From the NCBI RefSeq assembly GCF_022347685.1, contig NZ_JAKRGF010000001.1, positions 496,001-560,000 of the forward strand: a DNA stretch of 64,000 nucleotides, given 5' to 3'. This stretch comes from Thalassobius sp. Cn5-15. Lineage in GTDB: Bacteria; Pseudomonadota; Alphaproteobacteria; Rhodobacterales; Rhodobacteraceae. Under the pieces are notes generated by a model that worked only from the letters and a program-made list of their open reading frames with translations, was not told the origin of the DNA and ran no database searches. Shown one piece after another: positions 1 to 64,000 of the stretch. Each line of letters opens with the position of its first letter. Position 1 is the stretch's first letter. The translations under genes and the position numbers were made by a program.

Positions 1-1
1 T

Positions 2-517
2 TTCCAGACCCGGTCGCGTCTGTGGGAAAGTGCCGCGCTGATCTTCTGTGCGTTCGTCCTGTTTAGGCCGGACTTCTTCCTCAACCAAATCGCGGATGAG
101 TTTGAAACACGCCCCGCGACAGAGGTTTACACCCTTGCCGCAGCAGCGCCTGAAAACAGCGCCCTGCGCGTGCGACTGACGGGTGAAAACCTCGAAGGTG
201 ACATGGTGGATGCACGCTATCTGTTGCCACTGGGCGCAGCCGGTGGCGATGGTGTCACCCGTCTGACGGACAGTGCAGGGATCGAGTTCCGCGATGAAGA
301 CGGTCAGCTGTTTGTCGACAACATGACCTTCGGTGGTCCGGCAGAACAGCTGAAGATCGACTTTGACTGGCAAGTGGTCGAGGTAGAGGTAGAGGTAGAG
401 GCAGATCGCCCACCGCAGGAAATCTTCTACCTGCCAGCACTGCTGATCCTTGGCGCCGTTTTCGCCATCCAACGTCGTCGCAAGGCGAAAACCGACCCTG
501 AGGAGGCCCTGGCATGA
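2..517 (+). CDS. TRAP transporter large permease, C-terminal part (DUF3394-type tail), truncated by window edge
   Basis: The frame is open from base 2, so 171 C-terminal residues are visible. They show one hydrophobic segment near the start, a soluble stretch of about 110 residues, a short acidic Glu-Val repeat (residues EVEVEVEVEA), a second hydrophobic helix and a basic tail. This layout fits the DUF3394 domain that ends fused DctQM-type TRAP permeases, which import organic acids or osmolytes using the sodium gradient. The stop overlaps the start of the following UspA gene (ATGA), as in osmolyte TRAP operons with a UspA partner. The assignment rests on the tail domain and context, since the permease core is outside the window. 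Confidence 0.6.
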   Translation, partial: FQTRSRLWESAALIFCAFVLFRPDFFLNQIADEFETRPATEVYTLAAAAPENSALRVRLTGENLEGDMVDARYLLPLGAAGGDGVTRLTDSAGIEFRDEDGQLFVDNMTFGGPAEQLKIDFDWQVVEVEVEVEADRPPQEIFYLPALLILGAVFAIQRRRKAKTDPEEALA

Positions 518-978
518 AAACGGGTATGAAAACCGACATGAATAAGGCGCCCAAAAAGCCGACTGTTTTGGCAGCGATCGACCTCACCCAACCCGACGAG
601 CAGAAGGCGGTCCTGAAACGGGCCCGCCAGCTGGCTGATCTGGAGGGGATCCGTCTGTCGGTGGTTACCGTGCTGCCCGATTTCCGGATGAGCATGGTCA
701 GCACCTACTTCTCCGATGATCACACCCATGAGATCGTTGAAGAAAGCCGTGTTGCCCTGCACAAATTCATCGAGGACACCATCGGCGGCGACGATAAGGT
801 GAAACATGTGATCCGCGTCGGCAAAACCTACGAGGAGATCCTGATCACCGCCGAGGATCTGCACGCACAGATTATCGTGGTGGGCGCGCACAAGCCCAAT
901 TTCCGCGACTACCTGATCGGCCCAAACGCCGCCCAGATCGCGCGTCACGCGCCCTGTTCGGTCTACATCGTGCGCTGA
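514..978 (+). CDS. Universal stress protein, UspA family
   Basis: The protein has 154 residues with the alternating strand-helix pattern of the Usp fold. It opens with a lysine-rich stretch, then TVLAAIDLTQPDE, and ends with a VVGAHKPNFRDYLIGPNAA segment and PCSVYIVR. The usual ATP-loop G-x2-G-x9-G-S/T is only partly kept, because IGPNA replaces the expected GS/GT. The start ATG overlaps the stop of the TRAP permease by four bases, so translation is probably coupled. In Halomonas the UspA protein TeaD regulates the TeaABC TRAP carrier, and a similar transport-tuning role is inferred here. Two later in-frame ATGs (530, 539) are alternative starts. Confidence 0.85.
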   Translation: MKTGMKTDMNKAPKKPTVLAAIDLTQPDEQKAVLKRARQLADLEGIRLSVVTVLPDFRMSMVSTYFSDDHTHEIVEESRVALHKFIEDTIGGDDKVKHVIRVGKTYEEILITAEDLHAQIIVVGAHKPNFRDYLIGPNAAQIARHAPCSVYIVR

Positions 979-1082
979 ACGGCGCCCCATGATTAGCAAA
1001 ACACATGCCGCCTGCCCCCACGGGGCAGGCGGTCGCCGTTTCGCCCCCTACCCGCGCGCCGCATCACACCGGAGGCTTTGAC

Positions 1083-2093
1083 ATGACCCGCGACAGTGCC
1101 ACCCATGTGGCCTTCCTGATCTTTCCAGATTTCCCAATGGCCTGCCTCACTTCGGCGATTGAACCGCTGCGGGCCGCCAATGAAATTTCGGGCTGTCATG
1201 CGTTTTCGTGGACCGTTCTGTCTGAGGACGGCGCGCCGGTGACGGCCAGCGCCAACGTGATTTTCCAGCCCGATCAGGCGTTAGGTGACGGGATAAAACC
1301 TGACTACCTCTTTGTTCTCTCTGGCCCCGACGCCCTGTTTCACACCCCCAGCACTGGCAACGGTCACCTACGCTACCTCGCCCGTCACGGTGTGCAGATC
1401 GGTGCCGTCAGTGGCGGGGTGTTTCCGCTGGCAGCCTCAGGTCTGATGCTGAACCGCACCTGTTCGGTCCACTGGGCCTATCGGTCGGCGTTTGAGGCGG
1501 AATATCCCGACATTCCCATGAGCGACAACGTGATCGTCATTGACCGTAACCGCCTGACGGTGTCCGGCGCAGCGGCGATGTTTGACCTGATGTTGAGCCT
1601 GATCGAAGAGGCGCTGGATCCATCCGTGATGACCGAAGTGGCCTGTTGGTTTCAGCACCCGCTGGTGCGCACCGCCGGTGTCAGCCAAAGCGTCCCAGCG
1701 TTTAAGACCGGCACAGTGACCGATGATCTGCCGCAGGCCGTGGTCAGCGCCATCGAAGTATTTTCTCAAAACCTCGAAGATCCCCTCAGCATCGCGGATG
1801 TGGCCGATCAGGTCCGCGTCTCATCGCGCAAGCTGGAACGCCAGTTCAAAGCCGCTCTCGGACAAAGCCCCTTACACTATTACCGGATGCTGCGGATGAA
1901 CGCAGCACGCCAGCAGGTTCTATACACCCGCAATAGCCTGACAGAGGTGGCGCAGGCGGTGGGCTATTCCAGTTCTTCTACCCTCACACGGCATTACCGC
2001 GAGGCATTTGGCCTGTCCCCGACCGAAGAACGACAAAAAATTAGCCGCTTCAAAATGGAAAATGGCCAGCCCTTCCCACTGCGCGACAGCTGA
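1083..2093 (+). CDS. GlxA-family transcriptional regulator (DJ-1/PfpI-like domain plus AraC HTH)
   Basis: The protein has 336 residues from the ATG at 1083, chosen because GGAGG lies 9 bases upstream; an earlier ATG at 1005 has no such site. Residues 1-190 form a class I amidotransferase-like DJ-1/PfpI domain in which the nucleophile elbow reads GAVSGG, with Ser or Gly where catalytic members have Cys, so it is probably a ligand sensor. The last 100 residues are a two-HTH AraC domain (SIADVADQVRVSSRKLERQF and VAQAVGYSSSSTLTRHYREA). Relatives of this architecture (GbdR, CdhR) control betaine and carnitine catabolism. A link to the preceding transporter is possible but not shown. Confidence 0.85.
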   Translation: MTRDSATHVAFLIFPDFPMACLTSAIEPLRAANEISGCHAFSWTVLSEDGAPVTASANVIFQPDQALGDGIKPDYLFVLSGPDALFHTPSTGNGHLRYLARHGVQIGAVSGGVFPLAASGLMLNRTCSVHWAYRSAFEAEYPDIPMSDNVIVIDRNRLTVSGAAAMFDLMLSLIEEALDPSVMTEVACWFQHPLVRTAGVSQSVPAFKTGTVTDDLPQAVVSAIEVFSQNLEDPLSIADVADQVRVSSRKLERQFKAALGQSPLHYYRMLRMNAARQQVLYTRNSLTEVAQAVGYSSSSTLTRHYREAFGLSPTEERQKISRFKMENGQPFPLRDS

Positions 2094-2110
2094 TCGCAAG
2101 GGCACAAACA

Positions 2111-2144
2111 AAAACCGCCCGCGCTGTCACAGCCGGGCGGTTTT
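2111..2144 (+). terminator. Rho-independent terminator after the GlxA-type regulator
   Basis: A perfect stem AAAACCGCCCG / CGGGCGGTTTT with a short loop lies 18 bases after the stop and is followed by a T-rich tract. The A-rich left flank lets it work in both directions, so it may also end the convergent YceI transcript. Confidence 0.8.
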
Positions 2145-2165
2145 CTTTTCAGGTCGGGAAAGCGA

Positions 2166-2750
2166 TCACTCGGCTTTCGATGCCTCGACCGAGATTTTCA
2201 GCTCAACTTCGTCGCTGACGAAGGGGGCAAATTGGCCGAGGTTAAATTCGCTGCGGATCACGGTGGCGGTTGCGTCAAAACCTGCCCATTCCTTGCCCGC
2301 CATCGGGTGGGTGCCGGTCTGGTTCAGTTTGGCATCCAGCACGATCGGTTTGGTGACGCCGTTCAGGGTCAGATCGCCCGTGATCTTTGCGGTGTCGTCG
2401 CCGGTTACCTCAATCGCGGTAGAGGAGAAAGAGACCACCTCATCGCCCTTGGCGTTGAAGAAATCGGGACCCATGAAGTGATTAAAACGTGCTTCCCAGC
2501 CGGTGAACATCGACGACAGCGGCATTGACACTGAAACGGAAGAAGCAGCCGGATCTTCCTGATCGAAGGAAATGTTGCCCTCAAAACCCGAGAACAGACC
2601 GTAGGTGGTCGAATAGCCCAGGTGGTTGTAGCTGAACACGATCTGGCTGTGGCTGGCGTCCAAAACGTAATCTTGCGCCGCGGCGGTTGCGGTGGTGGCA
2701 GCAGTGGCCAGCGACAGGGCGGCAGCGGCCGCGAACAGGGTGTTTTTCAT
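2166..2750 (-). CDS. YceI family periplasmic protein
   Basis: The protein has 194 residues. The start at 2750 follows AAGAGGAC and begins a clear Sec signal peptide (MKNTLFAAAAALSLATAATTATA with a cut near AAA-QD); the frame runs further upstream but that part is not signal-like. The mature part has the YceI lipocalin-like barrel pattern, including DASHSQIVFSYNHLGYSTTYG, FDAKLNQTGTHP-like strands and ITGDLTLNGVTKPIVLD. YceI proteins bind polyisoprenoids or similar lipids in the periplasm. It is monocistronic and convergent with the AraC-type regulator. Confidence 0.88.
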   Translation of the reverse strand: MKNTLFAAAAALSLATAATTATAAAQDYVLDASHSQIVFSYNHLGYSTTYGLFSGFEGNISFDQEDPAASSVSVSMPLSSMFTGWEARFNHFMGPDFFNAKGDEVVSFSSTAIEVTGDDTAKITGDLTLNGVTKPIVLDAKLNQTGTHPMAGKEWAGFDATATVIRSEFNLGQFAPFVSDEVELKISVEASKAE

Positions 2751-2969
2751 AACGAAGTCCTCTTGGATCAAACAATTCCGATTGACGTTAAAGTGCCGGA
2801 ATTTACCGACAAAGCAATCCCTGTCCCCGCCACAAGCTTTGCGCACTCATGCACAGAAATCACCCTATACAACAGCTACACACGAAGAAACGCACCATCT
2901 CAAATCCCTTCATGACGAAAAGGCCACCCTGACAGGCAGCCCTTCATTCCAATTCGCGGTAAAATTCAG

Positions 2970-2996
2970 TCATAAAATAAGGCGTTTTTGACGCCT
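2970..2996 (-). terminator. Terminator of the 2996-3523 gene
   Basis: On the minus strand AGGCGT-caaaa-ACGCCT is followed by TATTTTATG. The hairpin begins at the stop codon of the upstream membrane-protein gene. Confidence 0.6.
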
Positions 2997-3523
2997 CAGG
3001 CTGCGGTCAGCGGATGATCAAACAGCGCCTCTGCCTGCGCAGCAGCCAGCCGCATTTCCCGCACGCCGTCTGCGTCACGGATCAACACATCTCCGTTATC
3101 GTGCAATTTTTGCTCCGCACCGTGGAGGGAAAGACGGGCAATGGTGCGTTCGCTACCATCAGCATTGATCAACATCTGGCGCAGCTCGCCGCGCGCCTGA
3201 TCAAGGGCATACCCCACCACCGGCGCCGTATCACGGCCTTTGCGAAACAGGGCAAAACCGCTGCCAATGAACACACAGGTCAATGCAGCGCGGATCAGCT
3301 GTGCCTCTGCGCTTTCCATTGCTTCGGGCACCAGCCATAGACCAAAGGCCGCCAGACATAAAACCACCCCCAAAAACACCATCACGCTGCGCAACAGCAC
3401 CTCGTTATCGTTGGCATCCGTCACCGTCTTCAGTGTCTGACAGTGACGCAGGGTTTGCATCGGCGACTGCCCCGGCAACGTAGGCCGCGACACTTTGAAG
3501 GTCACATTGGTGGTCATGTCCAT
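2996..3523 (-). CDS. Uncharacterised two-helix membrane protein
   Basis: I do not recognise this 175-residue protein. It has a soluble N-terminal 45 residues, two adjacent hydrophobic helices (about residues 46-65 and 75-92, the second followed by FRKGRD), and a cytoplasm-type C-terminal domain of about 80 residues predicted to be strand-rich (QMLINADGSERTIARLSLHG, VLIRDADGVREMRL). The ATG three codons downstream is an alternative start. It is divergent from the rpsF leader region, and nothing nearby indicates a function. Confidence 0.6.
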   Translation of the reverse strand: MDMTTNVTFKVSRPTLPGQSPMQTLRHCQTLKTVTDANDNEVLLRSVMVFLGVVLCLAAFGLWLVPEAMESAEAQLIRAALTCVFIGSGFALFRKGRDTAPVVGYALDQARGELRQMLINADGSERTIARLSLHGAEQKLHDNGDVLIRDADGVREMRLAAAQAEALFDHPLTAA

Positions 3524-3764
3524 ATCTGCACATCCTTGTCCCTATAGAGATCATCGCATCGGCTGGTCCGAGTGCACTGTAATCCGGTTTCCCCTGTGCT
3601 GCAGTTTTGGTAAGGGTTGGGGCAAAATTGGGGCACGAAAGAGGTGTTACCACGACAGCCTGTGCAGCCTGCTGGGCTCGTAGGACAACAGGGCAGCAAA
3701 GCCCCAAGAAAATAAAGCCCCTGCCCCACACGCAACCACTTGCCAGATCGTCCGATCCGTCGTA

Positions 3765-3838
3765 AAGGGGCGGACCTTCCGTAATTTAGTTGAACCGCGC
3801 AGTCTCTCGTGGATGGGTCGCGGAAGGTCAGGCCCTCC
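3765..3838 (+). promoter_or_regulatory. Candidate r-protein leader structure upstream of rpsF
   Basis: The 348 bases between the divergent membrane gene and rpsF contain no convincing gene. About 45 bases before rpsF lies a 9-bp perfect stem, GACCTTCCG (3773-3781) with CGGAAGGTC (3821-3829). Its large loop holds GAACCGCGC, and further G-rich/C-rich flanks could extend the helix. S6:S18 is known to repress its own operon in several bacteria by binding a 5' leader with a CCG-containing bulge. That this is such an element is inference from position and pairing. Confidence 0.45.
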
Positions 3839-3871
3839 TATGAAATGCGCTTGAAATGAACTGGAGTTCAC

Positions 3872-4228
3872 ATGCCGTCTTATGAGCATGTCTTCATCTC
3901 GCGCCAGGACCTGTCCAACGCGCAAGCTGAAAGTCTCGTCGAACATTTTGGCACCGTACTGGCGGACAACGGCGGTAAAGTCGTTGAAAGCGAATACTGG
4001 GGCGTCAAAACGATGGCCTACAAGATCAACAAAAACCGCAAGGGCCACTACGCTCTGCTGAAAACCGACGCACCTGCGGCGGCTGTTCAGGAGATGGAAC
4101 GCCTGATGCGTCTGCATGACGACGTGATGCGCGTTCTGACCATCAAGGTCGACGAGCACGCCGAGGGTCCTTCGATCCAGATGCAGAAACGTGACGAACG
4201 TGGCGATCGCCGCGAACGTCGTTCGTGA
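3872..4228 (+). CDS. rpsF: 30S ribosomal protein S6
   Basis: The protein has 118 residues with the S6 signature MPSYEHVFISRQDLS at the N-terminus, a VVESEYWGVKTMAYKINKNR core and a basic/acidic tail. S6 sits on the platform of the small subunit as a heterodimer with S18. It is the first gene of the conserved rpsF-rpsR-rplI operon; the next gene starts 26 bases later. An ACTGGAG ribosome site precedes the ATG. Confidence 0.97.
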   Translation: MPSYEHVFISRQDLSNAQAESLVEHFGTVLADNGGKVVESEYWGVKTMAYKINKNRKGHYALLKTDAPAAAVQEMERLMRLHDDVMRVLTIKVDEHAEGPSIQMQKRDERGDRRERRS

Positions 4229-4254
4229 TCTCAGCTAGGAAAGGACGCTAAATC

Positions 4255-4482
4255 ATGGCAGCCAAACCGTTTTTCCGCCGTCGCAAAGTTTGCCCGTTCT
4301 CGGGTGAAAACGCGCCGAAAATCGACTACAAAGACACCAAACTGCTGCAACGCTACATCAGTGAGCGTGGCAAAATCGTGCCTTCGCGTATCACCGCCGT
4401 ATCGGCCAAGAAGCAGCGTGAACTGGCCCGTGCCATCAAACGCGCCCGCTTCCTCGCCCTGCTGCCCTACGCTGTTAAGTAA
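4255..4482 (+). CDS. rpsR: 30S ribosomal protein S18
   Basis: The protein has 75 residues with the S18 pattern [22 protein letters not shown] and [18 protein letters not shown]. It binds 16S rRNA next to S6. It is preceded by AGGAAAGGA and lies between rpsF and rplI in the same operon. Only one cysteine of the old zinc-type motif remains, as is common. Confidence 0.97.
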
Positions 4483-4493
4483 GGAGAAAGCAC

Positions 4494-5105
4494 ATGCAAG
4501 TTATCCTTCTTGAACGTGTGGCCAAACTGGGCCAGATGGGCGACATCGTAGACGTTAAATCCGGCTACGCACGCAACTTCCTGCTGCCGCAAGGCAAAGC
4601 ACTGACCGCATCGAACGCCAACAAGGCACAGTTCGACGCACAGAAAGCACAGCTGGAAGCACGCAACCTGGAAACCAAAAAAGAAGCCGAAGCACTGGGT
4701 GAAAAGCTGGACGGCCAGCAGTTCATCGTGATTCGTCAGGCTTCCGACGGTGGTAACCTCTACGGTTCCGTCACCCCGCGTGACGCCGCAGATGTTGCAA
4801 CTGAAGCTGGCTTCTCGGTTGACCGTAAGCAGATTGTTGTTCTGGACCCGATCAAATCGTTGGGCCTGCACACTGTTGCAGTCGTTCTGCACCCCGAAGT
4901 GACCGTTCACATCGACCTGAACGTAGCCCGTTCGGACGAAGAAGCGGAACTGCAAGCCTCGGGTAAATCGATCCAGGAACTGGCAGCAGAAGCAGAAGCA
5001 GAAGCAGAGTTCGAAATCGCCAACCTGTTTGACGATATCGGCGCTGCTGCATCGGACGACGACGACGCCCCCGTGGCATCGGAAGAAGCCGAAGCCGAAG
5101 AGTAA
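4494..5105 (+). CDS. rplI: 50S ribosomal protein L9
   Basis: The protein has 203 residues. The N-terminal domain [20 protein letters not shown] and [13 protein letters not shown] are diagnostic, followed by the long connecting helix and the C-terminal rRNA-binding domain ([16 protein letters not shown]). After about residue 160 there is an acidic, Ala/Glu-rich extension, giving a protein longer than the roughly 150 residues usual in enterobacteria; such tails are common in Rhodobacteraceae. It is the last gene of the operon and is followed by a terminator. Confidence 0.96.
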
Positions 5106-5127
5106 TCTTCGCCGCTTGAGCATTAAG

Positions 5128-5160
5128 AGGGCCGTTAGAGAGATCTGGCGGCCCTTTTCT
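5128..5160 (+). terminator. Terminator of the rpsF-rpsR-rplI operon
   Basis: The stem AGGGCCG (5128-5134) pairs with CGGCCCT (5149-5155) across a 14-base loop and is followed by TTTCT, 22 bases after the rplI stop. The following 5161-5393 stretch shows no gene that I can support. Confidence 0.75.
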
Positions 5161-5393
5161 ATTGAGGCTTGCCCCCCTCTCGACTGAAGACCTGTCGTCT
5201 TGAACTACCGAAAGAGAGGAAAAATCTTACAAGCTTGTTCGACACAGAAACAGTTGCCGACCTTGTTGCGCCCATTGGCGGCATAGGGCGCTATCCCTGT
5301 GGTGTACATGCCTGCCCTCCGCTGCTGCATTTTGCATATATTGGCGCATGCTAGGGCCAATTCACCGGCGGTATTTATAGCGTCGCTTGGCGC

Positions 5394-5978
5394 TCAGGCT
5401 TCCAGTTCGGCATCCCAGTAGAGGTAATCCATCCAGCTATCATGCAGCATATTTGGCGGGAACTTGCGCCCGATGTTGTTCAACTCACCCGCCGTAGGCT
5501 GACGCGGCACTTTGCGCAGGGACATGCCGCAGCGGCTCAGGCTTTTGGATCCTTTGCGCAGGTTACAGGGCGAACAGGCCGCCACCACATTTTCCCAACT
5601 GGTGATCCCACCGGCCGCGCGCGGCACCACATGGTCAAAGGTCAGATCCCCACGGCAACCGCAGTACTGGCAGGAAAACTCATCCCTCAAAAACAAATTA
5701 AAGCGCGTGAAGGCCACGCGCTTTCTGGGTTTTACGTAATCTTTCAGCACCACAACCGACGGAATCCGTATTCGTGTACTGGGACTGGCAACATGGGCGT
5801 CATATTCGGCCACGATATCCACCCGATCCAACCAGACCGCTTTGATCGCCTCCTGCCAGGGCCATAAAGACAGCGGATAATAGGACAACGGGCGATAATC
5901 CGCGTTCAGCACCAACGCCGGGTGTTGTTTCAACGCGCCACGTTCGCGCACAAAATCATGCCTAAAATCGCCATCCAT
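5394..5978 (-). CDS. HNH endonuclease family protein
   Basis: The protein has 194 residues from the ATG at 5978, which follows AAGGGGG; an open extension to 6056 is less likely. It has an HNH zinc-finger nuclease core: CQYCG, then DLTFDHVVPRAAGG (the HV of the HNH) and ENVVAACSPCNLRKGSK. The N-terminal part, with ALVLNADYRPLSYYPLSLW, is typical of the widespread single-copy alphaproteobacterial HNH proteins of unknown biological role. It is a chromosomal housekeeping-type gene and not evidently part of a restriction system. Confidence 0.85.
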   Translation of the reverse strand: MDGDFRHDFVRERGALKQHPALVLNADYRPLSYYPLSLWPWQEAIKAVWLDRVDIVAEYDAHVASPSTRIRIPSVVVLKDYVKPRKRVAFTRFNLFLRDEFSCQYCGCRGDLTFDHVVPRAAGGITSWENVVAACSPCNLRKGSKSLSRCGMSLRKVPRQPTAGELNNIGRKFPPNMLHDSWMDYLYWDAELEA

Positions 5979-6166
5979 GAGGTCGCCCCCTTCTGCCCTA
6001 AATATAGCGCAGTTTACCAAGGGAGCCATAGGATCCCCTGATCCCTGCCTTAACAACCACTATATATCCCAAGAGAAACCAAACAACCCCCATGATATAG
6101 AGCTCTTAACCCCAGTGGTGATACAAGGACGTGACAGCCGTATGACGCTTGGACATTTAGCAAAAC

Positions 6167-6188
6167 GTGACGCCCGGGCGGGCGTCAC
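6167..6188 (-). terminator. hisI terminator
   Basis: A perfect stem GTGACGCCC / GGGCGTCAC with a 4-base loop overlaps the hisI stop codon and is followed on the minus strand by GTTTTGC. Confidence 0.65.
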
Positions 6189-6544
6189 ATCATGGGCGTC
6201 ATTAACTCCACGTCCTCCCCCTCGCGCACAGCAGTGTAGAAACAGCTGCGGCGATTGGTGTGACAGGCAGGGCCAGTTTGGCGCACCAACACCAATAGGC
6301 AATCGCGATCGCAATCATAGCGGAAATCCACCAGTTCCTGCACGTTGCCGGAACTTTCTCCCTTGATCCAAAAGCTCTGACGCGAACGCGACCAGTAGGT
6401 CACCTTGCCCGTGTCCAAAGTGCGGGCCACGCTTTCCGCATTCATCCACGCCATCATCAGCACCTCATGGCTGTCCGCATCCTGAGCAATTGCAGGGATC
6501 AGCCCCTTGTCGTCGTATTTGAGTGTTGCCGGGTCGAAAGCCAT
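6185..6544 (-). CDS. hisI: Phosphoribosyl-AMP cyclohydrolase
   Basis: The protein has 119 residues of the monofunctional HisI type (no HisE domain). It shows VLMMAWMNAESV, the TGKVTYWSRSRQSFWIKGESSG signature and the zinc/magnesium ligands DCDRDCLLVLV and ACHTNRRSCFY. It hydrolyses PR-AMP to ProFAR in histidine synthesis. Its 5' end is near and divergent from the Fe-S scaffold gene, and a terminator overlaps its stop. Confidence 0.96.
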   Translation of the reverse strand: MAFDPATLKYDDKGLIPAIAQDADSHEVLMMAWMNAESVARTLDTGKVTYWSRSRQSFWIKGESSGNVQELVDFRYDCDRDCLLVLVRQTGPACHTNRRSCFYTAVREGEDVELMTPMM

Positions 6545-6611
6545 CTGGAAAAACCTTTTGCATCTGCGCTACAGCTTCCTATCTATGGGGAACGCAAGCA
6601 AAGGAAAAGCC

Positions 6612-7064
6612 ATGTCCGGCGATACCGACCTGATCAAACTCTATTCTGCCCGCATTCTGGAACTGGCCGCCGATATTCCCCATATCGATCCATTGGAAAG
6701 GGCCAATGGCAGTGCCAAGCGTCGTTCGCCCCTATGCGGGTCCAGCATTGCGGTTGAGTTGCAGCTGACAGACGGTCGGATCAGCGCCTTTTCTCAGGAT
6801 GTTAAGGCCTGCGCGCTGGGGCAAGCCGCAGCTTCGGTTGTGGGCGCAGCGGTGATTGGCTGTGACCGTGCCACGGTGCAGACCGCGCGTGATCAGCTGA
6901 AGGCAATGCTGCAGACGGATGCCCCCGCACCTGAAGCGCCCTTTGACGAGCTGGTGGTTCTGACACCGGCACGCGAATATAAAAACCGCCATGCGTCGAT
7001 CATGCTGGCGCTGGAGGCAACGCTGGAAGCGGTCGATCAGGCGCTCGCCCGCAAAAGCGCCTAG
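6612..7064 (+). CDS. Iron-sulfur cluster assembly scaffold protein (IscU/NifU-N family)
   Basis: The protein has 150 residues from the ATG at 6612 (AAGGAAA upstream). It matches the IscU-like N-terminal fold with SPLCGSSIAVELQLTDGRI and DVKACALGQAAASVV holding two of the three usual cluster cysteines; no third conserved cysteine is seen near the C-terminus. This short alphaproteobacterial variant is usually found next to hisI, as here. A role in Fe-S cluster handling is by homology, and the loss of the third ligand leaves its scaffold activity uncertain. Confidence 0.75.
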   Translation: MSGDTDLIKLYSARILELAADIPHIDPLERANGSAKRRSPLCGSSIAVELQLTDGRISAFSQDVKACALGQAAASVVGAAVIGCDRATVQTARDQLKAMLQTDAPAPEAPFDELVVLTPAREYKNRHASIMLALEATLEAVDQALARKSA

Positions 7065-7083
7065 ACGGGCGCCCCAGCTCCCC

Positions 7084-7126
7084 AAAATAAAAAGCCGCCG
7101 CACATTCTGTCAGGAATGGCGGCGGT
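7084..7126 (-). terminator. Rho-independent terminator for the small minus-strand unit at 7.1-7.5 kb
   Basis: On the minus strand a stem of about 12 bp (arms 7114-7125 and 7095-7107, one bulge) is followed by CTTTTTATTTT. No T-run follows on the plus strand, so it belongs to minus-strand transcription, implying a transcript from the small genes at 7110-7461. Confidence 0.7.
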
Positions 7127-7338
7127 ACAGTTGCATGATCATGCGCAGTTCCACCCCGCCCCGGGAAGAGGCTTTCCAGTTGGACCGGCGATCCGCTGGG
7201 ATGCAGATCGCTGTGGGACAGGCTGATCCGACGCAGGACGTCAGGGTCAAACAGGCAGGTCAAATACGCCGCATGGGGACAGGTGGCGCAGGCCGGGGTG
7301 GCATGATCAGGCAGGCAGATTGAAATCTGGAAAACAGA
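7110..7338 (-). pseudogene. Small cysteine-rich reading frame, possibly frameshifted
   Basis: Downstream of the 40-residue gene, and in the same frame, runs an open frame with CATCPHAAYLTCLFDPDVLRRI, then SGSPVQLESLFPGRGG. It has no ATG, only a TTG at 7263. A shift in the G-rich tract near 7155-7165 would join it to VELRMIMQLYRRHS and a stop at 7110-7112, right inside the terminator hairpin. The C-x2-C-P-x7-C spacing recalls FNR-type N-termini, but nothing else matches. It could be a decayed gene or simply untranslated 3' sequence. Confidence 0.25.
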
Positions 7339-7461
7339 TCAGGTCAGCAACGGCAGATGCAACCCAATCACAAACATGGCGACCAATGCGGCGGCACCGA
7401 TGGTGTCGGCCAGCAAGGTGTCAGATGAACGAACGATGGCAGCTTTGATGTCGCGGATCAT
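7339..7461 (-). CDS. Small membrane protein, 40 residues
   Basis: The reading frame MIRDIKAAIVRSSDTLLADT continues into one hydrophobic helix (GAAALVAMFVIGLHLPLL). The ATG follows AGGGAGATC at a good distance, and a terminator lies downstream of the unit. Short proteins of this pattern occur in Roseobacter genomes, but I know no function. A single transmembrane helix with a polar N-terminus is what can be seen. Confidence 0.55.
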   Translation of the reverse strand: MIRDIKAAIVRSSDTLLADTIGAAALVAMFVIGLHLPLLT

Positions 7462-7579
7462 GATGTGATCTCCCTTCCCTCTCTCGTGTTGCTACTTTGT
7501 TCTCACATTACCCGAGTCGAGTAAAGAACTTTTTAAGAACATTTGCGAACAAATGTTCTCATCCAACCGTCAAAAGAAG

Positions 7580-11997
<4,418 letters not shown>

Positions 11998-12070
11998 TTA
12001 ATGTGATAGGTCGCCACCGTGCCAAGGTCCAGAGCAGAAGCGCCAGCCTTTCCCAGTTCCTTCTGCGGCC

Positions 12071-12799
12071 TTAAGCTCGCATCGCCATATCGGGTGGCGG
12101 CAGGTCCTGCACCAACTCTTCCCCCTCTGGGCCGCGCAGGACGTAGCCGCGCCCCCAAACGGTATCAATATAGCTTTCGCCACCGGTCGCAGCGCTGAGT
12201 TTTTTGCGCAACTTACAGATAAAAACATCAATAATCTTTAGTTCAGGCTCATCCATGCCGCCGTACAGATGATTTAGGAACATTTCTTTCGTCAAGGTCG
12301 TGCCCTTGCGCAGCGAAAGCAGTTCCAGCATCTGATATTCCTTACCGGTCAAATGCACCGGCGTGCCCCCAACATCCACCGTCTTCGCATCCAGATTAAC
12401 GTTAATCTTGCCGGTGCGGATCACCGATTGCGAATGTCCTTTAGACCGGCGAATAATCGCATGAATACGGGCCACCAATTCTTCGCGGTGGAAAGGTTTG
12501 GACAGATAATCATCTGCACCGAATCCGAAGCCTTTGATTTTGCTGTCAGTATCTGTTGACCCGGACAGAATCAAAATCGGTGTTTCAACCCGCGACAGGC
12601 GTATCTGGCGCAATACCTCATGCCCGCTGAGATCGGGCAAATCCAAATCCAGTAGGATCAGATCGTAATCATATAGCCGTGCAAGATCGACCCCCTCCTC
12701 CCCGAGGTCGGTCGTGTAAATATTCAGGTTCGCATGGGTCAGCATCATTTCGATGCTTTTCGCGGTCGTGGGGTCGTCTTCTACCAATAGTATACGCAT
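12071..12799 (-). CDS. ctrA: Cell-cycle response regulator CtrA
   Basis: The protein has 242 residues. The receiver domain [20 protein letters not shown] carries the phospho-acceptor Asp51 (LILLDLDLP), and the OmpR-type winged helix contains the nearly invariant [19 protein letters not shown] recognition region. The start follows GGAGAGAG, and an upstream in-frame ATG (12814) is less suitable. CtrA is phosphorylated through CckA-ChpT; in roseobacters it controls motility, gene transfer and related traits. The candidate self-binding site upstream, and sciP next door, fit a known regulatory circuit. Confidence 0.96.
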
Positions 12800-12871
12800 C
12801 TCTCTCTCCAACAAAGAGTAGTCGAATCGGCGTCTGGGCTTTGCGCCTAAGGGGAATTTTCAACAAAAAGG

Positions 12872-12890
12872 TTAATTAATTCTTATTTAT
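12872..12890 (-). promoter_or_regulatory. Candidate CtrA box upstream of ctrA
   Basis: About 75 bases upstream of the ctrA start two overlapping TTAA-N7-TTAT half-site pairs (12872-12886 and 12876-12890) approach the CtrA consensus TTAA-N7-TTAA. The position suits autoregulation of ctrA or control of the upstream sciP terminus region. The call is sequence matching only. Confidence 0.5.
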
Positions 12891-12912
12891 ACAGCCATAT
12901 GAATGCGCAAAT

Positions 12913-13191
12913 CTACAACTTCCGATAGTTTTTTAAATGCGTCGCCTTCAATGCCCCTTCGCCGTGCACTGACATTGCGCTGATCCACTCCTGAAATTCA
13001 TCTTCGGACAGGTTATACCGCTTGAGCGCATCTGCCTGCGTGATCAATCCATAAAGAACCCCCCGCACCACCGCCGCCTTGCGGCTGGCAACCCAGCGTG
13101 TCGTGTCCGGCGGCGGCAGGTCTGCCAACGTCATAAAGCGCCCGTCCGGCAGTGTGACCGCACGCGGCCCATCCAGCTTTTTCAAATACAT
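12913..13191 (-). CDS. sciP: CtrA inhibitor SciP (DUF1153)
   Basis: The protein has 92 residues from the ATG at 13191. It has the DUF1153 pattern: MYLKKLDGPRAVTLPDG, DTTRWVASRKAAVVRGVL, and helix-turn-helix ITQADALKRYNLSEDEFQEW. In Caulobacter SciP binds CtrA and DNA and blocks CtrA-activated transcription. It is encoded just upstream of ctrA on the same strand, a common arrangement in Rhodobacteraceae. Confidence 0.93.
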   Translation of the reverse strand: MYLKKLDGPRAVTLPDGRFMTLADLPPPDTTRWVASRKAAVVRGVLYGLITQADALKRYNLSEDEFQEWISAMSVHGEGALKATHLKNYRKL

Positions 13192-13429
13192 ATGCGCTCT
13201 CCTTCGTGTCGGGCCGCATGACAGAGCATCGCAGAAACGCGACATCCGATCAGACGCTCAGCGGACCAGACGCCCCGAACAAACGGTACGTTGATCCGCA
13301 GCAGCCCTTGATCTCGCTGCATTGGGTTCCAAATGTGTGGGAGAGCCCTTAACAGCTGGTGAAACACCCTCTTGAGAGTGCGCACAATTTTCATATATTC
13401 TCGCGGTCTTTCGTAAGGAGTCGTCAACG

Positions 13430-14572
13430 ATGTTGGACCAACCCACTGACGTGAATTCCCTCGGGTTCGCCAAACCGCCCTCTGAAACCCGCGTGGTCGT
13501 GGCCATGTCAGGCGGCGTGGATTCGTCGGTCGTTGCGGCACAGCTGGCTGAGGAAGGTTATGACGTTGTGGGCGTGACCCTGCAGCTTTACGATCACGGT
13601 GCAGCACTGGCCAAGAAAGGTGCCTGTTGCGCGGGCATCGATATTCACGATGCACGACGCGTGGCAGAGGAAATGAATTTCCCACACTATGTCCTTGATT
13701 ATGAAAATATCTTTCAAGAAGCCGTAATCGACGAATTCGCTGACAGCTATCTGGGTGGCGCGACGCCCGTCCCCTGTATCCGCTGCAATGAACGGGTGAA
13801 ATTTAAGGACCTTCTGGAAACCGCCAAAGATCTGGAAGCCGACTGCATGGCCACGGGCCACTATATCCAGCGCAAGATGGGTGAAAATGGCCCTGAACTG
13901 CACAGCGCTGAAGATGCGAACCGTGACCAAAGCTATTTCCTGTTTTCCACCACGCCCGAGCAGCTGTCTTATCTGCGCTTCCCGCTTGGCCACTTGCCGT
14001 CGAAGGATGCGACCCGTGAACTGGCCGCCAAATATGGTCTGGCCGTGGCCGACAAGCCCGACAGTCAGGATATCTGCTTTGTTCCAGACGGGAACTACGC
14101 TTCTGTCATCGAAAAACTGCGCCCTGGCGCGGCTGAGCCGGGTCAGATCGTACATGTGGACGGTCGGATCCTGGGTGAACACCACGGCGTGATCCACTAC
14201 ACGATCGGCCAACGCCGTGGTCTGGGCATCGGAGGCCTGTCAGAGCCGCTCTATGTGGTGAAACTGGACGTGGACAACAAGCAGGTTGTCGTCGGCCCCA
14301 AAGAGATGCTGGCAACCCGTACCATTCCTGTACGGGAGATCAACTGGCTGGGGGATGACCCATTTACCTCGCAAAAGGAATGGCACCTGAAGGTCAAGGT
14401 TCGCTCCACCCGACCGCCGCGCGATGCGATTATCCGCCCGATCTCAAAGACAGAAGCAGAGGTGGAGCTTCTGACCCCCGAAGAAGGCGTCAGCCCCGGT
14501 CAGGCCTGTGTGTTCTATGCTGACGAAGGCAGCCGGATTTTCGGCGGTGGCTGGATCTGGAAAGGTAAATAA
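13430..14572 (+). CDS. mnmA: tRNA-specific 2-thiouridylase MnmA
   Basis: The protein has 380 residues with the PP-loop [20 protein letters not shown], the catalytic cysteine pair in PVPCIRCN and DSQDICFVP, and the C-terminal [10 protein letters not shown] and barrel segments. It thiolates U34 of Lys, Glu and Gln tRNAs. AAGGAG lies 9 bases before the ATG. It is divergent from sciP and ends in a terminator. Confidence 0.96.
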
Positions 14573-14589
14573 GCCTATAAAATTTCAAT

Positions 14590-14622
14590 AAAAAACGCCG
14601 CAGAATGCTTGCGGCGTTTTTT
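14590..14622 (+). terminator. Bidirectional terminator between mnmA and olsA
   Basis: A perfect stem AAAACGCCGCA / TGCGGCGTTTT with a 7-base loop, flanked by A and T runs, sits between the convergent mnmA and olsA genes. Confidence 0.85.
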
Positions 14623-14627
14623 GTTTG

Positions 14628-15467
14628 TCACTGCGGTATCGCCTGACGATCTGCGGGCATGGCACCCCGCACTGACGCCTCCATCGCGGCGGCCAGCGCC
14701 TTGCGGTTGGGGTAGGCATCCACCCGCACCGGCGGATGATAAACCACCTCAACCGATCCTTGCCGACGGGCGCCAAGCACCTTCAACAGGTGACTGCCGA
14801 AATCCATATCTCCCCACCAGCCATAGTACCGCGGATCAGCCCCATCCGGTGCGCAATAGATCACGGTGACCGGCTGGATATGCAGTTCATGGCGTAGATG
14901 TTCATGAAAGAACGCTTGAAACAACGTTGTTTTAAAAGGCAAAACGATCATCGAGTCGGTCGATGTGCCCTCAGGGAAAAACAGCAGCTTATGGCCCGCC
15001 AGCAGACGATCCTCAAAGATCTTCTGCTGCAGCTTCGCATCCTTGCGATCCCGCTTGATAAACACCGTACCAGTGGCGCGTGCCAGCCACCCAATGCCGG
15101 GCCAAGCCGCCACTTCGGCTTTGGAAACGAAGTAGATCCGCTTGATTGCGTTCAGGGTGAAAATATCCAACCATGACGAATGGTTGGCAACAATCGCGCC
15201 GCGTTCCTGCATTGGGCTGCCGCGATGACTGAACTTCATACCAAGGATGCGAAACGCGTTGCGGCAGACAAACTGCGTCAAGAAGGGCGTCAGCGGGCGA
15301 CGCAGGCCAAACAGCGGACGCTCTGCCAAGCGGATCAGCAGCAGCAGTGCCAACCCGCCAAAGACCAGTGTGCCCAGCACAACGCCGCGCAGCAGTGCGC
15401 GAATAACCCCGCCAAAACCCAGTGGTTCGCGCGGTGGTTCAGGTGGCTTTTCCCAAATGATGTTCAC
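14628..15467 (-). CDS. olsA: Lyso-ornithine lipid O-acyltransferase (PlsC family)
   Basis: The protein has 279 residues from a GTG at 15467 that overlaps the olsB stop. It has an N-terminal membrane helix, then the acyltransferase motifs NHSSWLD (H-x4-D) and FPEGTSTDS. Together with the GNAT-type gene just upstream it forms the olsB-olsA pair that makes ornithine lipids, phosphorus-free membrane lipids common in roseobacters. By fold alone it could be an ordinary lysophosphatidate acyltransferase; the neighbour decides the call. Confidence 0.85.
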   Translation of the reverse strand: MNIIWEKPPEPPREPLGFGGVIRALLRGVVLGTLVFGGLALLLLIRLAERPLFGLRRPLTPFLTQFVCRNAFRILGMKFSHRGSPMQERGAIVANHSSWLDIFTLNAIKRIYFVSKAEVAAWPGIGWLARATGTVFIKRDRKDAKLQQKIFEDRLLAGHKLLFFPEGTSTDSMIVLPFKTTLFQAFFHEHLRHELHIQPVTVIYCAPDGADPRYYGWWGDMDFGSHLLKVLGARRQGSVEVVYHPPVRVDAYPNRKALAAAMEASVRGAMPADRQAIPQ

Positions 15468-16246
15468 CGCACAACCTCTTTAGTATAAATGTTTTTTTGT
15501 TTTTCGTTCATGCGTGAGGTGTCCATAATCAGACAGACATCAATGGTGTTAAACCCAAGATCGACAAAAGCACCATCGCCGACGAAACCACCCAGTCGCA
15601 GGTAAGCCTTGATCAACGCCGGCACCTGCACCATCGCACGGCGACGGTCCAGATCTGCAATCGCAACGCGATTCATATCCGCGTAGTGATCCGGCTGCGC
15701 CCTTACACGTAGCTCCATCGGCGCGAGGTGGTTGTGGTACAGCATTGCCAATGGCTGCGCCAACGCCTCCAGATCAGTGCCGTGAAAACTGGCCGTGCCA
15801 AACAGGATTTCAATATCATGCTCAAAGACATAAGCCGCCAAAGCGTTCCACAGATGGAACATCGCTGCACCGCCGCGATAGTCCACATCCAGACAGGACC
15901 GGCCCAGTTCCAACAAACGACGACCAGAGCTGCGTAGCGGCGTCAGGTCATATTCATCCTCTGAATAGAACTGCCCTGCGGCTTCTGCCTGATCATCACG
16001 TAGCAGGCGGTAGACACCAACAACCTGCTCATCCAATCCACCCTCATGGGCGTGGTCAATCAGGATCAGGTGATCAAAGAACGGATCAAAACGGTCCTTT
16101 TCCAGCCGCGCTTCATGATCAACATCCGCGCCGCCTGCCCCCAGTTCCTCGACAAAAACACGATAGCGAAGGCGCTGTGCGGCGCGCAATTCCTCTGCGG
16201 TTTCGACCAGTTTTGTCGAAAACTCCGGTTTATGCATGGTGTGCAA
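15464..16246 (-). CDS. olsB: Ornithine N-acyltransferase (GNAT fold, OlsB)
   Basis: The protein has 260 residues with the RAAQRLRYRVFVEELGA opening and the LLELGRSCLDVDYRGG segment typical of OlsB/hemolysin-type acyl-ACP-dependent N-acyltransferases. It is predicted to transfer a 3-hydroxyacyl chain from ACP to ornithine, giving the lyso-lipid that OlsA finishes. The four-base overlap with olsA indicates coupled expression. The 16247-16394 upstream gap presumably holds its promoter. Confidence 0.87.
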   Translation of the reverse strand: MHTMHKPEFSTKLVETAEELRAAQRLRYRVFVEELGAGGADVDHEARLEKDRFDPFFDHLILIDHAHEGGLDEQVVGVYRLLRDDQAEAAGQFYSEDEYDLTPLRSSGRRLLELGRSCLDVDYRGGAAMFHLWNALAAYVFEHDIEILFGTASFHGTDLEALAQPLAMLYHNHLAPMELRVRAQPDHYADMNRVAIADLDRRRAMVQVPALIKAYLRLGGFVGDGAFVDLGFNTIDVCLIMDTSRMNEKQKNIYTKEVVR

Positions 16247-16394
16247 CGCTCCTCACACTGGCGACGGACGTGCTGCTGCCGCCGGTTTCGACGTGGTTTT
16301 AGGCAAGGCCGTTGAGATTAGCAACAATTCGGGCGCCAATGGAATTGGCCTATACATAAATATCGATAAAGTATTTACTACTTAGTAACGATTT

Positions 16395-16577
16395 TTAGGT
16401 ATCAAAGACCAGCTGAAGGTGCACGCGTGTACCATCAATCACAACTTTACCGGCTTCAGGGAAATTCACAGTGACTTTGCCGCCGATATTTGACTGAACC
16501 TGGCCGATACCCCAGTCGGGCTGTGTGGGATGTTTGACCCGCATCCCCGGCTCAAGAAAAGACGTTATATCACTCAT
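16395..16577 (-). CDS. DUF3553 domain protein
   Basis: The protein has 60 residues (FLEPGMRVKHPTQPDWGIGQ and KVTVNFPEAGKVVIDG), matching the small strand-rich DUF3553 fold also seen as a tail on UvrD-type helicases and rpoD-linked proteins. Function is unknown; it might bind nucleic acid or protein like KOW/Tudor-like modules. It is divergent from chpT with only about 40 bases between the starts. Confidence 0.8.
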   Translation of the reverse strand: MSDITSFLEPGMRVKHPTQPDWGIGQVQSNIGGKVTVNFPEAGKVVIDGTRVHLQLVFDT

Positions 16578-16615
16578 GGTGGGCTCCTTTACCCCCTATG
16601 GGAGGAGGGATAGCA

Positions 16616-17233
16616 GTGACTACGGACACCGATATAGCCGAGCTGATCAGCGCGCGCATCTGTCACGATCTGGTCAGCCCCATCGGCGCCTTGGGGAACG
16701 GGGTGGAACTGCTGGAACTTGGCACCGGCAAATCGAACCCTGAAATGGAGTTGTTGCGCGAAAGCATCACGTTGGTCAATGCGCGTTTGCGGGTGTTCCG
16801 GCTGGCGTTCGGGCTGCCTTATGACGACCATCTAGTGCCGGCCGCAGAATTTGCGGCACTTTTGCCGCAGGTCGGGACCAATGCACGAATTTCGCACCAT
16901 CTCAGCGCACCTGACATGATCCCTCAGGCGCAGGTACAGGCTGTCGCGCTGGTGTTGATGTGTTTGGAAACCGCGCTGCCATTTGGTGGCACTGTTGAAA
17001 TCGCCGCACGCGAACACCAAAGCGATGCCTCCTCGCATATACGCTGGCAGATCAATGCGAAGAGTGATCGTTTGCAATGGGATAACAGCCGGTGGTTGCC
17101 ACTGCTGCACGGCGACCCGCCGGAGGTATCAGCGCGGGATGTTCAATTTGCGCTACTGCCCGGCGCACTTAAGCGCCTTCACCGCACGTTGGATTTCGAA
17201 CGCGGTGAAGACTGGGTCAGGCTGGCGTTTTAG
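16616..17233 (+). CDS. chpT: Histidine phosphotransferase ChpT
   Basis: The protein has 205 residues from the GTG at 16616, which follows GGAGGAGGG; the ATG at 16598 would start inside that ribosome site. The dimerisation/H-box helix contains [21 protein letters not shown] with the phospho-accepting His17. The rest is a degenerate ATPase-like lobe. ChpT carries phosphate from CckA to CtrA and CpdR. It lies 4 kb from ctrA and overlaps the convergent proA end by four bases. Confidence 0.92.
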
Positions 17234-18492
17234 GCGCGGGTGCTTCCGTCACCGACCACCAGGTATTTGAAACTTGTGAGCTGCGACGCCCCCACCGGAC
17301 CTCGGGCATGCATTTTGCCGGTAGCGATGCCGATCTCAGCCCCCATGCCAAATTCGCCACCGTCGGCAAACTGGGTGGAGGCGTTGCGCATCAGGATCGC
17401 ACTGTCCAAACGCTCAAAGAACCGGTCAGCAACGGCGTCGTCCTCGGCCAGCACACAATCGGTATGGCTGGAACTGTAGCGGCGAATGTGATCAATCGCA
17501 CCATCGACGTCATCGACAACCTTCGCGGCAATGATGCTGTCGAGAAACTCTTTGCCCCAATCGTCGTCATTGGCGGCCAGTGTGCCATTGATTTGCAGGC
17601 CTGCGCCTGCGTGGACCTCAACACCGGCGTCGATCAGCATACGAATCAGATCCGCGCCCAGACCGTCCACAATATCGCGGTGGATCAGCAGGCATTCGGC
17701 GGCGCCACAGATGCCGGTGCGGCGGGTTTTGGCGTTGAGTACCACATCCAGCGCCTTTTGCGGATCTGCGGAGGCATCGACATAAATGTGCACGATCCCC
17801 TCAAGATGAGCAAAGACAGGCACCCGCGCCTCGCGCTGAACCAGCCCCACCAGCCCTTTGCCACCACGGGGCACAATCACATCCACATAATCGGTCATGG
17901 TCAAGAGTTCCTGCACCGCCGCACGGTCGCGGGTCGGGATCAGCTGAATCGCCGCCTCAGGCAGCCCGGCAGCGCGCAGTCCCTCAACCAGACAGGCATG
18001 GATCAGCGAGGAAGAGTGGAAGCTTTCCGATCCCCCGCGCAGGATCACCGCATTGCCTGCCTTCAGGCACAGGGCCCCGGCATCCGCAGTTACATTCGGG
18101 CGACTCTCATAGATCACCCCGATCACACCCAAGGGCGTGCGCACACGGCGGATGTTCAAACCGGTGGGACGATCCCATTCGGCCAGCACTTCCCCCACAG
18201 GATCGTCCTGCGCGGCGACCGCACGCAATCCATCAACGATTCCCTGAATACGGCCCTCATCCAGCAGCAGCCGGTCCATCATCGCATCTGACAGGCCTTT
18301 ACCACGGCCAAAGTCCAGATCCTTGGCATTGGCGGCAATGATGTCGGCGCGTTTGGCCCAGACGGTGTCTGCCGCCACCTCCAGCGCCTTCTGGCGTTGG
18401 GCGGCTGGGGCGAAACCCAGCTCTGCTGCGGCAGCTTTGGCGCGCTGGCCAAGCTCTTGCATCATTGCGGGGATGTTTTCGCTGTCAGTCAT
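17230..18492 (-). CDS. proA: Gamma-glutamyl phosphate reductase
   Basis: The protein has 420 residues of the ProA aldehyde-dehydrogenase-like family, with [21 protein letters not shown], the VPRGGKGLV loop and the catalytic cysteine in [13 protein letters not shown]. It reduces gamma-glutamyl phosphate to glutamate semialdehyde for proline synthesis. It is the last gene of the obgE-proB-proA run on the minus strand. Confidence 0.97.
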
Positions 18493-18537
18493 CTGTCTGT
18501 TCCGTTTTGCAAAACTAAAAGAGCGGTTCAGGCGCCG

Positions 18538-20690
<2,153 letters not shown>

Positions 20691-20737
20691 CTAGCGCAAA
20701 GGTCGCGGGATGCACAAGCATGCACATCCCCCTTTGC

Positions 20738-21301
20738 TTACGCCTGTTTTGGTTTTTCACCGGCGTGTAGTTTTTTCAGGTAAGTCCAGGTGGCCATATT
20801 GGCGCCGCGGGCAACCGAAAAGGTTTCCGCATCCCCCAAATATTCAAAACCGCAGTTGGTCAGCACACGGGCCGAGGCCGGATTGTCCTGAAACACCTCG
20901 GCAAACACGGTTTCCGCGCCATGCGGGTTTGCCTCCAACAGAGCCGTAACAGCGGCAGAAGCAATCCCATTATTCCAATGCGGCGGCGCCACCCAGAAAC
21001 TGATCTGGCTCTGACCGCGATCCATTTCCTCTAACCCGATCAGCCCCATTACCTCGCAGCCGCCCACATGGGTGCCGTCGATGGCCCACATGTCTTCTGA
21101 CCGTTCATCGTCTAATGCGCGATCAACAAAGGCATCAATCGCCCCCGGCGGCAACGGATGCGGGATTGTACGGGTATTGCGCGCAACCCGCAGGTCGGCG
21201 CTGTTCATCTCAATGAGACCCTTGTCCGATTTGCGCAAGGGGCGCAGCACGAACCGGTCTGTTTCAATCGCCGCCTCCAGCGGCTGCTTGTCGAGCATCA
21301 T
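20738..21301 (-). CDS. GNAT family N-acetyltransferase (RimJ/RimL-like)
   Basis: The protein has 187 residues from the ATG at 21301, which lies 10 bases after GGAGG; a GTG three codons earlier is too close to the site. The fold markers are ETDRFVLRPLRKSDKGLIEM, ISFWVAPPHWNNGIASAAVTALLE and the VFQDNPASARVLTNCGFEYLG acceptor loop. This is the RimJ/RimL-type acetyltransferase often inserted between rpmA and obgE in Rhodobacteraceae. The substrate is unknown. Confidence 0.87.
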   Translation of the reverse strand: MMLDKQPLEAAIETDRFVLRPLRKSDKGLIEMNSADLRVARNTRTIPHPLPPGAIDAFVDRALDDERSEDMWAIDGTHVGGCEVMGLIGLEEMDRGQSQISFWVAPPHWNNGIASAAVTALLEANPHGAETVFAEVFQDNPASARVLTNCGFEYLGDAETFSVARGANMATWTYLKKLHAGEKPKQA

Positions 21302-21537
21302 ATCAAACACTCCTCCAACTAAAACGCATCAACCTGGGCCAGCCTGCCTGTGCTGCGGCCTCCTCTTGCCGTGTTGCCGACCCCGCAGAGGGGATTTCCG
21401 ATCAACCTGCGCGGCATCTAACCCGCTGATGTATCAAACAGATGGCAATCCGCCCTGCAAAAGCAAGTCACACTGCCAAAAACTCTTGTGAACTTAAAAC
21501 CTTATCGGCATCGCCCGCGCCCAAACGGGCCAAATCA

Positions 21538-21573
21538 ACAAAAGAGAAAGGGGACCGGCTTTCGCCGATCCCC
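21538..21573 (-). terminator. Terminator after rpmA
   Basis: On the minus strand GGGGATCGGC-gaaa-GCCGGTCCCC (one G-U pair) is followed by TTTCTCTTTT, 28 bases past the rpmA stop. This separates rplU-rpmA from the GNAT-obgE unit. Confidence 0.85.
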
Positions 21574-21601
21574 CAATTTGCTTAACGCGAAACCGATCGG
21601 C

Positions 21602-21871
21602 TTACTCAGCGGCCTCCGCCACTGGCAGAACAGAAACGAAGGTACGTTTCTTCAGACCTTTGTGGAAGGTCACTTTGCCTTCGACGGTAGCAAAGAGGGT
21701 GTGGTCTTTGCCCATGCCGACGCCTTCACCCGGCCACATCTTGGTACCGCGCTGACGCACGATGATGTTGCCCGGAATTGCGGCTTGGCCACCGTAGAGT
21801 TTTACGCCAAGGCGGCGACCAGCTGAGTCGCGACCGTTACGGGATGAACCGCCAGCTTTTTTATGTGCCAT
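21602..21871 (-). CDS. rpmA: 50S ribosomal protein L27
   Basis: The protein has 89 residues with the invariant [21 protein letters not shown]-terminus that reaches the peptidyl-transferase centre, and [19 protein letters not shown]. It lies 22 bases after rplU and is followed by a terminator. Confidence 0.98.
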
Positions 21872-21893
21872 GAGGTGTCTCCTAAAGCTCTAC

Positions 21894-22475
21894 TTATTTC
21901 GCCAGTTCAGCGGCTTGCTCAACCCATTCGGGTTTCACTTTGACGTCCGAAGATGCGGCGTCAACAGCGGCCAGCTGTGCGAAGGTGGTGATGCCGGCTT
22001 CGGCCAGCTTTTTAGCGGCTGCGGGACCAACACCGGTGATCTGGGTCAGATCGTCGGCTGCGCCTGCGGCTGCTTCGGCTTTTGCGGCTGCGGGCTTGGC
22101 TGCGGGTGCTGCTGCAACCGAACCTGCGCCTACGGCTGCTTTCACGCCCGACTTCTCTGCGCCTGCGGCCAGAATGTCGGTTACCTTGATCAGGGTCAGT
22201 TGCTGACGGTGACCTTTGGTACGCTTGGAGCTGTGCTTACGACGACGCTTCACGAAGTGGATCAGCTTTTCGCCTTTGATCTGGTCAACAACTTCGGCCT
22301 GAACAGCCGCGCCGTCTACCAGAGGTGCGCCAACAACCATGTTGTCGCCACCCAGCATCAGAATCTCGTTGAATTGGATAGTTTCACCTGCATCGGCAGC
22401 CAATTTTTCCACGCGGAGGATATCACCCGCCTGAACTTTGTACTGCTTGCCGCCGGTTTTCAGAACCGCAAACAT
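21894..22475 (-). CDS. rplU: 50S ribosomal protein L21 with C-terminal helix-hairpin-helix extension
   Basis: The protein has 193 residues from the ATG at 22475 (GAAGGAA upstream). The first 103 residues are L21 (MFAVLKTGGKQYKVQAGD, RRRKHSSKRTKGHRQQLT). An Ala-rich linker then leads to a helix-hairpin-helix-like domain (LTQITGVGPAAAKKLAEAGI) near the C-terminus. Such extended L21 proteins are characteristic of Rhodobacteraceae; the role of the tail is not established. Confidence 0.96.
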   Translation of the reverse strand: MFAVLKTGGKQYKVQAGDILRVEKLAADAGETIQFNEILMLGGDNMVVGAPLVDGAAVQAEVVDQIKGEKLIHFVKRRRKHSSKRTKGHRQQLTLIKVTDILAAGAEKSGVKAAVGAGSVAAAPAAKPAAAKAEAAAGAADDLTQITGVGPAAAKKLAEAGITTFAQLAAVDAASSDVKVKPEWVEQAAELAK

Positions 22476-22589
22476 TTGCATTTCCTTCAGTTTCCGCGTT
22501 CTATGGTCCCCGTTTCGGGCGTTCATGCTACAGGCATTTCATCCTGCACCACCGCGAACTGCGTGCCCCTCTCAGGGCGATATTACAAC

Positions 22590-22616
22590 AAAACAGGGCA
22601 GAGTTACCCCTGCCCT
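22590..22616 (-). terminator. Terminator downstream of the DUF2059 gene
   Basis: The perfect stem AGGGCAG / CTGCCCT (22595-22616) is followed on the minus strand by TGTTTTGTTG. It lies between the DUF2059 gene and rplU. Confidence 0.7.
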
Positions 22617-22732
22617 AGAGTGCGCTTATTGTAGGTCGCAGGGGATAAGTCAACAGTTTCTTGCGGCAAAGAGGCAGAATGCCCCCTTATTTTCTTGCGT
22701 CTTTGCGCCGCCAGCACGCCTAGATACACCCC

Positions 22733-23599
22733 CTACAGTGTCTGCCCTTGCATCTGCCGCGCAATCGCGACGCCCAGCGACAGCGAAATCGCCCCATACA
22801 TATTGTCAAAGCCAGCAAAGAGCGCGCGGTTCATTGCTGCCCCCTCTTTGGTCCCGGACAGCGCGACATAGGCCTGAACCTCCTCGACACTCAGCGGTTG
22901 GTAGGCCAGCGTCAAAAATGCATAGATCCATTCGCGGCTGTCGGCGCGGGTCTCCTCCTCCTGCGCCCAGACATCGGCCAGAATATCGCCCTCACTCATC
23001 TGAAAGGCACCACCCTGCACCAACCCGCGCATGAACATGTAATTGGAGTTGAGCGCGCCGGTGACATTCATTTCCACCAGATCGTTCTGTTCGACAAAGG
23101 CGTCAATTGCGCCGAGGTGGTCATCAAAAGGTGCCGCAATATCGCGCACCTGCTCACGCGCAGCCTCTTCGACCGCATCATCCATAAAGGCACGCCGCGC
23201 CGCCAGCTCCAGCCCGACAATTCGCTTGCCTGCCTCACTGTTAAAGAAGTCCAGCAAAGGCGCCGCGTCCGTATCGCCAAAGCTTTCCTCAAACCCACTG
23301 CGCATCAGGGCGCGCAGATCATCGGGATTGTGCAGATCAGCCACCACCGCCTGCCACACCGGATCGCTGCCGCCGGGCAGCATCTGTTCAGCCAGCTCAT
23401 CGCCGTACGCCACACCCTCATCGCGCAGCATGCCCAGCATTTCGGGCATACCCAGCGCCTCAAACAAAGCATCAATTTGCGCGCCCCGCGCCACCTGCGC
23501 CGATGCAGGCAGCCCCGCTATGATGATCAAAAGCGCTGCCATCAATAGGTTGCGCAGCACATCCGCACCCCGCCTGATCGTAGAAATGATATGGTGCAC
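22733..23599 (-). CDS. DUF2059 domain exported protein
   Basis: The protein has 288 residues from a GTG at 23599 that follows AGGAAGG. An N-terminal hydrophobic stretch (RNLLMAALLIIIAGLPASAQ) looks like a signal peptide with cleavage near ASA-Q. The helical remainder has the DUF2059 arrangement, including FFNSEAGKRIVGLELAARRAF. The function is unknown; the periplasm is the expected location. Confidence 0.75.
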   Translation of the reverse strand: MHHIISTIRRGADVLRNLLMAALLIIIAGLPASAQVARGAQIDALFEALGMPEMLGMLRDEGVAYGDELAEQMLPGGSDPVWQAVVADLHNPDDLRALMRSGFEESFGDTDAAPLLDFFNSEAGKRIVGLELAARRAFMDDAVEEAAREQVRDIAAPFDDHLGAIDAFVEQNDLVEMNVTGALNSNYMFMRGLVQGGAFQMSEGDILADVWAQEEETRADSREWIYAFLTLAYQPLSVEEVQAYVALSGTKEGAAMNRALFAGFDNMYGAISLSLGVAIARQMQGQTL

Positions 23600-23999
23600 G
23601 CTCTGTCCTTCCTAAACTCAATGCCGACCGCACGGCTGCCTCAGGGACGATGTCCGACACGTCGGTGTGACTTAAAGCACTTCGCCCAAGGCAGCATGCC
23701 GTTCGCCTAACGGACACTATGCCCCAGCACGCCGTGCACTCAACCCGCAGACTGGCCCACGACGGTAAAGACTTCGCGAAGCGTGGCACGACTATGGGCA
23801 AAAATCGCCCCCACCACACAGAGTTAAGACAAAACGCTACCGTTTCCAGCCACGCTCTGTGCCCACTGGCCACAATGCAACGCCAGTGCACGCGAAAAAA
23901 GTGCACGCGAAAAACTTTTACAAAAGTCCAAAAAGCCCCTTGCCCCCCACAACATTACTCTTTAAATCGCCCCTCACCAAGACCACGGTCTCAGCGGAC
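23600..23999 (+). other. Intergenic region before tRNA-Ser
   Basis: These 400 bases contain no gene I can support. Near its end a 14-base direct repeat GTGCACGCGAAAAA occurs twice (23886-23899, 23901-23914), and TTGCCC followed by a TA-rich segment about 20 bases on may be the tRNA promoter. Confidence 0.5.
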
Positions 24000-24089
24000 G
24001 GAGAGGTGCCGGAGTGGTCGAACGGGGCGGTCTCGAAAACCGTTGTGGGTGCAAGCCCACCCAGGGTTCGAATCCCTGTCTCTCCGCCA
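24000..24089 (+). tRNA. tRNA-Ser (anticodon CGA)
   Basis: The 90-base sequence folds as a class II tRNA: acceptor GGAGAGG paired with TCTCTCC, D arm, anticodon stem GCGGT/ACCGT with loop CTCGAAA (anticodon CGA), a long variable arm, TTCGAAT T-loop, discriminator G and encoded CCA. It reads UCG codons. The integrase gene 125 bases downstream makes its 3' end the probable phage attachment site. Confidence 0.96.
24059..24089 (+). other. Probable attL core in the tRNA-Ser 3' end
   Basis: Phage integrases next to a tRNA usually recombine in the T-arm and acceptor end. The tRNA stays intact here, so the prophage carries the replacement 3' end or the crossover lies inside it. The matching attR should be beyond base 64,000 and is not visible, so the boundaries are inferred. 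Confidence 0.45.
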
Positions 24090-24165
24090 CAACTCCACCC
24101 TTTTTAAAAAATATATTCATAAAAAACAGGCAATTAGGCTTTTTATGCCTGCGCGGCCTTGCTGT

Positions 24166-24198
24166 TTGACACGATTTTTGACACGACTTTTGACACGA
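24166..24198 (+). repeat. Three 12-bp direct repeats before the integrase
   Basis: TTGACACGA occurs at 24166, 24178 and 24190, with an exact 12-base period. They lie between the attachment site and the integrase start and could be arm-type integrase or excisionase sites, or regulate int. Binding is not shown by sequence alone. Confidence 0.6.
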
Positions 24199-24214
24199 AA
24201 AGGACGGATTGGGT

Positions 24215-25468
24215 ATGTCAAATAGTCTGCAATTACGCGGCAAAACTTGGTGGATTAGGTGGCATGTTCCGAAGCGGTTCAAGTCGGTCGAAACACGCAA
24301 AGAAATATTTTTCAGCCTCAAGACCGGCGACGAGGAAGTCGCCCAGTTGCGCGCGGCCACTGCCAAAAAGCGAACCGTCGCAATGTGGGAGGCTCGCCTT
24401 TCCGGCGAAAACCCCGACTTTGAGGCCGTCGTAAAATACTGCCAAACACTCGGCTTCACATACCGCCCTGTTGCAGAGGTGTCAGACGAGGAGTTCATTG
24501 CGCGCTTCAAAGCGATCGAGGACGTGAAAGACGCGGCAACAGCTGATGCGGTCCTTGGCACGGTCAAGCCCCCTCAGATGAAGGTATCCGGCCTTGCCGA
24601 CTGGTACGATGAACACACCGCATACAAGCGCAAGAAAAAGAACAAAGAGCAAAACCGGATCTGGAAGTCACCCTTTAACCTCTGCATCAAACGCTTTCAG
24701 GAAGCGTGTGGCGACATGGAAGTCCTGACCATCGACCGGAAGGATGCCGTAAAATTTCGCGACAACCTGAAAGAAATGGTGGCCGCTGGGTCCATTCAGG
24801 CCGACACGGCCAATAAGTCGCTCGGTTCAATTAAAACCATGATGAAATACTACCTGCTGGATCTGGCACCAAATACAGCGAACCCGTTTGACGGTCTGGC
24901 CCTATCCGCCGGTAAGAAGCAGCAAAAAACGCGGCCGCCGATCCCAAGTGCAAGCATTCAGCAATGGCTGCGGTCTGGTGTTCTGGATGGGCTAAACGAT
25001 CAAGCGCGCGACATCCTGCATGTGGTGGTCAACACCGGCTGCCGGCCTTCTGAAATTTGCGGCCTCCTGCCCCACCACATCCATCTCAATGCAAACGTGC
25101 CCCATTTCGATCTGGTCGAGGAAGGGCGCGAATTGAAAACCGCGGCGTCGATCCGAAAAGTCGTGGTGGTCGGTGTGGCCCTAGAGGCTATGCGGCGCAA
25201 CCCCGAAGGCTTCCCGCGCTATCGCGGCAAACACGGGACGTATTCAACGGCCGTGAACAAGTATCTGCGGGAAAACAAACTGACAGGCGATAACGGGTTG
25301 AGTTTCTACGGCCTGCGTCACGCCTTCAAGGACCGCCTGCGCGCTGCCAACATGTCTGATAGCCTGATGGATCAGCTGATGGGGCACACAGAGAAGGGTG
25401 AGAAGTATGGCGAGGGCTACGATCTGCACCGAATGCAGGAAGCCCTCACCGAGGTCAGTTTTTACTGA
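24215..25468 (+). CDS. Tyrosine-type phage integrase (DUF6538 N-terminus)
   Basis: The protein has 417 residues from the ATG at 24215 (AGGA upstream). The N-terminus (LQLRGKTWWIRWHVPKRFK) is the DUF6538 arm-binding type, followed by a SAM-like core-binding domain and the catalytic domain: the first Arg in NTGCRPSEICGL, LKTAASIRKV with the Lys, SFYGLRHAF, GH at MGHTEKG, and the nucleophile Tyr in the YGEGYDLHRM region. The box usually written HxxR reads YxxR, as in many relatives of this subgroup. It integrates and excises the prophage at tRNA-Ser. Confidence 0.93.
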   Translation: MSNSLQLRGKTWWIRWHVPKRFKSVETRKEIFFSLKTGDEEVAQLRAATAKKRTVAMWEARLSGENPDFEAVVKYCQTLGFTYRPVAEVSDEEFIARFKAIEDVKDAATADAVLGTVKPPQMKVSGLADWYDEHTAYKRKKKNKEQNRIWKSPFNLCIKRFQEACGDMEVLTIDRKDAVKFRDNLKEMVAAGSIQADTANKSLGSIKTMMKYYLLDLAPNTANPFDGLALSAGKKQQKTRPPIPSASIQQWLRSGVLDGLNDQARDILHVVVNTGCRPSEICGLLPHHIHLNANVPHFDLVEEGRELKTAASIRKVVVVGVALEAMRRNPEGFPRYRGKHGTYSTAVNKYLRENKLTGDNGLSFYGLRHAFKDRLRAANMSDSLMDQLMGHTEKGEKYGEGYDLHRMQEALTEVSFY

Positions 25469-25965
25469 TACCAGTAAGCGTCTGCGGTGTAGTCACGGAA
25501 ACTCGCTGCGCCGTCAGCGTCGATCTTCATCAGCTGAACGCGCCCATAGGCGCCGTATTCGCTGCCCCCGCCGGTTGCGCTGGCAAAGAACACGGCCGAA
25601 CCGTCGTCATACTCGGAAATCAGGCCGCTGCGCTCGTCCACCGGAACGTGCTTGCGCCAGTCTTTTTCCTGCATACCATCGACCAGCTGCCAGTCTTCGG
25701 CCAGCATATCGCTTTGAGATGCCAGCCATCCATGCAAGATCGCACCTTGCGCGGTGATCATCGCAACACAGGGCAAGCGGGTGCTGGTGTCGTGATCACC
25801 CAATTCAAACAGCTTTTTGTCGATGCCTGCGCGCTCCGCATCACAAGCACCCTCAGGCGCAAAGCTACCGTTGACGATGTAGACGCACATTCCCTTGCCG
25901 TTCCAGCCTTCACGGGCGACCCGCGCGCCGTGCTTCATCGCATCAATTGCTTGACCAAAGTTCAT
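25462..25965 (-). CDS. Tad2-like protein (DUF2829), predicted Thoeris/CBASS signal sponge
   Basis: The protein has 167 residues. Residues 1-98 match the Tad2/DUF2829 fold: MNFGQAIDAMKHGARVAREG then WNGKGMCVYIV, and LPCVAMITAQGAILHGWLAS followed by QSDMLAEDWQLV. Tad2 proteins of phages bind and sequester the cyclic ADP-ribose-type signal of Thoeris, and some also CBASS nucleotides. About 70 extra C-terminal residues (from MQEKDWRKHVP) are not part of the family core; I do not recognise them. The start overlaps the upstream Acb2/Tad1-like gene (ATGA). The 3' end overlaps the convergent integrase by seven bases. Confidence 0.8.
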   Translation of the reverse strand: MNFGQAIDAMKHGARVAREGWNGKGMCVYIVNGSFAPEGACDAERAGIDKKLFELGDHDTSTRLPCVAMITAQGAILHGWLASQSDMLAEDWQLVDGMQEKDWRKHVPVDERSGLISEYDDGSAVFFASATGGGSEYGAYGRVQLMKIDADGAASFRDYTADAYWYQ

Positions 25966-26474
25966 TCGTCACCTTCCAATTCATCAAGATCTTCCTCTAC
26001 CTCCTCCGGCACTTCCTCTTGTGATGGCGGCTCAATCGGCATGATGTCCTGCATCGGGCGCTTGGTGGCCGCCTTGACCGCGTTCATCGCGCCGTCCTCA
26101 AACTTGCTGGCTGCCATTGCCGCTTGACGCCCACCTTCGGGAACGCCCTCTGCGCCGGAAGCCAATGTCATGTCGATCAGGTCGGCCGCTGCCGCCTTGA
26201 GGATCGAAACCGAGCCAGAAGCTGACGGGTTGAATTCGGTGCCGACGCGATAGCTTCCCATCGTTTCGTTACGCTCGACGCCCAGCCCCTGCACGGCCAG
26301 AGAAATCGCCTGCAGCGCCAGGTCATGTTCGGGCTGCGCGATACGCATACCCGCGCCTCTGAGAAGGAAATAGCGGACCAGCCGGTCCATTTCCTGCGGG
26401 ATCTCAGCGCCAATGGCTTTGAGGGTGGTTTCCGCAGCAACGCTAATGTCGTTCAGTGTTTGATTAGAAATCAT
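25962..26474 (-). CDS. Acb2/Tad1-like hairpin-domain protein, predicted anti-CBASS/anti-Thoeris
   Basis: The protein has 170 residues. Residues about 74-140 resemble the Acb2/Tad1 hairpin domain: RVGTEFNPSASGSVSILKAA, AADLIDMTLA, a short variable loop, then AASKFEDGAMNAVKAATKRP. Acb2/Tad1 proteins bind cyclic oligonucleotides and cyclic ADP-ribose isomers and so block CBASS and Thoeris. The N-terminal 70 residues are helical and unassigned, and the C-terminus is a very acidic Glu/Asp/Pro tail. The Tad2-like gene follows with a four-base overlap, which supports the call. Similarity is by eye and needs a profile search. Confidence 0.6.
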   Translation of the reverse strand: MISNQTLNDISVAAETTLKAIGAEIPQEMDRLVRYFLLRGAGMRIAQPEHDLALQAISLAVQGLGVERNETMGSYRVGTEFNPSASGSVSILKAAAADLIDMTLASGAEGVPEGGRQAAMAASKFEDGAMNAVKAATKRPMQDIMPIEPPSQEEVPEEVEEDLDELEGDE

Positions 26475-26500
26475 AGCTCTTTATCTTTCTCGCTGATGGG

Positions 26501-26944
26501 TCAGACGCCGAAGGTATCCGGCGTTTTTGGGTGTATTGCGGCTGTGGCGCTAAAAGGCGTCGGAAACACCTTATTCATACATTCGCGCATGGTGGCCGCT
26601 TCGGCTTGGGCGATCCGCATTGCGACAATGGCGTTGGCTTCGGCCTTCTTGGCTTGATCCAGCGCCTCGCATTCTGCCTTTGCCTGCGCCACCTGCTCTC
26701 GCAGCAGCTGGATGGTTTTAACCATCGCAGACGCATGGCTATCCTTGCTGACCGCCTCCATATTCAGGCTGGCGACATTTTCCTTATCGATGATCGCGCA
26801 CTGTGTTGCGGCCTCAATGGCTTCGGCGGCAGCGATCATCTTTTTATTTTTAGTGGTGTCCGCGCGTTCGCGGATGTAGGCGACTGCCTTCTGAAAGGCG
26901 TCACATTCAACGTCAGGGCGGATTTCGGAAGTATCCTCAGACAT
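26501..26944 (-). CDS. Phage coiled-coil protein of unknown function
   Basis: I do not recognise this 147-residue protein. Residues 1-50 are mixed polar; residues 60-125 are Ala/Glu/Gln/Lys-rich and likely a long helix or coiled coil (AQAKAECEALDQAKKAEANA). It lies 26 bases upstream of the Acb2/Tad1-like gene on the same strand and probably shares its transcript. Confidence 0.6.
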   Translation of the reverse strand: MSEDTSEIRPDVECDAFQKAVAYIRERADTTKNKKMIAAAEAIEAATQCAIIDKENVASLNMEAVSKDSHASAMVKTIQLLREQVAQAKAECEALDQAKKAEANAIVAMRIAQAEAATMRECMNKVFPTPFSATAAIHPKTPDTFGV

Positions 26945-26961
26945 TAGGAAGACTCCTCTGG

Positions 26962-27096
26962 TTAAGTGTTCATTTCGTAGATAAAAGCCGCAATCGCTGA
27001 GAAAATTCCGATCAGGGCGGCTGCCGAAAGCCCATCAGGCTGCATAGCTGCGGCTGTGAATGAGGCGCTGGAAATGGAAACAAAAAAGTAGTTCAT
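26962..27096 (-). CDS. Small membrane protein, 44 residues
   Basis: From the ATG at 27096, nine bases after GGAGA, the frame reads MNYFFVSISSASFTAAAM and ends in a hydrophobic helix (LSAAALIGIFSAIAAFIYEM). An ATG three codons earlier abuts the ribosome site. It resembles small phage membrane peptides, but no function can be given. Confidence 0.55.
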   Translation of the reverse strand: MNYFFVSISSASFTAAAMQPDGLSAAALIGIFSAIAAFIYEMNT

Positions 27097-27110
27097 ATTA
27101 GCCATTCTCC

Positions 27111-27272
27111 TTATTTCATGCGGGCAATACGGGCGGCGATGAACACAAGGACGACAACCATTGCATCCAGCACCCAGTCGATCACCGGCGGCATTACGGC
27201 CTGCAACGCGGTGAGGGTGGCGGCTGCTGTGACGGACCACAGCAGCACCTTTTCTTTGAGCCAATCAAGCAT
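27111..27272 (-). CDS. Small two-helix membrane protein, 53 residues
   Basis: The frame MLDWLKEKVLLWSVTAAATL is followed by a second hydrophobic stretch (VIDWVLDAMVVVLVFIAARI) and a basic end, a holin-like size and topology. The start overlaps the stop of the TerB-like gene by eight bases. The lysis genes proper are at 53-54 kb, so a holin role is only one possibility. Confidence 0.55.
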   Translation of the reverse strand: MLDWLKEKVLLWSVTAAATLTALQAVMPPVIDWVLDAMVVVLVFIAARIARMK

Positions 27273-27696
27273 CGTAGTCAGACAGTTTCAGGCTCAGCTT
27301 GTCGGCCAGCTTTTCCAGAACCTTGATTTCAGCCGGATCGACTTCACCGTCCGCATCTGCAATATCCATCGCGGTCAGCAGAACGATTTCGCTGTCTTCG
27401 TGATTGCCGGCCACATCCTCGATCTCTTTCCAGAGGCCAATCTTGCCGACACGGCGGCCTTGAGCGCGCGCCAGCATGCTATCAATACAAGCTTCGATTT
27501 CACGGGTCGAAAACGAGTCTTTCAGCACCTTGTTTGCGGTGACGGCATTGGCCGTTGCTTCGATTTCGATGTCGTCAATGTCCCCGTCAGCGGCCGCAAC
27601 CAGCGCGGCAGAGGCGCAGACAGCCTCCAACAGATCGGTGCGGCCCGACATGCGTTTTGCGCCACCAGACAGTTTTTCTTTCAGTTTACCAAACAT
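27265..27696 (-). CDS. TerB-like (tellurite resistance fold) phage protein
   Basis: The protein has 143 residues from the ATG at 27696 (GGAGAGAG upstream). It has the all-helical TerB pattern with two similar acidic helical repeats: LVAAADGDIDDIEIEATANA and AMDIADADGEVDPAEIKVLE, whose Asp/Glu clusters can hold metal. TerB-domain proteins are linked to membrane-associated stress and phage defence. Its role in a prophage accessory block is unknown. Confidence 0.8.
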   Translation of the reverse strand: MFGKLKEKLSGGAKRMSGRTDLLEAVCASAALVAAADGDIDDIEIEATANAVTANKVLKDSFSTREIEACIDSMLARAQGRRVGKIGLWKEIEDVAGNHEDSEIVLLTAMDIADADGEVDPAEIKVLEKLADKLSLKLSDYDA

Positions 27697-27772
27697 TCTC
27701 TCTCTCCAAGTTTTGGTTAAATCGGCTCTGTCGTCCGCCGCTGCCCCCGACGCGCAGGGGCAGAAAAGGGCG

Positions 27773-28117
27773 TCAGGATTTTTTGGAGGCCGTGAACATG
27801 TGGACCTCACTCATCAGGAGTTCCTCGCCGTCTTGCTCAAGGCTGCTTTCGTGAAAAATCTGCGGGTTATCCTGTGCCGCCATCATCATTTCGCGACGCA
27901 TGTTTTTCACTTGCATGTCGCGCAGCTTCGGCTGATCCATTTGACGGATTAGATCAAACCTACTGAACGCACGTCGGCCTTGGATTGTCGCAATTCTATT
28001 GCGATCAACGCACACCATGCCGTGCAGTTCAGCCTCATGGATAAGCTCTTGGCGGGAAAGCCGCGTCAGGCCGGAGGGGGCTTGATTGCGCACAGACTTG
28101 AAGGTCGGTTCCGTCAT
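27773..28117 (-). CDS. Phage protein of unknown function, 114 residues
   Basis: The start ATG at 28117 overlaps the upstream stop (ATGA). The protein is basic in its middle (SRQELIHEAELHGMVCVDRN) with a methionine-rich MKNMRREMMMAAQ-type helix near the C-terminus. A repeated-helix, possibly nucleic-acid-binding character is possible; no family is recognised. Confidence 0.55.
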   Translation of the reverse strand: MTEPTFKSVRNQAPSGLTRLSRQELIHEAELHGMVCVDRNRIATIQGRRAFSRFDLIRQMDQPKLRDMQVKNMRREMMMAAQDNPQIFHESSLEQDGEELLMSEVHMFTASKKS

Positions 28118-28317
28118 GTCAGCCACTCCACCGCAAAGAACAAACCTACAATCAGCGACCAAGCGAATATGAAAATGACGACCGCATCCACGATCAATGC
28201 GGATTTTGATTTAATCTGATGCCTATGGATCGTTCGGGACATTTGCGCCGCCGCGATTAAAACGATCAGCTGGCACAAATCCACAATGGTGACCCATGCT
28301 TCTAACAGCCACTCCAT
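28114..28317 (-). CDS. Small two-helix membrane protein, 67 residues
   Basis: Two hydrophobic segments (about residues 5-24 and 42-64) flank a basic loop RTIHRHQIKSKS. The start overlaps the upstream stop by one base (TGATG) and the stop overlaps the downstream start, so it lies in a coupled chain. Function is unknown. Confidence 0.6.
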   Translation of the reverse strand: MEWLLEAWVTIVDLCQLIVLIAAAQMSRTIHRHQIKSKSALIVDAVVIFIFAWSLIVGLFFAVEWLT

Positions 28318-28715
28318 CAGTGCAGCCCCTTGCCAGGCATGATCAAACCGCTTTTCTGGCCTTCGCCTTGCAGAGCCGCATCAATCGCTTGAGTGGCGTC
28401 CAGCTTTTGCGCTGCGACCGAAAAGTTTGATCCAGTATTGGCGATTTCGAGGATCAGACCCTTAAGCTCATCGCGCACCTCTTTTGCCAGCGCGTTGTCT
28501 TCGGGGATTTCCATTGCCCCGATCTTTTCTGACACGAAGAGTAAATGCTGGTAGATCGAACCTATCGCGTTGCGGGCATTGACATCAAGCACAGCAAATT
28601 CAGTCGCGAGATTTTCGAGGCTCTGCCCCGGCATGGTCATGACCGCGATTGCGGACTGGGTGAGTTGCTGCTCCAGCTTGTTGGTCTGGGCCTTGTTCAG
28701 TTTTTTAGGCTGCAT
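28317..28715 (-). CDS. Phage helical protein of unknown function, 132 residues
   Basis: From the ATG at 28715 the protein is mostly helical: KKLNKAQTNKLEQQLTQSAI, a central acidic helix, and a Gln/Ala-rich end. Its first codons overlap the end of the 28705-28884 gene. No known family is recognised. Confidence 0.6.
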   Translation of the reverse strand: MQPKKLNKAQTNKLEQQLTQSAIAVMTMPGQSLENLATEFAVLDVNARNAIGSIYQHLLFVSEKIGAMEIPEDNALAKEVRDELKGLILEIANTGSNFSVAAQKLDATQAIDAALQGEGQKSGLIMPGKGLH

Positions 28716-28884
28716 TCTGCATGCTCCTTGCGATTTCGCGCGCTCTTGTGATTGCGCACTGGGATGATTTCGCGATTTCAAGGCGCCGCTCGGCTTCCAA
28801 AAAAGCCGGCACGAACCGTTCGCCGTGAATGGCGACCAGCTGCGCAGCCTTTTCGTGAGCTTCCTCAAAATCGCGGAGGGTCAA
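28705..28884 (-). CDS. Small helical protein with TTG start, 59 residues
   Basis: The frame begins with a TTG that overlaps the previous stop (TTGA) and reads MTLRDFEEAHEKAAQLVAIH, then AERRLEIAKS, ending by overlapping the next gene. Charged amphipathic helices are all that can be seen. Tight coupling on both sides supports it as real despite its size. Confidence 0.5.
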   Translation of the reverse strand: MTLRDFEEAHEKAAQLVAIHGERFVPAFLEAERRLEIAKSSQCAITRAREIARSMQNAA

Positions 28885-29216
28885 TTCATCTTCTCCGGCT
28901 TGGCGGCTGGAACGCAGATGAACGTCAGTTCAGCGTGATAGGTGACTGTCGGGCGCACCTCTTCGTCGCCATCCTCAAAGGTGCCGTCGATCAGCTGCAC
29001 CGGCATCAGATCCATTGACCGACGCGCCAGTGCGTTCTGGGTTCGGACGCAGCGGGTTTCGTGCATCTTCTCGAAGTTCTCAGAGCATTTTGCACAATTG
29101 CAATACTCATACCCCGCCTCAAGGCGCACCACTGCATCCTTGGGGGCGCACAGGTAGCCCCGCCGCTCCATTTCAGCCAGCAGCTCCTTGATGCTTGTCT
29201 TTTCAATTGAGGACAT
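28881..29216 (-). CDS. Phage protein with a cysteine cluster, 111 residues
   Basis: From the ATG at 29216 the N-terminal half contains CAPKDAVVRLEAGYEYCNCA and KCSENFEKMHETRC. The C-x1-C-x2-C spacing suggests a zinc site. The C-terminal half is strand-rich (VRPTVTYHAELTFICVP). It overlaps the upstream gene by 14 bases. I do not recognise a family. Confidence 0.6.
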   Translation of the reverse strand: MSSIEKTSIKELLAEMERRGYLCAPKDAVVRLEAGYEYCNCAKCSENFEKMHETRCVRTQNALARRSMDLMPVQLIDGTFEDGDEEVRPTVTYHAELTFICVPAAKPEKMN

Positions 29217-29622
29217 CTGCAAACTCCTTGCGCGCCCAGCGAACAAAGGCGGCCATATCAATGTCAGCGGCGTCACACAGAATTTTGAGATCCTCGGTTT
29301 CTGTGGTCAAAAGGCGAATATCCCAGATGGTGCGCGGCACGGTGCCGGTCTCCATCTTGGTTTTCAGCGCTGATTTTCTTTCGCGTTGAGCGTCACGGAT
29401 TGCGCAGACCAATACCGACGCCCACATCGCGCGACAGGCTTTGTAATCCCTCGGCTCACCACCCCCCAAAAAACCATCAGGCCAAGGCATCCGATCCATC
29501 TGCGGTGAGCCACCTTCCCCATTAGTCATAGGTTCAGGCTGGCTCACCGCCGGACGCTCGGCCGATCCGCTCCCCAAAGCGTCGGCCATCAGCTGCGCCA
29601 AGAGATCGTTGTCACTGCTCAC
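29203..29622 (-). CDS. Phage protein of unknown function, 139 residues
   Basis: The first 55 residues are Gly/Pro-rich and look disordered (QPEPMTNGEGGSPQMDRMPW); the rest is helical with WASVLVCAIRDAQRERKSAL and an acidic C-terminal helix. The start may be the GTG at 29622, overlapping the upstream gene by 11 bases. Confidence 0.55.
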   Translation of the reverse strand: MSSDNDLLAQLMADALGSGSAERPAVSQPEPMTNGEGGSPQMDRMPWPDGFLGGGEPRDYKACRAMWASVLVCAIRDAQRERKSALKTKMETGTVPRTIWDIRLLTTETEDLKILCDAADIDMAAFVRWARKEFADVLN

Positions 29623-30025
29623 GAAGAAACCTTTTCAGCAAGATTTCATCAGCGCCGCTGAAAATCGCACCGCCTTCGCGGGTGCCCGTCATATCAAGAA
29701 ACACCTTCTTGTCCGCGCCCGCATCGACCGGCTCTACAGCCACATATGTGAAGGTGATCGTTCCGGCCGCACGACATGCACCCTTAGCACCCTCGCCCTC
29801 TCGGCACGGCATCAGCGCGACCTTGCCTGCGTTTACCTTGACGCCCAGCTGCAGCCTCATCGGCTTGGTCGGGACGCCATCAGGCCAGATCTTCTCCGCA
29901 ACCACCTTCTTGATCGAAAGCGTTATAGTGGGCTTTTTGCGCGCACCGCGGCCAGTGCCGGCAGACTTCACCGAAAGCGTCACATTCCCAGACGCCATGA
30001 TCGCTGGCATGGTAACAAAAGTCAT
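29612..30025 (-). CDS. Phage strand-rich protein of unknown function, 137 residues
   Basis: The start ATG at 30025 overlaps the stop of a 23-codon frame (ATGA). The sequence alternates short beta-like segments (ASGNVTLSVKSAGTGRGARK, TITLSIKKVV, GTITFTYVAVEP) and ends in a short helix. A small barrel or decoration-like fold is possible, but no family is recognised. Confidence 0.55.
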   Translation of the reverse strand: MTFVTMPAIMASGNVTLSVKSAGTGRGARKKPTITLSIKKVVAEKIWPDGVPTKPMRLQLGVKVNAGKVALMPCREGEGAKGACRAAGTITFTYVAVEPVDAGADKKVFLDMTGTREGGAIFSGADEILLKRFLREQ

Positions 30026-30093
30026 ACCGACACCCCGCACAGACGACGTACCCAAGAAGGATTGTGGCAGATCATCGTGTCACATACTCGCAT
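30022..30093 (-). CDS. Micro-ORF, 23 residues
   Basis: MRVCDTMICHNPSWVRRLCG and three more residues, preceded by AAGGAAA and ending in an ATGA overlap with the next gene. It may act mainly to deliver ribosomes to the following gene or be a real three-cysteine peptide. Confidence 0.35.
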   Translation of the reverse strand: MRVCDTMICHNPSWVRRLCGVSV

Positions 30094-30106
30094 CAGATTT
30101 CCTTTC

Positions 30107-30331
30107 TCAGTTTGCTGGAAGGGGGAAAGAACAGGCCGGAACAGCCGACATAGAAATGACGTACCCAGCCAGCAGCTGAAGGCCGAAAGCCACCGAAAAA
30201 ACCAGAGCCACAAGACCCAAGCTCCCAAGCACGAGGCAGGTAAAGCTGGGCGGCCCCATGCCTTCGTTCAGATCCTCAAAATCATCGGGGTAGAGGGGAA
30301 ATTTTTTGTCCATTTTGTCTATTGATCCCAT
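30107..30331 (-). CDS. Small single-pass membrane protein
   Basis: The protein has 74 residues (68 if it starts at the ATG at 30313). An acidic N-terminal part (KKFPLYPDDFEDLNEG) precedes one hydrophobic helix (LVLGSLGLVALVFSVAFGLQ). Partial copies of the recurring phage operator (30307-30321) overlap its start, so it may be repressor-controlled. Function is unknown. Confidence 0.5.
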   Translation of the reverse strand: MGSIDKMDKKFPLYPDDFEDLNEGMGPPSFTCLVLGSLGLVALVFSVAFGLQLLAGYVISMSAVPACSFPLPAN

Positions 30332-30466
30332 TTTGAAAAATTGGTGTCGCGAGGAGAGAGGGGGGCTATGTATAGGGAACCCCCGCTGCCATTCGGGGTT
30401 GATGGGGGGGTGGGTGTTGGTGCACGCATGGCTCCTTGCCTACCCCCTACCCCCCTTAGACCCACG

Positions 30467-30931
30467 TCACCGCGCCACCACTGACAGCGCTGCCATACCC
30501 AACACGAACCCGATTGCGATTAGAGCCATGCAGATACCCATCACACGGTCGCTTCGGCGCTGCGCTTCTTCCTTGCGCTGTATCCGCGCCATTGCCTTAG
30601 CTGCCTCCTCCTTTATCGTTGGCGCTGGTGCTGGCTTCCACGGTTCGGGCTGTTCGTATGGCACGAGGCGCTTGGGTGGCGCTGCCTGCACCTCCCGCGC
30701 GTACCAGTCAGCCGCGAGTTCTGCCCGTAGCTGCTCTTCATCATTCAGCAGGCCCAGCGACGGCGTGTATCCGAGATACCGTTTGGCCTCGACTGTCTCT
30801 GCCTCCCGCGCCTCTGCCTGCCGCTCCAGCTTGCGCAGGCCAGCCTCAGCCGCACGCCGCTCCTTACGGTTCCCAGCCTGCTTGATCCGCCGTCGCGCTA
30901 CCTTCCGGCGCAGTGCTTTCTTCGATGCCAT
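30467..30931 (-). CDS. Basic coiled-coil protein with C-terminal membrane anchor
   Basis: The protein has 154 residues from the ATG at 30931 (GGAGG upstream). The first 60 residues are Arg/Lys-rich (SKKALRRKVARRRIKQAGNR) and can bind nucleic acid or form a charged coiled coil. A Pro-rich linker and a terminal hydrophobic helix (ICMALIAIGFVLGMAALSVV) follow. The tail-anchored basic layout is unusual for phage; no family is recognised. Confidence 0.6.
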   Translation of the reverse strand: MASKKALRRKVARRRIKQAGNRKERRAAEAGLRKLERQAEAREAETVEAKRYLGYTPSLGLLNDEEQLRAELAADWYAREVQAAPPKRLVPYEQPEPWKPAPAPTIKEEAAKAMARIQRKEEAQRRSDRVMGICMALIAIGFVLGMAALSVVAR

Positions 30932-30936
30932 TGGCT

Positions 30937-31338
30937 CTATGCCTCCTGTTTTCGCTCTATGAGAGTACAAACCCCGTGAATTTCGGTACTAACCCGTGGT
31001 TTTCCTATCCTCAGGTTGCAAAATGGGAAAATCTCTGGGGAAAATCCGGTAGAGGAAGGATTTGATGGTCCATCCTCCCTGCGAATATTTCCCATTTTTG
31101 CTAGGATTTCTTCGCCTTTGCGTACAATACATCCATCATACCCACCTATCTGTGCATTATTGTCGTGTGGTGCGCGGTACAGGGCGTCAGTCAGTCGGCA
31201 TTGGCTCTCTACTTGGGCTATTACTTGGACTGCTTGTTGTTCTATGAGTTCTGTTATGAGTTTGAGGGTTTGTGCAGGTGCGTGGTGCTGGCCCTGCCAG
31301 ATCAGTGAAGGCGCAGAATTTCTCCCGTTCTTGCTCAT
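30937..31338 (-). CDS. Phage protein of unknown function, 133 residues
   Basis: From the ATG at 31338 (overlapping the upstream stop as ATGA) the protein has a helical region (LKLITELIEQQAVQVIAQVE), a DGCIVRKGEEILAKMGNIRR segment and a loop-rich C-terminus. No family is recognised. Confidence 0.55.
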   Translation of the reverse strand: MSKNGRNSAPSLIWQGQHHAPAQTLKLITELIEQQAVQVIAQVESQCRLTDALYRAPHDNNAQIGGYDGCIVRKGEEILAKMGNIRREDGPSNPSSTGFSPEIFPFCNLRIGKPRVSTEIHGVCTLIERKQEA

Positions 31339-31991
31339 TTCAGGGTCTCCTGAATGTCTGCAATGCGCTGTTCGATCTGTTCTGTTGTGGCGTCTTGCAG
31401 GCGTGTGCGACCCTGCATGACCCAACGCACCATTTGGTGCTGGTGCTGGTACAGATCGGCCTCAATTTTCTGCATTGCGAGTAGCCAAGCCTTCGCGGTG
31501 ATCGCGCCGCGCAGGTGCTGTCGTGGATCATCTGCAATGGTGATGTGCTGGCTATAGGATGCAGTGGAGCGGAATAGCCCAGTGCCCTTTGCCTTATGGG
31601 TATCCGGCCATCCCTGGCTTGTACCCTTCTGCGGGCATGATGTGAGTGGATCGAGGTTGACCCGTGCCACGGGTTTGGGCGGCAAAATAGGTGAACGCCT
31701 CATGATCGCGTAGCGGATGATCAGAGACAACGTTTGGCCTGTCACTGCGCGCTGAACCAGATCGTGCGCCAACACAGCATCGTCGTGACTTCTGTTGGCA
31801 ACCTGCATTTCTGCGGCGCTGGATGTGTCCACCCGAACGCCCAATCGAACCATACCTGATATGAGGTTGGTGGCGCTGTTTGCACCATAGCCTTCCACCC
31901 CATCAAATGACATGTGCGCCTGCTCTACAGCATAGGCCCAATGCAGCATTTCCAGCGCGTTTCCGCGATATGATCGGTGAAATTGGCTCAT
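31335..31991 (-). CDS. First gene of the minus-strand accessory block; possible phage transcription regulator
   Basis: From the ATG at 31991 the protein has 218 residues; the frame also runs to 32051. Helical segments such as LVQRAVTGQTLSLIIRYAIM followed by basic RRSPILPPKP, and a C-terminal helix with HQMVRWVMQGRTRLQDA, are consistent with a DNA- or RNA-polymerase-interacting phage regulator, but no HTH is clear. It is the promoter-proximal gene of the run to 25.5 kb. The regulator idea is inference from position. Confidence 0.5.
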   Translation of the reverse strand: MSQFHRSYRGNALEMLHWAYAVEQAHMSFDGVEGYGANSATNLISGMVRLGVRVDTSSAAEMQVANRSHDDAVLAHDLVQRAVTGQTLSLIIRYAIMRRSPILPPKPVARVNLDPLTSCPQKGTSQGWPDTHKAKGTGLFRSTASYSQHITIADDPRQHLRGAITAKAWLLAMQKIEADLYQHQHQMVRWVMQGRTRLQDATTEQIEQRIADIQETLK

Positions 31992-32408
31992 GACATCATT
32001 CACTAATGACACATGGCCGCATCCAGAAGGCTTTTTTATCCAATACGGCAAATAAGTAGCGCTAAATCAGATACTAAAACCACAAGAAACCATCAATGCA
32101 AGCGACTCAACATACTGATATTAAACATAAAAATAAAATAATGCGATTATTTAGAAAAATCCCCAAAATGTCCTTGCTTGTATCCATTTTGGATAATATA
32201 AGAGTCCGCAGAAGAACAATAAACGCACCGAAAAGGAGAAAGGATGCACAAAAGAAGACGGGGCTAATTCGGATCAGATGGCCCATACAACCCCCCCGAT
32301 ATGTTTGGCTCATCTGTGTGAGCCGCGCGAACCACTCACTTCCCCATCCCTCGACGCGCGGCTCACATCACATGGACCAACCACCCATGACAGCGAAAGG
32401 ACAACCAA
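31992..32408 (+). promoter_or_regulatory. Divergent control region between the minus accessory block and the plus early operon
   Basis: This 417-base AT-rich stretch has no supported gene. It contains a plus-strand promoter: TTGCTT (32174-32179), 17 bases, TATAAG (32197-32202), with the palindrome TATCCATTTTGGATA (32181-32195) filling the spacer. A weaker half-match TATCCAATACGGCAA lies at 32037-32051 toward the minus-strand gene. Repression by a phage regulator bound in the spacer is the natural reading. Confidence 0.65.
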
Positions 32409-32696
32409 ATGATTAACAGTATGGGAAGATTAGCGGACGCTCAGTTGGCCCGCTACATGGCACCGGATGCACAGAAACACATCCACGACACACCCGAAAA
32501 ATGCATCGAATTCCTCAATGAGGATGCAAAACTCGCCTACCTGCGCCGCTTGTCGTATGTAAACGACCGCGCAGAGAAAACCGCCAAACGTCTCGGCTAT
32601 GTGGGCGTCGGCATTATCACCTTCGCAGAGGATCGCATGGCGACGCTTAACCGTCGCGCGACCCGCGCCATGATGGGCAAAAAGGTGGTGATGTAA
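32409..32696 (+). CDS. Phage early protein of unknown function, 95 residues
   Basis: It is preceded by AAAGGA and is the first gene of the plus-strand operon. The protein is helical and Arg-rich (LAYLRRLSYVNDRAEKTAKR, MATLNRRATRAMMGKK). The stop overlaps the next start (TAATG). Confidence 0.6.
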   Translation: MINSMGRLADAQLARYMAPDAQKHIHDTPEKCIEFLNEDAKLAYLRRLSYVNDRAEKTAKRLGYVGVGIITFAEDRMATLNRRATRAMMGKKVVM

Positions 32697-32920
32697 TGAC
32701 CTTGAAATTCACCATTGAAATCGAGTGCGGCAACGCAGCCTTTGACCCTGAAAGCGGCGGCGAGGCGAATGAGATTGACCGCATCCTCAGCAGGCTTTGC
32801 CGCAGCAGTTATATTTATTTGATGGCGCAGAGTATGCACAACGGTGCTGACGAGGCAGAACACAGCCTGTCCGACCTGAACGGCAACCGCGTCGGCACGG
32901 CCCGCTTTACCATCGAATAA
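32696..32920 (+). CDS. Phage early protein of unknown function, 74 residues
   Basis: The sequence has strand-like ends (TLKFTIEIECGNAAFD, GTARFTIE) around a helix. It overlaps the previous gene by one base. A 110-base gap follows. Confidence 0.6.
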   Translation: MTLKFTIEIECGNAAFDPESGGEANEIDRILSRLCRSSYIYLMAQSMHNGADEAEHSLSDLNGNRVGTARFTIE

Positions 32921-33030
32921 ACGCTTGCCTCGGGTGCTGGGTTTACTGTCCCCAGCTCCCACTTCCCCCGCGTGGCGTCACTCCACCACTCACGGGCCGC
33001 GCGGGGGCTTTTTCAGCGAAAGAATGACCA

Positions 33031-33468
33031 ATGACAACTTGGATTACCGACGAGAATGGAAACCGCGCAAGCGTTGAGCATTTCGGCAGTGAAGAGGCAG
33101 CACGCAACGCCCTCGCAACCCTTATTAACTGCACGAACTGCAAGAACTGCACGTACTGCACGTACTGCACGTACTGCACGCGCTGCACGGACTGCATGCA
33201 CTGCACGAACTGCACGAACTGCACGAACTGCACGAACTGTCACCGCATCAAGTACGCAACCAGCCCTATTGTAGTCGGCCCTTTCCGGTCTGACGGCTGG
33301 CAATTCGTTATGAATAACGACGGCGGCATCCGTGCGGGCTGTCGGTGCTTTGGCAACATTGAGCAGGCGTACGAACACTGGAACGAGACGCGCGGCGGAA
33401 CGCCGCTGGGCGACGAAACCACGGTTATTTTGGACGCGCTGGAAGCCTTGGCGAAGGTGAAGAGATGA
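33031..33468 (+). CDS. Phage protein with cysteine at every third residue (13-fold Cys-x-x repeat)
   Basis: The protein has 145 residues. Residues 33-70 are an uninterrupted run of (N/Y/R/D/H)-C-(T/K/M) triplets with 13 cysteines at exact 3-residue spacing. It is flanked by an N-terminal ITDENGNRASVEHFGS part and a C-terminal domain (FRSDGWQFVMNNDGGIRAGC, then an EQAYEHWNETRGG segment). The repeated C-x2-C spacing could hold several zinc ions or Fe-S clusters, or pack as a narrow helical solenoid. I know no named function. The next gene overlaps by four bases. Confidence 0.7.
   Translation: MTTWITDENGNRASVEHFGSEEAARNALATLINCTNCKNCTYCTYCTYCTRCTDCMHCTNCTNCTNCTNCHRIKYATSPIVVGPFRSDGWQFVMNNDGGIRAGCRCFGNIEQAYEHWNETRGGTPLGDETTVILDALEALAKVKR
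33127..33240 (+). repeat. 9-bp tandem repeat encoding the Cys triplets
   Basis: About 12.7 copies of a 9-base unit close to AACTGCACG run in frame with the gene. Every cysteine codon but the last is TGC, and variation is concentrated in the first codon of each unit. Length change by slippage would add or remove three residues without a frameshift. Confidence 0.9.
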
Positions 33469-33608
33469 ACACAACGGAAATCATCATGCGGGCGCTTAAC
33501 GATTACCTTGACGACCCGATGCGGCTCCTCGGTGACGTTATTGGCGCTGCCAGCATCTTTATAATCATTCCATTGGGCCTGACTTTGGCCGCGATGTTTG
33601 GGGGTTGA
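33465..33608 (+). CDS. Small single-pass membrane protein, 47 residues
   Basis: MNTTEIIMRALNDYLDDPMR is followed by one hydrophobic helix (IFIIIPLGLTLAAMFGG). Its ATG overlaps the stop of the cysteine-repeat gene (ATGA), so the two are translationally coupled and may work together. Confidence 0.55.
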   Translation: MNTTEIIMRALNDYLDDPMRLLGDVIGAASIFIIIPLGLTLAAMFGG

Positions 33609-33612
33609 TGCA

Positions 33613-33759
33613 ATGACCGCAAGCGAAAAACTGGAAGCAATACAGCAACTGATTGACGGAAATTGGGACCACCCGATTTTGAGCGCAGTTGGCCCTCTTT
33701 TCACAAATTTGACTGACAACATTCAGACTGTGCTGGATTTGGAACTGATAGAGTTTTGA
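33613..33759 (+). CDS. Small acidic phage protein, 48 residues
   Basis: MTASEKLEAIQQLIDGNWDH is followed by an aliphatic helix ending LDLELIEF. It starts 4 bases after the previous stop. Function is unknown. Confidence 0.5.
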   Translation: MTASEKLEAIQQLIDGNWDHPILSAVGPLFTNLTDNIQTVLDLELIEF

Positions 33760-33763
33760 TGAC

Positions 33764-33952
33764 ATGAACGACATGATGCCCGCCTACGCCCTTGCCGCCC
33801 TGCTTATGGTCGGCGCGTTTATCCTCACTGTTGGCCGCGAGTGCCCCCACGAGGATAGCTACAACTGCACCCACGACGACGGCACCGGAACGCCCTTTGT
33901 CGATGTGCTGGGCTATCGCTTTTACGATCAGAATGCAGAGGTTGAGACATGA
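33764..33952 (+). CDS. Small membrane protein, 62 residues
   Basis: An N-terminal hydrophobic helix (PAYALAALLMVGAFILTVGR) is followed by a polar part with two cysteines (RECPHEDSYNC). It starts within 5 bases of the previous gene and overlaps the next by four. Confidence 0.55.
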   Translation: MNDMMPAYALAALLMVGAFILTVGRECPHEDSYNCTHDDGTGTPFVDVLGYRFYDQNAEVET

Positions 33953-34257
33953 AAACCAGACGCACAGAAGCCGATATACGCCGGAACAGACCTGCACGCA
34001 GTATTGATAACATCGTGCCTGTCATGGCGCTGGAAATGGCGCTGGAATGCGCCCTGCCAGACAACGTAACCGACTGGCCTACGGGCTTGCTGGGGACATG
34101 GGGCAACGCAATCCAAAACGGCGCCTTCGACGAAATGCCCCAATACCCCAGCATTGGCGACATGGCCGCTGCCTTCATCAAGTATCAGGCCAAAAAAATC
34201 GAAAGCATGGTCGCGGCGGACAAGACAAGCGCCGAAGCCGCGCAAGAGGAGGATTGA
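33949..34257 (+). CDS. Phage early protein of unknown function, 102 residues
   Basis: A basic N-terminus (KTRRTEADIRRNRPARS) leads to helical segments (VMALEMALECALPDNVTDWP) and an Ala/Glu-rich C-terminus. ATGA overlap with the previous gene. Confidence 0.6.
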   Translation: MKTRRTEADIRRNRPARSIDNIVPVMALEMALECALPDNVTDWPTGLLGTWGNAIQNGAFDEMPQYPSIGDMAAAFIKYQAKKIESMVAADKTSAEAAQEED

Positions 34258-34260
34258 TCC

Positions 34261-34470
34261 ATGCGCGTTTACACCAAAGACAGCAATGGCACGGAAACCC
34301 GACTACGCGTCAATCGTGGCTCCGGTGAGTTTTCCGAGCGCGTCGGCGTAACCCTCTACAGCGATGCCATCGACGCTGAGTGCATCCCCCTGCGCATGAC
34401 CGTAGGGGAAGCCGCGCAGCTGGCCGCTGCCCTGTCCACAGCGATTGCAGAAGTGAACGCAGCGAAGTGA
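34261..34470 (+). CDS. Phage early protein of unknown function, 69 residues
   Basis: A strand-rich N-terminal half (RVYTKDSNGTETRLRVNRG) is followed by a helix (MTVGEAAQLAAALSTAIAEV). It follows the previous stop by 3 bases. No family is recognised. Confidence 0.55.
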   Translation: MRVYTKDSNGTETRLRVNRGSGEFSERVGVTLYSDAIDAECIPLRMTVGEAAQLAAALSTAIAEVNAAK

Positions 34471-34550
34471 CCGCGCCATCGGTGAGGGCTGACAGAGCGC
34501 AGCCCGATCCCATGCCACGGCATGAACCAACCACCAGCGAAAGAACCACC

Positions 34551-34892
34551 ATGATCACCAACGAATACCTATGCCTCAGACTGGGCTTGCGGCCCTCTGA
34601 AATCCCCCAAAATCGGCTGAAACGCCAGCAAGGACCGCATGTCCTTCAAATCCGCGTGCATCACCACGCGGGCGAAAAATCCCTGAATGTGGAAATCACT
34701 TCGGACACCGTGCAGTTGACCAACAACTGCCAATCGCTTTGCCACATGACGAATGCGGACCTCGACGCAGCAATGCGCTATGTGTTGGCGATCACCACAA
34801 ACGCGAAGGAAATCAAACGTCTGGTTCTGAAAGATCGCGGCACTGACTGGGTGCGTATCTGGGATCTTATCAAGGCTGAGGTGAGCGCATGA
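34551..34892 (+). CDS. Phage early protein of unknown function, 113 residues
   Basis: The ATG at 34551 follows GAAAGAACC. The protein mixes strands and helices (LQIRVHHHAGEKSLNVEITS, LDAAMRYVLAITTNAKEIKR). The stop overlaps the next start (ATGA). Confidence 0.6.
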   Translation: MITNEYLCLRLGLRPSEIPQNRLKRQQGPHVLQIRVHHHAGEKSLNVEITSDTVQLTNNCQSLCHMTNADLDAAMRYVLAITTNAKEIKRLVLKDRGTDWVRIWDLIKAEVSA

Positions 34893-35506
34893 CATACGCA
34901 GTGATCGACAACACCGGAACACCCTACCCCGTATCAGACATGGATGACGCCATTTACAAGCTGGCAAGCATCGCGCGGCACCGTGAAGGGGCAGACCCTG
35001 CCAAGATCCGCGTCGGCTTGGAAAATGACGGCGTGTATCGCATTGACGACAAGCCCTGCATCAATACCAGCCGCTTCAACGCCGCTGTGATCGACCTGCG
35101 CCGCGCCGGAATGCAGCACTATCAGGCGATGAACCGCCACCTTGACGGGATCAACCAAACGATTGCCGACGAGGCACAGGCCGCTCGGTTGCAGGCCAAA
35201 CGCCCCCTCAATGGCGATTGGCTGGTGCTGGCATCCGGTGATCGCCGTCGATTGGCTCTTGTCCATGATGATTTGGGGCAATGGGAAGCGCAGCCGACCA
35301 TGACCAAAGGTGGCTCATTCACCATTTCAAAAAGCGGAAAGTCCGGTTTTTCAGGGTTGTTTGACGACTGCTGCGCCATCGAGCCGTCCAACCTGCATCC
35401 CGAACCCGCGCATTTCTGGTTTTTCGATCACGGAGAGGCCGGAGCCAACCGTGCCGTCAACTGCATGATCCGCGTCAATACGTGGATCGAAGGACTTCCC
35501 TTCTAA
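34889..35506 (+). CDS. Phage early protein of unknown function, 205 residues
   Basis: It begins TYAVIDNTGTPYPVSDMDDA, has a central helical region and a C-terminal half with GDWLVLASGDRRRLALVHDD and HFWFFDHGEAGANRAVNC. The repeated aromatic and acidic patches suggest an enzyme-like or binding domain, but I recognise no family. Confidence 0.6.
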   Translation: MTYAVIDNTGTPYPVSDMDDAIYKLASIARHREGADPAKIRVGLENDGVYRIDDKPCINTSRFNAAVIDLRRAGMQHYQAMNRHLDGINQTIADEAQAARLQAKRPLNGDWLVLASGDRRRLALVHDDLGQWEAQPTMTKGGSFTISKSGKSGFSGLFDDCCAIEPSNLHPEPAHFWFFDHGEAGANRAVNCMIRVNTWIEGLPF

Positions 35507-35521
35507 CCAAGGATCAACACC

Positions 35522-35716
35522 ATGACCAACGAACAACGCGGCCCCCAGGCTGCGAACAGTATCCTCTTGTCTGACGACATGGCCACGATTGCCGAAGCGC
35601 TGATGGATTATTGCGAAAACAACATCGCAAGCGATGCACACGAGGAATACCGCAAGGAACTCAATGCGGCTTGGGATCGCGTGAAGGAAGCAGCGAAAGC
35701 AGGGTGCGCGGCATGA
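35522..35716 (+). CDS. Small helical phage protein, 64 residues
   Basis: An acidic helical protein (DMATIAEALMDYCENNIASD, EYRKELNAAWDRVKEAAKAG) whose stop overlaps the start of the XRE gene (ATGA), perhaps a partner of that regulator. Confidence 0.55.
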   Translation: MTNEQRGPQAANSILLSDDMATIAEALMDYCENNIASDAHEEYRKELNAAWDRVKEAAKAGCAA

Positions 35717-35934
35717 TCAGCACCCGCAAAACCATCGGCGCCAACATCCAGAGATTAAGACGGGAACGCGGCCTGACTGTTTGCTGTTTGGCAGAGCGCA
35801 CAGGGAAAAACCCGAACTCGCTCAACCGGATCGAACGCGGCCAAACCCGCCTTTCCGTTGATGTGCTGGCCTGTATCTGCCGTCACCTCAACGTGACCCC
35901 CAACGACCTCTATGGATGGGAGCCGACTCAATGA
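35713..35934 (+). CDS. XRE-family transcriptional regulator, 73 residues
   Basis: A single Cro/C1-type HTH domain: IGANIQRLRRERGLTVCCLA, NSLNRIERGQTRLSVDVL, ending LNVTPNDLYGWEPTQ. The helix-turn-helix spacing is typical. It lies inside the early operon and could tune early or methyltransferase expression. It overlaps both neighbours by four bases. Confidence 0.85.
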   Translation: MISTRKTIGANIQRLRRERGLTVCCLAERTGKNPNSLNRIERGQTRLSVDVLACICRHLNVTPNDLYGWEPTQ

Positions 35935-36146
35935 CCCAACCGAAGAACAAAAAGCGCGCGCACCAGAATGTTTCTGCCCGTTTCCGCGCACAAGACGAAG
36001 CGATTGAAATTTTCACAGACGCTTACGTATCTCACAGGCGGGCCAACAGAGGCGGATATGCCTCGTCTTTTTCACTGAATGTGGACGACGCCAAAGCGCT
36101 CCGCGACCTGATCAACATAGCTTTGGAGGATCATAACGATGCTTGA
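35931..36146 (+). CDS. Small phage protein of unknown function, 71 residues
   Basis: Basic N-terminus (QPKNKKRAHQNVSARFRAQD), then a strand and a C-terminal helix (VDDAKALRDLINIALEDHND). It overlaps the XRE gene upstream and the methyltransferase gene downstream. Confidence 0.55.
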   Translation: MTQPKNKKRAHQNVSARFRAQDEAIEIFTDAYVSHRRANRGGYASSFSLNVDDAKALRDLINIALEDHNDA

Positions 36147-37614
36147 TAGCCTTTTCAGTCATTCGGATCTGGCCCAGCCAGTGTGCGAAAAGCGTCCTCT
36201 GATAATTGACAGTTTCGCCGGCGGCGGTGGCGCGTCTACTGGCATCGCGCAAGCCCTTGGCTGCGATCCAGACTTTGCGATCAACCACGACCCGCTGGCC
36301 CTGTCTATGCACGCGGCCAACCACCCGAACACAACGCACCTGATTACCTCGGTCTATGCCGTGGACCCGCGCGATCTGGTGCGGCGCGGGCAGAAGGTCG
36401 GGCTGTTGTGGGCCTCGCCGGATTGCACTCATTTCAGCCGCGCCCGTGGATCAGCGCCAACATCTGACCGTGTGCGCGGTCTGGCTTGGGTTGTCCCGCA
36501 TTGGTTGGAGGTGCTTGGCCCCGCCCAAAGCCCTGACGTGATCCTACTGGAGAACGTCGAGGAGTTTCAGACATGGGAGGACTTCAAACCGTGGTGCGCG
36601 AAGATCCGCAGCCACGGATACCGGATGGAGTTTCGTGTGCTTCAAGCCTGCGACTATGGCGCACCAACGATCCGCAAGCGCCTGTTCATGGTCGCACGGC
36701 GCGATGGTCGCCAGATTGTCTGGCCTGAATCGACGCACGGCGATCCGAAATCCCCCGAAGTGCTGGCGGGAAAACGCCTGCCTTGGCCCACCGCTGCAAG
36801 CTGCATCGACTGGTCTGTGCCTATGCCGTCGATCTTCGACACCAAAGAACACATCAAGGCCACTATGGGCATCAACGCGCAACGGCCATTGGCCGACAAC
36901 ACGCAAGCGCGCATCGCGGCAGGGATCAAGAAATTCGTGATCGAGGCGAACGAGCCGTTCTTTGTCAGCTACGCCCAGCAAGGCGGGGCCAACCGCAGCG
37001 CAAACGACCCCATGCACACCCTCTGCGCCAGCCGGAAAGACCAAAACCAGATCGTTGCGACCAAGCTGCGGCTTGCAGCTGGCTTCATGGCCCAGCACAA
37101 CACAGGCGTTGTCGGCCGCGATCTGAATGCACCCCTGTCAACGCTTACGACGCGCGGGACACAGCAACAGTTGGTTGCCGCGCATCTGATCAACATGCGT
37201 GGAACAAAGCAGAACCAACTAAAGGGTCGATCCCTACTAGACCCCATGCCCACAATCACGTCGGGAGGCGGACACGCCGCTCTTGTCGCTGCCTTCATGG
37301 TTAAATTCTATGGAACCGGCATTGGCGCAAGCCTGCATGAATCCATGCACACCGTCACGACCAAAGATCGCTTTGCGCTGGTGACGATAAACATTGGCGG
37401 CGAACCCTATGTGATCACCGACATTTGTATGCGGATGCTGACGCCACGCGAACAATTCCGCGCGATGGGCTTCCCTGAGGGCTACAAAATCGAGCGCGGC
37501 CACGACGGGCGGAAACTGTCCAAGACAGACCAAACCCACAAGTGCGGCAACAGTGTGCCGCCCCCTCTGGCACGCGCCCTGTCAATGGCGAACTGCACCC
37601 ACCTGTATCAATGA
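36139..37614 (+). CDS. Phage C5-cytosine DNA methyltransferase
   Basis: The protein has 491 residues. Motif I is IDSFAGGGGASTGIAQALG; motif IV carries the catalytic cysteine as ASPDCTHFS (the usual PCQ is PDC here, as in other phage members); motif VI is LENVEEF; motif VIII/target region holds repeated PLSTLTTR-type strands; motif X is CGNSVPPPLARAL. It methylates cytosine in DNA, probably to protect phage DNA from host restriction. The start overlaps the previous gene by eight bases. Confidence 0.92.
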   Translation: MLDSLFSHSDLAQPVCEKRPLIIDSFAGGGGASTGIAQALGCDPDFAINHDPLALSMHAANHPNTTHLITSVYAVDPRDLVRRGQKVGLLWASPDCTHFSRARGSAPTSDRVRGLAWVVPHWLEVLGPAQSPDVILLENVEEFQTWEDFKPWCAKIRSHGYRMEFRVLQACDYGAPTIRKRLFMVARRDGRQIVWPESTHGDPKSPEVLAGKRLPWPTAASCIDWSVPMPSIFDTKEHIKATMGINAQRPLADNTQARIAAGIKKFVIEANEPFFVSYAQQGGANRSANDPMHTLCASRKDQNQIVATKLRLAAGFMAQHNTGVVGRDLNAPLSTLTTRGTQQQLVAAHLINMRGTKQNQLKGRSLLDPMPTITSGGGHAALVAAFMVKFYGTGIGASLHESMHTVTTKDRFALVTINIGGEPYVITDICMRMLTPREQFRAMGFPEGYKIERGHDGRKLSKTDQTHKCGNSVPPPLARALSMANCTHLYQ

Positions 37615-37621
37615 GGATCAA

Positions 37622-37831
37622 ATGCAAGTTTATGAGCTGATTAATGAACTGGAAAAGCACAACCCACACGCAACCGTGGTTTTTCCCGACACATCTGGTT
37701 CCGCTGATTTTGAGATCGTCGGAGATGTGAAATTCCGCTGTGGCACCGACACAAACGGCTATGGCGTCTATTTCCGAGAAGCCAAGAACGACGGCAGCGC
37801 CGAAAATTTGGATTTGGTGGCGCTGTCATGA
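37622..37831 (+). CDS. Small phage protein of unknown function, 69 residues
   Basis: MQVYELINELEKHNPHATVV followed by a compact strand-rich body (FEIVGDVKFRCGTDTNGYGV). It follows the methyltransferase by 7 bases and overlaps the next gene (ATGA). The opening resembles small phage proteins that begin with a YELI..L helix; function is unknown. Confidence 0.6.
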   Translation: MQVYELINELEKHNPHATVVFPDTSGSADFEIVGDVKFRCGTDTNGYGVYFREAKNDGSAENLDLVALS

Positions 37832-37917
37832 GCCGGAAATCCACAATTTACGAAGCCCTTGCCGAAAGGCTGGGGCGCATCCTGCACGAAGTCGCAGAGG
37901 AAAGGATCCAGGCATGA
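37828..37917 (+). CDS. Micro-ORF, 29 residues
   Basis: MSRKSTIYEALAERLGRILH and nine more residues, one amphipathic helix, with ATGA overlaps at both ends. It is a probable small gene or coupling element. Confidence 0.4.
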   Translation: MSRKSTIYEALAERLGRILHEVAEERIQA

Positions 37918-38657
37918 ACGAAGATCGCAAAGCACTGCTTGAGCGCATCCGCGCCATGCAAGCAAAAGCCGAAAGCGAAGCCGCATCGGAAAATGAGGCC
38001 ATGCAGGCCGCAGCGATGGCCGCAAAGCTGATGGCAAAGCATGAAGTCACCGAGCAAGAGCTGGACCTGATCGAAGGCGGTGCGGCGGGTGTCACAATGG
38101 AGCGCCTCAAGGCCAGCACAAAGACTGTGCATATGGCTGTCCGCTGGGCTGCATCTGGAATTGAAGACATGACGGAAACGACTGGGTTTTTCTCAAAGTC
38201 GAAAACCCTTGGTCGCGAGCAACTGGTATTCACAGGAATTGAGACCGACGCAGAAATGGCGATCTATCTGGCCCTAATGATCAGGGGCGCGGCGGATCGT
38301 GCGTGGAAAAGTCATGCGCATGGCCAGCATTTCCGCAACCGGAACAAGTCCCGCAAATCCTTCATGATCGGCTTTGGTGTGCGTATTTCCGAGCGCCTAA
38401 GGGTGCTTGGGCGTGAGCGCCGCGCATCCCGCGCGCCTTCGGGCGGAACGGATTTGGTGATCCGAAAGCAAGACCTGATTGAGCGCCACCTTTCCGACAT
38501 CGGCCTTGACATCACGGAGCCGCGAAAAGCCCGTCGGATCGAGGTGGATGAGAACTATCACCACGGACGTCAGGCAGGCGACCACATCAACCTCTCTCGC
38601 CCCATTGAGGAGGGCGAAGGCGACACCGCCGCAATCAAAGAAGCCACACGAGGATAA
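37914..38657 (+). CDS. DUF2786/DUF7168-type phage protein
   Basis: The protein has 247 residues. The N-terminal helix pair (RKALLERIRAMQAKAESEAA, AMAAKLMAKHEVTEQELDLI) is the DUF2786 pattern and the middle (FTGIETDAEMAIYLALMIRG, SFMIGFGVRISERLRVLGRE) is the DUF7168-like part found in phage and plasmid proteins. The function is unknown; a nuclease or DNA-binding role is often suggested but not shown here. Confidence 0.75.
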   Translation: MNEDRKALLERIRAMQAKAESEAASENEAMQAAAMAAKLMAKHEVTEQELDLIEGGAAGVTMERLKASTKTVHMAVRWAASGIEDMTETTGFFSKSKTLGREQLVFTGIETDAEMAIYLALMIRGAADRAWKSHAHGQHFRNRNKSRKSFMIGFGVRISERLRVLGRERRASRAPSGGTDLVIRKQDLIERHLSDIGLDITEPRKARRIEVDENYHHGRQAGDHINLSRPIEEGEGDTAAIKEATRG

Positions 38658-38661
38658 AACC

Positions 38662-39261
38662 ATGATCAACGCAACAGTTTACACCTTCGCCACCGACTGC
38701 AACGACGGCACCAACAGCGTCACCTTTGGCACCGAAAGCGAGGCCGAAGAATACGCATGGGAGTGGTGCGCAGAACGCGCAGACCTGTGCCGCATGTGCG
38801 TGGACCTTGACCTGAAATTCGACCCCGAAGACCCCACCGAGGCGCTGGCAAACTCGGACGTGTCGTGGGGCGACATCTGGGAATACAACACCGAAATGTT
38901 GGCGACGTGCAGCATGGAAAGCCACGTTATTCGCATCCCCTTGCCCCACCCCGACATTGGGGCTTTCAACAGTATGGAAGCCCTTGCCAGTGCGTTGAAA
39001 GACGGTATCGGCTCAGACATTTGGTATGACGCTGACGACTATAAGGACTTTAACGCCGCCGCGCAAATCACAAAGACGCAAAACGCAATGGCAGCAGCTG
39101 CAAATCTGGTCAGCGAAATGTTTGGAACGCGCGCGCCCCTTCACAACATCCGCGATGAAGCGGTGCAGCTGGTGCGCCAGATCGCAACCGGACAATTCGA
39201 TCCGGCCACAATCACCGATACCGCCAGCGACATCGTGCATCGTCTGGAGGGGGGCAAGTGA
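38662..39261 (+). CDS. Acidic phage protein of unknown function, 199 residues
   Basis: It opens INATVYTFATDCNDGTNSVT and is rich in Asp/Glu, with a cysteine pair (DLCRMCVDLDL) and a helical C-terminal third. High acidity could indicate a DNA mimic, but the length and fold are unknown. The stop overlaps the next start. Confidence 0.55.
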   Translation: MINATVYTFATDCNDGTNSVTFGTESEAEEYAWEWCAERADLCRMCVDLDLKFDPEDPTEALANSDVSWGDIWEYNTEMLATCSMESHVIRIPLPHPDIGAFNSMEALASALKDGIGSDIWYDADDYKDFNAAAQITKTQNAMAAAANLVSEMFGTRAPLHNIRDEAVQLVRQIATGQFDPATITDTASDIVHRLEGGK

Positions 39262-39467
39262 TGAAAATTATTCGTTCTTTTTCGATCTATGTAGCCAAAG
39301 GGCTGGGAGTGGTTGCGGCTATGATGATGGCCCTTGCATTGCTTGGTGTGTTGATATTTTTCCCTGCAATTCTTTCCGAAATTTTCAACAACAAAGCCTT
39401 TGACTGGCTGTTCGCAATCCATGTCGTGCTGATCTTGGCTTGGACGGGAAAGGAATTTTCACAATGA
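39261..39467 (+). CDS. Small two-helix membrane protein, 68 residues
   Basis: Two hydrophobic helices (GVVAAMMMALALLGVLIFFP and LFAIHVVLILAW). TGATG overlap with the previous gene and ATGA overlap with the next. Confidence 0.55.
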   Translation: MKIIRSFSIYVAKGLGVVAAMMMALALLGVLIFFPAILSEIFNNKAFDWLFAIHVVLILAWTGKEFSQ

Positions 39468-39685
39468 CAGCCCTGCACCTTGTCGAATGGCGCATGCACA
39501 TCGACGCAGACAGCCCACAGGAGGCCGCACAGAAGGCTTGGAGCTATATGCGCCGCCAAGGCAGCACGGCCAACGTGTTCGACGTTTACAGCGACGGAGG
39601 GAACGTCGAACGCGTGGATCTGCAAGCCCTGATTGAAGATGAACAGACTGAACCCAGTCAAGAAGAAATCAAACTGGAGAATTAA
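39464..39685 (+). CDS. Small phage protein of unknown function, 73 residues
   Basis: TALHLVEWRMHIDADSPQEA is followed by a helix-strand pattern (AWSYMRRQGSTANVFDVYSD) resembling small ferredoxin-like or DUF-type phage proteins. Function is unknown. Confidence 0.55.
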   Translation: MTALHLVEWRMHIDADSPQEAAQKAWSYMRRQGSTANVFDVYSDGGNVERVDLQALIEDEQTEPSQEEIKLEN

Positions 39686-39688
39686 CCA

Positions 39689-40240
39689 ATGAGCGAAGAA
39701 ACAACCACCGTAGGCGTCCGCCCAACCCTGGTAAAAGCCACCCTCGAAGCGATTGTCGAACATACCGACAACCACGCCGAAATGATTGCCCACGCCGCCC
39801 TTATCTGGCTTGTACTAGAGCGCGAATTTGGGGTCGAAAATCTGGATCATATTCGCAAGGAGTTTCAGCCTATCGCTGACGAAATCTTTGCGTCAGTGAT
39901 CGACGAATTGGAACTGCCGGAGCGCGAAGGCGAACCTGACAAAGGGCAGGCCCAAGAAGCTACCCCCGACGGCCCTCAAAAATTCTACTACACCGTCCTA
40001 TTGATGGAGGACGAAGGGATGCGCGATGAAGACCAGCCCCCCTCCGAATGGGTCAAGCGGTTCTTCATCGAAGTGGAGAGCGAAGATCAAGCTGTGATCA
40101 TCGAGGCAGCGCGGCAGGAAATGGCGGATCTGTTCAATTGGCAGGGTGAATACACCCCCGAAGAACTGCGACAACTACTGGATGCTCAAGAGCCGGTCGC
40201 GATCTATGCCGGGCACCACACTGACGAGCTGGTGTCGTGA
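39689..40240 (+). CDS. Acidic phage protein of unknown function, 183 residues
   Basis: The N-terminal half is helical (VKATLEAIVEHTDNHAEMIA), then a Glu/Asp/Pro-rich linker and a C-terminal compact domain (FIEVESEDQAVIIEAARQEM). The stop overlaps the GTG start of the next gene (GTGA). Confidence 0.6.
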   Translation: MSEETTTVGVRPTLVKATLEAIVEHTDNHAEMIAHAALIWLVLEREFGVENLDHIRKEFQPIADEIFASVIDELELPEREGEPDKGQAQEATPDGPQKFYYTVLLMEDEGMRDEDQPPSEWVKRFFIEVESEDQAVIIEAARQEMADLFNWQGEYTPEELRQLLDAQEPVAIYAGHHTDELVS

Positions 40241-40398
40241 GATGGCACATCGAGTGGCTGGATGAAACCGGCCACTCATGCACCACCGAGATTGACGCAG
40301 CGCACTGGCAAGGTGCCTGCGACGACCTTCTGGACCAACACCCAAACGCCGAAATCGTGTCTGTGACCGATGAAGACGGCGAGAAAGTAGAAATCTGA
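40237..40398 (+). CDS. Small phage protein with GTG start, 53 residues
   Basis: The frame starts at a GTG overlapping the previous stop and reads MRWHIEWLDETGHSCTTEID, ending EDGEKVEI with a TGATG overlap into the RNase H-like gene. Function is unknown. Confidence 0.5.
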   Translation: MRWHIEWLDETGHSCTTEIDAAHWQGACDDLLDQHPNAEIVSVTDEDGEKVEI

Positions 40399-40907
40399 TG
40401 AGCGGAATGGTAACGATTTTCGCTGACGCCTCTGTCAACACCCAACACAAGCGGGCTGGCGCAGGCGCATGGGCCAAGGGCGACGGGCGTTCCTCTGTCT
40501 TGTTTCGCAAGACGCTGGAATATGATCGAAACGTGACGCTGGCTGAACTTCGAGCATTGCGGTTCATGATCGAACACCTGTTTGAAACCGGATACATCCA
40601 GCCAGACGATGATGCGATCATGCTGCAATCGGACTGCCTGCAAGCCCTATGGGTGCTGAGCAGGATCATCCCCTACGCGGTTGAGAAGAAACACCCCAAC
40701 GGCGCGCCCTTGAGCAAATGGAAACAACGATCCTCCGAAAGCATTTGGCAACGACGAGAAGCAGAGGCCATTCGTCAAACGCTGGGTTCCCGTCGCGTGT
40801 ATCTTCGTCACGTCCGAGGCCACAAGGAGGGTGACGGGCGGCAATGGGTCAATGAACAGTGCGACCGACTGGCAAAGAAGGCTGCATGGGAAGACAGCCC
40901 TGCCTGA
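40398..40907 (+). CDS. RNase H-like fold protein
   Basis: The protein has 169 residues with the RNase HI acidic triad positions: Asp in TIFADASVNTQ, Glu in TLAELRALRF, Asp in LQSDCLQAL, and the C-terminal RHVRGHKEG...VNEQCDRLAKKA segment with the final His and Asp. It may remove RNA primers or R-loops in phage replication. It is the last gene of the early operon. Confidence 0.75.
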   Translation: MSGMVTIFADASVNTQHKRAGAGAWAKGDGRSSVLFRKTLEYDRNVTLAELRALRFMIEHLFETGYIQPDDDAIMLQSDCLQALWVLSRIIPYAVEKKHPNGAPLSKWKQRSSESIWQRREAEAIRQTLGSRRVYLRHVRGHKEGDGRQWVNEQCDRLAKKAAWEDSPA

Positions 40908-40927
40908 TTTCTCTCTAAATCCCCACC

Positions 40928-40965
40928 AAAGGCACGACCAAGGCCCGCGTTTTGGTTGTGCCTTT
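40928..40965 (+). terminator. Strong hairpin after the early operon
   Basis: AAAGGCACGACCAA (40928-40941) pairs with TTGGTTGTGCCTTT (40952-40965) around a 10-base loop, with one G-U pair. There is no long T-run, so termination is likely but not certain; it may instead process or stabilise the transcript. Confidence 0.55.
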
Positions 40966-41074
40966 GACCCACTAAGGGCAGATAGTGGACGAATGGGATA
41001 ACGCAAGACTTTCCGATTTAGCAAGTCTATGTGAAATAAAGGGGCACTGTATTTAATATCAATTTTAGAGGCTT

Positions 41075-41398
41075 ATGGTGGACAACCAGATCCGAAACAT
41101 CCGAAGACAGATTGGCATGACGCAAGAGAAACTTGCAGCCCTAACTGGTGTATCAACCGGATACCTCAGCCAAGCAGAGCGCGGGATAATTGAGAACATC
41201 CCAGCGTACCGCCTATCCGATCTGGCGGAAGCATTAGGCACCACCGTTGAGGATCTGACACGGCCCGACGAAGAAAAAGAACAATCAGCGGTCGATATGA
41301 TCCGAGAAATATTACGAATGCCCCGCGCCGCAAACGAGGTGATCGTTCTGGGTGGGGAAGACATCGAGCGCATGAAAGCGCTAGTATCCAAGGACTAA
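41075..41398 (+). CDS. XRE-family transcriptional regulator, 107 residues
   Basis: The HTH domain (IRNIRRQIGMTQEKLAALTG, STGYLSQAERGI) is followed by a linker and a C-terminal helix (AVDMIREILRMPRAANEVIV). It may be a lysogeny or operon regulator. It lies in its own small unit with the next membrane-protein gene. An imperfect inverted repeat (AGACTT 41006-41011, AAGTCT 41023-41028) lies upstream. Confidence 0.88.
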   Translation: MVDNQIRNIRRQIGMTQEKLAALTGVSTGYLSQAERGIIENIPAYRLSDLAEALGTTVEDLTRPDEEKEQSAVDMIREILRMPRAANEVIVLGGEDIERMKALVSKD

Positions 41399-41402
41399 CA
41401 AC

Positions 41403-41699
41403 ATGCTAATCATTCTACACGCCACAGTCGGCGGATATTTTGCAGCTGGATTTATGAGCGATGGGGAGCGCGAAACAAAGCCTATTGGGCGGATCGCAAT
41501 CATCATCGCTGCCACCCTGCTCACCACTGGCTTCTTTACGTTCCTGTATATGTTGGCCGAGCAAGAAGAAATGCACAACCTCATCAAGCGCGGCCTGAAA
41601 GAACACACAATACTGGCGCTGGTGTGCAGCGCCGTTGGGTCGATTATTGGCAGCAGGCCACGACGCACCACAGGCGCTTACGGCAATTCAAAACGATAG
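41403..41699 (+). CDS. Membrane protein, 98 residues
   Basis: Three hydrophobic segments (ILHATVGGYFAAGF, IAIIIAATLLTTGFFTFLYM, TILALVCSAVGSIIG) with a basic tail. It follows the XRE gene by 4 bases and precedes a terminator. A superinfection-exclusion role is possible for a regulator-linked membrane protein but is only a guess. Confidence 0.6.
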   Translation: MLIILHATVGGYFAAGFMSDGERETKPIGRIAIIIAATLLTTGFFTFLYMLAEQEEMHNLIKRGLKEHTILALVCSAVGSIIGSRPRRTTGAYGNSKR

Positions 41700-41733
41700 G
41701 TTCCCCCGAATTTTAAAGAGTGATTTGTGTAAG

Positions 41734-41763
41734 AAAAGACGTCCTTATAAGGGCGTCTTTTTT
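41734..41763 (+). terminator. Terminator after the XRE and membrane-protein unit
   Basis: AAAAGACGTCC-ttataa-GGGCGTCTTTT (one mismatch) followed by TTTTCTTTAT. Confidence 0.85.
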
Positions 41764-41787
41764 CTTTATATTTAGCTCAAAAAACAT

Positions 41788-41816
41788 TTGGTTTTGTCCA
41801 GTTTGGCTAATAATAT
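41788..41816 (+). promoter_or_regulatory. Promoter with operator in the spacer
   Basis: TTGGTT (41788-41793), 17 bases, TAATAT (41811-41816). The spacer contains TGTCCAGTTTGGCTA (41795-41809), matching 12 of 15 positions of the recurring palindrome. It drives the three genes at 41842-42859. Confidence 0.7.
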
Positions 41817-41841
41817 ATAGCCACTAGCGAAAGGATAACCA

Positions 41842-42177
41842 ATGAATGCAATGACCAAATCCCCCGTCACCCCAGTACCGACACCCGCCGAATTTGCGGA
41901 AATGATCGCTGCCAAATACGGCCAGAAGTCTGGTGTTCTGGATGGAGAGAATACCCGCCAAGCTGAGAAGCTGGTGCGCCTTGCCCTGATCGGCCTGATC
42001 GGTAAGGACGACCCGCTGTCCAAGCTGCTGACAGCCTATTCCGCTGCCCAGCACTACGCCCTGATTGGTGCGCGCTATGATGAAGATGTGCATCTGGCCT
42101 GCGACAACGCCGTTGAAGCGTGTGAGGAGATGGTGCAGTTCATCCAGAACAGCCTGCGACCAGGCGGGCAGCACTGA
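41842..42177 (+). CDS. Phage protein of unknown function, 111 residues
   Basis: Helical protein: AEFAEMIAAKYGQKSGVLDG, LVRLALIGLIGKDDPLSKLL, NAVEACEEMVQFIQNS. It is the first gene of a repressor-controlled three-gene operon, after GAAAGGA. The stop overlaps the next start. Confidence 0.6.
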   Translation: MNAMTKSPVTPVPTPAEFAEMIAAKYGQKSGVLDGENTRQAEKLVRLALIGLIGKDDPLSKLLTAYSAAQHYALIGARYDEDVHLACDNAVEACEEMVQFIQNSLRPGGQH

Positions 42178-42650
42178 TGGGGAGCGTGAATATCGCCCAA
42201 ATGCGGGCAGAGTTGAAACGCATTCGTTTTGAAGATGCCTATAAAGCCAAATGGCTGGCCGAAAAGCCGACCAAGGCCCAACAGCGCGCCCTGATGGACG
42301 TAGGCACCCGAAAGTTTACTGTCTGTGGGTTCCGCTGGAGCAAGGGCGCTTCGACGCTATCAACGGATCTTGCCGCGCTACAGCCGAAGAAGCAACCCGA
42401 CGGGTCTTGGTTCTTGTGTGATGATGACGCCAAGATCCTCATGATACTGGACGAGCAGGAGCCGACGCTTAACCGCGCACTGACAAATGAAGTGCGCAGC
42501 AAGAACGCCGGAACCGATACCATCAAGAGCAATACGGATCGAATGCGAAACTTCTGCCTGATCCGGCGCATCAACATCGGGTTAAAAATCTCTTGGGTAC
42601 TGACACCGGAAGGTCTGGCCGAAAAGAAACGCAGAGAAGCCACAGCATGA
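42177..42650 (+). CDS. Basic phage protein of unknown function, 157 residues
   Basis: Lys/Arg-rich with IAQMRAELKRIRFEDAYKAK, a hydrophobic core (FTVCGFRWSKGASTLSTDLA) and a C-terminal LRRINIGLKISWVLTPEGLA-like segment resembling a winged-helix end. DNA binding is possible. ATGA overlap with the next gene. Confidence 0.55.
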   Translation: MGSVNIAQMRAELKRIRFEDAYKAKWLAEKPTKAQQRALMDVGTRKFTVCGFRWSKGASTLSTDLAALQPKKQPDGSWFLCDDDAKILMILDEQEPTLNRALTNEVRSKNAGTDTIKSNTDRMRNFCLIRRINIGLKISWVLTPEGLAEKKRREATA

Positions 42651-42859
42651 CCTTTGACGAATATCGGCGAAAACACTCTGTATCAGGGCGGTCGATATTC
42701 GCATTACGGGCTATGGCAGAGCGGGAGGGCGTGGAAGTCCCGCCGCTCAAGGCAAGCCCAAGGCCGGAAACGCCGGAGGCTGGTCCAATCACCCTACCCA
42801 GTGAGCGAGAGGCGGAAATCATCCGCGATGTGTTCAGGCGTTATTTCAGCCAAGGATAA
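42647..42859 (+). CDS. Small phage protein of unknown function, 70 residues
   Basis: TFDEYRRKHSVSGRSIFALR is followed by a Pro-rich loop and an acidic helix (SEREAEIIRDVFRRYF). Overlaps the previous stop and precedes a terminator. Confidence 0.55.
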   Translation: MTFDEYRRKHSVSGRSIFALRAMAEREGVEVPPLKASPRPETPEAGPITLPSEREAEIIRDVFRRYFSQG

Positions 42860-42861
42860 AC

Positions 42862-42896
42862 AACAAGGCCGCGGAGACAAACCGCGGCCTTGTTTT
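42862..42896 (+). terminator. Bidirectional terminator between convergent phage operons
   Basis: AACAAGGCCGCGG (42862-42874) pairs with CCGCGGCCTTGTT (42882-42894) around a 7-base loop, followed by TTATTT. It separates the 41.8-kb operon from the minus-strand recombination operon. Confidence 0.9.
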
Positions 42897-43350
42897 ATTT
42901 GATCCGACCCGCCGACCGATCAAAGTCCTCTTTCATCCGGTCGAAATTCTGGCCCACCTTATCGTCCTTGCCGATAGCCGCGCGGCTTTCTACTCCCAGC
43001 AGCTTCCGCATCCCGATAGCTGCACCCTCTTTGTCGCCAATGGTCATTTCCAGACCGCAGAGATCCAGAACAGCCGCCTCAAGCCATTTCCAGTAGGCTT
43101 TGTCTTGGCACAGCACCGCAGCCTGTTTGACCCGCGTCTTGCCGCGATCAGCCTTTTCCAGCTTGTCGTGGTCCAGCTCCTCATCGTCAGCTATCGGGGC
43201 CAGCACCATCATGTAGCGTTGACCCCCGCCAATGGCAGAAAGTGTATCCAGAAACTCACGGTCGGCCACCTCAAACACCGCCGACGCGCCGTTCTTGGTG
43301 GACCAACTGCCCCGAAGAAATTTGACCTCACAATGGGGATTGTCAGCCAT
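42895..43350 (-). CDS. Phage protein of unknown function, 151 residues
   Basis: From the ATG at 43350 it has a strand-rich N-terminus (NPHCEVKFLRGSWSTKNGAS) and helical charged C-terminus (LEKADRGKTRVKQAAVLCQD). It is the last gene of the recombination operon and overlaps the preceding stop. Confidence 0.55.
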   Translation of the reverse strand: MADNPHCEVKFLRGSWSTKNGASAVFEVADREFLDTLSAIGGGQRYMMVLAPIADDEELDHDKLEKADRGKTRVKQAAVLCQDKAYWKWLEAAVLDLCGLEMTIGDKEGAAIGMRKLLGVESRAAIGKDDKVGQNFDRMKEDFDRSAGRIK

Positions 43351-43636
43351 CTGGCGTAGCCTCCTCAATCGCTTTGATGATCCGGTGCGCCTCGCTTTGG
43401 CTGTCTACGTTCCGCTTGACAGCAGCGATAGCAGCCAAGCGGATAGCCTTTGCCTTGTCGCGCTCCAATTCCAGCATGTGCTGGTGGTAGCGCTTTTCGC
43501 TATCAAACACATCGGCATGGACATAGCGGCAAAACTCACCCTCTTTTTCTGAATAAGAGTGCATCCAGTTGTGCTGCATGATGTCCACATCCTCCTGCGT
43601 GATGTAGATGTTCATCGGCCAATCGGGGTCATTCAT
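43343..43636 (-). CDS. Phage protein of unknown function, 97 residues
   Basis: The protein begins NDPDWPMNIYITQEDVDIMQ and is mostly helical with a KAKAIRLAAIAAVKRNVDSQ segment. ATGA overlap with the Rha-like gene upstream. Confidence 0.6.
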   Translation of the reverse strand: MNDPDWPMNIYITQEDVDIMQHNWMHSYSEKEGEFCRYVHADVFDSEKRYHQHMLELERDKAKAIRLAAIAAVKRNVDSQSEAHRIIKAIEEATPDG

Positions 43637-44370
43637 AGGTCCAGCGCCCCCTGTGAAAAGATCTTACCCAGTCTGGTCAAGCCTTTCGGCGTAACCAGCG
43701 CCTGATGGCGACTACGATCATCGCCGCCCTCCACTGACTGAGTGAAGGTTTTGACAGTCATTAGGCCAGCTTTGGTCTTGTCGGAATAGGGTAGCCACGC
43801 CCCCTTGTTGCCAGGTCGATAGATCCAGCCATGTTCGTGCATCCAACTGATGAATTGGCGCTCTTTCACCTGCAAGATCTTGGCGGCCGCACGGAGGGAA
43901 TGCCCACCTTCTGCCCGCGCGATCCGGTTTAGCGCCCCAACATCGTCCTGCATGTCTTGGATCTTCTCAGCCTGTAGTCGGCTTTCCAGCGCCAGCGCCT
44001 TGTTCTCCTCCACCTGATCGGCCCACGCACGAGCGGCGGCGGCAGGATCAGCGAAATTGGGAAGCTGCAAGGAGGTTTTCGCTTCCAGCTCTTGCCAGCG
44101 GTCCACCACCCGGGCGGTGAACTCCGGCGATAGCTGCGCCACCACCACGTAGCTGTCGCGCTTTTCGAGAAGGTAGACAGACATGGTGCGACCGCGCCCC
44201 ATCACATCTTGAATTTGTTCATCCTCAGTTTGAGGACGGACAATCACCCCCTTATTTACAAGGGTTTCGATAGTTCGCTTCACATTGTCATGTCTCACAT
44301 CCAGTAGGTCAGCGATTTCCTTGCTGGACATAGTGAGGGGTTCGGCGGTGTTAAAAATCATATCGTTCAT
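43633..44370 (-). CDS. Rha-like phage regulatory protein with KilAC/ANT domain
   Basis: The protein has 245 residues. The N-terminal half is pRha-like (PLTMSSKEIADLLDVRHDNV, KRTIETLVNKGVI, VYLLEKRDSYVVVAQLSPEF) and the C-terminal part is ANT/KilAC-like (AAKILQVKERQFISWMHEHG, WIYRPGNKGAWLPY, TPKGLTRLGKIF). Such proteins act as antirepressors or lytic regulators. It lies in the recombination operon. Confidence 0.85.
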   Translation of the reverse strand: MNDMIFNTAEPLTMSSKEIADLLDVRHDNVKRTIETLVNKGVIVRPQTEDEQIQDVMGRGRTMSVYLLEKRDSYVVVAQLSPEFTARVVDRWQELEAKTSLQLPNFADPAAAARAWADQVEENKALALESRLQAEKIQDMQDDVGALNRIARAEGGHSLRAAAKILQVKERQFISWMHEHGWIYRPGNKGAWLPYSDKTKAGLMTVKTFTQSVEGGDDRSRHQALVTPKGLTRLGKIFSQGALDL

Positions 44371-44372
44371 TG

Positions 44373-44768
44373 TCAGGCTCTCCCTGTCATAATCTGGTAG
44401 ATGAAGTCTCTGTTGGTTTGTCCCAGCATGTCCCGTAAGGTGTCATCACATGCCTCTGGGTTGCCCGTGGCCTCGGCTAATCGCTCTGCCCAGATCCGAG
44501 GGTCATTGTCCGAGCCAATCGGAAAACCAGCCTTTTCCCACCAGTCGAGGCCGCTTTTTTCCTGATGGATGTGAATTTGGTGACGCAGCGGCAAGACATG
44601 CCGCCAGTGGGGCTTGAGCGCCATTCCGGTGTGGACGCGGATATGGGCCACCTCCAATTCCACAGAGGCACCCGATAAGGCGCAGCGCCGAAGGCTTTGC
44701 AAAAAAGCAAAATGCCGTTTTTCTTGGGTACTCCAGCGCTCATCGCGCAGATTTCTTGATGTGTGCAT
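44373..44768 (-). CDS. HNH-like protein related to phage Ref/YbcO/DUF968 nucleases
   Basis: From the ATG at 44768 (AGGGG six bases upstream; the ATG at 44774 overlaps the previous stop) the protein has 131 residues. The core SGASVELEVAHIRVHTGMAL and HWRHVLPLRHQIHIHQEKSG contains the histidines of an HNH/beta-beta-alpha nuclease, with only one N-terminal cysteine left. It may process recombination intermediates. The family link is by eye. Confidence 0.55.
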   Translation of the reverse strand: MHTSRNLRDERWSTQEKRHFAFLQSLRRCALSGASVELEVAHIRVHTGMALKPHWRHVLPLRHQIHIHQEKSGLDWWEKAGFPIGSDNDPRIWAERLAEATGNPEACDDTLRDMLGQTNRDFIYQIMTGRA

Positions 44769-44770
44769 GA

Positions 44771-44983
44771 TCATCCCCTGTTCTGGCTGGGGCCAGCGGG
44801 CAAACACCGCTTCATGGTGTCCTTCATTTCGATGATAAGAGGGTGACGCTTGGAACTATCGGAAAGACGCTCAAACCACCAATGACGCAGATCGTCTTGG
44901 TTCTTGACCGATCCGGCAGCCCGAACCGCCACCCAAATGGCGCCGTAATCACTCACGGCACCACCTGGTCTTTCAGAAGGCAT
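44771..44983 (-). CDS. Small phage protein after ssb, 70 residues
   Basis: The start ATG overlaps the ssb stop (TAATG). It shows SDYGAIWVAVRAAGSVKNQD then WWFERLSDSSKRHPLIIEMK. No family is recognised; it may be a recombination accessory. Confidence 0.5.
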   Translation of the reverse strand: MPSERPGGAVSDYGAIWVAVRAAGSVKNQDDLRHWWFERLSDSSKRHPLIIEMKDTMKRCLPAGPSQNRG

Positions 44984-45537
44984 TAGAACGGAATTTCGTC
45001 GTCTAGGTCACGGACAGGATAGCCACCGTCGCCCTGCTGATTGTCGTAGCCGCCCTGCTGGTTCTGGTTGCTACCGTTGTTGTAACCGCCGCCCTGCTGG
45101 TTCTGACTGCCGTTACCGTAGCCGCCACCGCCGTAGCCACCACCACCATAGCCACCGCCTTGCTGGTTGCCGCCGCCACTATCGCCACGCCAACCTGACA
45201 AGATTTCAACGCTGCCTCGATATGGCTTAACAACAACCTCGGTCGTGTAGCGGTCTTGGCCGTTCTGGTCCTGCCATTTTCGGGTTTCCAGCTGCCCCTC
45301 AATCAGAACCTTGCTGCCCTTGGCGGCGTTGCGCTCAAGGAAGTTGGCGACCCCCTCCCCGAACACCGCCACACTATGCCACTCAGTCTTTTCTCGACGT
45401 TCGCCGGTCTGCTTGTCTTTCCAGCTTTCACTAGTCGCAACCCGAAGATTTGCCACCTTGCCGCCATTCTGGAAGCTGCGAACCTCAGGATCACGCCCAA
45501 GGTTCCCAGCAATAATCACACGGTTGTAGCCAGACAT
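44983..45537 (-). CDS. ssb: Single-stranded DNA-binding protein
   Basis: The protein has 184 residues: an OB fold ([40 protein letters not shown]), a long Gly/Gln/Asn-rich linker and the canonical acidic tail DDEIPF. It coats ssDNA and recruits partners through the tail. It is a prophage copy and lies with the YqaJ/ERF recombination genes. Confidence 0.97.
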
Positions 45538-46208
45538 TAAGCCGCCTCGCGCGCGGTGCGCTGGCGGATCTTTTCAATCACCTCCAACACATCCTGCTCA
45601 AACTCAGCGGCCTTTACTTCCATATCGGCAATGATCGCGTCGTCACGCGCAATACGAACAATCCACATCTGCATTTCCAGATCCTTGATGCGCGGATCAA
45701 ACACGCAGTAATCACAGAACAGCGCCTGCGGCTCACAGGCCATTTGCCAGTGCATCTGGTGGACATATTTTTCCTCCAGATCATCCTCACCCTGAATGCC
45801 CACGTATTTGACGAAAGTGTTGCTCTGCGGGCATTTGAACTCAGTCAAGCCGATGAACTTACCCTCGGAGTTATAAACCCGACCATCCGGCGAAGCGCCG
45901 GCATTCGGCAGCGTCGGATGGTCAGCGAAATCTGCATCTTCGATCTGGTTGCCCGTGATGAACTCATAGGCGGCGCGCGCCTGCGGCTCAGTCTCGGTGC
46001 CCCAGCGCATTGCGGCGTTTTCGTAGAAGTCACCAGCCTCGCCTGTAAGGCGTTCAGCTGCGACATCCGCCACATATTCCCAGTAGGTCTTTGATTTTGG
46101 CGTCCCCTTGCTTTTGAGGCGGTGCATCATCTTGTACGCCATCGAAGCGGTCATTTTACCAAGGCGGGCGGCATACCAATCGTCGGTACGTTGTGCGTTG
46201 TTTTCCAT
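45537..46208 (-). CDS. YqaJ-type viral recombinase exonuclease
   Basis: The protein has 223 residues with [33 protein letters not shown], the nuclease residues [10 protein letters not shown] and GLTEFKCP, and [20 protein letters not shown]. These are the lambda-exonuclease/YqaJ motifs (PD-(D/E)xK). It resects dsDNA ends to give 3' tails for the ERF protein. It is transcribed between the ERF and ssb genes. Confidence 0.92.
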
Positions 46209-46219
46209 TGTCGTTGTCC

Positions 46220-47038
46220 TTAGTTGACGCGCTTGTTGAGGGTGTCCATGACCTGCTTGAAGGCGGCAGGTTGCAGTTGCTCAAGGCTCTGGATGTTGTA
46301 ACGGCCAAGAATGCTTTCGGGGCGGGTGCCAGTCTTCTCAATCAGCGCCTGCAATTCGGCCATCTTTTCAGGCGGCACCATCTGCGCCTGCTGATTGCGG
46401 CCACCGTTGCCGTCGTCGTCCTCACCAGAGGAGAGGGCAAAGCCCAAGCGCAGAAGATAGCGTGCGCCATAGCTCATCGTGGAGCCTTTGGCCTGAATTG
46501 CCGTCTTATTAGTTTTGCCGCCAGTACCAGCCGCATCCAGAGGAAATTCATCGCTCATTTCCTCCTCATAACCGTCCTCGTGGCACATCACCATCGTCAG
46601 ACCTTGGTGGTTCTGCTGCTGGGCGGGAAACGGGCGGTAGTAAATGCTCAGACCATAGCGAGACAGCGCAGGCACAACCGCGGCAAGGATCGTTTCAAGA
46701 TCGGCGTATTTACTGCGGGTGTGGTTATTTTCTTTGGTCTTAATGATATTGCCGACCTCAGCGCGGGCCTGTGCCACAGCGCGCCGGTAAGCCTTCTTGG
46801 CGCTCTTTGCCTCCTCGCGGTCGCGCATGTCGATCAACTGCTGGAGGCGATCCAAATCCGCACCGGAATGCAGTGCCATCTGGATCATGTTTTCAGCCAT
46901 TGAGGCGTTGGGGTTTGGGGTGAATGCGGCTTGTGGCGCAGGCTGAGCGGCTACAGGCTTTGCGTCATGAGATACAATCTCACCGGATTTAGATGCACCG
47001 GGCGCAATCGTATCAACATTTTGAGTCTGTGTTTCCAT
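46220..47038 (-). CDS. ERF-family ssDNA-annealing protein
   Basis: The protein has 272 residues from the ATG at 47038 (AAGGAACC upstream). After an Ala/Pro-rich N-terminus it has the ERF core: KAYRRAVAQARAEVGNIIKT, TRSKYADLETILAAVVPALS, GLTMVMCHEDGY, and KGSTMSYGARYLLRLGFAL. It promotes single-strand annealing in phage recombination. The operator at 47154-47168 lies by its promoter. Confidence 0.92.
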   Translation of the reverse strand: METQTQNVDTIAPGASKSGEIVSHDAKPVAAQPAPQAAFTPNPNASMAENMIQMALHSGADLDRLQQLIDMRDREEAKSAKKAYRRAVAQARAEVGNIIKTKENNHTRSKYADLETILAAVVPALSRYGLSIYYRPFPAQQQNHQGLTMVMCHEDGYEEEMSDEFPLDAAGTGGKTNKTAIQAKGSTMSYGARYLLRLGFALSSGEDDDGNGGRNQQAQMVPPEKMAELQALIEKTGTRPESILGRYNIQSLEQLQPAAFKQVMDTLNKRVN

Positions 47039-47123
47039 TTTTGTGGTTCCTTTGTCTATCGCTGACGATTGGACGATATGGATAATGATAGAGGACTGCA
47101 AGCAATAATATCCAATAAAGATT

Positions 47124-47203
47124 AAAATATAATCCTAAATATAAATATCAATCTATCCATTTTGGATATTTATATTGACGACTAATGGAATTTGAACATA
47201 TGT
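47124..47203. promoter_or_regulatory. Divergent promoter region with a perfect operator
   Basis: TATCCATTTTGGATA occurs at 47154-47168. On the minus strand TTGATA (47151-47146), 16 bases, TATTTT (47129-47124) can drive the ERF operon. On the plus strand TTGACG (47175-47180), 17 bases, ATATGT (47198-47203) can drive the 47228 gene. The operator lies between the two -35 boxes. Confidence 0.6.
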
Positions 47204-47227
47204 TGCCGCCCATTTAGGGGATGTGCG

Positions 47228-47677
47228 ATGAGCCGAAAATCCAGGCGCGGTAAACGCGACAACAATCACCAAGAGATTTTTGCAGTGATGCGACCCATCG
47301 CATCTGTGTGCGATCTTGCTGACGCAGGCGATGGAATTCCTGACGGATCGGTGAAGCCCAAGGGTCACGTCGGCTGGCAGTGGTTCGATGTGAAAAACCC
47401 TGAAACACCGTATGGCCGCAGCGGCCTGAACCCTATCCAGATGGATTGGGCAATGAAGACAGGTGGGCCTGTCTATCTGATCAGCAGTGTCGATGAGGCG
47501 ATGCAGCTTGCACGCGGGGATCTGGATGGACTGAACCGCTTCCCCCCCGAAAACGGGAAAATCTCGGCTGGCGACCTGCTGGCCCTAAAGAAAATGGGCC
47601 GCCCAAAAGGACGACCCATCAGCGAAAAAACAACCACTGACCAAAGAACCACCAAAGGCCAGCTACGCACGACGTAG
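47228..47677 (+). CDS. Phage protein of unknown function, 149 residues
   Basis: From the ATG at 47228 (GGGG upstream) it has a basic N-terminus (SRKSRRGKRDNNHQEIFAVM), a central SVKPKGHVGWQWFDVKN part and a C-terminal KKMGRPKGRPISEK that resembles an AT-hook (GRPKGRP). DNA binding is likely; the role is unknown. Confidence 0.6.
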   Translation: MSRKSRRGKRDNNHQEIFAVMRPIASVCDLADAGDGIPDGSVKPKGHVGWQWFDVKNPETPYGRSGLNPIQMDWAMKTGGPVYLISSVDEAMQLARGDLDGLNRFPPENGKISAGDLLALKKMGRPKGRPISEKTTTDQRTTKGQLRTT

Positions 47678-47778
47678 GGCGACAGCGAAACACCGACGCA
47701 GACACCGACGTAGAAAGGTTATTCGCCTCCGTTTTACGTCGCTGAATTTCAAAACTCAAGGCGATAACGAAGGTAAAA

Positions 47779-48306
47779 ATGAGCATCATTGCGCTACAAT
47801 CCGCATTCAAGCACATCCAAACCACCCCAATGTCGGCCCCTGCGCGACTTGTGATCTTGGCGCTTGCTAATCGCCACAATCAGGAAACAGGCCGCTGTGA
47901 CCCGTCGAATACAAAGCTGCAAGGGGACACGCAGCTGACCGAACGAACGGTCAGAAAGGCGATCCGGGAACTGGAGAAGCTGGGAATTATTGAGACTGTC
48001 GAACGCACCAAAAGAACTGGTCGCGGCAAGACGAATATGACGAACCGCTACCGTATAAATAGGGGGGTCCAATATGCCGGTCGGGGGGGGTCCAATATGC
48101 CCCCAAAACAGGAATATAGAAAACCGAGCGCTTTCGACGATCTGGCGATGGGAATTGAGGTGGTCGATTACCTCAATCCGCACCCCCAGTTTCAAGCGCC
48201 ACGCAGCCCCCTTCCAGATGATGAATGCGATCTGGATTTTCTGAAAAACGATTTCTCAGTCTCTGGCAGGGGAAATCCCGCCGCCAGCGATCAGGAGGAA
48301 CGCTGA
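47779..48306 (+). CDS. Phage replication initiator-like HTH protein
   Basis: The protein has 175 residues. The N-terminal winged HTH (PARLVILALANRHNQETGRC, QGDTQLTERTVRKAIRELEK, LGIIETVERTKRTGRGKTNM) is the DnaT/O-type helix-turn-helix of phage replication proteins. A Gly/Asn-rich linker contains two iterons at DNA level, as in origins located inside initiator genes. Helicase and primase genes follow. Overlap TGATG with the helicase gene. Confidence 0.78.
   Translation: MSIIALQSAFKHIQTTPMSAPARLVILALANRHNQETGRCDPSNTKLQGDTQLTERTVRKAIRELEKLGIIETVERTKRTGRGKTNMTNRYRINRGVQYAGRGGSNMPPKQEYRKPSAFDDLAMGIEVVDYLNPHPQFQAPRSPLPDDECDLDFLKNDFSVSGRGNPAASDQEER
48063..48101 (+). repeat. Two 16-bp iterons inside the initiator gene
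   Basis: GGGGGTCCAATATGCC occurs at 48063-48078 and 48086-48101, 23 bases apart, in the linker-coding part of the initiator-like gene. This is the position of lambda-type origin iterons. Confidence 0.65.
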
Positions 48307-49787
48307 TGGTGGATCTGCCCTTCACACTGCGACCAGCCCAAGCGAAAGCCGTGCGTATGGCCCGCGAGGCCGTGCGGGACGGGCACACGCGCATCTGCAT
48401 TCAGCTACCCACCGGCGCGGGCAAAACCCGCATGTCGATTGCAATGATCCTGTCGACCCTTGCCAGTGGCCACAAGGCGGCGTTTACCTGCCCCGCGATC
48501 ACGCTGATTGACCAAACCATTTCCGGCTTCATCGCTGACGGGATTACCGACATTGGCGTGATACAGGCCAACCATCCCATGACCGATTACAGCAAGCCAG
48601 TTCAGGTGGCGTCGGTCCAGACTCTCAAAAACCGCCCGAAGCCGCGCGGAATGAAGCTGATCTTTATTGATGAGTGCCACATCAAATCCAAAGCCGTGCG
48701 CGACTGGATGGACAGCGAAGACGGTAAAGACGCAATCTTCATTGGCCTGTCTGCTACCCCGTGGCGGGGCGGAATGGACGAGGAATACAGCACCCTGATC
48801 ATCGCGGGCACCATGCGCGAACAGATCGACAGCGGCGTATTGTGCGAATACGACTTCTACGCCCCTGATGTGCCAGACCTGACGCGCGTTAAGATCACCG
48901 CCGGTGACTACGACGAAAAGCAAATCTCTGAAATCATGTCTGACAAAACTCTTGTCGGCAATGTCGTGGACAACTGGATCAAGCACGGCGAAAACCGCCC
49001 TACCCTGATCTTTGCCGTCGATAGGGGGCACGCTCAGGCCATCCAAGACGAATTTATCGCCAAGGGTCTGTCCTGCGGCTACGTGGACGCATACACCGAC
49101 CGCACTGAACGGAACGCCATGCTGCGCAAACTGGGGCGCGGAGAGATTAACGCAATCGCCTCAGTCGGCACCATGATTGCTGGGGTGGATGAGCCTGCAA
49201 TCTCTTGCATCATCTGGGCGCGACCGACCCGCTCAGAAATGATTTGGGTGCAAGCGATTGGCCGCGGCCTGCGATCCATGATCGGCAAGCTAAATTGCAT
49301 CGTTTTCGATCACGCTGGCACCGTTTCAAAGCTGGGTTTCCCCTGTGAAATCCATCACGACAGGCTCAAGCCACGTCGCGCAAATGCCGAGGAGAAAGCA
49401 CGCGAAGAACGCCGCGTTCGGGAGCGCGAACAGAAAGCACCAAAGCCTTGTATCAAATGCGGCTTTGCCCGCCCCGGTGGCGTGCTGATCTGCCCCAAAT
49501 GCGGCTTTGAACACCAGCCGCCACGTTTGGAAAACACGACCAAGCACGAGGAAGGAGAACTGAAATCCATCAAGCGAGTGTCGATGGAAGACAAGCAGCG
49601 CTTCTATAGCGAGTTGTTGTCAATGGGGCGCAGCAAGGGGTGGCGCGCGCACACCTATCGGGATCGCTTCGGGGTATGGCCGATCAAGATGAAGGAGATC
49701 CCCCTACCCGCCAGCGCGGAAACCAAGAATTTCGTTAAGCACAAAGACATCGCTTGGCGGAAATCCAAGCAGAGGCAAAACGCATGA
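48306..49787 (+). CDS. DEAD/DEAH-type helicase (SF2) with C-terminal zinc fingers
   Basis: The protein has 493 residues. Walker A LPTGAGKT is at 34-41, motif II is FIDECHIK, motif III is GLSATPW, and the C-terminal helicase domain ends in QAIGRGLRSM. A CIKCGFARPGG...CPKCGF zinc module follows. It resembles phage replicative or restriction-type helicases. It overlaps the initiator-like gene and the primase gene by one and four bases. Confidence 0.88.
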   Translation: MVDLPFTLRPAQAKAVRMAREAVRDGHTRICIQLPTGAGKTRMSIAMILSTLASGHKAAFTCPAITLIDQTISGFIADGITDIGVIQANHPMTDYSKPVQVASVQTLKNRPKPRGMKLIFIDECHIKSKAVRDWMDSEDGKDAIFIGLSATPWRGGMDEEYSTLIIAGTMREQIDSGVLCEYDFYAPDVPDLTRVKITAGDYDEKQISEIMSDKTLVGNVVDNWIKHGENRPTLIFAVDRGHAQAIQDEFIAKGLSCGYVDAYTDRTERNAMLRKLGRGEINAIASVGTMIAGVDEPAISCIIWARPTRSEMIWVQAIGRGLRSMIGKLNCIVFDHAGTVSKLGFPCEIHHDRLKPRRANAEEKAREERRVREREQKAPKPCIKCGFARPGGVLICPKCGFEHQPPRLENTTKHEEGELKSIKRVSMEDKQRFYSELLSMGRSKGWRAHTYRDRFGVWPIKMKEIPLPASAETKNFVKHKDIAWRKSKQRQNA

Positions 49788-50731
49788 ATACCCGCACCTC
49801 AACCGCTGAACTGGCCCAAGGCAAATGGGTCGCTATCCTGCAAGCAGCAGGCGTTCCAAGTCAGTTTCTCAAGAATAAGCATGGTCCCTGCCCCGGCTGT
49901 GGTGGAGAAAACCGCTATCGCTTCGACAACAAGGAAGGGCGCGGCACTTGGATCTGCAGTCGTTGCCAATCAGGCGATGGACTGGACCTGTTGCAAGGGT
50001 ATTTCGGCTGGGATTTCAAGACGGCCGCGCAGAAGGTGGATGAGATCATCGGCAATAATCCAGACCTCAAAAGCGAGGCGCCCAAGGGCGGCACAAATAA
50101 AGAAAGCGCCGAGCGGTGGCGGCGTGAGCTGTGGCAGCAGTCGGAACCTTTCGACCCCTCAAGGCACGCCCATATTCGCGACTACCTGACCAAGCGCGGG
50201 TGTTATGATCCTGACATGCTGGGTGACGTGCGATATGCGCCCAGTGCGCGCGTCAGGGACGGCCTGTGGTTGCCCGCGATGGTTCTTGCCGTCAGAGGCT
50301 CAACTGGATCTGTTGTGCAGCTACACCGCACGTTTCTGGACCCCAACAGCCCCATTAAGGCTGAGATTGAAGCCCCGCGCGCGATGATGCCAGGGGCGGT
50401 GCCGGAGGGCGCGGCGGTATGGACCAGCGCACCAGCTGAAACAATGGGTATTGCCGAGGGCTTTGAAACCGCGCTGGCGGCATCACTGATGCACGGCATT
50501 CCGGTATGGTCCGCTATCGACGCTGGCAAGCTGGAGAAATTCACCCCGCCAGAAGGCGTAAAGCATCTTGTGATTTTCGGGGACAATGATCGGTCATTCA
50601 CTGGACAGAAAGCCGCCTACGCATTGGCGTGGCGGATCAGTCGAAAGGGTGAAGTCAAGGTTGATGTTGAGATCCCAGCCGAGACAGGGGACTGGAACGA
50701 CGTGCGGCTAAGTCGCCTACTTCATTCGTAG
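49784..50731 (+). CDS. Phage primase (zinc finger plus Toprim-type)
   Basis: The protein has 315 residues from the ATG at 49784. The zinc finger CPGCGG...CSRC has cysteines at 36, 39, 58 and 61. The Toprim part has TMGIAEGFETALAASLMHG (the Glu) and LVIFGDNDRSFTG (the DxD-like acid). It makes RNA primers. It is co-transcribed with the helicase. Confidence 0.88.
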   Translation: MNTRTSTAELAQGKWVAILQAAGVPSQFLKNKHGPCPGCGGENRYRFDNKEGRGTWICSRCQSGDGLDLLQGYFGWDFKTAAQKVDEIIGNNPDLKSEAPKGGTNKESAERWRRELWQQSEPFDPSRHAHIRDYLTKRGCYDPDMLGDVRYAPSARVRDGLWLPAMVLAVRGSTGSVVQLHRTFLDPNSPIKAEIEAPRAMMPGAVPEGAAVWTSAPAETMGIAEGFETALAASLMHGIPVWSAIDAGKLEKFTPPEGVKHLVIFGDNDRSFTGQKAAYALAWRISRKGEVKVDVEIPAETGDWNDVRLSRLLHS

Positions 50732-51186
50732 CGGTTGAGGCGCATGGTGTCGTCCACATCGCGCCTCAACCTCTTAAATCGTTCACTGCGGTTTGTGAAA
50801 TCGCTGTGCCTGCGCAACTTCACCGTTAATCCTGTCTGGGCCTCAAAGGCTTTGATCTTTGGATCCAGCCACGGCTTTGCCTGAATGAATGGCTCCGTAA
50901 CTTCCTCCACCACGGTTTCAACCGGCTGGCCGGTTTCCTCATCCATGATCTGATATTTGAAAGTCGGGCAATAGTCCCAGAGCTTGCGTCCCAGAAAGAC
51001 AAAAGCGTGAGGCTGCTTCACGCGCAGGAAAGCGATCTGGCCGCGCTTCTCCTTCCTGCGCAGCTGGAAATACCTCTCAGCCTCAAAGTGGCTTTCAAAC
51101 ATGTGCCCTTCTACCTCGACCTTTGCCCGCGCGGTTTTGGTGGCTGAGATCATGCCGCGAACGCCGCGTTTTGCCCGACTTGCCAT
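50722..51186 (-). CDS. DUF1064-type phage nuclease-like protein
   Basis: The protein has 154 residues with VEVEGHMFESHFEAERYFQL, FLRVKQPHAFVFLGRKLWDY, and KPWLDPKIKAFEAQTGLTVK, the DUF1064 pattern that lies in the PD-(D/E)xK superfamily. In phages it is suggested to be a Holliday-junction or replication nuclease. It overlaps the convergent primase by 10 bases and the upstream regulator by one. Confidence 0.7.
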   Translation of the reverse strand: MASRAKRGVRGMISATKTARAKVEVEGHMFESHFEAERYFQLRRKEKRGQIAFLRVKQPHAFVFLGRKLWDYCPTFKYQIMDEETGQPVETVVEEVTEPFIQAKPWLDPKIKAFEAQTGLTVKLRRHSDFTNRSERFKRLRRDVDDTMRLNRYE

Positions 51187-51506
51187 TAAGCATCATCCTT
51201 GGGAATTTCTACACCAAGGGCTGCGAATGCTGGCCCTGCTGCATTTTTAAATTTTCCCTTGCTGGCGCGCGCCACCCGTTCATCAAGCGGGCGATACATC
51301 TTGAAGACACCAGGGGGGAATGTCACCCCTTTTGCCATACACTCCACAGCAAAAACGATTGCGTATCGCGCCGGCACCTCGCCGCGGAAGATCCACTTGT
51401 TGATTGAGGCAACAGGAACCCCTGTTTGTTTTGAAAACGCACCTGGGCTATCGGCCAGTCTGTAGATTAGTCGTGAAACCTTATTGTTGATTTTCTCTCG
51501 TGCCAT
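51186..51506 (-). CDS. Cro/YdaS-like DNA-binding regulator
   Basis: From the ATG at 51506 the protein has 106 residues. SPGAFSKQTGVPVASINKWI and FRGEVPARYAIVFAVECMAK form a Cro/YdaS-type HTH. Two operators lie in its promoter region (51519-51532 and 51541-51555), so it, or its divergent partner, is the likely phage repressor/Cro. Confidence 0.75.
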   Translation of the reverse strand: MAREKINNKVSRLIYRLADSPGAFSKQTGVPVASINKWIFRGEVPARYAIVFAVECMAKGVTFPPGVFKMYRPLDERVARASKGKFKNAAGPAFAALGVEIPKDDA

Positions 51507-51518
51507 GCAGCATTCCAT

Positions 51519-51565
51519 TATCCATTTTGATAAAAAACAATATCCCAAATGGATAAACCGAACAA
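51519..51565 (-). promoter_or_regulatory. Regulator promoter with two operators
   Basis: On the minus strand TTGTTC (51565-51560), 17 bases, TATTGT (51542-51537). The spacer contains TATCCCAAATGGATA (51541-51555 on plus). A second copy with one missing base, TATCCATTTTGATA, is at 51519-51532 between the promoter and the start codon. Confidence 0.7.
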
Positions 51566-51625
51566 TGCTTTGAGTACAAAAATAAATGCGGATCAGCTCG
51601 TATATACTAAATCGCCCTTTATTGT

Positions 51626-51649
51626 TGTCCAATTTGTCCTTATTAATTA
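51626..51649 (+). promoter_or_regulatory. Probable promoter and weaker operator for the 51677 gene
   Basis: TGTCCAATTTGTCCT (51626-51640) resembles the operator on its left half. TTGTTG (51622-51627) and TAATTA (51644-51649) form a possible -35/-10 pair with a 16-base spacer. Confidence 0.45.
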
Positions 51650-51676
51650 CTCCCATTCAGAGAAAGGACACAGGCA

Positions 51677-52048
51677 ATGAAGGAAATCTCTTATATCTTT
51701 GATGATTACGAAGGCACCGATAACATGATGCGCTTCCGGTTTAAGGCGTGGCGTCAAGTCAAGGGTTGGTCCCGTGATCAAGTCAAAGAATTTTTTGGAA
51801 AAGGCGCCGACATAAATAAGTTTGAACGTCCAGACGGTCCATCCAAAATGATCACTATATGGCGAATGATCCACGAGTTAGGTGTGGACGCTGAGTTTCT
51901 GACGAAAGGTAGCTATCGCGGCATCAAAGACAAGGATATGTCAGATCGACTGAAAGTCTTAATGAGCATAGGTCACACCGTCACAGACAAACAAGCCGCT
52001 CAGCTGCTATCTGACGCAGGGCTTGATCGGCGGATCGAATTGAAATGA
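51677..52048 (+). CDS. Phage regulator-like protein, 123 residues
   Basis: The ATG follows AAGGACACAGGCA. Residues 18-65 have an XRE-like helical arrangement (MRFRFKAWRQVKGWSRDQVK, then DINKFERPDG and ITIWRMIHELGVDAEF), with a C-terminal extension of about 50 residues. It lies divergent from the Cro-like gene across operators, as repressor and Cro do in lambdoid phages. The exact role is inferred. Confidence 0.65.
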   Translation: MKEISYIFDDYEGTDNMMRFRFKAWRQVKGWSRDQVKEFFGKGADINKFERPDGPSKMITIWRMIHELGVDAEFLTKGSYRGIKDKDMSDRLKVLMSIGHTVTDKQAAQLLSDAGLDRRIELK

Positions 52049-52233
52049 TCTGATGCGCCCTGATCGGCAAAGAAATCCATGCCAGGCATAGTGACCTGCA
52101 TCGGCCGGTCGAATACATTCCAAATGATCGCATTCCCCACTGGACCACACATAGACAGCAGGCCAGCGATAGCACCTTTGATGCCGTTTCTTTTCGTGAT
52201 TGATACAATGTACCGGACTGTAAGACTTCTCAT
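52000..52233 (-). CDS. Possible small protein, 77 residues
   Basis: From the ATG at 52233 (AGGTGTGAAT upstream, TAATACT-like -10 further up) the frame reads RSLTVRYIVSITKRNGIKGA, then a hydrophobic stretch AIAGLLSMCGPVGNAIIWNV, and ends overlapping the convergent 51677 gene by 49 bases. The overlap and lack of any family make it uncertain. The 52234-52361 stretch beyond it shows no other gene, only an imperfect inverted repeat ACCAAGGGG/CCTCTTGGT. Confidence 0.35.
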   Translation of the reverse strand: MRSLTVRYIVSITKRNGIKGAIAGLLSMCGPVGNAIIWNVFDRPMQVTMPGMDFFADQGASDHFNSIRRSSPASDSS

Positions 52234-52361
52234 ATTCACACCTAGAGTATTATCGGAGTGAAACCTTCACGACCAAGGGGCGATTCTCAATCCTCTTGGT
52301 GGGGGTTCTGAGAGAAATAACTTTATCCTTCAATAACTTGAAAAATATATACATTCCCCCG

Positions 52362-53087
52362 CTAAGACCTATAAGAACTTTTCCACACAGCGAAGCGAAT
52401 AGCCGTCACATAGCTGCTTTTGGAGAGTTCTTTCAAAACCTTCACGAACCTCTTAAAATCCCAGAACAGCCCTTTTCTGGTTATGAAAAAGCGCTTTTTC
52501 TCTGAGGTCGCAAGACCCTCTTTCTTTAGGGTGTTCAGCTCACGATGGACCGTTTGATAGGCAAATCCGGTGATCGTGCTAATCTCGGAGATAGTCCAAC
52601 CTTTTGTCTTGGGATGGTAGGTCAGGACATTTGCCACCGCGCTTTGGGCGAGTGTGTGGCGTAGTTTCCGCGCTGCCCTATCCAAATCGCAAAAAACGCG
52701 CATAAATTGACGGACAGGATGTTGATAGCATGCCTTGCCAAATTCCCGAATAATCAGTCTCAATTCGACATCCAAGTTTTGCCAAAAGCGCCTGAATAAA
52801 CCCCACGCCTTGAGTTGACCCTTTTGCGTTAAGGACCACCCCTGTTCAACATAACCACCGCGCTCAAGTGACCGCAGGCTCGATCGGATCGTAGATCTAT
52901 CAATACCAGATGCGTCCGATAATGCTGAGATATTCCAATCTCCCCCACTGACAGACATCAACCAGATAATCGACACGGTTGCCCGCGACATTTCCAGCTT
53001 ATTGGTGGCATATATTATTGATATGGTGGCGGAGCCGAGCCGTTGTCGCTTGGCCCCAACATCGTTTAAGTTCATGACGTATAACAT
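52362..53087 (-). CDS. Winged-helix regulator-like protein with two HTH units
   Basis: The protein has 241 residues (start uncertain; an ATG at 53075 is an alternative). A first HTH (SGGDWNISALSDASGIDRST, IRSSLRSLERGGYVE) and a second (TKGWTISEISTITGFAYQTV, HRELNTLKKEGLATS) are separated by an Arg-rich helical region. The gene is more AT-rich than its surroundings, lies alone between operons and looks like a lysogenic-conversion gene or late-acquired regulator. Confidence 0.65.
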   Translation of the reverse strand: MLYVMNLNDVGAKRQRLGSATISIIYATNKLEMSRATVSIIWLMSVSGGDWNISALSDASGIDRSTIRSSLRSLERGGYVEQGWSLTQKGQLKAWGLFRRFWQNLDVELRLIIREFGKACYQHPVRQFMRVFCDLDRAARKLRHTLAQSAVANVLTYHPKTKGWTISEISTITGFAYQTVHRELNTLKKEGLATSEKKRFFITRKGLFWDFKRFVKVLKELSKSSYVTAIRFAVWKSSYRS

Positions 53088-53127
53088 CGCACATTTTCTT
53101 CATAAACTTAAGTGAAAGTTATGAAGA

Positions 53128-53382
53128 CTACGGGATGAAATGCACAAATTTAGGGCAAATTCTCGCATACTGTGCATACAGCATTGCGATTTCATTCTGT
53201 GTTTGGGGGGTGTCTTTAGTTGATCGGGTAGGAAGCCGTCGCCCTACCTCGATACAAACCGCATCCGCGGTGGCCGTGTATGGATCAGTCCCTGTACCCA
53301 GCGTCGTCAAACTTGCGCAACTCGTGGTCGCTAAAAGGGATAGCGCCCCGGTGATGAGCCTCAAGGGCTGATTTATGGTCAT
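53128..53382 (-). CDS. Outer-membrane spanin-like lipoprotein (Rz1-like)
   Basis: From the ATG at 53382, which follows GGAGG, the protein has 84 residues: a signal with lipobox-like LLATTSCASL (Ser before the Cys), then polar sequence with RSTKDTPQTQNEIAMLYAQ. It lies downstream of and overlapping the inner spanin-like gene in another frame, the usual Rz/Rz1 nesting. Weak lipobox and short length make the call moderate. Confidence 0.6.
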   Translation of the reverse strand: MTINQPLRLITGALSLLATTSCASLTTLGTGTDPYTATADAVCIEVGRRLPTRSTKDTPQTQNEIAMLYAQYARICPKFVHFIP

Positions 53383-53527
53383 GCAGCTCAACCTCCGTGA
53401 TTGCATCGCGGCGGGCGTCACGGCGCACCACAGTCACCAGAAAGGCGCCTAGGGCGACAATGCCACCCCAGACCTTTGCGCGGGATGGAATAAAACTCCA
53501 GAGCCAACTCACCGGCTTTCCAACCAT
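53285..53527 (-). CDS. Inner-membrane spanin-like protein (Rz-like)
   Basis: The protein has 80 residues: one N-terminal hydrophobic helix (SRAKVWGGIVALGAFLVTVV), then a charged helix (RRDARRDAITEVELHDHKSA) and an end LRKFDDAGYRD typical of alphaproteobacterial phage Rz-type proteins. It overlaps the endolysin end by 19 bases and the Rz1-like gene by 98. Confidence 0.6.
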   Translation of the reverse strand: MVGKPVSWLWSFIPSRAKVWGGIVALGAFLVTVVRRDARRDAITEVELHDHKSALEAHHRGAIPFSDHELRKFDDAGYRD

Positions 53528-54147
53528 TTCCAGATCAGCAACCCCACACCAATCCCGATAAGGACCACAGAGGCCGTTTGTGCGACGGGGTGAAGCCCCT
53601 CAAGAAAGCCGCCGGTATCTTTCAGCACACCGGACGCTTCACGCACCACAGGGGCCGCAATCAGGGCGCTGACGCCTTGAACGCCTTTGTCCTTGGCCGC
53701 TGGCTTGGGATGATCCTGCTCCAAAGGCAGGCCAGTTGCGTGGCGGCCTGCATGCCACCACTTACCCCATTCCCGCTTGGGTCCGGTGTCGATGTGCATA
53801 AAGCCTTGTTTGGGGTAGCCGCCAAAGCCGGTAAAGCCCACAGCCTCGGCTGCTTCACGGAATACCCACGGATCGTGGTTGTCCATGCGAACATCATAGG
53901 CTTGTGCCTTTTTGTGGAAGCTGCCCTTGGCCCCGCCAACACGACGATTGTGTTCATCTGAGCGGAAAGCGCTATTGACGATCACAGGGCGCCCTAGACG
54001 GTCGCGCAGAGCCTGCAGTTTATCCATGCTGGGTGGGTGGATCGCCAGCCGGCCAGTACCACGGCAGGCCATTTCCTGAGGGCTGAAATCCTTCCAGCGC
54101 CATTCAGACATCGGAAACTCAGACCAGTGAGGATAGATAGTCAGCAT
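53509..54147 (-). CDS. Endolysin, peptidase M15A-type, with C-terminal membrane helix
   Basis: The protein has 212 residues from the ATG at 54147 (GAGG upstream). The M15 domain shows WKDFSPQEMACRGTGRLAIH, VNSAFRSDEHNRRVGGAKGS, FHKKAQAYDVRM and GFMHIDTGPKREWGKWW with the zinc-site His/Asp residues. A linker then leads to a terminal transmembrane helix (ASVVLIGIGVGLLIWKWLES). It is predicted to cleave cell-wall peptides. The C-terminal anchor is unusual for a classic soluble endolysin and may control its release. Confidence 0.85.
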   Translation of the reverse strand: MLTIYPHWSEFPMSEWRWKDFSPQEMACRGTGRLAIHPPSMDKLQALRDRLGRPVIVNSAFRSDEHNRRVGGAKGSFHKKAQAYDVRMDNHDPWVFREAAEAVGFTGFGGYPKQGFMHIDTGPKREWGKWWHAGRHATGLPLEQDHPKPAAKDKGVQGVSALIAAPVVREASGVLKDTGGFLEGLHPVAQTASVVLIGIGVGLLIWKWLESR

Positions 54148-54195
54148 ATTGCGCCTCTTAACTTTAGGACAGGGGGCCGAAGCCCCCCGCCCTGT

Positions 54196-54699
54196 TTAGA
54201 ACTGGCTTTCGCCGCGCTCGTCTTTCACGCGCTCATCGCTCACGATGACAGCGCCGCTGCGCTCAATGAAACGGTCGGCAGACGCGCGGGAAACATTGCG
54301 AACAGCGGTTCCGTCAGCCGCAACGACGCTGAAGCGCGGATCGCCGCCGCCTTCATTCGCCAGAAGAACCTTGGCGCCGAAATATTCACCGGCTGCCTCG
54401 CCGTCGAACATGTCACCGATGGTCGGATCGCTAACCACAGCATATTTACCATGCAGCTTCTCAAAGGGGCCTTCGCGGTCAGTCACCACAGACACAACCG
54501 CACCGGCGTCACGCAGAACCCAGACAGGCACAAAAATGGCCTCACCGACCGCCTTTACGGAGGTACGCTCCACGGTCAGTGCTTCATCTTGAACCACCCA
54601 CGGCCACGCATTTACCGAGGTGGGTGCGAAGGAAAAGGAGGCCGCCAAAATGGCAGCCGAAAAGATACCGCAGATTGCGGCGTAGATAGTTTTGGTCAT
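54196..54699 (-). CDS. Exported phage protein of unknown function, 167 residues
   Basis: From the ATG at 54699 (GGAGAGCATC upstream) it has a signal peptide (TKTIYAAICGIFSAAILAAS, cut near VNA-W) and a strand-rich mature part (VERTSVKAVGEAIFVPVWVL, FGAKVLLANEGGGDPRFSVV). Its place between lysis and tail genes suggests a virion, lysis or superinfection function, but no family is recognised. Confidence 0.6.
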   Translation of the reverse strand: MTKTIYAAICGIFSAAILAASFSFAPTSVNAWPWVVQDEALTVERTSVKAVGEAIFVPVWVLRDAGAVVSVVTDREGPFEKLHGKYAVVSDPTIGDMFDGEAAGEYFGAKVLLANEGGGDPRFSVVAADGTAVRNVSRASADRFIERSGAVIVSDERVKDERGESQF

Positions 54700-54775
54700 G
54701 ATGCTCTCCATGAAGAAAAGGCGGCGTTAATCCTTGAAGCACACCCCCAGCCGCCAGCGGGGATGCAGGAAAGTC

Positions 54776-55675
54776 TCAGACTGCGATCCAAGCGGCTCCA
54801 ACATTAAGCTGAGTACCGCCAGCATTTCCCTGAATGTCGCCCCCAGGTCGAGCAATATCCAACGATCCAATCCGGTCGCTGCGGCTGTAAATCCAGTAGC
54901 CGTCCGCCGTTGGCCCGCCAGGGAAGGTAATGGTGCGGTTGTTGTTGTCGGTGTTTCGAGCTGACAAAGACGCCCGCCAGCTACCTGAGCTTTGACCTGC
55001 AGTGTAAGGCCCAACACCGCCACTACCGCCACCGGCAGACGGAAGATCACCAATCTTCACCTGACGCAGTGCCCCGTTTGCCAGCTCCACCAAAACGGTT
55101 TCATCCGTGGTCAGCGCGGTAATTTCGGCCGCCGTCGCGTCTGCGATCCCGTCATGTAGAGCGTTCAGGTCAGCACCGGCAGACGGAAGATCACCAATTT
55201 TCACCTGACGCAGCGCCCCGTTTGCCAGTTCCACCAGAACGGTTTCATCCGTGGTCAGCGCGGTAATTTCGGCCGCCGTCGCGTCTGCGATCCCGTCATG
55301 TAGAGCGTTCAGGTCAGCGCCGCCAACTTGTGACATCGCAGATCCATTCCACGAATAGATCCCGCCGGTGGTCGCTAGACCATAAGCAACGCCAGCTTGA
55401 GGGGGCGAAAAGACCCACGCGCCATTGATGTGAGTTGCAATTTGATTGTCGCGCCCCGCCCAATCGCCAGTGCCAGCGGGCGCCACCAGATAGGATGCAC
55501 CTTCTGGTGAACTAGCTGGCGGCGTTGATAGTGTGATGTCATTCAGCACCTGAGTACTACGCAAAGCCGCAAACACATTGCGCAGGCGCATAGGGCCATA
55601 GGTGCCAGCTGCTGCATTGCCGGGGGCGCCGTTACTATTGGCATCCAGAAAGGTGCTATCGGGGTTGATGGTCAT
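54776..55675 (-). CDS. Tail-fibre-type protein with a duplicated 48-residue module
   Basis: The protein has 299 residues after GGAGAACAGGC. The first 115 residues are DUF2793-like (STPPASSPEGASYLVAPAGT, GDWAGRDNQIATHINGAWVF). Two identical 48-residue modules (ADLNALHDGIADATAAEITA and following to DLPSAG) then precede a Gly-rich linker and a C-terminal strand domain. It is probably a receptor-binding or fibre protein; the module count may vary between phages. Confidence 0.75.
   Translation of the reverse strand: MTINPDSTFLDANSNGAPGNAAAGTYGPMRLRNVFAALRSTQVLNDITLSTPPASSPEGASYLVAPAGTGDWAGRDNQIATHINGAWVFSPPQAGVAYGLATTGGIYSWNGSAMSQVGGADLNALHDGIADATAAEITALTTDETVLVELANGALRQVKIGDLPSAGADLNALHDGIADATAAEITALTTDETVLVELANGALRQVKIGDLPSAGGGSGGVGPYTAGQSSGSWRASLSARNTDNNNRTITFPGGPTADGYWIYSRSDRIGSLDIARPGGDIQGNAGGTQLNVGAAWIAV
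55032..55319 (-). repeat. 144-bp tandem duplication in the fibre gene
   Basis: Two adjacent 144-base copies differ at only a few positions, all synonymous as the two encoded modules are identical. This points to selection on the protein module, or gene conversion, after duplication. Confidence 0.9.
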
Positions 55676-55686
55676 GCCTGTTCTCC

Positions 55687-55713
55687 AAAAAAAAGGCGCC
55701 GAGGAGAGGCGCC
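55687..55713 (-). terminator. Terminator between tail genes
   Basis: On the minus strand GGCGCC-tctcctc-GGCGCC is followed by TTTTTTTTT, after the 55740-56507 gene. Confidence 0.85.
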
Positions 55714-55739
55714 GTGGAAATCGTTTCTGTCTCAGACTG

Positions 55740-56507
55740 TTAGGTCAGTTCGTTCTGACTCATCCAATACAGCCGATTGTATTGTGGGGCGCTCATAATG
55801 CCCGCCTCTGTCGCGGTCGCCGCCGGCAAATCAACATTGGAGCCAGAACTACTGGTTACGGGCAGTACGTTCGCTTGCCGCGTTCCTACGCCAAGGTTTG
55901 CTGCACCGACCCCGAAGGAGTTCCATTGAGTGCCATTCCAGTGGTGGAGAGTATGCGGTGTGGTGCTGGTGTCGATGTAGAGGTTGCTCTGATCGTCGGT
56001 CGGCGCCGTAGTGGGTATAGCCCCGCCGCGGATCGGCTGAGCCAAGGCCACATCCATGCTTTCGTACTCACTGGTCTTGATCCACCCTCCGTTGCCAAAG
56101 GTGTAGCTGGCAGCGCCACTATCCACAGTGGGGTCTCCAGTTGCATCGTTCACAAAGGCTTGGTCCCCATTCAAATTGCCGGCAGTTGGCAGTTCGGAGA
56201 AGACGCCCAGAAAATGCTGTTTCTTTCGCGGAATGGCCGCCAAGGTGGCGCCGACTTCCTGTAGCGCAGCCTCCACGTTGTCATTTGTGAAGTAATTGCC
56301 AGCATCTTCAAGATTTCGGCCCGTTTGGTTCGGGCCAGTCAGTTCATCCGACAGCGCCTGAATTGCACCTTTCACAGAGGTGTCGTCGGGGATCAACCCG
56401 CCGCTGAAGTTGCCAAGATTTTCATCACCAACCGGCACACCAATCAGCCCATAAATCTTAGCCAGGCGATTATAGAAATCTCTCATGAATTTAGATTTCA
56501 TCAGCAT
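55740..56507 (-). CDS. Tail-fibre or tail-associated protein, 255 residues
   Basis: From the ATG at 56507 (GGAG ten bases upstream) it begins KSKFMRDFYNRLAKIYGLIG, with a phage-tail-like middle (AIQALSDELTGPNQTGRNLE, GNYFTNDNVEAALQEVGATL) and a C-terminal DQSNLYIDTSTTPHTLHHWN segment with a Ser/Gly-rich end, as in fibre and DUF-type tail proteins. Adjacent to other fibre genes. Confidence 0.7.
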   Translation of the reverse strand: MLMKSKFMRDFYNRLAKIYGLIGVPVGDENLGNFSGGLIPDDTSVKGAIQALSDELTGPNQTGRNLEDAGNYFTNDNVEAALQEVGATLAAIPRKKQHFLGVFSELPTAGNLNGDQAFVNDATGDPTVDSGAASYTFGNGGWIKTSEYESMDVALAQPIRGGAIPTTAPTDDQSNLYIDTSTTPHTLHHWNGTQWNSFGVGAANLGVGTRQANVLPVTSSSGSNVDLPAATATEAGIMSAPQYNRLYWMSQNELT

Positions 56508-56508
56508 A

Positions 56509-57081
56509 TCAGGTAATCTCCGCGTTTTGCATCCAGCTGCCGACCTGAACGCCTGAATTGTCATTGCGCACCCAAAAACGGCCATCGGCCGACTGGATCA
56601 CCGGCGGCGCGGCTGCGGGCAGCGGGACCGCCGCCGTGACCGTGCCGGTTGTATCGACCGAATACCAATAGCTGACACCAGAATTGATGAGGTGCATGCG
56701 CTGGATCGCGGCGTCAGTCTGAGCCGAAATGTCAGCGGGCGTATCAACGGCCTGTGCGGCGCCGGTGTAGATGTCGGGCAAATACGGGTTCAGATCCGTC
56801 GCCTCATCCACCGCCTGCCACGTTCGCCCATCGACGCCAAGGATCACGGACGGCGCGATAGCTGGCGTCGTGGTCGGTGCCGGCAACGGCGTTTCCTTCG
56901 ACACATCCGCATAGAACTGCGCCACCTTGGCATTCACCAGCAGCAAGTGTGTTTTGGTGGTGTCTGTGTGTGTCTCGATCTGGGTAATGGACCGCACCAC
57001 ACCGATGGTATCGTCCAGATACGAGTAATCGCCGTTGTAGACCCAATCGGGTGCATCAACGTGGTTTCCAGTCAGAGGCAT
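56509..57081 (-). CDS. Tail-associated protein of unknown function, 190 residues
   Basis: From the ATG at 57081 the protein has NHVDAPDWVYNGDYSYLDDT, several Thr/Pro-rich strands and two similar IGDGRxW-type segments (VILGVDGRTWQAVDEATD, VIQSADGRFWVRNDN). The internal similarity suggests repeated carbohydrate-binding-like strands. It is followed by the 55740 tail gene. Confidence 0.6.
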   Translation of the reverse strand: MPLTGNHVDAPDWVYNGDYSYLDDTIGVVRSITQIETHTDTTKTHLLLVNAKVAQFYADVSKETPLPAPTTTPAIAPSVILGVDGRTWQAVDEATDLNPYLPDIYTGAAQAVDTPADISAQTDAAIQRMHLINSGVSYWYSVDTTGTVTAAVPLPAAAPPVIQSADGRFWVRNDNSGVQVGSWMQNAEIT

Positions 57082-57093
57082 TTGGATTTCCCA

Positions 57094-57128
57094 TAAAAAA
57101 AGGCGCGCTGCCCAAATGGGCGGCGCAC
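57094..57128 (-). terminator. Terminator after the polyvalent-protein gene
   Basis: On the minus strand GTGCGCCGCCC-attt-GGGCAGCGCGCC is followed by TTTTTTT. Confidence 0.85.
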
Positions 57129-57166
57129 CTCTGATGCTTGTTCTATGCTGCAATGCACCGGAAAAG

Positions 57167-60100
57167 TCAAGGTTTCCGCTTCAATGAGCGCTCTTTTGCG
57201 GCCTTGGCCTTCTCCGCTGTTTCAAGGAACTGCTCGGCCGTTGTCATGCGTTCAGCTTGAATTGCATCATGCTCCTGCCAATAGGCTGCAAATGCACTTG
57301 GGTCTTCTATTAGGCCATTGTACTGATCCAAGAATTTCTTGCGCTCCTGCTGCACGCGACGGTTCAGCTTGGTGTTTGCCGATATAAATTGCCGCACCGG
57401 GCTATCCAGCTTAGCGGTGAAGATGTTGAATTTGACGGACTTCTCACCTGGCACAACGGCTTGTTTTGCGCCTGAAAGCAGCGCGCTTTTAATCAGCTTT
57501 CGGTTCAGCTGACCGCGTTCATCAATGGCCCCGCCAAGATAGGCAAGATCGCGATTTTCGCGCAGGTATGTTTGAAGATCAGGCGGGATACCCTTTTTCA
57601 AAATTGCTTTCGCAAGAGCCTTTGGGTCTGTGCCGACTTTGTACCCCTGCCCGCTTTTCTCTGCATGCTTTGCCAAACTGCGGTAATAAAAATCCATCAC
57701 ACCTTCGACCTCATCAATGGTGTCATATGCGGCGCCAGTGATCGCGCTGACTTTTCGGTCAGCGGTATACGCATCAAGGATCGGAATATCAGAGGTTTTG
57801 ATGGATTGACCCCCATAAAGGCGCGATGCCACCACGCCTGATTTTTCAAGCAAGGTGTAATAGCCGCCCAAATAGCCCCGTAGAACATGGTCCACCTGCT
57901 TGGGGTGCATATCCAGCTTGCCCTTCTCAATGTCTGAGCCGCCGGTCACAAGGTTTGCCTTTTGCGCGATAGGTCCAGCCACCCATGATTGCGATGGCTG
58001 GGACTGGTGGGACATGGGGCCGCGATCCTCATCACCGAAGTGGATCTTTCCACCGAAAAAAGCGTTCTGGTTGAAGTAGGCTTGCGCGACCGGATCAGCA
58101 GCATCAGGCACAGCGGCAGACCAATGGAGCATGTTGCCCATAGGGGACCACGACGAACCCATTTCGCTGACCATGCTGCCGAACATGTCGGCGCCACTCA
58201 TCTTACCGCGGATCAGCCCCGCCGACATGACGCGGCCGAAGTTGATGAACGTCGAGAAGCCATAGGGCAGCGACACCTTATTGAACCCCTCGCCAGTGAA
58301 CGAAGGAAGGATCAGGTTGCGCTGTTTTTCGTATTCCGGCAGGCTGTCATATTCCTCGTCGTCCTGCAGGCCGGCCCCCATAAGATCAGACAGCATGCCA
58401 GTCGCGACAAGAGCCATGAGGTATCCGGCAGTGCGCTTTGTTCCCAATCTCTTCGGGAGTGTCAGGATAGCGTGTGCGCCTTGGATCGCCGCATTCACGA
58501 ACATGAAGTAACTGGACAATTCCGAGGTCATTTCGCCGCGCCGGTTAAAGTTGACCGTCAGGTTTTTGGCCTCATTGGCCGCCGCCTCTTTGCTGTAGGT
58601 GGGGCGCCCTTTGTCGTCGGTAATTTCTCGCAGGCCACGATACAGCGCAAGGCGAGTTGCATTTTCAATAGCGCCCCCGAAATGCTCCATCATTTCCGGC
58701 ATGAACATGAAGAAGTCTCGGCCACGGTTCATTACGACGTGATCGCTGGCATGACGACGCGCCATCTTTTCAATCTGCTTGCCTGTGCGGGTCAAGTCAT
58801 TGAATTGCGCAAAGGCAGTTGGCCCACCCACCGCACGAAACTCCTGCGCCCATCGCGCCCATTCGCTGTTAGCATCCAGTACCTTGTTGCCATTCGCATC
58901 CTTGCGATAGATCGGCTTCTGGTAGGTCTTGAACATGGCCCGTGCCGCCGGCAGCGCGTTCTTTGCCACCTTCATGGTCAGCCCCTTGTGGCCAGGCATG
59001 CTGGCGTATTGGCGGGACATGATGAGCGCGGTCGCGATGTCGCGTGGAAGGTTTTTGCCGAATACAAAGATCGGGTTCCAGCGCGTCAGCACGCCAGACA
59101 TCGCAGAGGTAATCGGTCGAAAGATCCGCGCCAGCAGCGTTAGTCGGGCAAAGTCCAGCTTGCCATAGGCCCGCGCCAGAGCTGGATCTTTCATCTTGAT
59201 CAGCACCTCTTTGCCGCCGACCTTGATGAATACGTTGCTGGGGTTATTGCGATCAGACTGGCTATAGGTAGAGATCCAATCCACCGTGCCGGTATCGGGG
59301 TTGAAGGCCAGCTGAGGCTTTTTCTTCACCAGTGCCCAGTGATCAGACGGGTTGTTTTCAACCACATCCAACATCACCTGTCCGACTTCGTTTTTGTGGG
59401 CGCGGATAATCGCCTCATCCACCTGCGTCATGACGTTTGCAAGGATAGTATCCATGTCCGCAAGGTTTTTACGACCGCGCGCCTTGAGGGCCTCGGGGCC
59501 ACGCACATTGAAGCCTTTGCCAGTGCTGTTTCCGCCGCCCATTTCCTCCAGATCATGACCGCCGGCCATTTCATCGAAACCTTTGAGCGGAACATAGTGC
59601 TTATAGGCCGACCAGCTGGCCGCATGTTCTTTGGAGATAAGGCCAGACGCCACACGCAGATCACGCATCTCCTTGTGCATTTCATCGACTAGCTGGCCGA
59701 TTTCCTGCAGGGCTTTCATCTGGTCGGGGGTGTTTTGCTGCATTTCCGCGTCGATTTCAGCAATCATTTCGGCCGACAGACCAGATCCGTTTTCATGCCC
59801 GAACCGTTTTTTGATTTCACGGTCCCGTTCGTCTGCATGTCGGCGCATAAGGAACGCACCAACTGCGCGTTGAGACAATTTGTTTTTGCCTATCAGTGCA
59901 GCAATCGGCTCCTTGAACCGAACCTCAATGTCCTCCATTGCGGCGCCCGCCTTGCTGTCAAACAACCCCATGTTTTGATAGACACGGTTGTCACCGACAC
60001 CCTCCCCGATATCCTTCCAGCGCAAGAAGGCATCCTGAAAGAAACGGCGCAAATTGAACACCCAGCCGTGACGCATGCCGGTATCCATCGCGCCACGATA

Positions 60101-63100
60101 GAAGCGGTTCAGTGCGCCCGCGATGGCGTGATCATACCCGCCATATGCGCCGGTTGTCCGACGCGCCTTGTCAACGGCCACTTGGTAATCGCTACGTTGT
60201 CGCTGCCCGATGTGCCCGCTATCCACCCCATCAAATACGCTTTCTGCGCGGGACATATTACTATCAAGTAAAGCATGAGCAATGCCGTGGAAGAATTTGT
60301 AAATCTTCTTAAAAACACCCTCATTTGGGTGGCGGCGCTTGGCTGCCGCCCATTCCGCAAAGGCTTCGGCAATAGCCTCCTCGTTCCGCGCGTCTTCGCT
60401 CAGATCGGGATAGCGTTCATCAATGCTGTAGCGGTCGCGCCATTTGGGGGCCACCTTCTCCAGCGCCTTCCATTCGGCGTCAGTGAATAGGCCAAGGTTG
60501 CGCAGCGCGTGGATCGCCTCGTGGTTAAGCGTATCCATGCCACCATAGGCCGCGTTCAGTAGGATGCGGCGCGTGTCCCCAAAGGACTGGAAGCGGCCCA
60601 GATCATCACGATCCACCCCTTCCAGCCAATCCAGCTTCACGTCTTTCAGGCCCAGATCATCAAGCCGCTGGCGGGCGGCGCCATGCAAGATCGGTACGTC
60701 ATACCGGAAGTCAGCGCGCACATCACCGGATCGACGGAATTTCTCCGTGATCACATCCTTCATTTGACTGGCAGCGTCTTTGTCGTCAAACAGCCAGCCA
60801 CGGCTTGCCTTGCTGTATTTGCCGCCCAGATCCTTTGCGTGATCATTCATCGCTTTCCAGATCGGACGCGGCGTGTAAGTCGTCAGCTTAACCGCGGTCT
60901 GGCTGCCGACCTCCTCCAGCTCAACCTTGGATTTCTTCACCTCGGCGGCCGCAGCTGGAGTCACGTCGTTGTCAGGTTCAGGCTCCTTGGGGATCAGGCG
61001 CGACGGGATCTTGTGATGTTTGATTTCATCAAAGAAGTCCTTGATGTCCTTGACCTCCTTGAACCGATGTGCCGGCTTCGACATGCTCGACATGGCCGCG
61101 ATGTTGTCGGCGTCTGTCTGCTTCTCCAGAACCAGAATGCGAGTTTTGACACTGGTGCCTGCGCGCTTGAACGTGATCGCGGGCAAATCAAGGGAGGCAA
61201 TAACCCCGATATTCTTGAACTGATCGCTGTCGATCATGGCCGCCATGCGCTTATCAGCTGCCGGACCAGCTGGAACCAGCGCTACAACACGTCCGCCATT
61301 GCGCAGGTGCCCCAGTGCCTTCTCTACATGCTCATAGGCCAGCTTCCCGCCGCTACCAAAGGGCGGGTTCATGACAATGGCGTCATACTTCACCCCGATG
61401 TGCAGATCCTCAAAGGTATGTTCGCGGTGACGCGCCCCTGGCGTATACATCATGGCCTTGGTCATGAGTGACTGGGACGGCTCAATGATAGTCCTGTCTG
61501 TATTCTCCGGCATCCAGCGGGCAATGGCGCCATGCCCTGCGCTTGGCTCCAGAACGCGCTCTGCGCCCTTGATGTCGGCCCACTCCACCATCTTGAGGCC
61601 CAGAGGCTCCGGCGTGGCAAAGTAGTCCTTACCGGCCCGCTGGTCGCGCTTGCCGCTTTCTTTCTGGTTGCTGAAATAGAAGCTGGTGGCGCGGTCCCAC
61701 GGCGTCAATTCCGCCGCGCGGTCCTTCTGCTTGCCGCCCTTGCCTTCGCCCTGCCGTGGATCACGCGCAGAGGTGGACACAAAGCTGTCGATGATGCTTT
61801 CTCGCAGCCCGCGCGCCTTGTTGCCCATCGCCAGCGCCTCTGCAATATCGGCGCGCTCCGCCATGCGCTGCGCAAACATGCGCTCCTCAAACAGCGTCTG
61901 AGTGTTGTAGTAGCGGAAGATCGCGTCAGATGCCTGACCTACACGGAACGCGCGCCCTTCCTGTTGAACAGCCTGTGTTGGTCGCACGGGTAGGCCAAGG
62001 TTATGGATCGCACGCTGGTGTACCCCAGTCGTGTCATGACCGGACCAACCGTCCTTGCCGCTCTCTGCCTGCGTGACAACCACGTCAACGCCTGAGTTGT
62101 CCATCTGGAACAGGTTATGCGCTTCAAGGCTGGCCTTTTTGCTGACCGTCTTTCCTTGGCGGTTGATGCCGGAACCAATCGGCATAGCCTTGGGAAATGC
62201 CTCAAAGATCTGCTCACGCGCAGGTCGCAGCCCAGAGAAATCCAGCTGTCCAACCCAAGGGTGTTCCGTCAGAAAGTCGCCCCAAAGCGATCGCAGTGCG
62301 TCAGGATCTCCGTCCCATTGCTGAATGGCCTCGTTAATATCAAACGGGTTCAGACCGCCGCCCACCTGCCGATCATGGAAAAAGATAACTTTGCGCCCCA
62401 ACGCAATGTCTTTCTTAGCTTTTTCGATAGCCTGAGGTGCCTTGATTGCTTCCAGAAGCTGCACCTGCTTGTGGTACGTGAACACCTTTTTGAAAGCGTC
62501 GTTGAGCGGGCGATAATCCTTATTGTCCCACATCAACTGAAAGCCCTCGTCAATCTTGTTGCCGATGCCTCCATCCACAGCAATGAACATGCGCTCATAG
62601 TCGTGATCCACATCAAGCACATTGCCATCAACGGAACCTTGATCGCGCAGCCACTCGTGGAAGGTTCGGGCCATAAGGTTCTGGTCTACATCAGCTTCTG
62701 GCGCCGTCAGCTTGTTGTACCGCATGCGGTATCCAAAGTGCTGGATCATGAAGGCGTCCCGACCGTCAGGCGCGTTGTAACCGCTGCTGTCCTCAATGGT
62801 CGGATAGTCGAACAGGAACCCCTCAGCGAAATCCACCGTCTTAACCGTGGCGAAGGGCGTGGCCGATGCCATGAATACCTTGGGGCGCTCCATCTTGGTG
62901 TAGCGCGCCAACAGGGCTTCACGCTGCTTCCTGATCCGGTCATTCAGTAGATCAGACTCTTTCTCCAGTCGTTCAGCCGCAGCGTAATCGTCGGCTGCAT
63001 TCGCCTTGGCGATCTGCTTTTTAAGCTCGGTCGCCTTTTTAATCTGCTCATGCAATTCCATATCTGCGCGGCGGTTAAGGTGGCGCGGATGTAGAGCTAT

Positions 63101-63967
63101 ACCGCGGAAATCGTGGGTCCGCGTGGAGGGCTTGCCGTCCATGCTTTCCATGACGTGATTGATCTCATCCCCAACGATCAGATCCCACTCAACCTTACCC
63201 AGCTCCTTGTTCAGCCCCAGCTGTCCATTGATGGTCGTGATCACCACACCATCGCCCGCGTCCTTGCCGTCCTTCAATACGCTGTGCGGCACATCCAAAA
63301 CATCAAGTGCCTCGCTTACAGTCTTGATCGGATTGGTTTTTGTGAGGATCAGAATGCGCCCCTTGCCAGCGGCATGGAAGCGTTTCACCACACCGCCCAG
63401 AATGAAGGATTTACCCGTGCCAGTGCCGGAAGTCGTCAGATAGCCTTCGCCCTGCGGCTTACCTTCGTCGGGATTGAAATACCGCTTTTCTGCCTGCAGA
63501 ACCTCCTTACGCTGCGACGGGAACAGCGCTGGCAGCATCGCATCAATGCTGTCAGCGTCACCCCATTTGGGCGTCAGCTTGGCCTCATTTGCAGCTTTCT
63601 GCTTCTGGGAGGGGCTTAGGTCAGGCTTTCGCGGAGAGGCTTGTTCAGCAGCGTCAGCAACGCCTTCATCCGGTCGTGGCCCAAACGATATTCCGCCTCG
63701 GCCAGCTTCCCCGCTTCCGTCAGCGTCAGGATTTCGGGAAACACCGCCGCCGGTATCATCCCCGCGCTGACCGCCTTCTGAATTGCGATCCGCTCGTGCA
63801 GAAGGGGCGCCGTTGTTAGAAACGCGCGGGCCACTATCGGCTCCACCCCGTTCTGCTCCAGCTGATCCGTCAGTTGATCCACCTTCTCGTCCAGCGCCGT
63901 CGCGTCCAGCGGGAAGATCTCCTTGCCCCACGCTGTTTCCGGCCCCTGCTGGGCCACCGCGTTCCAC
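57167..63967 (-). CDS. Giant polyvalent phage protein (helicase, methyltransferase, metallopeptidase, LPD38-like); 5' end uncertain
   Basis: The open frame gives up to 2266 residues. From about residue 117 on it is clearly protein-like: SF2 helicase with GTGTGKS (181-187), GDEIN (267-270), ASATPF (near 367) and QQEGRAFRVGQ (668-678); SAM-dependent methyltransferase with LEPSAGHG (806-813) and NPPFG (867-871); HEAIH zinc metallopeptidase (1149-1153) with a later Glu; long helical LPD-type regions and an LPD38-like membrane-associated part near residues 1780-1960. Such proteins are packaged and injected to counter host defence. The first 115 residues are Gly/Arg-rich, without a start in a coding-like context, and overlap another gene in a different frame, so the true start is not settled. 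Confidence 0.8.
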   Translation of the reverse strand: MERGGPAGAGNSVGQGDLPAGRDGAGREGGSTDGSAGAERGGADSGPRVSNNGAPSARADRNSEGGQRGDDTGGGVSRNPDADGSGEAGRGGISFGPRPDEGVADAAEQASPRKPDLSPSQKQKAANEAKLTPKWGDADSIDAMLPALFPSQRKEVLQAEKRYFNPDEGKPQGEGYLTTSGTGTGKSFILGGVVKRFHAAGKGRILILTKTNPIKTVSEALDVLDVPHSVLKDGKDAGDGVVITTINGQLGLNKELGKVEWDLIVGDEINHVMESMDGKPSTRTHDFRGIALHPRHLNRRADMELHEQIKKATELKKQIAKANAADDYAAAERLEKESDLLNDRIRKQREALLARYTKMERPKVFMASATPFATVKTVDFAEGFLFDYPTIEDSSGYNAPDGRDAFMIQHFGYRMRYNKLTAPEADVDQNLMARTFHEWLRDQGSVDGNVLDVDHDYERMFIAVDGGIGNKIDEGFQLMWDNKDYRPLNDAFKKVFTYHKQVQLLEAIKAPQAIEKAKKDIALGRKVIFFHDRQVGGGLNPFDINEAIQQWDGDPDALRSLWGDFLTEHPWVGQLDFSGLRPAREQIFEAFPKAMPIGSGINRQGKTVSKKASLEAHNLFQMDNSGVDVVVTQAESGKDGWSGHDTTGVHQRAIHNLGLPVRPTQAVQQEGRAFRVGQASDAIFRYYNTQTLFEERMFAQRMAERADIAEALAMGNKARGLRESIIDSFVSTSARDPRQGEGKGGKQKDRAAELTPWDRATSFYFSNQKESGKRDQRAGKDYFATPEPLGLKMVEWADIKGAERVLEPSAGHGAIARWMPENTDRTIIEPSQSLMTKAMMYTPGARHREHTFEDLHIGVKYDAIVMNPPFGSGGKLAYEHVEKALGHLRNGGRVVALVPAGPAADKRMAAMIDSDQFKNIGVIASLDLPAITFKRAGTSVKTRILVLEKQTDADNIAAMSSMSKPAHRFKEVKDIKDFFDEIKHHKIPSRLIPKEPEPDNDVTPAAAAEVKKSKVELEEVGSQTAVKLTTYTPRPIWKAMNDHAKDLGGKYSKASRGWLFDDKDAASQMKDVITEKFRRSGDVRADFRYDVPILHGAARQRLDDLGLKDVKLDWLEGVDRDDLGRFQSFGDTRRILLNAAYGGMDTLNHEAIHALRNLGLFTDAEWKALEKVAPKWRDRYSIDERYPDLSEDARNEEAIAEAFAEWAAAKRRHPNEGVFKKIYKFFHGIAHALLDSNMSRAESVFDGVDSGHIGQRQRSDYQVAVDKARRTTGAYGGYDHAIAGALNRFYRGAMDTGMRHGWVFNLRRFFQDAFLRWKDIGEGVGDNRVYQNMGLFDSKAGAAMEDIEVRFKEPIAALIGKNKLSQRAVGAFLMRRHADERDREIKKRFGHENGSGLSAEMIAEIDAEMQQNTPDQMKALQEIGQLVDEMHKEMRDLRVASGLISKEHAASWSAYKHYVPLKGFDEMAGGHDLEEMGGGNSTGKGFNVRGPEALKARGRKNLADMDTILANVMTQVDEAIIRAHKNEVGQVMLDVVENNPSDHWALVKKKPQLAFNPDTGTVDWISTYSQSDRNNPSNVFIKVGGKEVLIKMKDPALARAYGKLDFARLTLLARIFRPITSAMSGVLTRWNPIFVFGKNLPRDIATALIMSRQYASMPGHKGLTMKVAKNALPAARAMFKTYQKPIYRKDANGNKVLDANSEWARWAQEFRAVGGPTAFAQFNDLTRTGKQIEKMARRHASDHVVMNRGRDFFMFMPEMMEHFGGAIENATRLALYRGLREITDDKGRPTYSKEAAANEAKNLTVNFNRRGEMTSELSSYFMFVNAAIQGAHAILTLPKRLGTKRTAGYLMALVATGMLSDLMGAGLQDDEEYDSLPEYEKQRNLILPSFTGEGFNKVSLPYGFSTFINFGRVMSAGLIRGKMSGADMFGSMVSEMGSSWSPMGNMLHWSAAVPDAADPVAQAYFNQNAFFGGKIHFGDEDRGPMSHQSQPSQSWVAGPIAQKANLVTGGSDIEKGKLDMHPKQVDHVLRGYLGGYYTLLEKSGVVASRLYGGQSIKTSDIPILDAYTADRKVSAITGAAYDTIDEVEGVMDFYYRSLAKHAEKSGQGYKVGTDPKALAKAILKKGIPPDLQTYLRENRDLAYLGGAIDERGQLNRKLIKSALLSGAKQAVVPGEKSVKFNIFTAKLDSPVRQFISANTKLNRRVQQERKKFLDQYNGLIEDPSAFAAYWQEHDAIQAERMTTAEQFLETAEKAKAAKERSLKRKP

Positions 63968-63990
63968 TGATCCGCCGTTCCGAAATTCAT
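63616..63990 (-). CDS. Phage protein overlapping the polyvalent gene start, 124 residues
   Basis: It begins NFGTADQWNAVAQQGPETAW and continues LTDQLEQNGVEPIVARAFLT, a coding-like, mixed-helix protein. The polyvalent frame over the same bases is low-complexity, so this frame is more likely the translated one here. It ends at 63616 just where the polyvalent frame turns protein-like, one base out of frame. It may be a separate gene or the N-terminus of the giant protein. Its own 5' end lies at the window edge. Confidence 0.6.
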   Translation of the reverse strand: MNFGTADQWNAVAQQGPETAWGKEIFPLDATALDEKVDQLTDQLEQNGVEPIVARAFLTTAPLLHERIAIQKAVSAGMIPAAVFPEILTLTEAGKLAEAEYRLGHDRMKALLTLLNKPLRESLT

Positions 63991-64000
63991 TGTCGAAATC

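Follow-up and report, generated by a model that had tools for sequence, protein, structure and literature searches.

A hairpin-family gene overlaps a Tad2-like gene at the integrase end of a Thalassobius prophage: a putative two-sponge counter-defence pair

Two overlapping genes face the integrase of a temperate phage

The window, by which we mean the whole 64,000-nucleotide stretch of DNA that was analysed, carries a tRNA-Ser gene (24000–24089) beside an integrase gene. A second copy of the 18-base repeat formed by the 3' end of this tRNA lies 63.97 kb further along the contig, beyond the window, and replication, anti-repressor, portal, terminase, tail and amidase genes are found between the two copies. 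The element, framed by the repeats and carrying portal, terminase and tail genes, is a temperate phage of ~64 kb in tRNA-Ser. Its integrase end has the following features:

24072–24089 (+), left attachment repeat, 18 bases, identical to the 3' end of tRNA-Ser (sequence repeat)
24209–25468 (+), prophage integrase (phrog_1, E 1.1e-30)
25462–25965 (−), Tad2-like gene, 167 aa (PF11195 and PDB sequence matches)
25962–25965 (−), ATGA stop/start overlap of the hairpin and Tad2-like genes (sequence)
25962–26474 (−), Acb2/Tad1-hairpin protein gene, 170 aa (PF24729, relatives and AlphaFold model)

Both minus-strand genes begin with ATG; the first runs from 26474 to 25962 and encodes the 170-aa hairpin product, and the second runs from 25965 to 25462 and encodes the 167-aa Tad2-like product. 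A preliminary description of this DNA had given the two genes these positions, coupled them through a shared ATGA, placed them at the end of the accessory block, and pointed to the motifs WNGKGMCVYIV and WLASQSDMLAEDW in the Tad2-like product. All of this was borne out: the stop of the 170-aa gene and the start of the 167-aa gene share the ATGA at 25965–25962, the pair forms the final two genes of a minus-strand run of small genes and faces the integrase at 24209–25468 (+), and both motifs are present in the 167-aa product. PADLOC found nothing in 10 genes of the accessory block, and megablast of the prophage DNA from 24.2 to 49 kb against the phage collection gave no match.

Other genes of the element were noted in passing. 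The same minus-strand run includes a TerB-family gene (27265–27810, −; PF05099, E 2.2e-10). A gene at 33031–33468 contains a nine-base repeat in 13 registered copies that encodes a Cys-rich run of NCT-type triplets. Positions 57167–63967 (−) are part of a 3474-aa open frame that runs past the window end and matches families of long phage proteins in which methylase- and helicase-like parts occur; this frame had no match at E ≤ 1e-50 in 8 other genomes of the genus that were searched.

The 167-aa product carries a complete Tad2 domain

The Tad2-like protein divides into a domain, an insertion within it and an extension:

25681–25965 (−), Tad2 domain PF11195, residues 1–95 (E 3.3e-23; 8wjd, E 2.8e-18; 8kbi, E 1.6e-15)
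25801–25869 (−), insertion in the Tad2 domain, residues 33–55 (alignment with the short Tad2 of viral locus L009)
25465–25677 (−), orphan C-terminal extension, residues 97–167 (relatives not found)

The preliminary description had called this gene a strong Tad2 candidate, and the call stands, with residues 1–95 matching PF11195 at 82.4 bits (cut-off 25; E 3.3e-23) and SptTad2 (8wjd) as the best solved match at 69.5 bits (E 2.8e-18). Seven of the nine PDB sequences listed for the protein are Tad2, AcrIIA7 or members of the same family under another name. The core GWNGK together with W80, S83, D86, D91 and W92 is invariant in six aligned Tad2 domains, that of the window included. Residues 1–95 share the whole domain with known Tad2 proteins (8wjd, 8kbi and Gp34.65, 8sme), and the domain is similar in length to those of SptTad2 and 8kbi. 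As judged from these sequence comparisons, the Tad2 identity of the product is secure. Compared to known Tad2 proteins, it has 71 additional C-terminal residues for which relatives were not found, and its gene overlaps the hairpin gene ahead of it.

The window domain has a 23-residue insertion (residues 33–55) where the short Tad2 of L009 has a gap. The available text of a review (PMC12043709) describes cyclic dinucleotide binding through an insertion of Tad2, along with the ligands of Acb2, Tad1 and Tad2, and residues 33–55 may correspond to that insertion. A Tad2 relative, MoTad2, is said in the accessible part of PMC13299392 to bind His-ADPR. The protein could instead act mainly as an anti-CRISPR of the AcrIIA7 kind, since among its close solved relatives one was deposited as a type II CRISPR-Cas inhibitor and another as AcrIIA7. 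We regard this as very improbable: the best solved match is SptTad2, three more bear the deposited names Tad2 or Gp34.65 (the SPO1 protein), and relatives of the hairpin sponge adjoin Tad2 in several lineages (see below).

The 170-aa product is assigned to the Acb2/Tad1 hairpin family

In the protein encoded ahead of the Tad2-like gene, a central domain is flanked by two extensions:

26262–26474 (−), orphan N-terminal extension, residues 1–71 (three predicted helices, pLDDT ~71–80)
26061–26261 (−), Acb2/Tad1 hairpin domain, residues 72–138 (83-sequence alignment; model helices)
25965–26060 (−), acidic C-terminal tail, residues 139–170 (sequence)

Residues 92–137 match PF24729 at 26.8 bits (cut-off 27; E 5.9e-6). 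In a six-frame search of the genome the same hairpin scored 27.2 bits, above the cut-off, and the next two matches scored 15.2 and 12.7 bits. Six relatives from IMG/VR share 44–57% identity with the protein over the matched part; they are 74–83 aa long and consist of the hairpin domain alone. PF24729 matched all seven aligned sequences (the window protein and these six), with a best E of 7.3e-15. With the window protein as query, tblastn gave nothing at E ≤ 0.01 in 50,697 phage records and a search of bacterial genome contigs gave no relative. The L009 hairpin relative, used as the tblastn query, found 153 phage records.

A wider alignment was made from the window protein and the 82 rows that were left of 117 after near-identical ones had been dropped; seven of its 83 rows were given other ends. 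K93, R116, M130, A132, V133 and T137 are invariant in it, and all six are kept in the window protein, as is the aligned Y75. At position 131 the window has N, and 74 of the 83 sequences have W. Residues Y11 and K26 of p26 are, we presume, ligand contacts; the literature search found no support for that role.

A first AlphaFold run on 7 sequences gave a model of low quality (pLDDT 45.9), which was set aside. With the 83 sequences the mean pLDDT was 82.9 and the pTM 0.54, and the hairpin region reached pLDDT 88–98. In this single-chain model the hairpin domain consists of a short helix (72–77) and two long helices (87–106 and 112–137), the short-plus-two-long arrangement that the Tad1 hairpin shares with Acb2 (p26, 8h2j/8ixz; Vs.4, 7uq2; homolog 43, 9ptq). 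Compared with the viral models of BFVD, it has as its first- and second-ranked fold matches proteins that both bear the name Acb2/Tad1 hairpin (probability 1.00; E 2.6e-4 and 0.018), and from these matches we infer an antiparallel course of the two long helices. Among the 49 matches listed by Foldseek against the PDB there was no sponge and none was significant. In the full Tad1 family an N-terminal antiparallel beta-sheet precedes the helices, according to the available text of PMC12043709. The model has helices and no strand ahead of the hairpin, which points to an Acb2-type protein rather than Tad1.

In a profile comparison with solved chains, nine of the 14 PDB sequences listed are Tad1, Acb2 (p26), Vs.4 (which we take to be the Acb2 of T4) or an Acb2 homolog; none was significant, the Tad1 chains coming at E 0.028–0.034, Vs.4 at 0.23, Acb2 homolog 43 at 0.42 and p26 at 0.77–0.78. 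One Tad1 row of this list carries another deposited name; the accessible text of PMC11722364 refers to this entry, 8smd, as Tad1. The solved Acb2 and Tad1 chains thus match the window sequence only at E 0.028 or weaker, even with a profile. L197, a relative of another subfamily, reached Acb2 homolog 43 at E 1.8e-4. The window protein keeps K93 and R116 of the family. It differs from Acb2 in its length (170 aa vs 76–93 aa in the solved chains listed), in an added N-terminal helical extension and acidic tail, and in having N131 for W.

The preliminary description had likened this protein to Acb2/Tad1 by eye. Neither an absent profile match nor a model without the hairpin was found: the PF24729 match is significant (E 5.9e-6, and 27.2 bits in six frames), relatives match down to 7.3e-15, and the model contains a helical hairpin. 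The assignment is therefore well supported, and the protein is a predicted sponge that would bind cyclic nucleotides. It might alternatively be a degenerate or repurposed Acb2 relative, with N131, a short loop and an extra N-terminal domain, that has lost nucleotide binding and leaves Tad2 as the only active partner. Its borderline PF24729 score (the weakest in a survey of the order, at 27.2 bits vs 33.5–67.1 for the others), N131 and the orphan extensions are what such a protein might show. We nevertheless consider this unlikely, as the six invariant residues and Y75 are kept, L014, an otherwise typical hairpin sequence, also has N at the position of N131, six sequences have R there, and the gene is an open frame whose codon-position GC appears coding.

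Both proteins have extensions without collected relatives

Neither extension of the hairpin protein was recovered elsewhere. Residues 1–71 had no tblastn match (E ≤ 0.5) in 451 other loci and one weak match in 50,697 phage records (Citrobacter phage Tr1, E 0.04), which was taken as chance because the Tr1 protein matches a neck/tail-completion family; the acidic tail had no relative in the loci collected. Residues 97–167 of the Tad2-like protein had no match in the collected loci or phage records. Codon-position GC in the parts encoding residues 1–71 of the hairpin protein and residues 97–167 of the Tad2-like protein resembles that of the domains and the integrase, and these extensions therefore look coding. 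Both genes add to families already known, and both are unusual in their extensions.

Hairpin and Tad2 genes are paired repeatedly in viral contigs

We scanned IMG/VR viral contigs for relatives of the hairpin protein (6 of 6 loci, and the best 80 of 227, 80 of 379 and 80 of 511) and of the Tad2-like protein (the best 80 of 579 and 80 of 588). Because the best 80 were kept per scan, the counts describe those sets and not all viruses. Of the 246 hairpin loci, 14 had a Tad2 gene within the flank that was fetched (1/6, 7/80, 4/80 and 2/80 in the four scans; L058 in these counts and L009 are one contig). Among the 160 Tad2 loci, 8 had a hairpin gene in their flank (5/80 and 3/80). The partner was not found in the fetched flanks of 232 hairpin and 152 Tad2 loci, some of those flanks being shortened by contig ends. 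When hairpin loci sharing DNA were joined, 9 of 176 clusters contained a pair, a cluster being counted if any member was paired. The largest paired cluster (L300, L335) has Tad2 in only those two of its seven loci. L433 and L436 were counted apart despite ~80% identical DNA, and L039 and the Tad2-side locus L221 share 71–73% identical DNA.

Both genes are on one strand in every pair, both gene orders occur, and several hairpin types take part. The ends overlap or lie ≤2 bases apart (starts chosen by hand) in L009, L039/L041, L055, L069, L117, L221, L283, L300/L335 and L321/L322; as in the window, the two families adjoin on one strand in L009, L055, L069, L117, L221, L283, L321, L335 and others. 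There is an intervening gene or a longer gap in L061, L115, L126, L133, L144, L281, L433 and L436. Among the viral contigs listed, L115 has the Tad2 gene that matches that of the window best (54%, E 7e-31), and it too has a hairpin gene nearby. In the Pfam scan, which took in 16 pair members, the hairpin was confirmed in each at 38.2–88.8 bits (L009, L039, L055, L061, L069, L115, L117, L126, L133, L144, L221, L281, L283, L300, L321 and L433), and Tad2 was confirmed in L009, L069, L117 and L433; in L436 the best PF11195 match of the Tad2 gene covers only the first 23 residues. The paired Tad2 genes are of 73–85 aa in L009, L039, L055, L061, L221, L281, L283 and L321, and longer, mostly through extra N-terminal residues, in L069, L117, L126, L133, L144, L433 and L436. 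Compared to these pairs, the window proteins stand apart by their two extensions, which were found in no collected locus.

Pairs were absent from the other bacterial loci, both in a profile scan (0/20, with a single assembly supplying 7) and in the order survey (0/12; early hairpin profiles recovered 9 and 10 of these 12 loci and widened profiles all 12). Nor did any of 13 stretches selected from named phage records contain both genes (9 had Tad2, 4 a hairpin); these are a small part of such records, as two of the source searches listed 262 and 153. Pairing is thus a minority state, at ~5% of the loci kept, yet it is local and repeated, and it looks like a recurrent arrangement.

These counts bear on a reading in which the window holds two independent sponges in a compact accessory operon, their overlap being ordinary packing and their joint function none. 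It disputes joint action only and so overlaps with the explanation that we prefer (below), and we give it somewhat less than an even chance. In keeping with it, overlapping genes also adjoin Tad2 where there is no hairpin partner, in SpaA1 (P60/P61) and RHEph10 (gp164/gp165), the great majority of hairpin loci lack Tad2 in their fetched flanks, both gene orders occur, and in the L300/L335 cluster only two of seven loci are paired. Against it, several hairpin types are involved, and in the hairpin-side pairs Tad2 lies ≤600 bases from the hairpin gene in 9 of 9 clusters, although that distance makes up only 21% of the flank searched there. The chance estimate for such closeness is 0.213^9, or ~9e-7, with the 600-base limit set post hoc and L433 and L436 counted apart.

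Target domains and relatives of both proteins occur in the order

Domain searches covered 244 genomes of the order: SMODS, the CBASS cyclase domain, was found in 24 of them and ThsB_TIR in 20, figures that stand for domains and not whole systems. The host genome (3.5 Mb) had no SMODS or ThsB_TIR match at E ≤ 1e-5. PF24729 was matched in 12 of 390 genomes of the order survey; within the family, relatives of the hairpin protein occur in 2 of 248 genomes and relatives of the Tad2-like protein in 3 of 248, the host being included in all three counts. The hairpin sequence of the same-family genome G010 is the same as that of a Defluviimonas denitrificans locus (L095), which by itself would make the host a probable member of the Rhodobacteraceae. 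Two genomes, G023 and G363, each have both a SMODS domain and an Acb2/Tad1 hairpin match.

Proposed function of the pair

We propose, with a probability of roughly 0.7, that the two predicted sponges form a unit with which the phage counters signals of the CBASS and Thoeris types. The proposal builds on the family membership of both proteins, the hairpin fold of the model, the gene overlap and the recurrence of the pair. The unit would act from the integrase end of the temperate phage. Given the ATGA overlap and gene order, both genes would lie on one transcript and the second would be translated by coupling. The hairpin product would form an Acb2-type helical hairpin, oligomerise and trap CBASS cyclic di- and trinucleotides. 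The Tad2-like product, as a long-insertion type, would trap Thoeris signals of the gcADPR type, and its insertion would perhaps let it take up cyclic dinucleotides as well. With a wider range than either protein, the pair would stop abortive infection set off by more than one signal class.

A broader idea, which we put forward tentatively and think has the odds against it, is that phages have assembled hairpin and Tad2 genes many times, in both orders and with several hairpin types, as a unit under selection, coupled translation keeping the sponges in proportion so that cyclic-nucleotide and ADP-ribose alarms are disarmed at once. The orphan extensions of the window proteins could dock both predicted sponges into one mixed assembly.

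Two signal-evasion proteins per phage are on record for SPO1 (Tad2 and Acb4) and T4 (Acb1 and Acb2) in the available text of PMC11722364. As in the window, one phage would there have two ways to remove immune signals; the families are partly different, and that text does not state whether the genes are neighbours or coupled. Single sponges are described in the accessible parts of PMC12043709 and PMC11722364. The literature searched, which covers few subscription papers, makes no mention of a coupled hairpin–Tad2 pair, and we claim no priority. The Panoptes system of the host is triggered by Acb2, by 2 of 4 Tad1 alleles and slightly by 1 of 4 Tad2 proteins (PMC12657218, available text).

If the pair works as proposed, phages would meet layered nucleotide-signal immunity with matched sponge sets and not with single proteins, and natural pairs would allow the division of labour between sponges to be measured directly. 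Searching beside Tad2 or hairpin genes would then be a simple rule for finding further counter-defence genes.

Further observations at Tad2 loci

A GTKxVxAxPM...YNxxRGW-like stretch that carries no name lies ahead of Tad2 in several phages. The stretch or its start occurs at:

L069, 3273–3722
L117, 2764–3300
L144, 2776–3285
L114
L433, 2420–2650

In L433 a start of this kind forms a gene of its own, placed between Tad2 and the hairpin gene. Three of the stretches were scanned and had no Pfam match, and the stretch is a possible third partner. For some Tad2 genes (L069, L117) a resemblance of the N-terminal domain to the N4 gp49/Sf6 gp66 family was considered, and the Pfam scan did not support it. 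In Staphylococcus phage SpaA1 (L459, 1259–1764), two Tad2-like genes lie in tandem with a one-base overlap.
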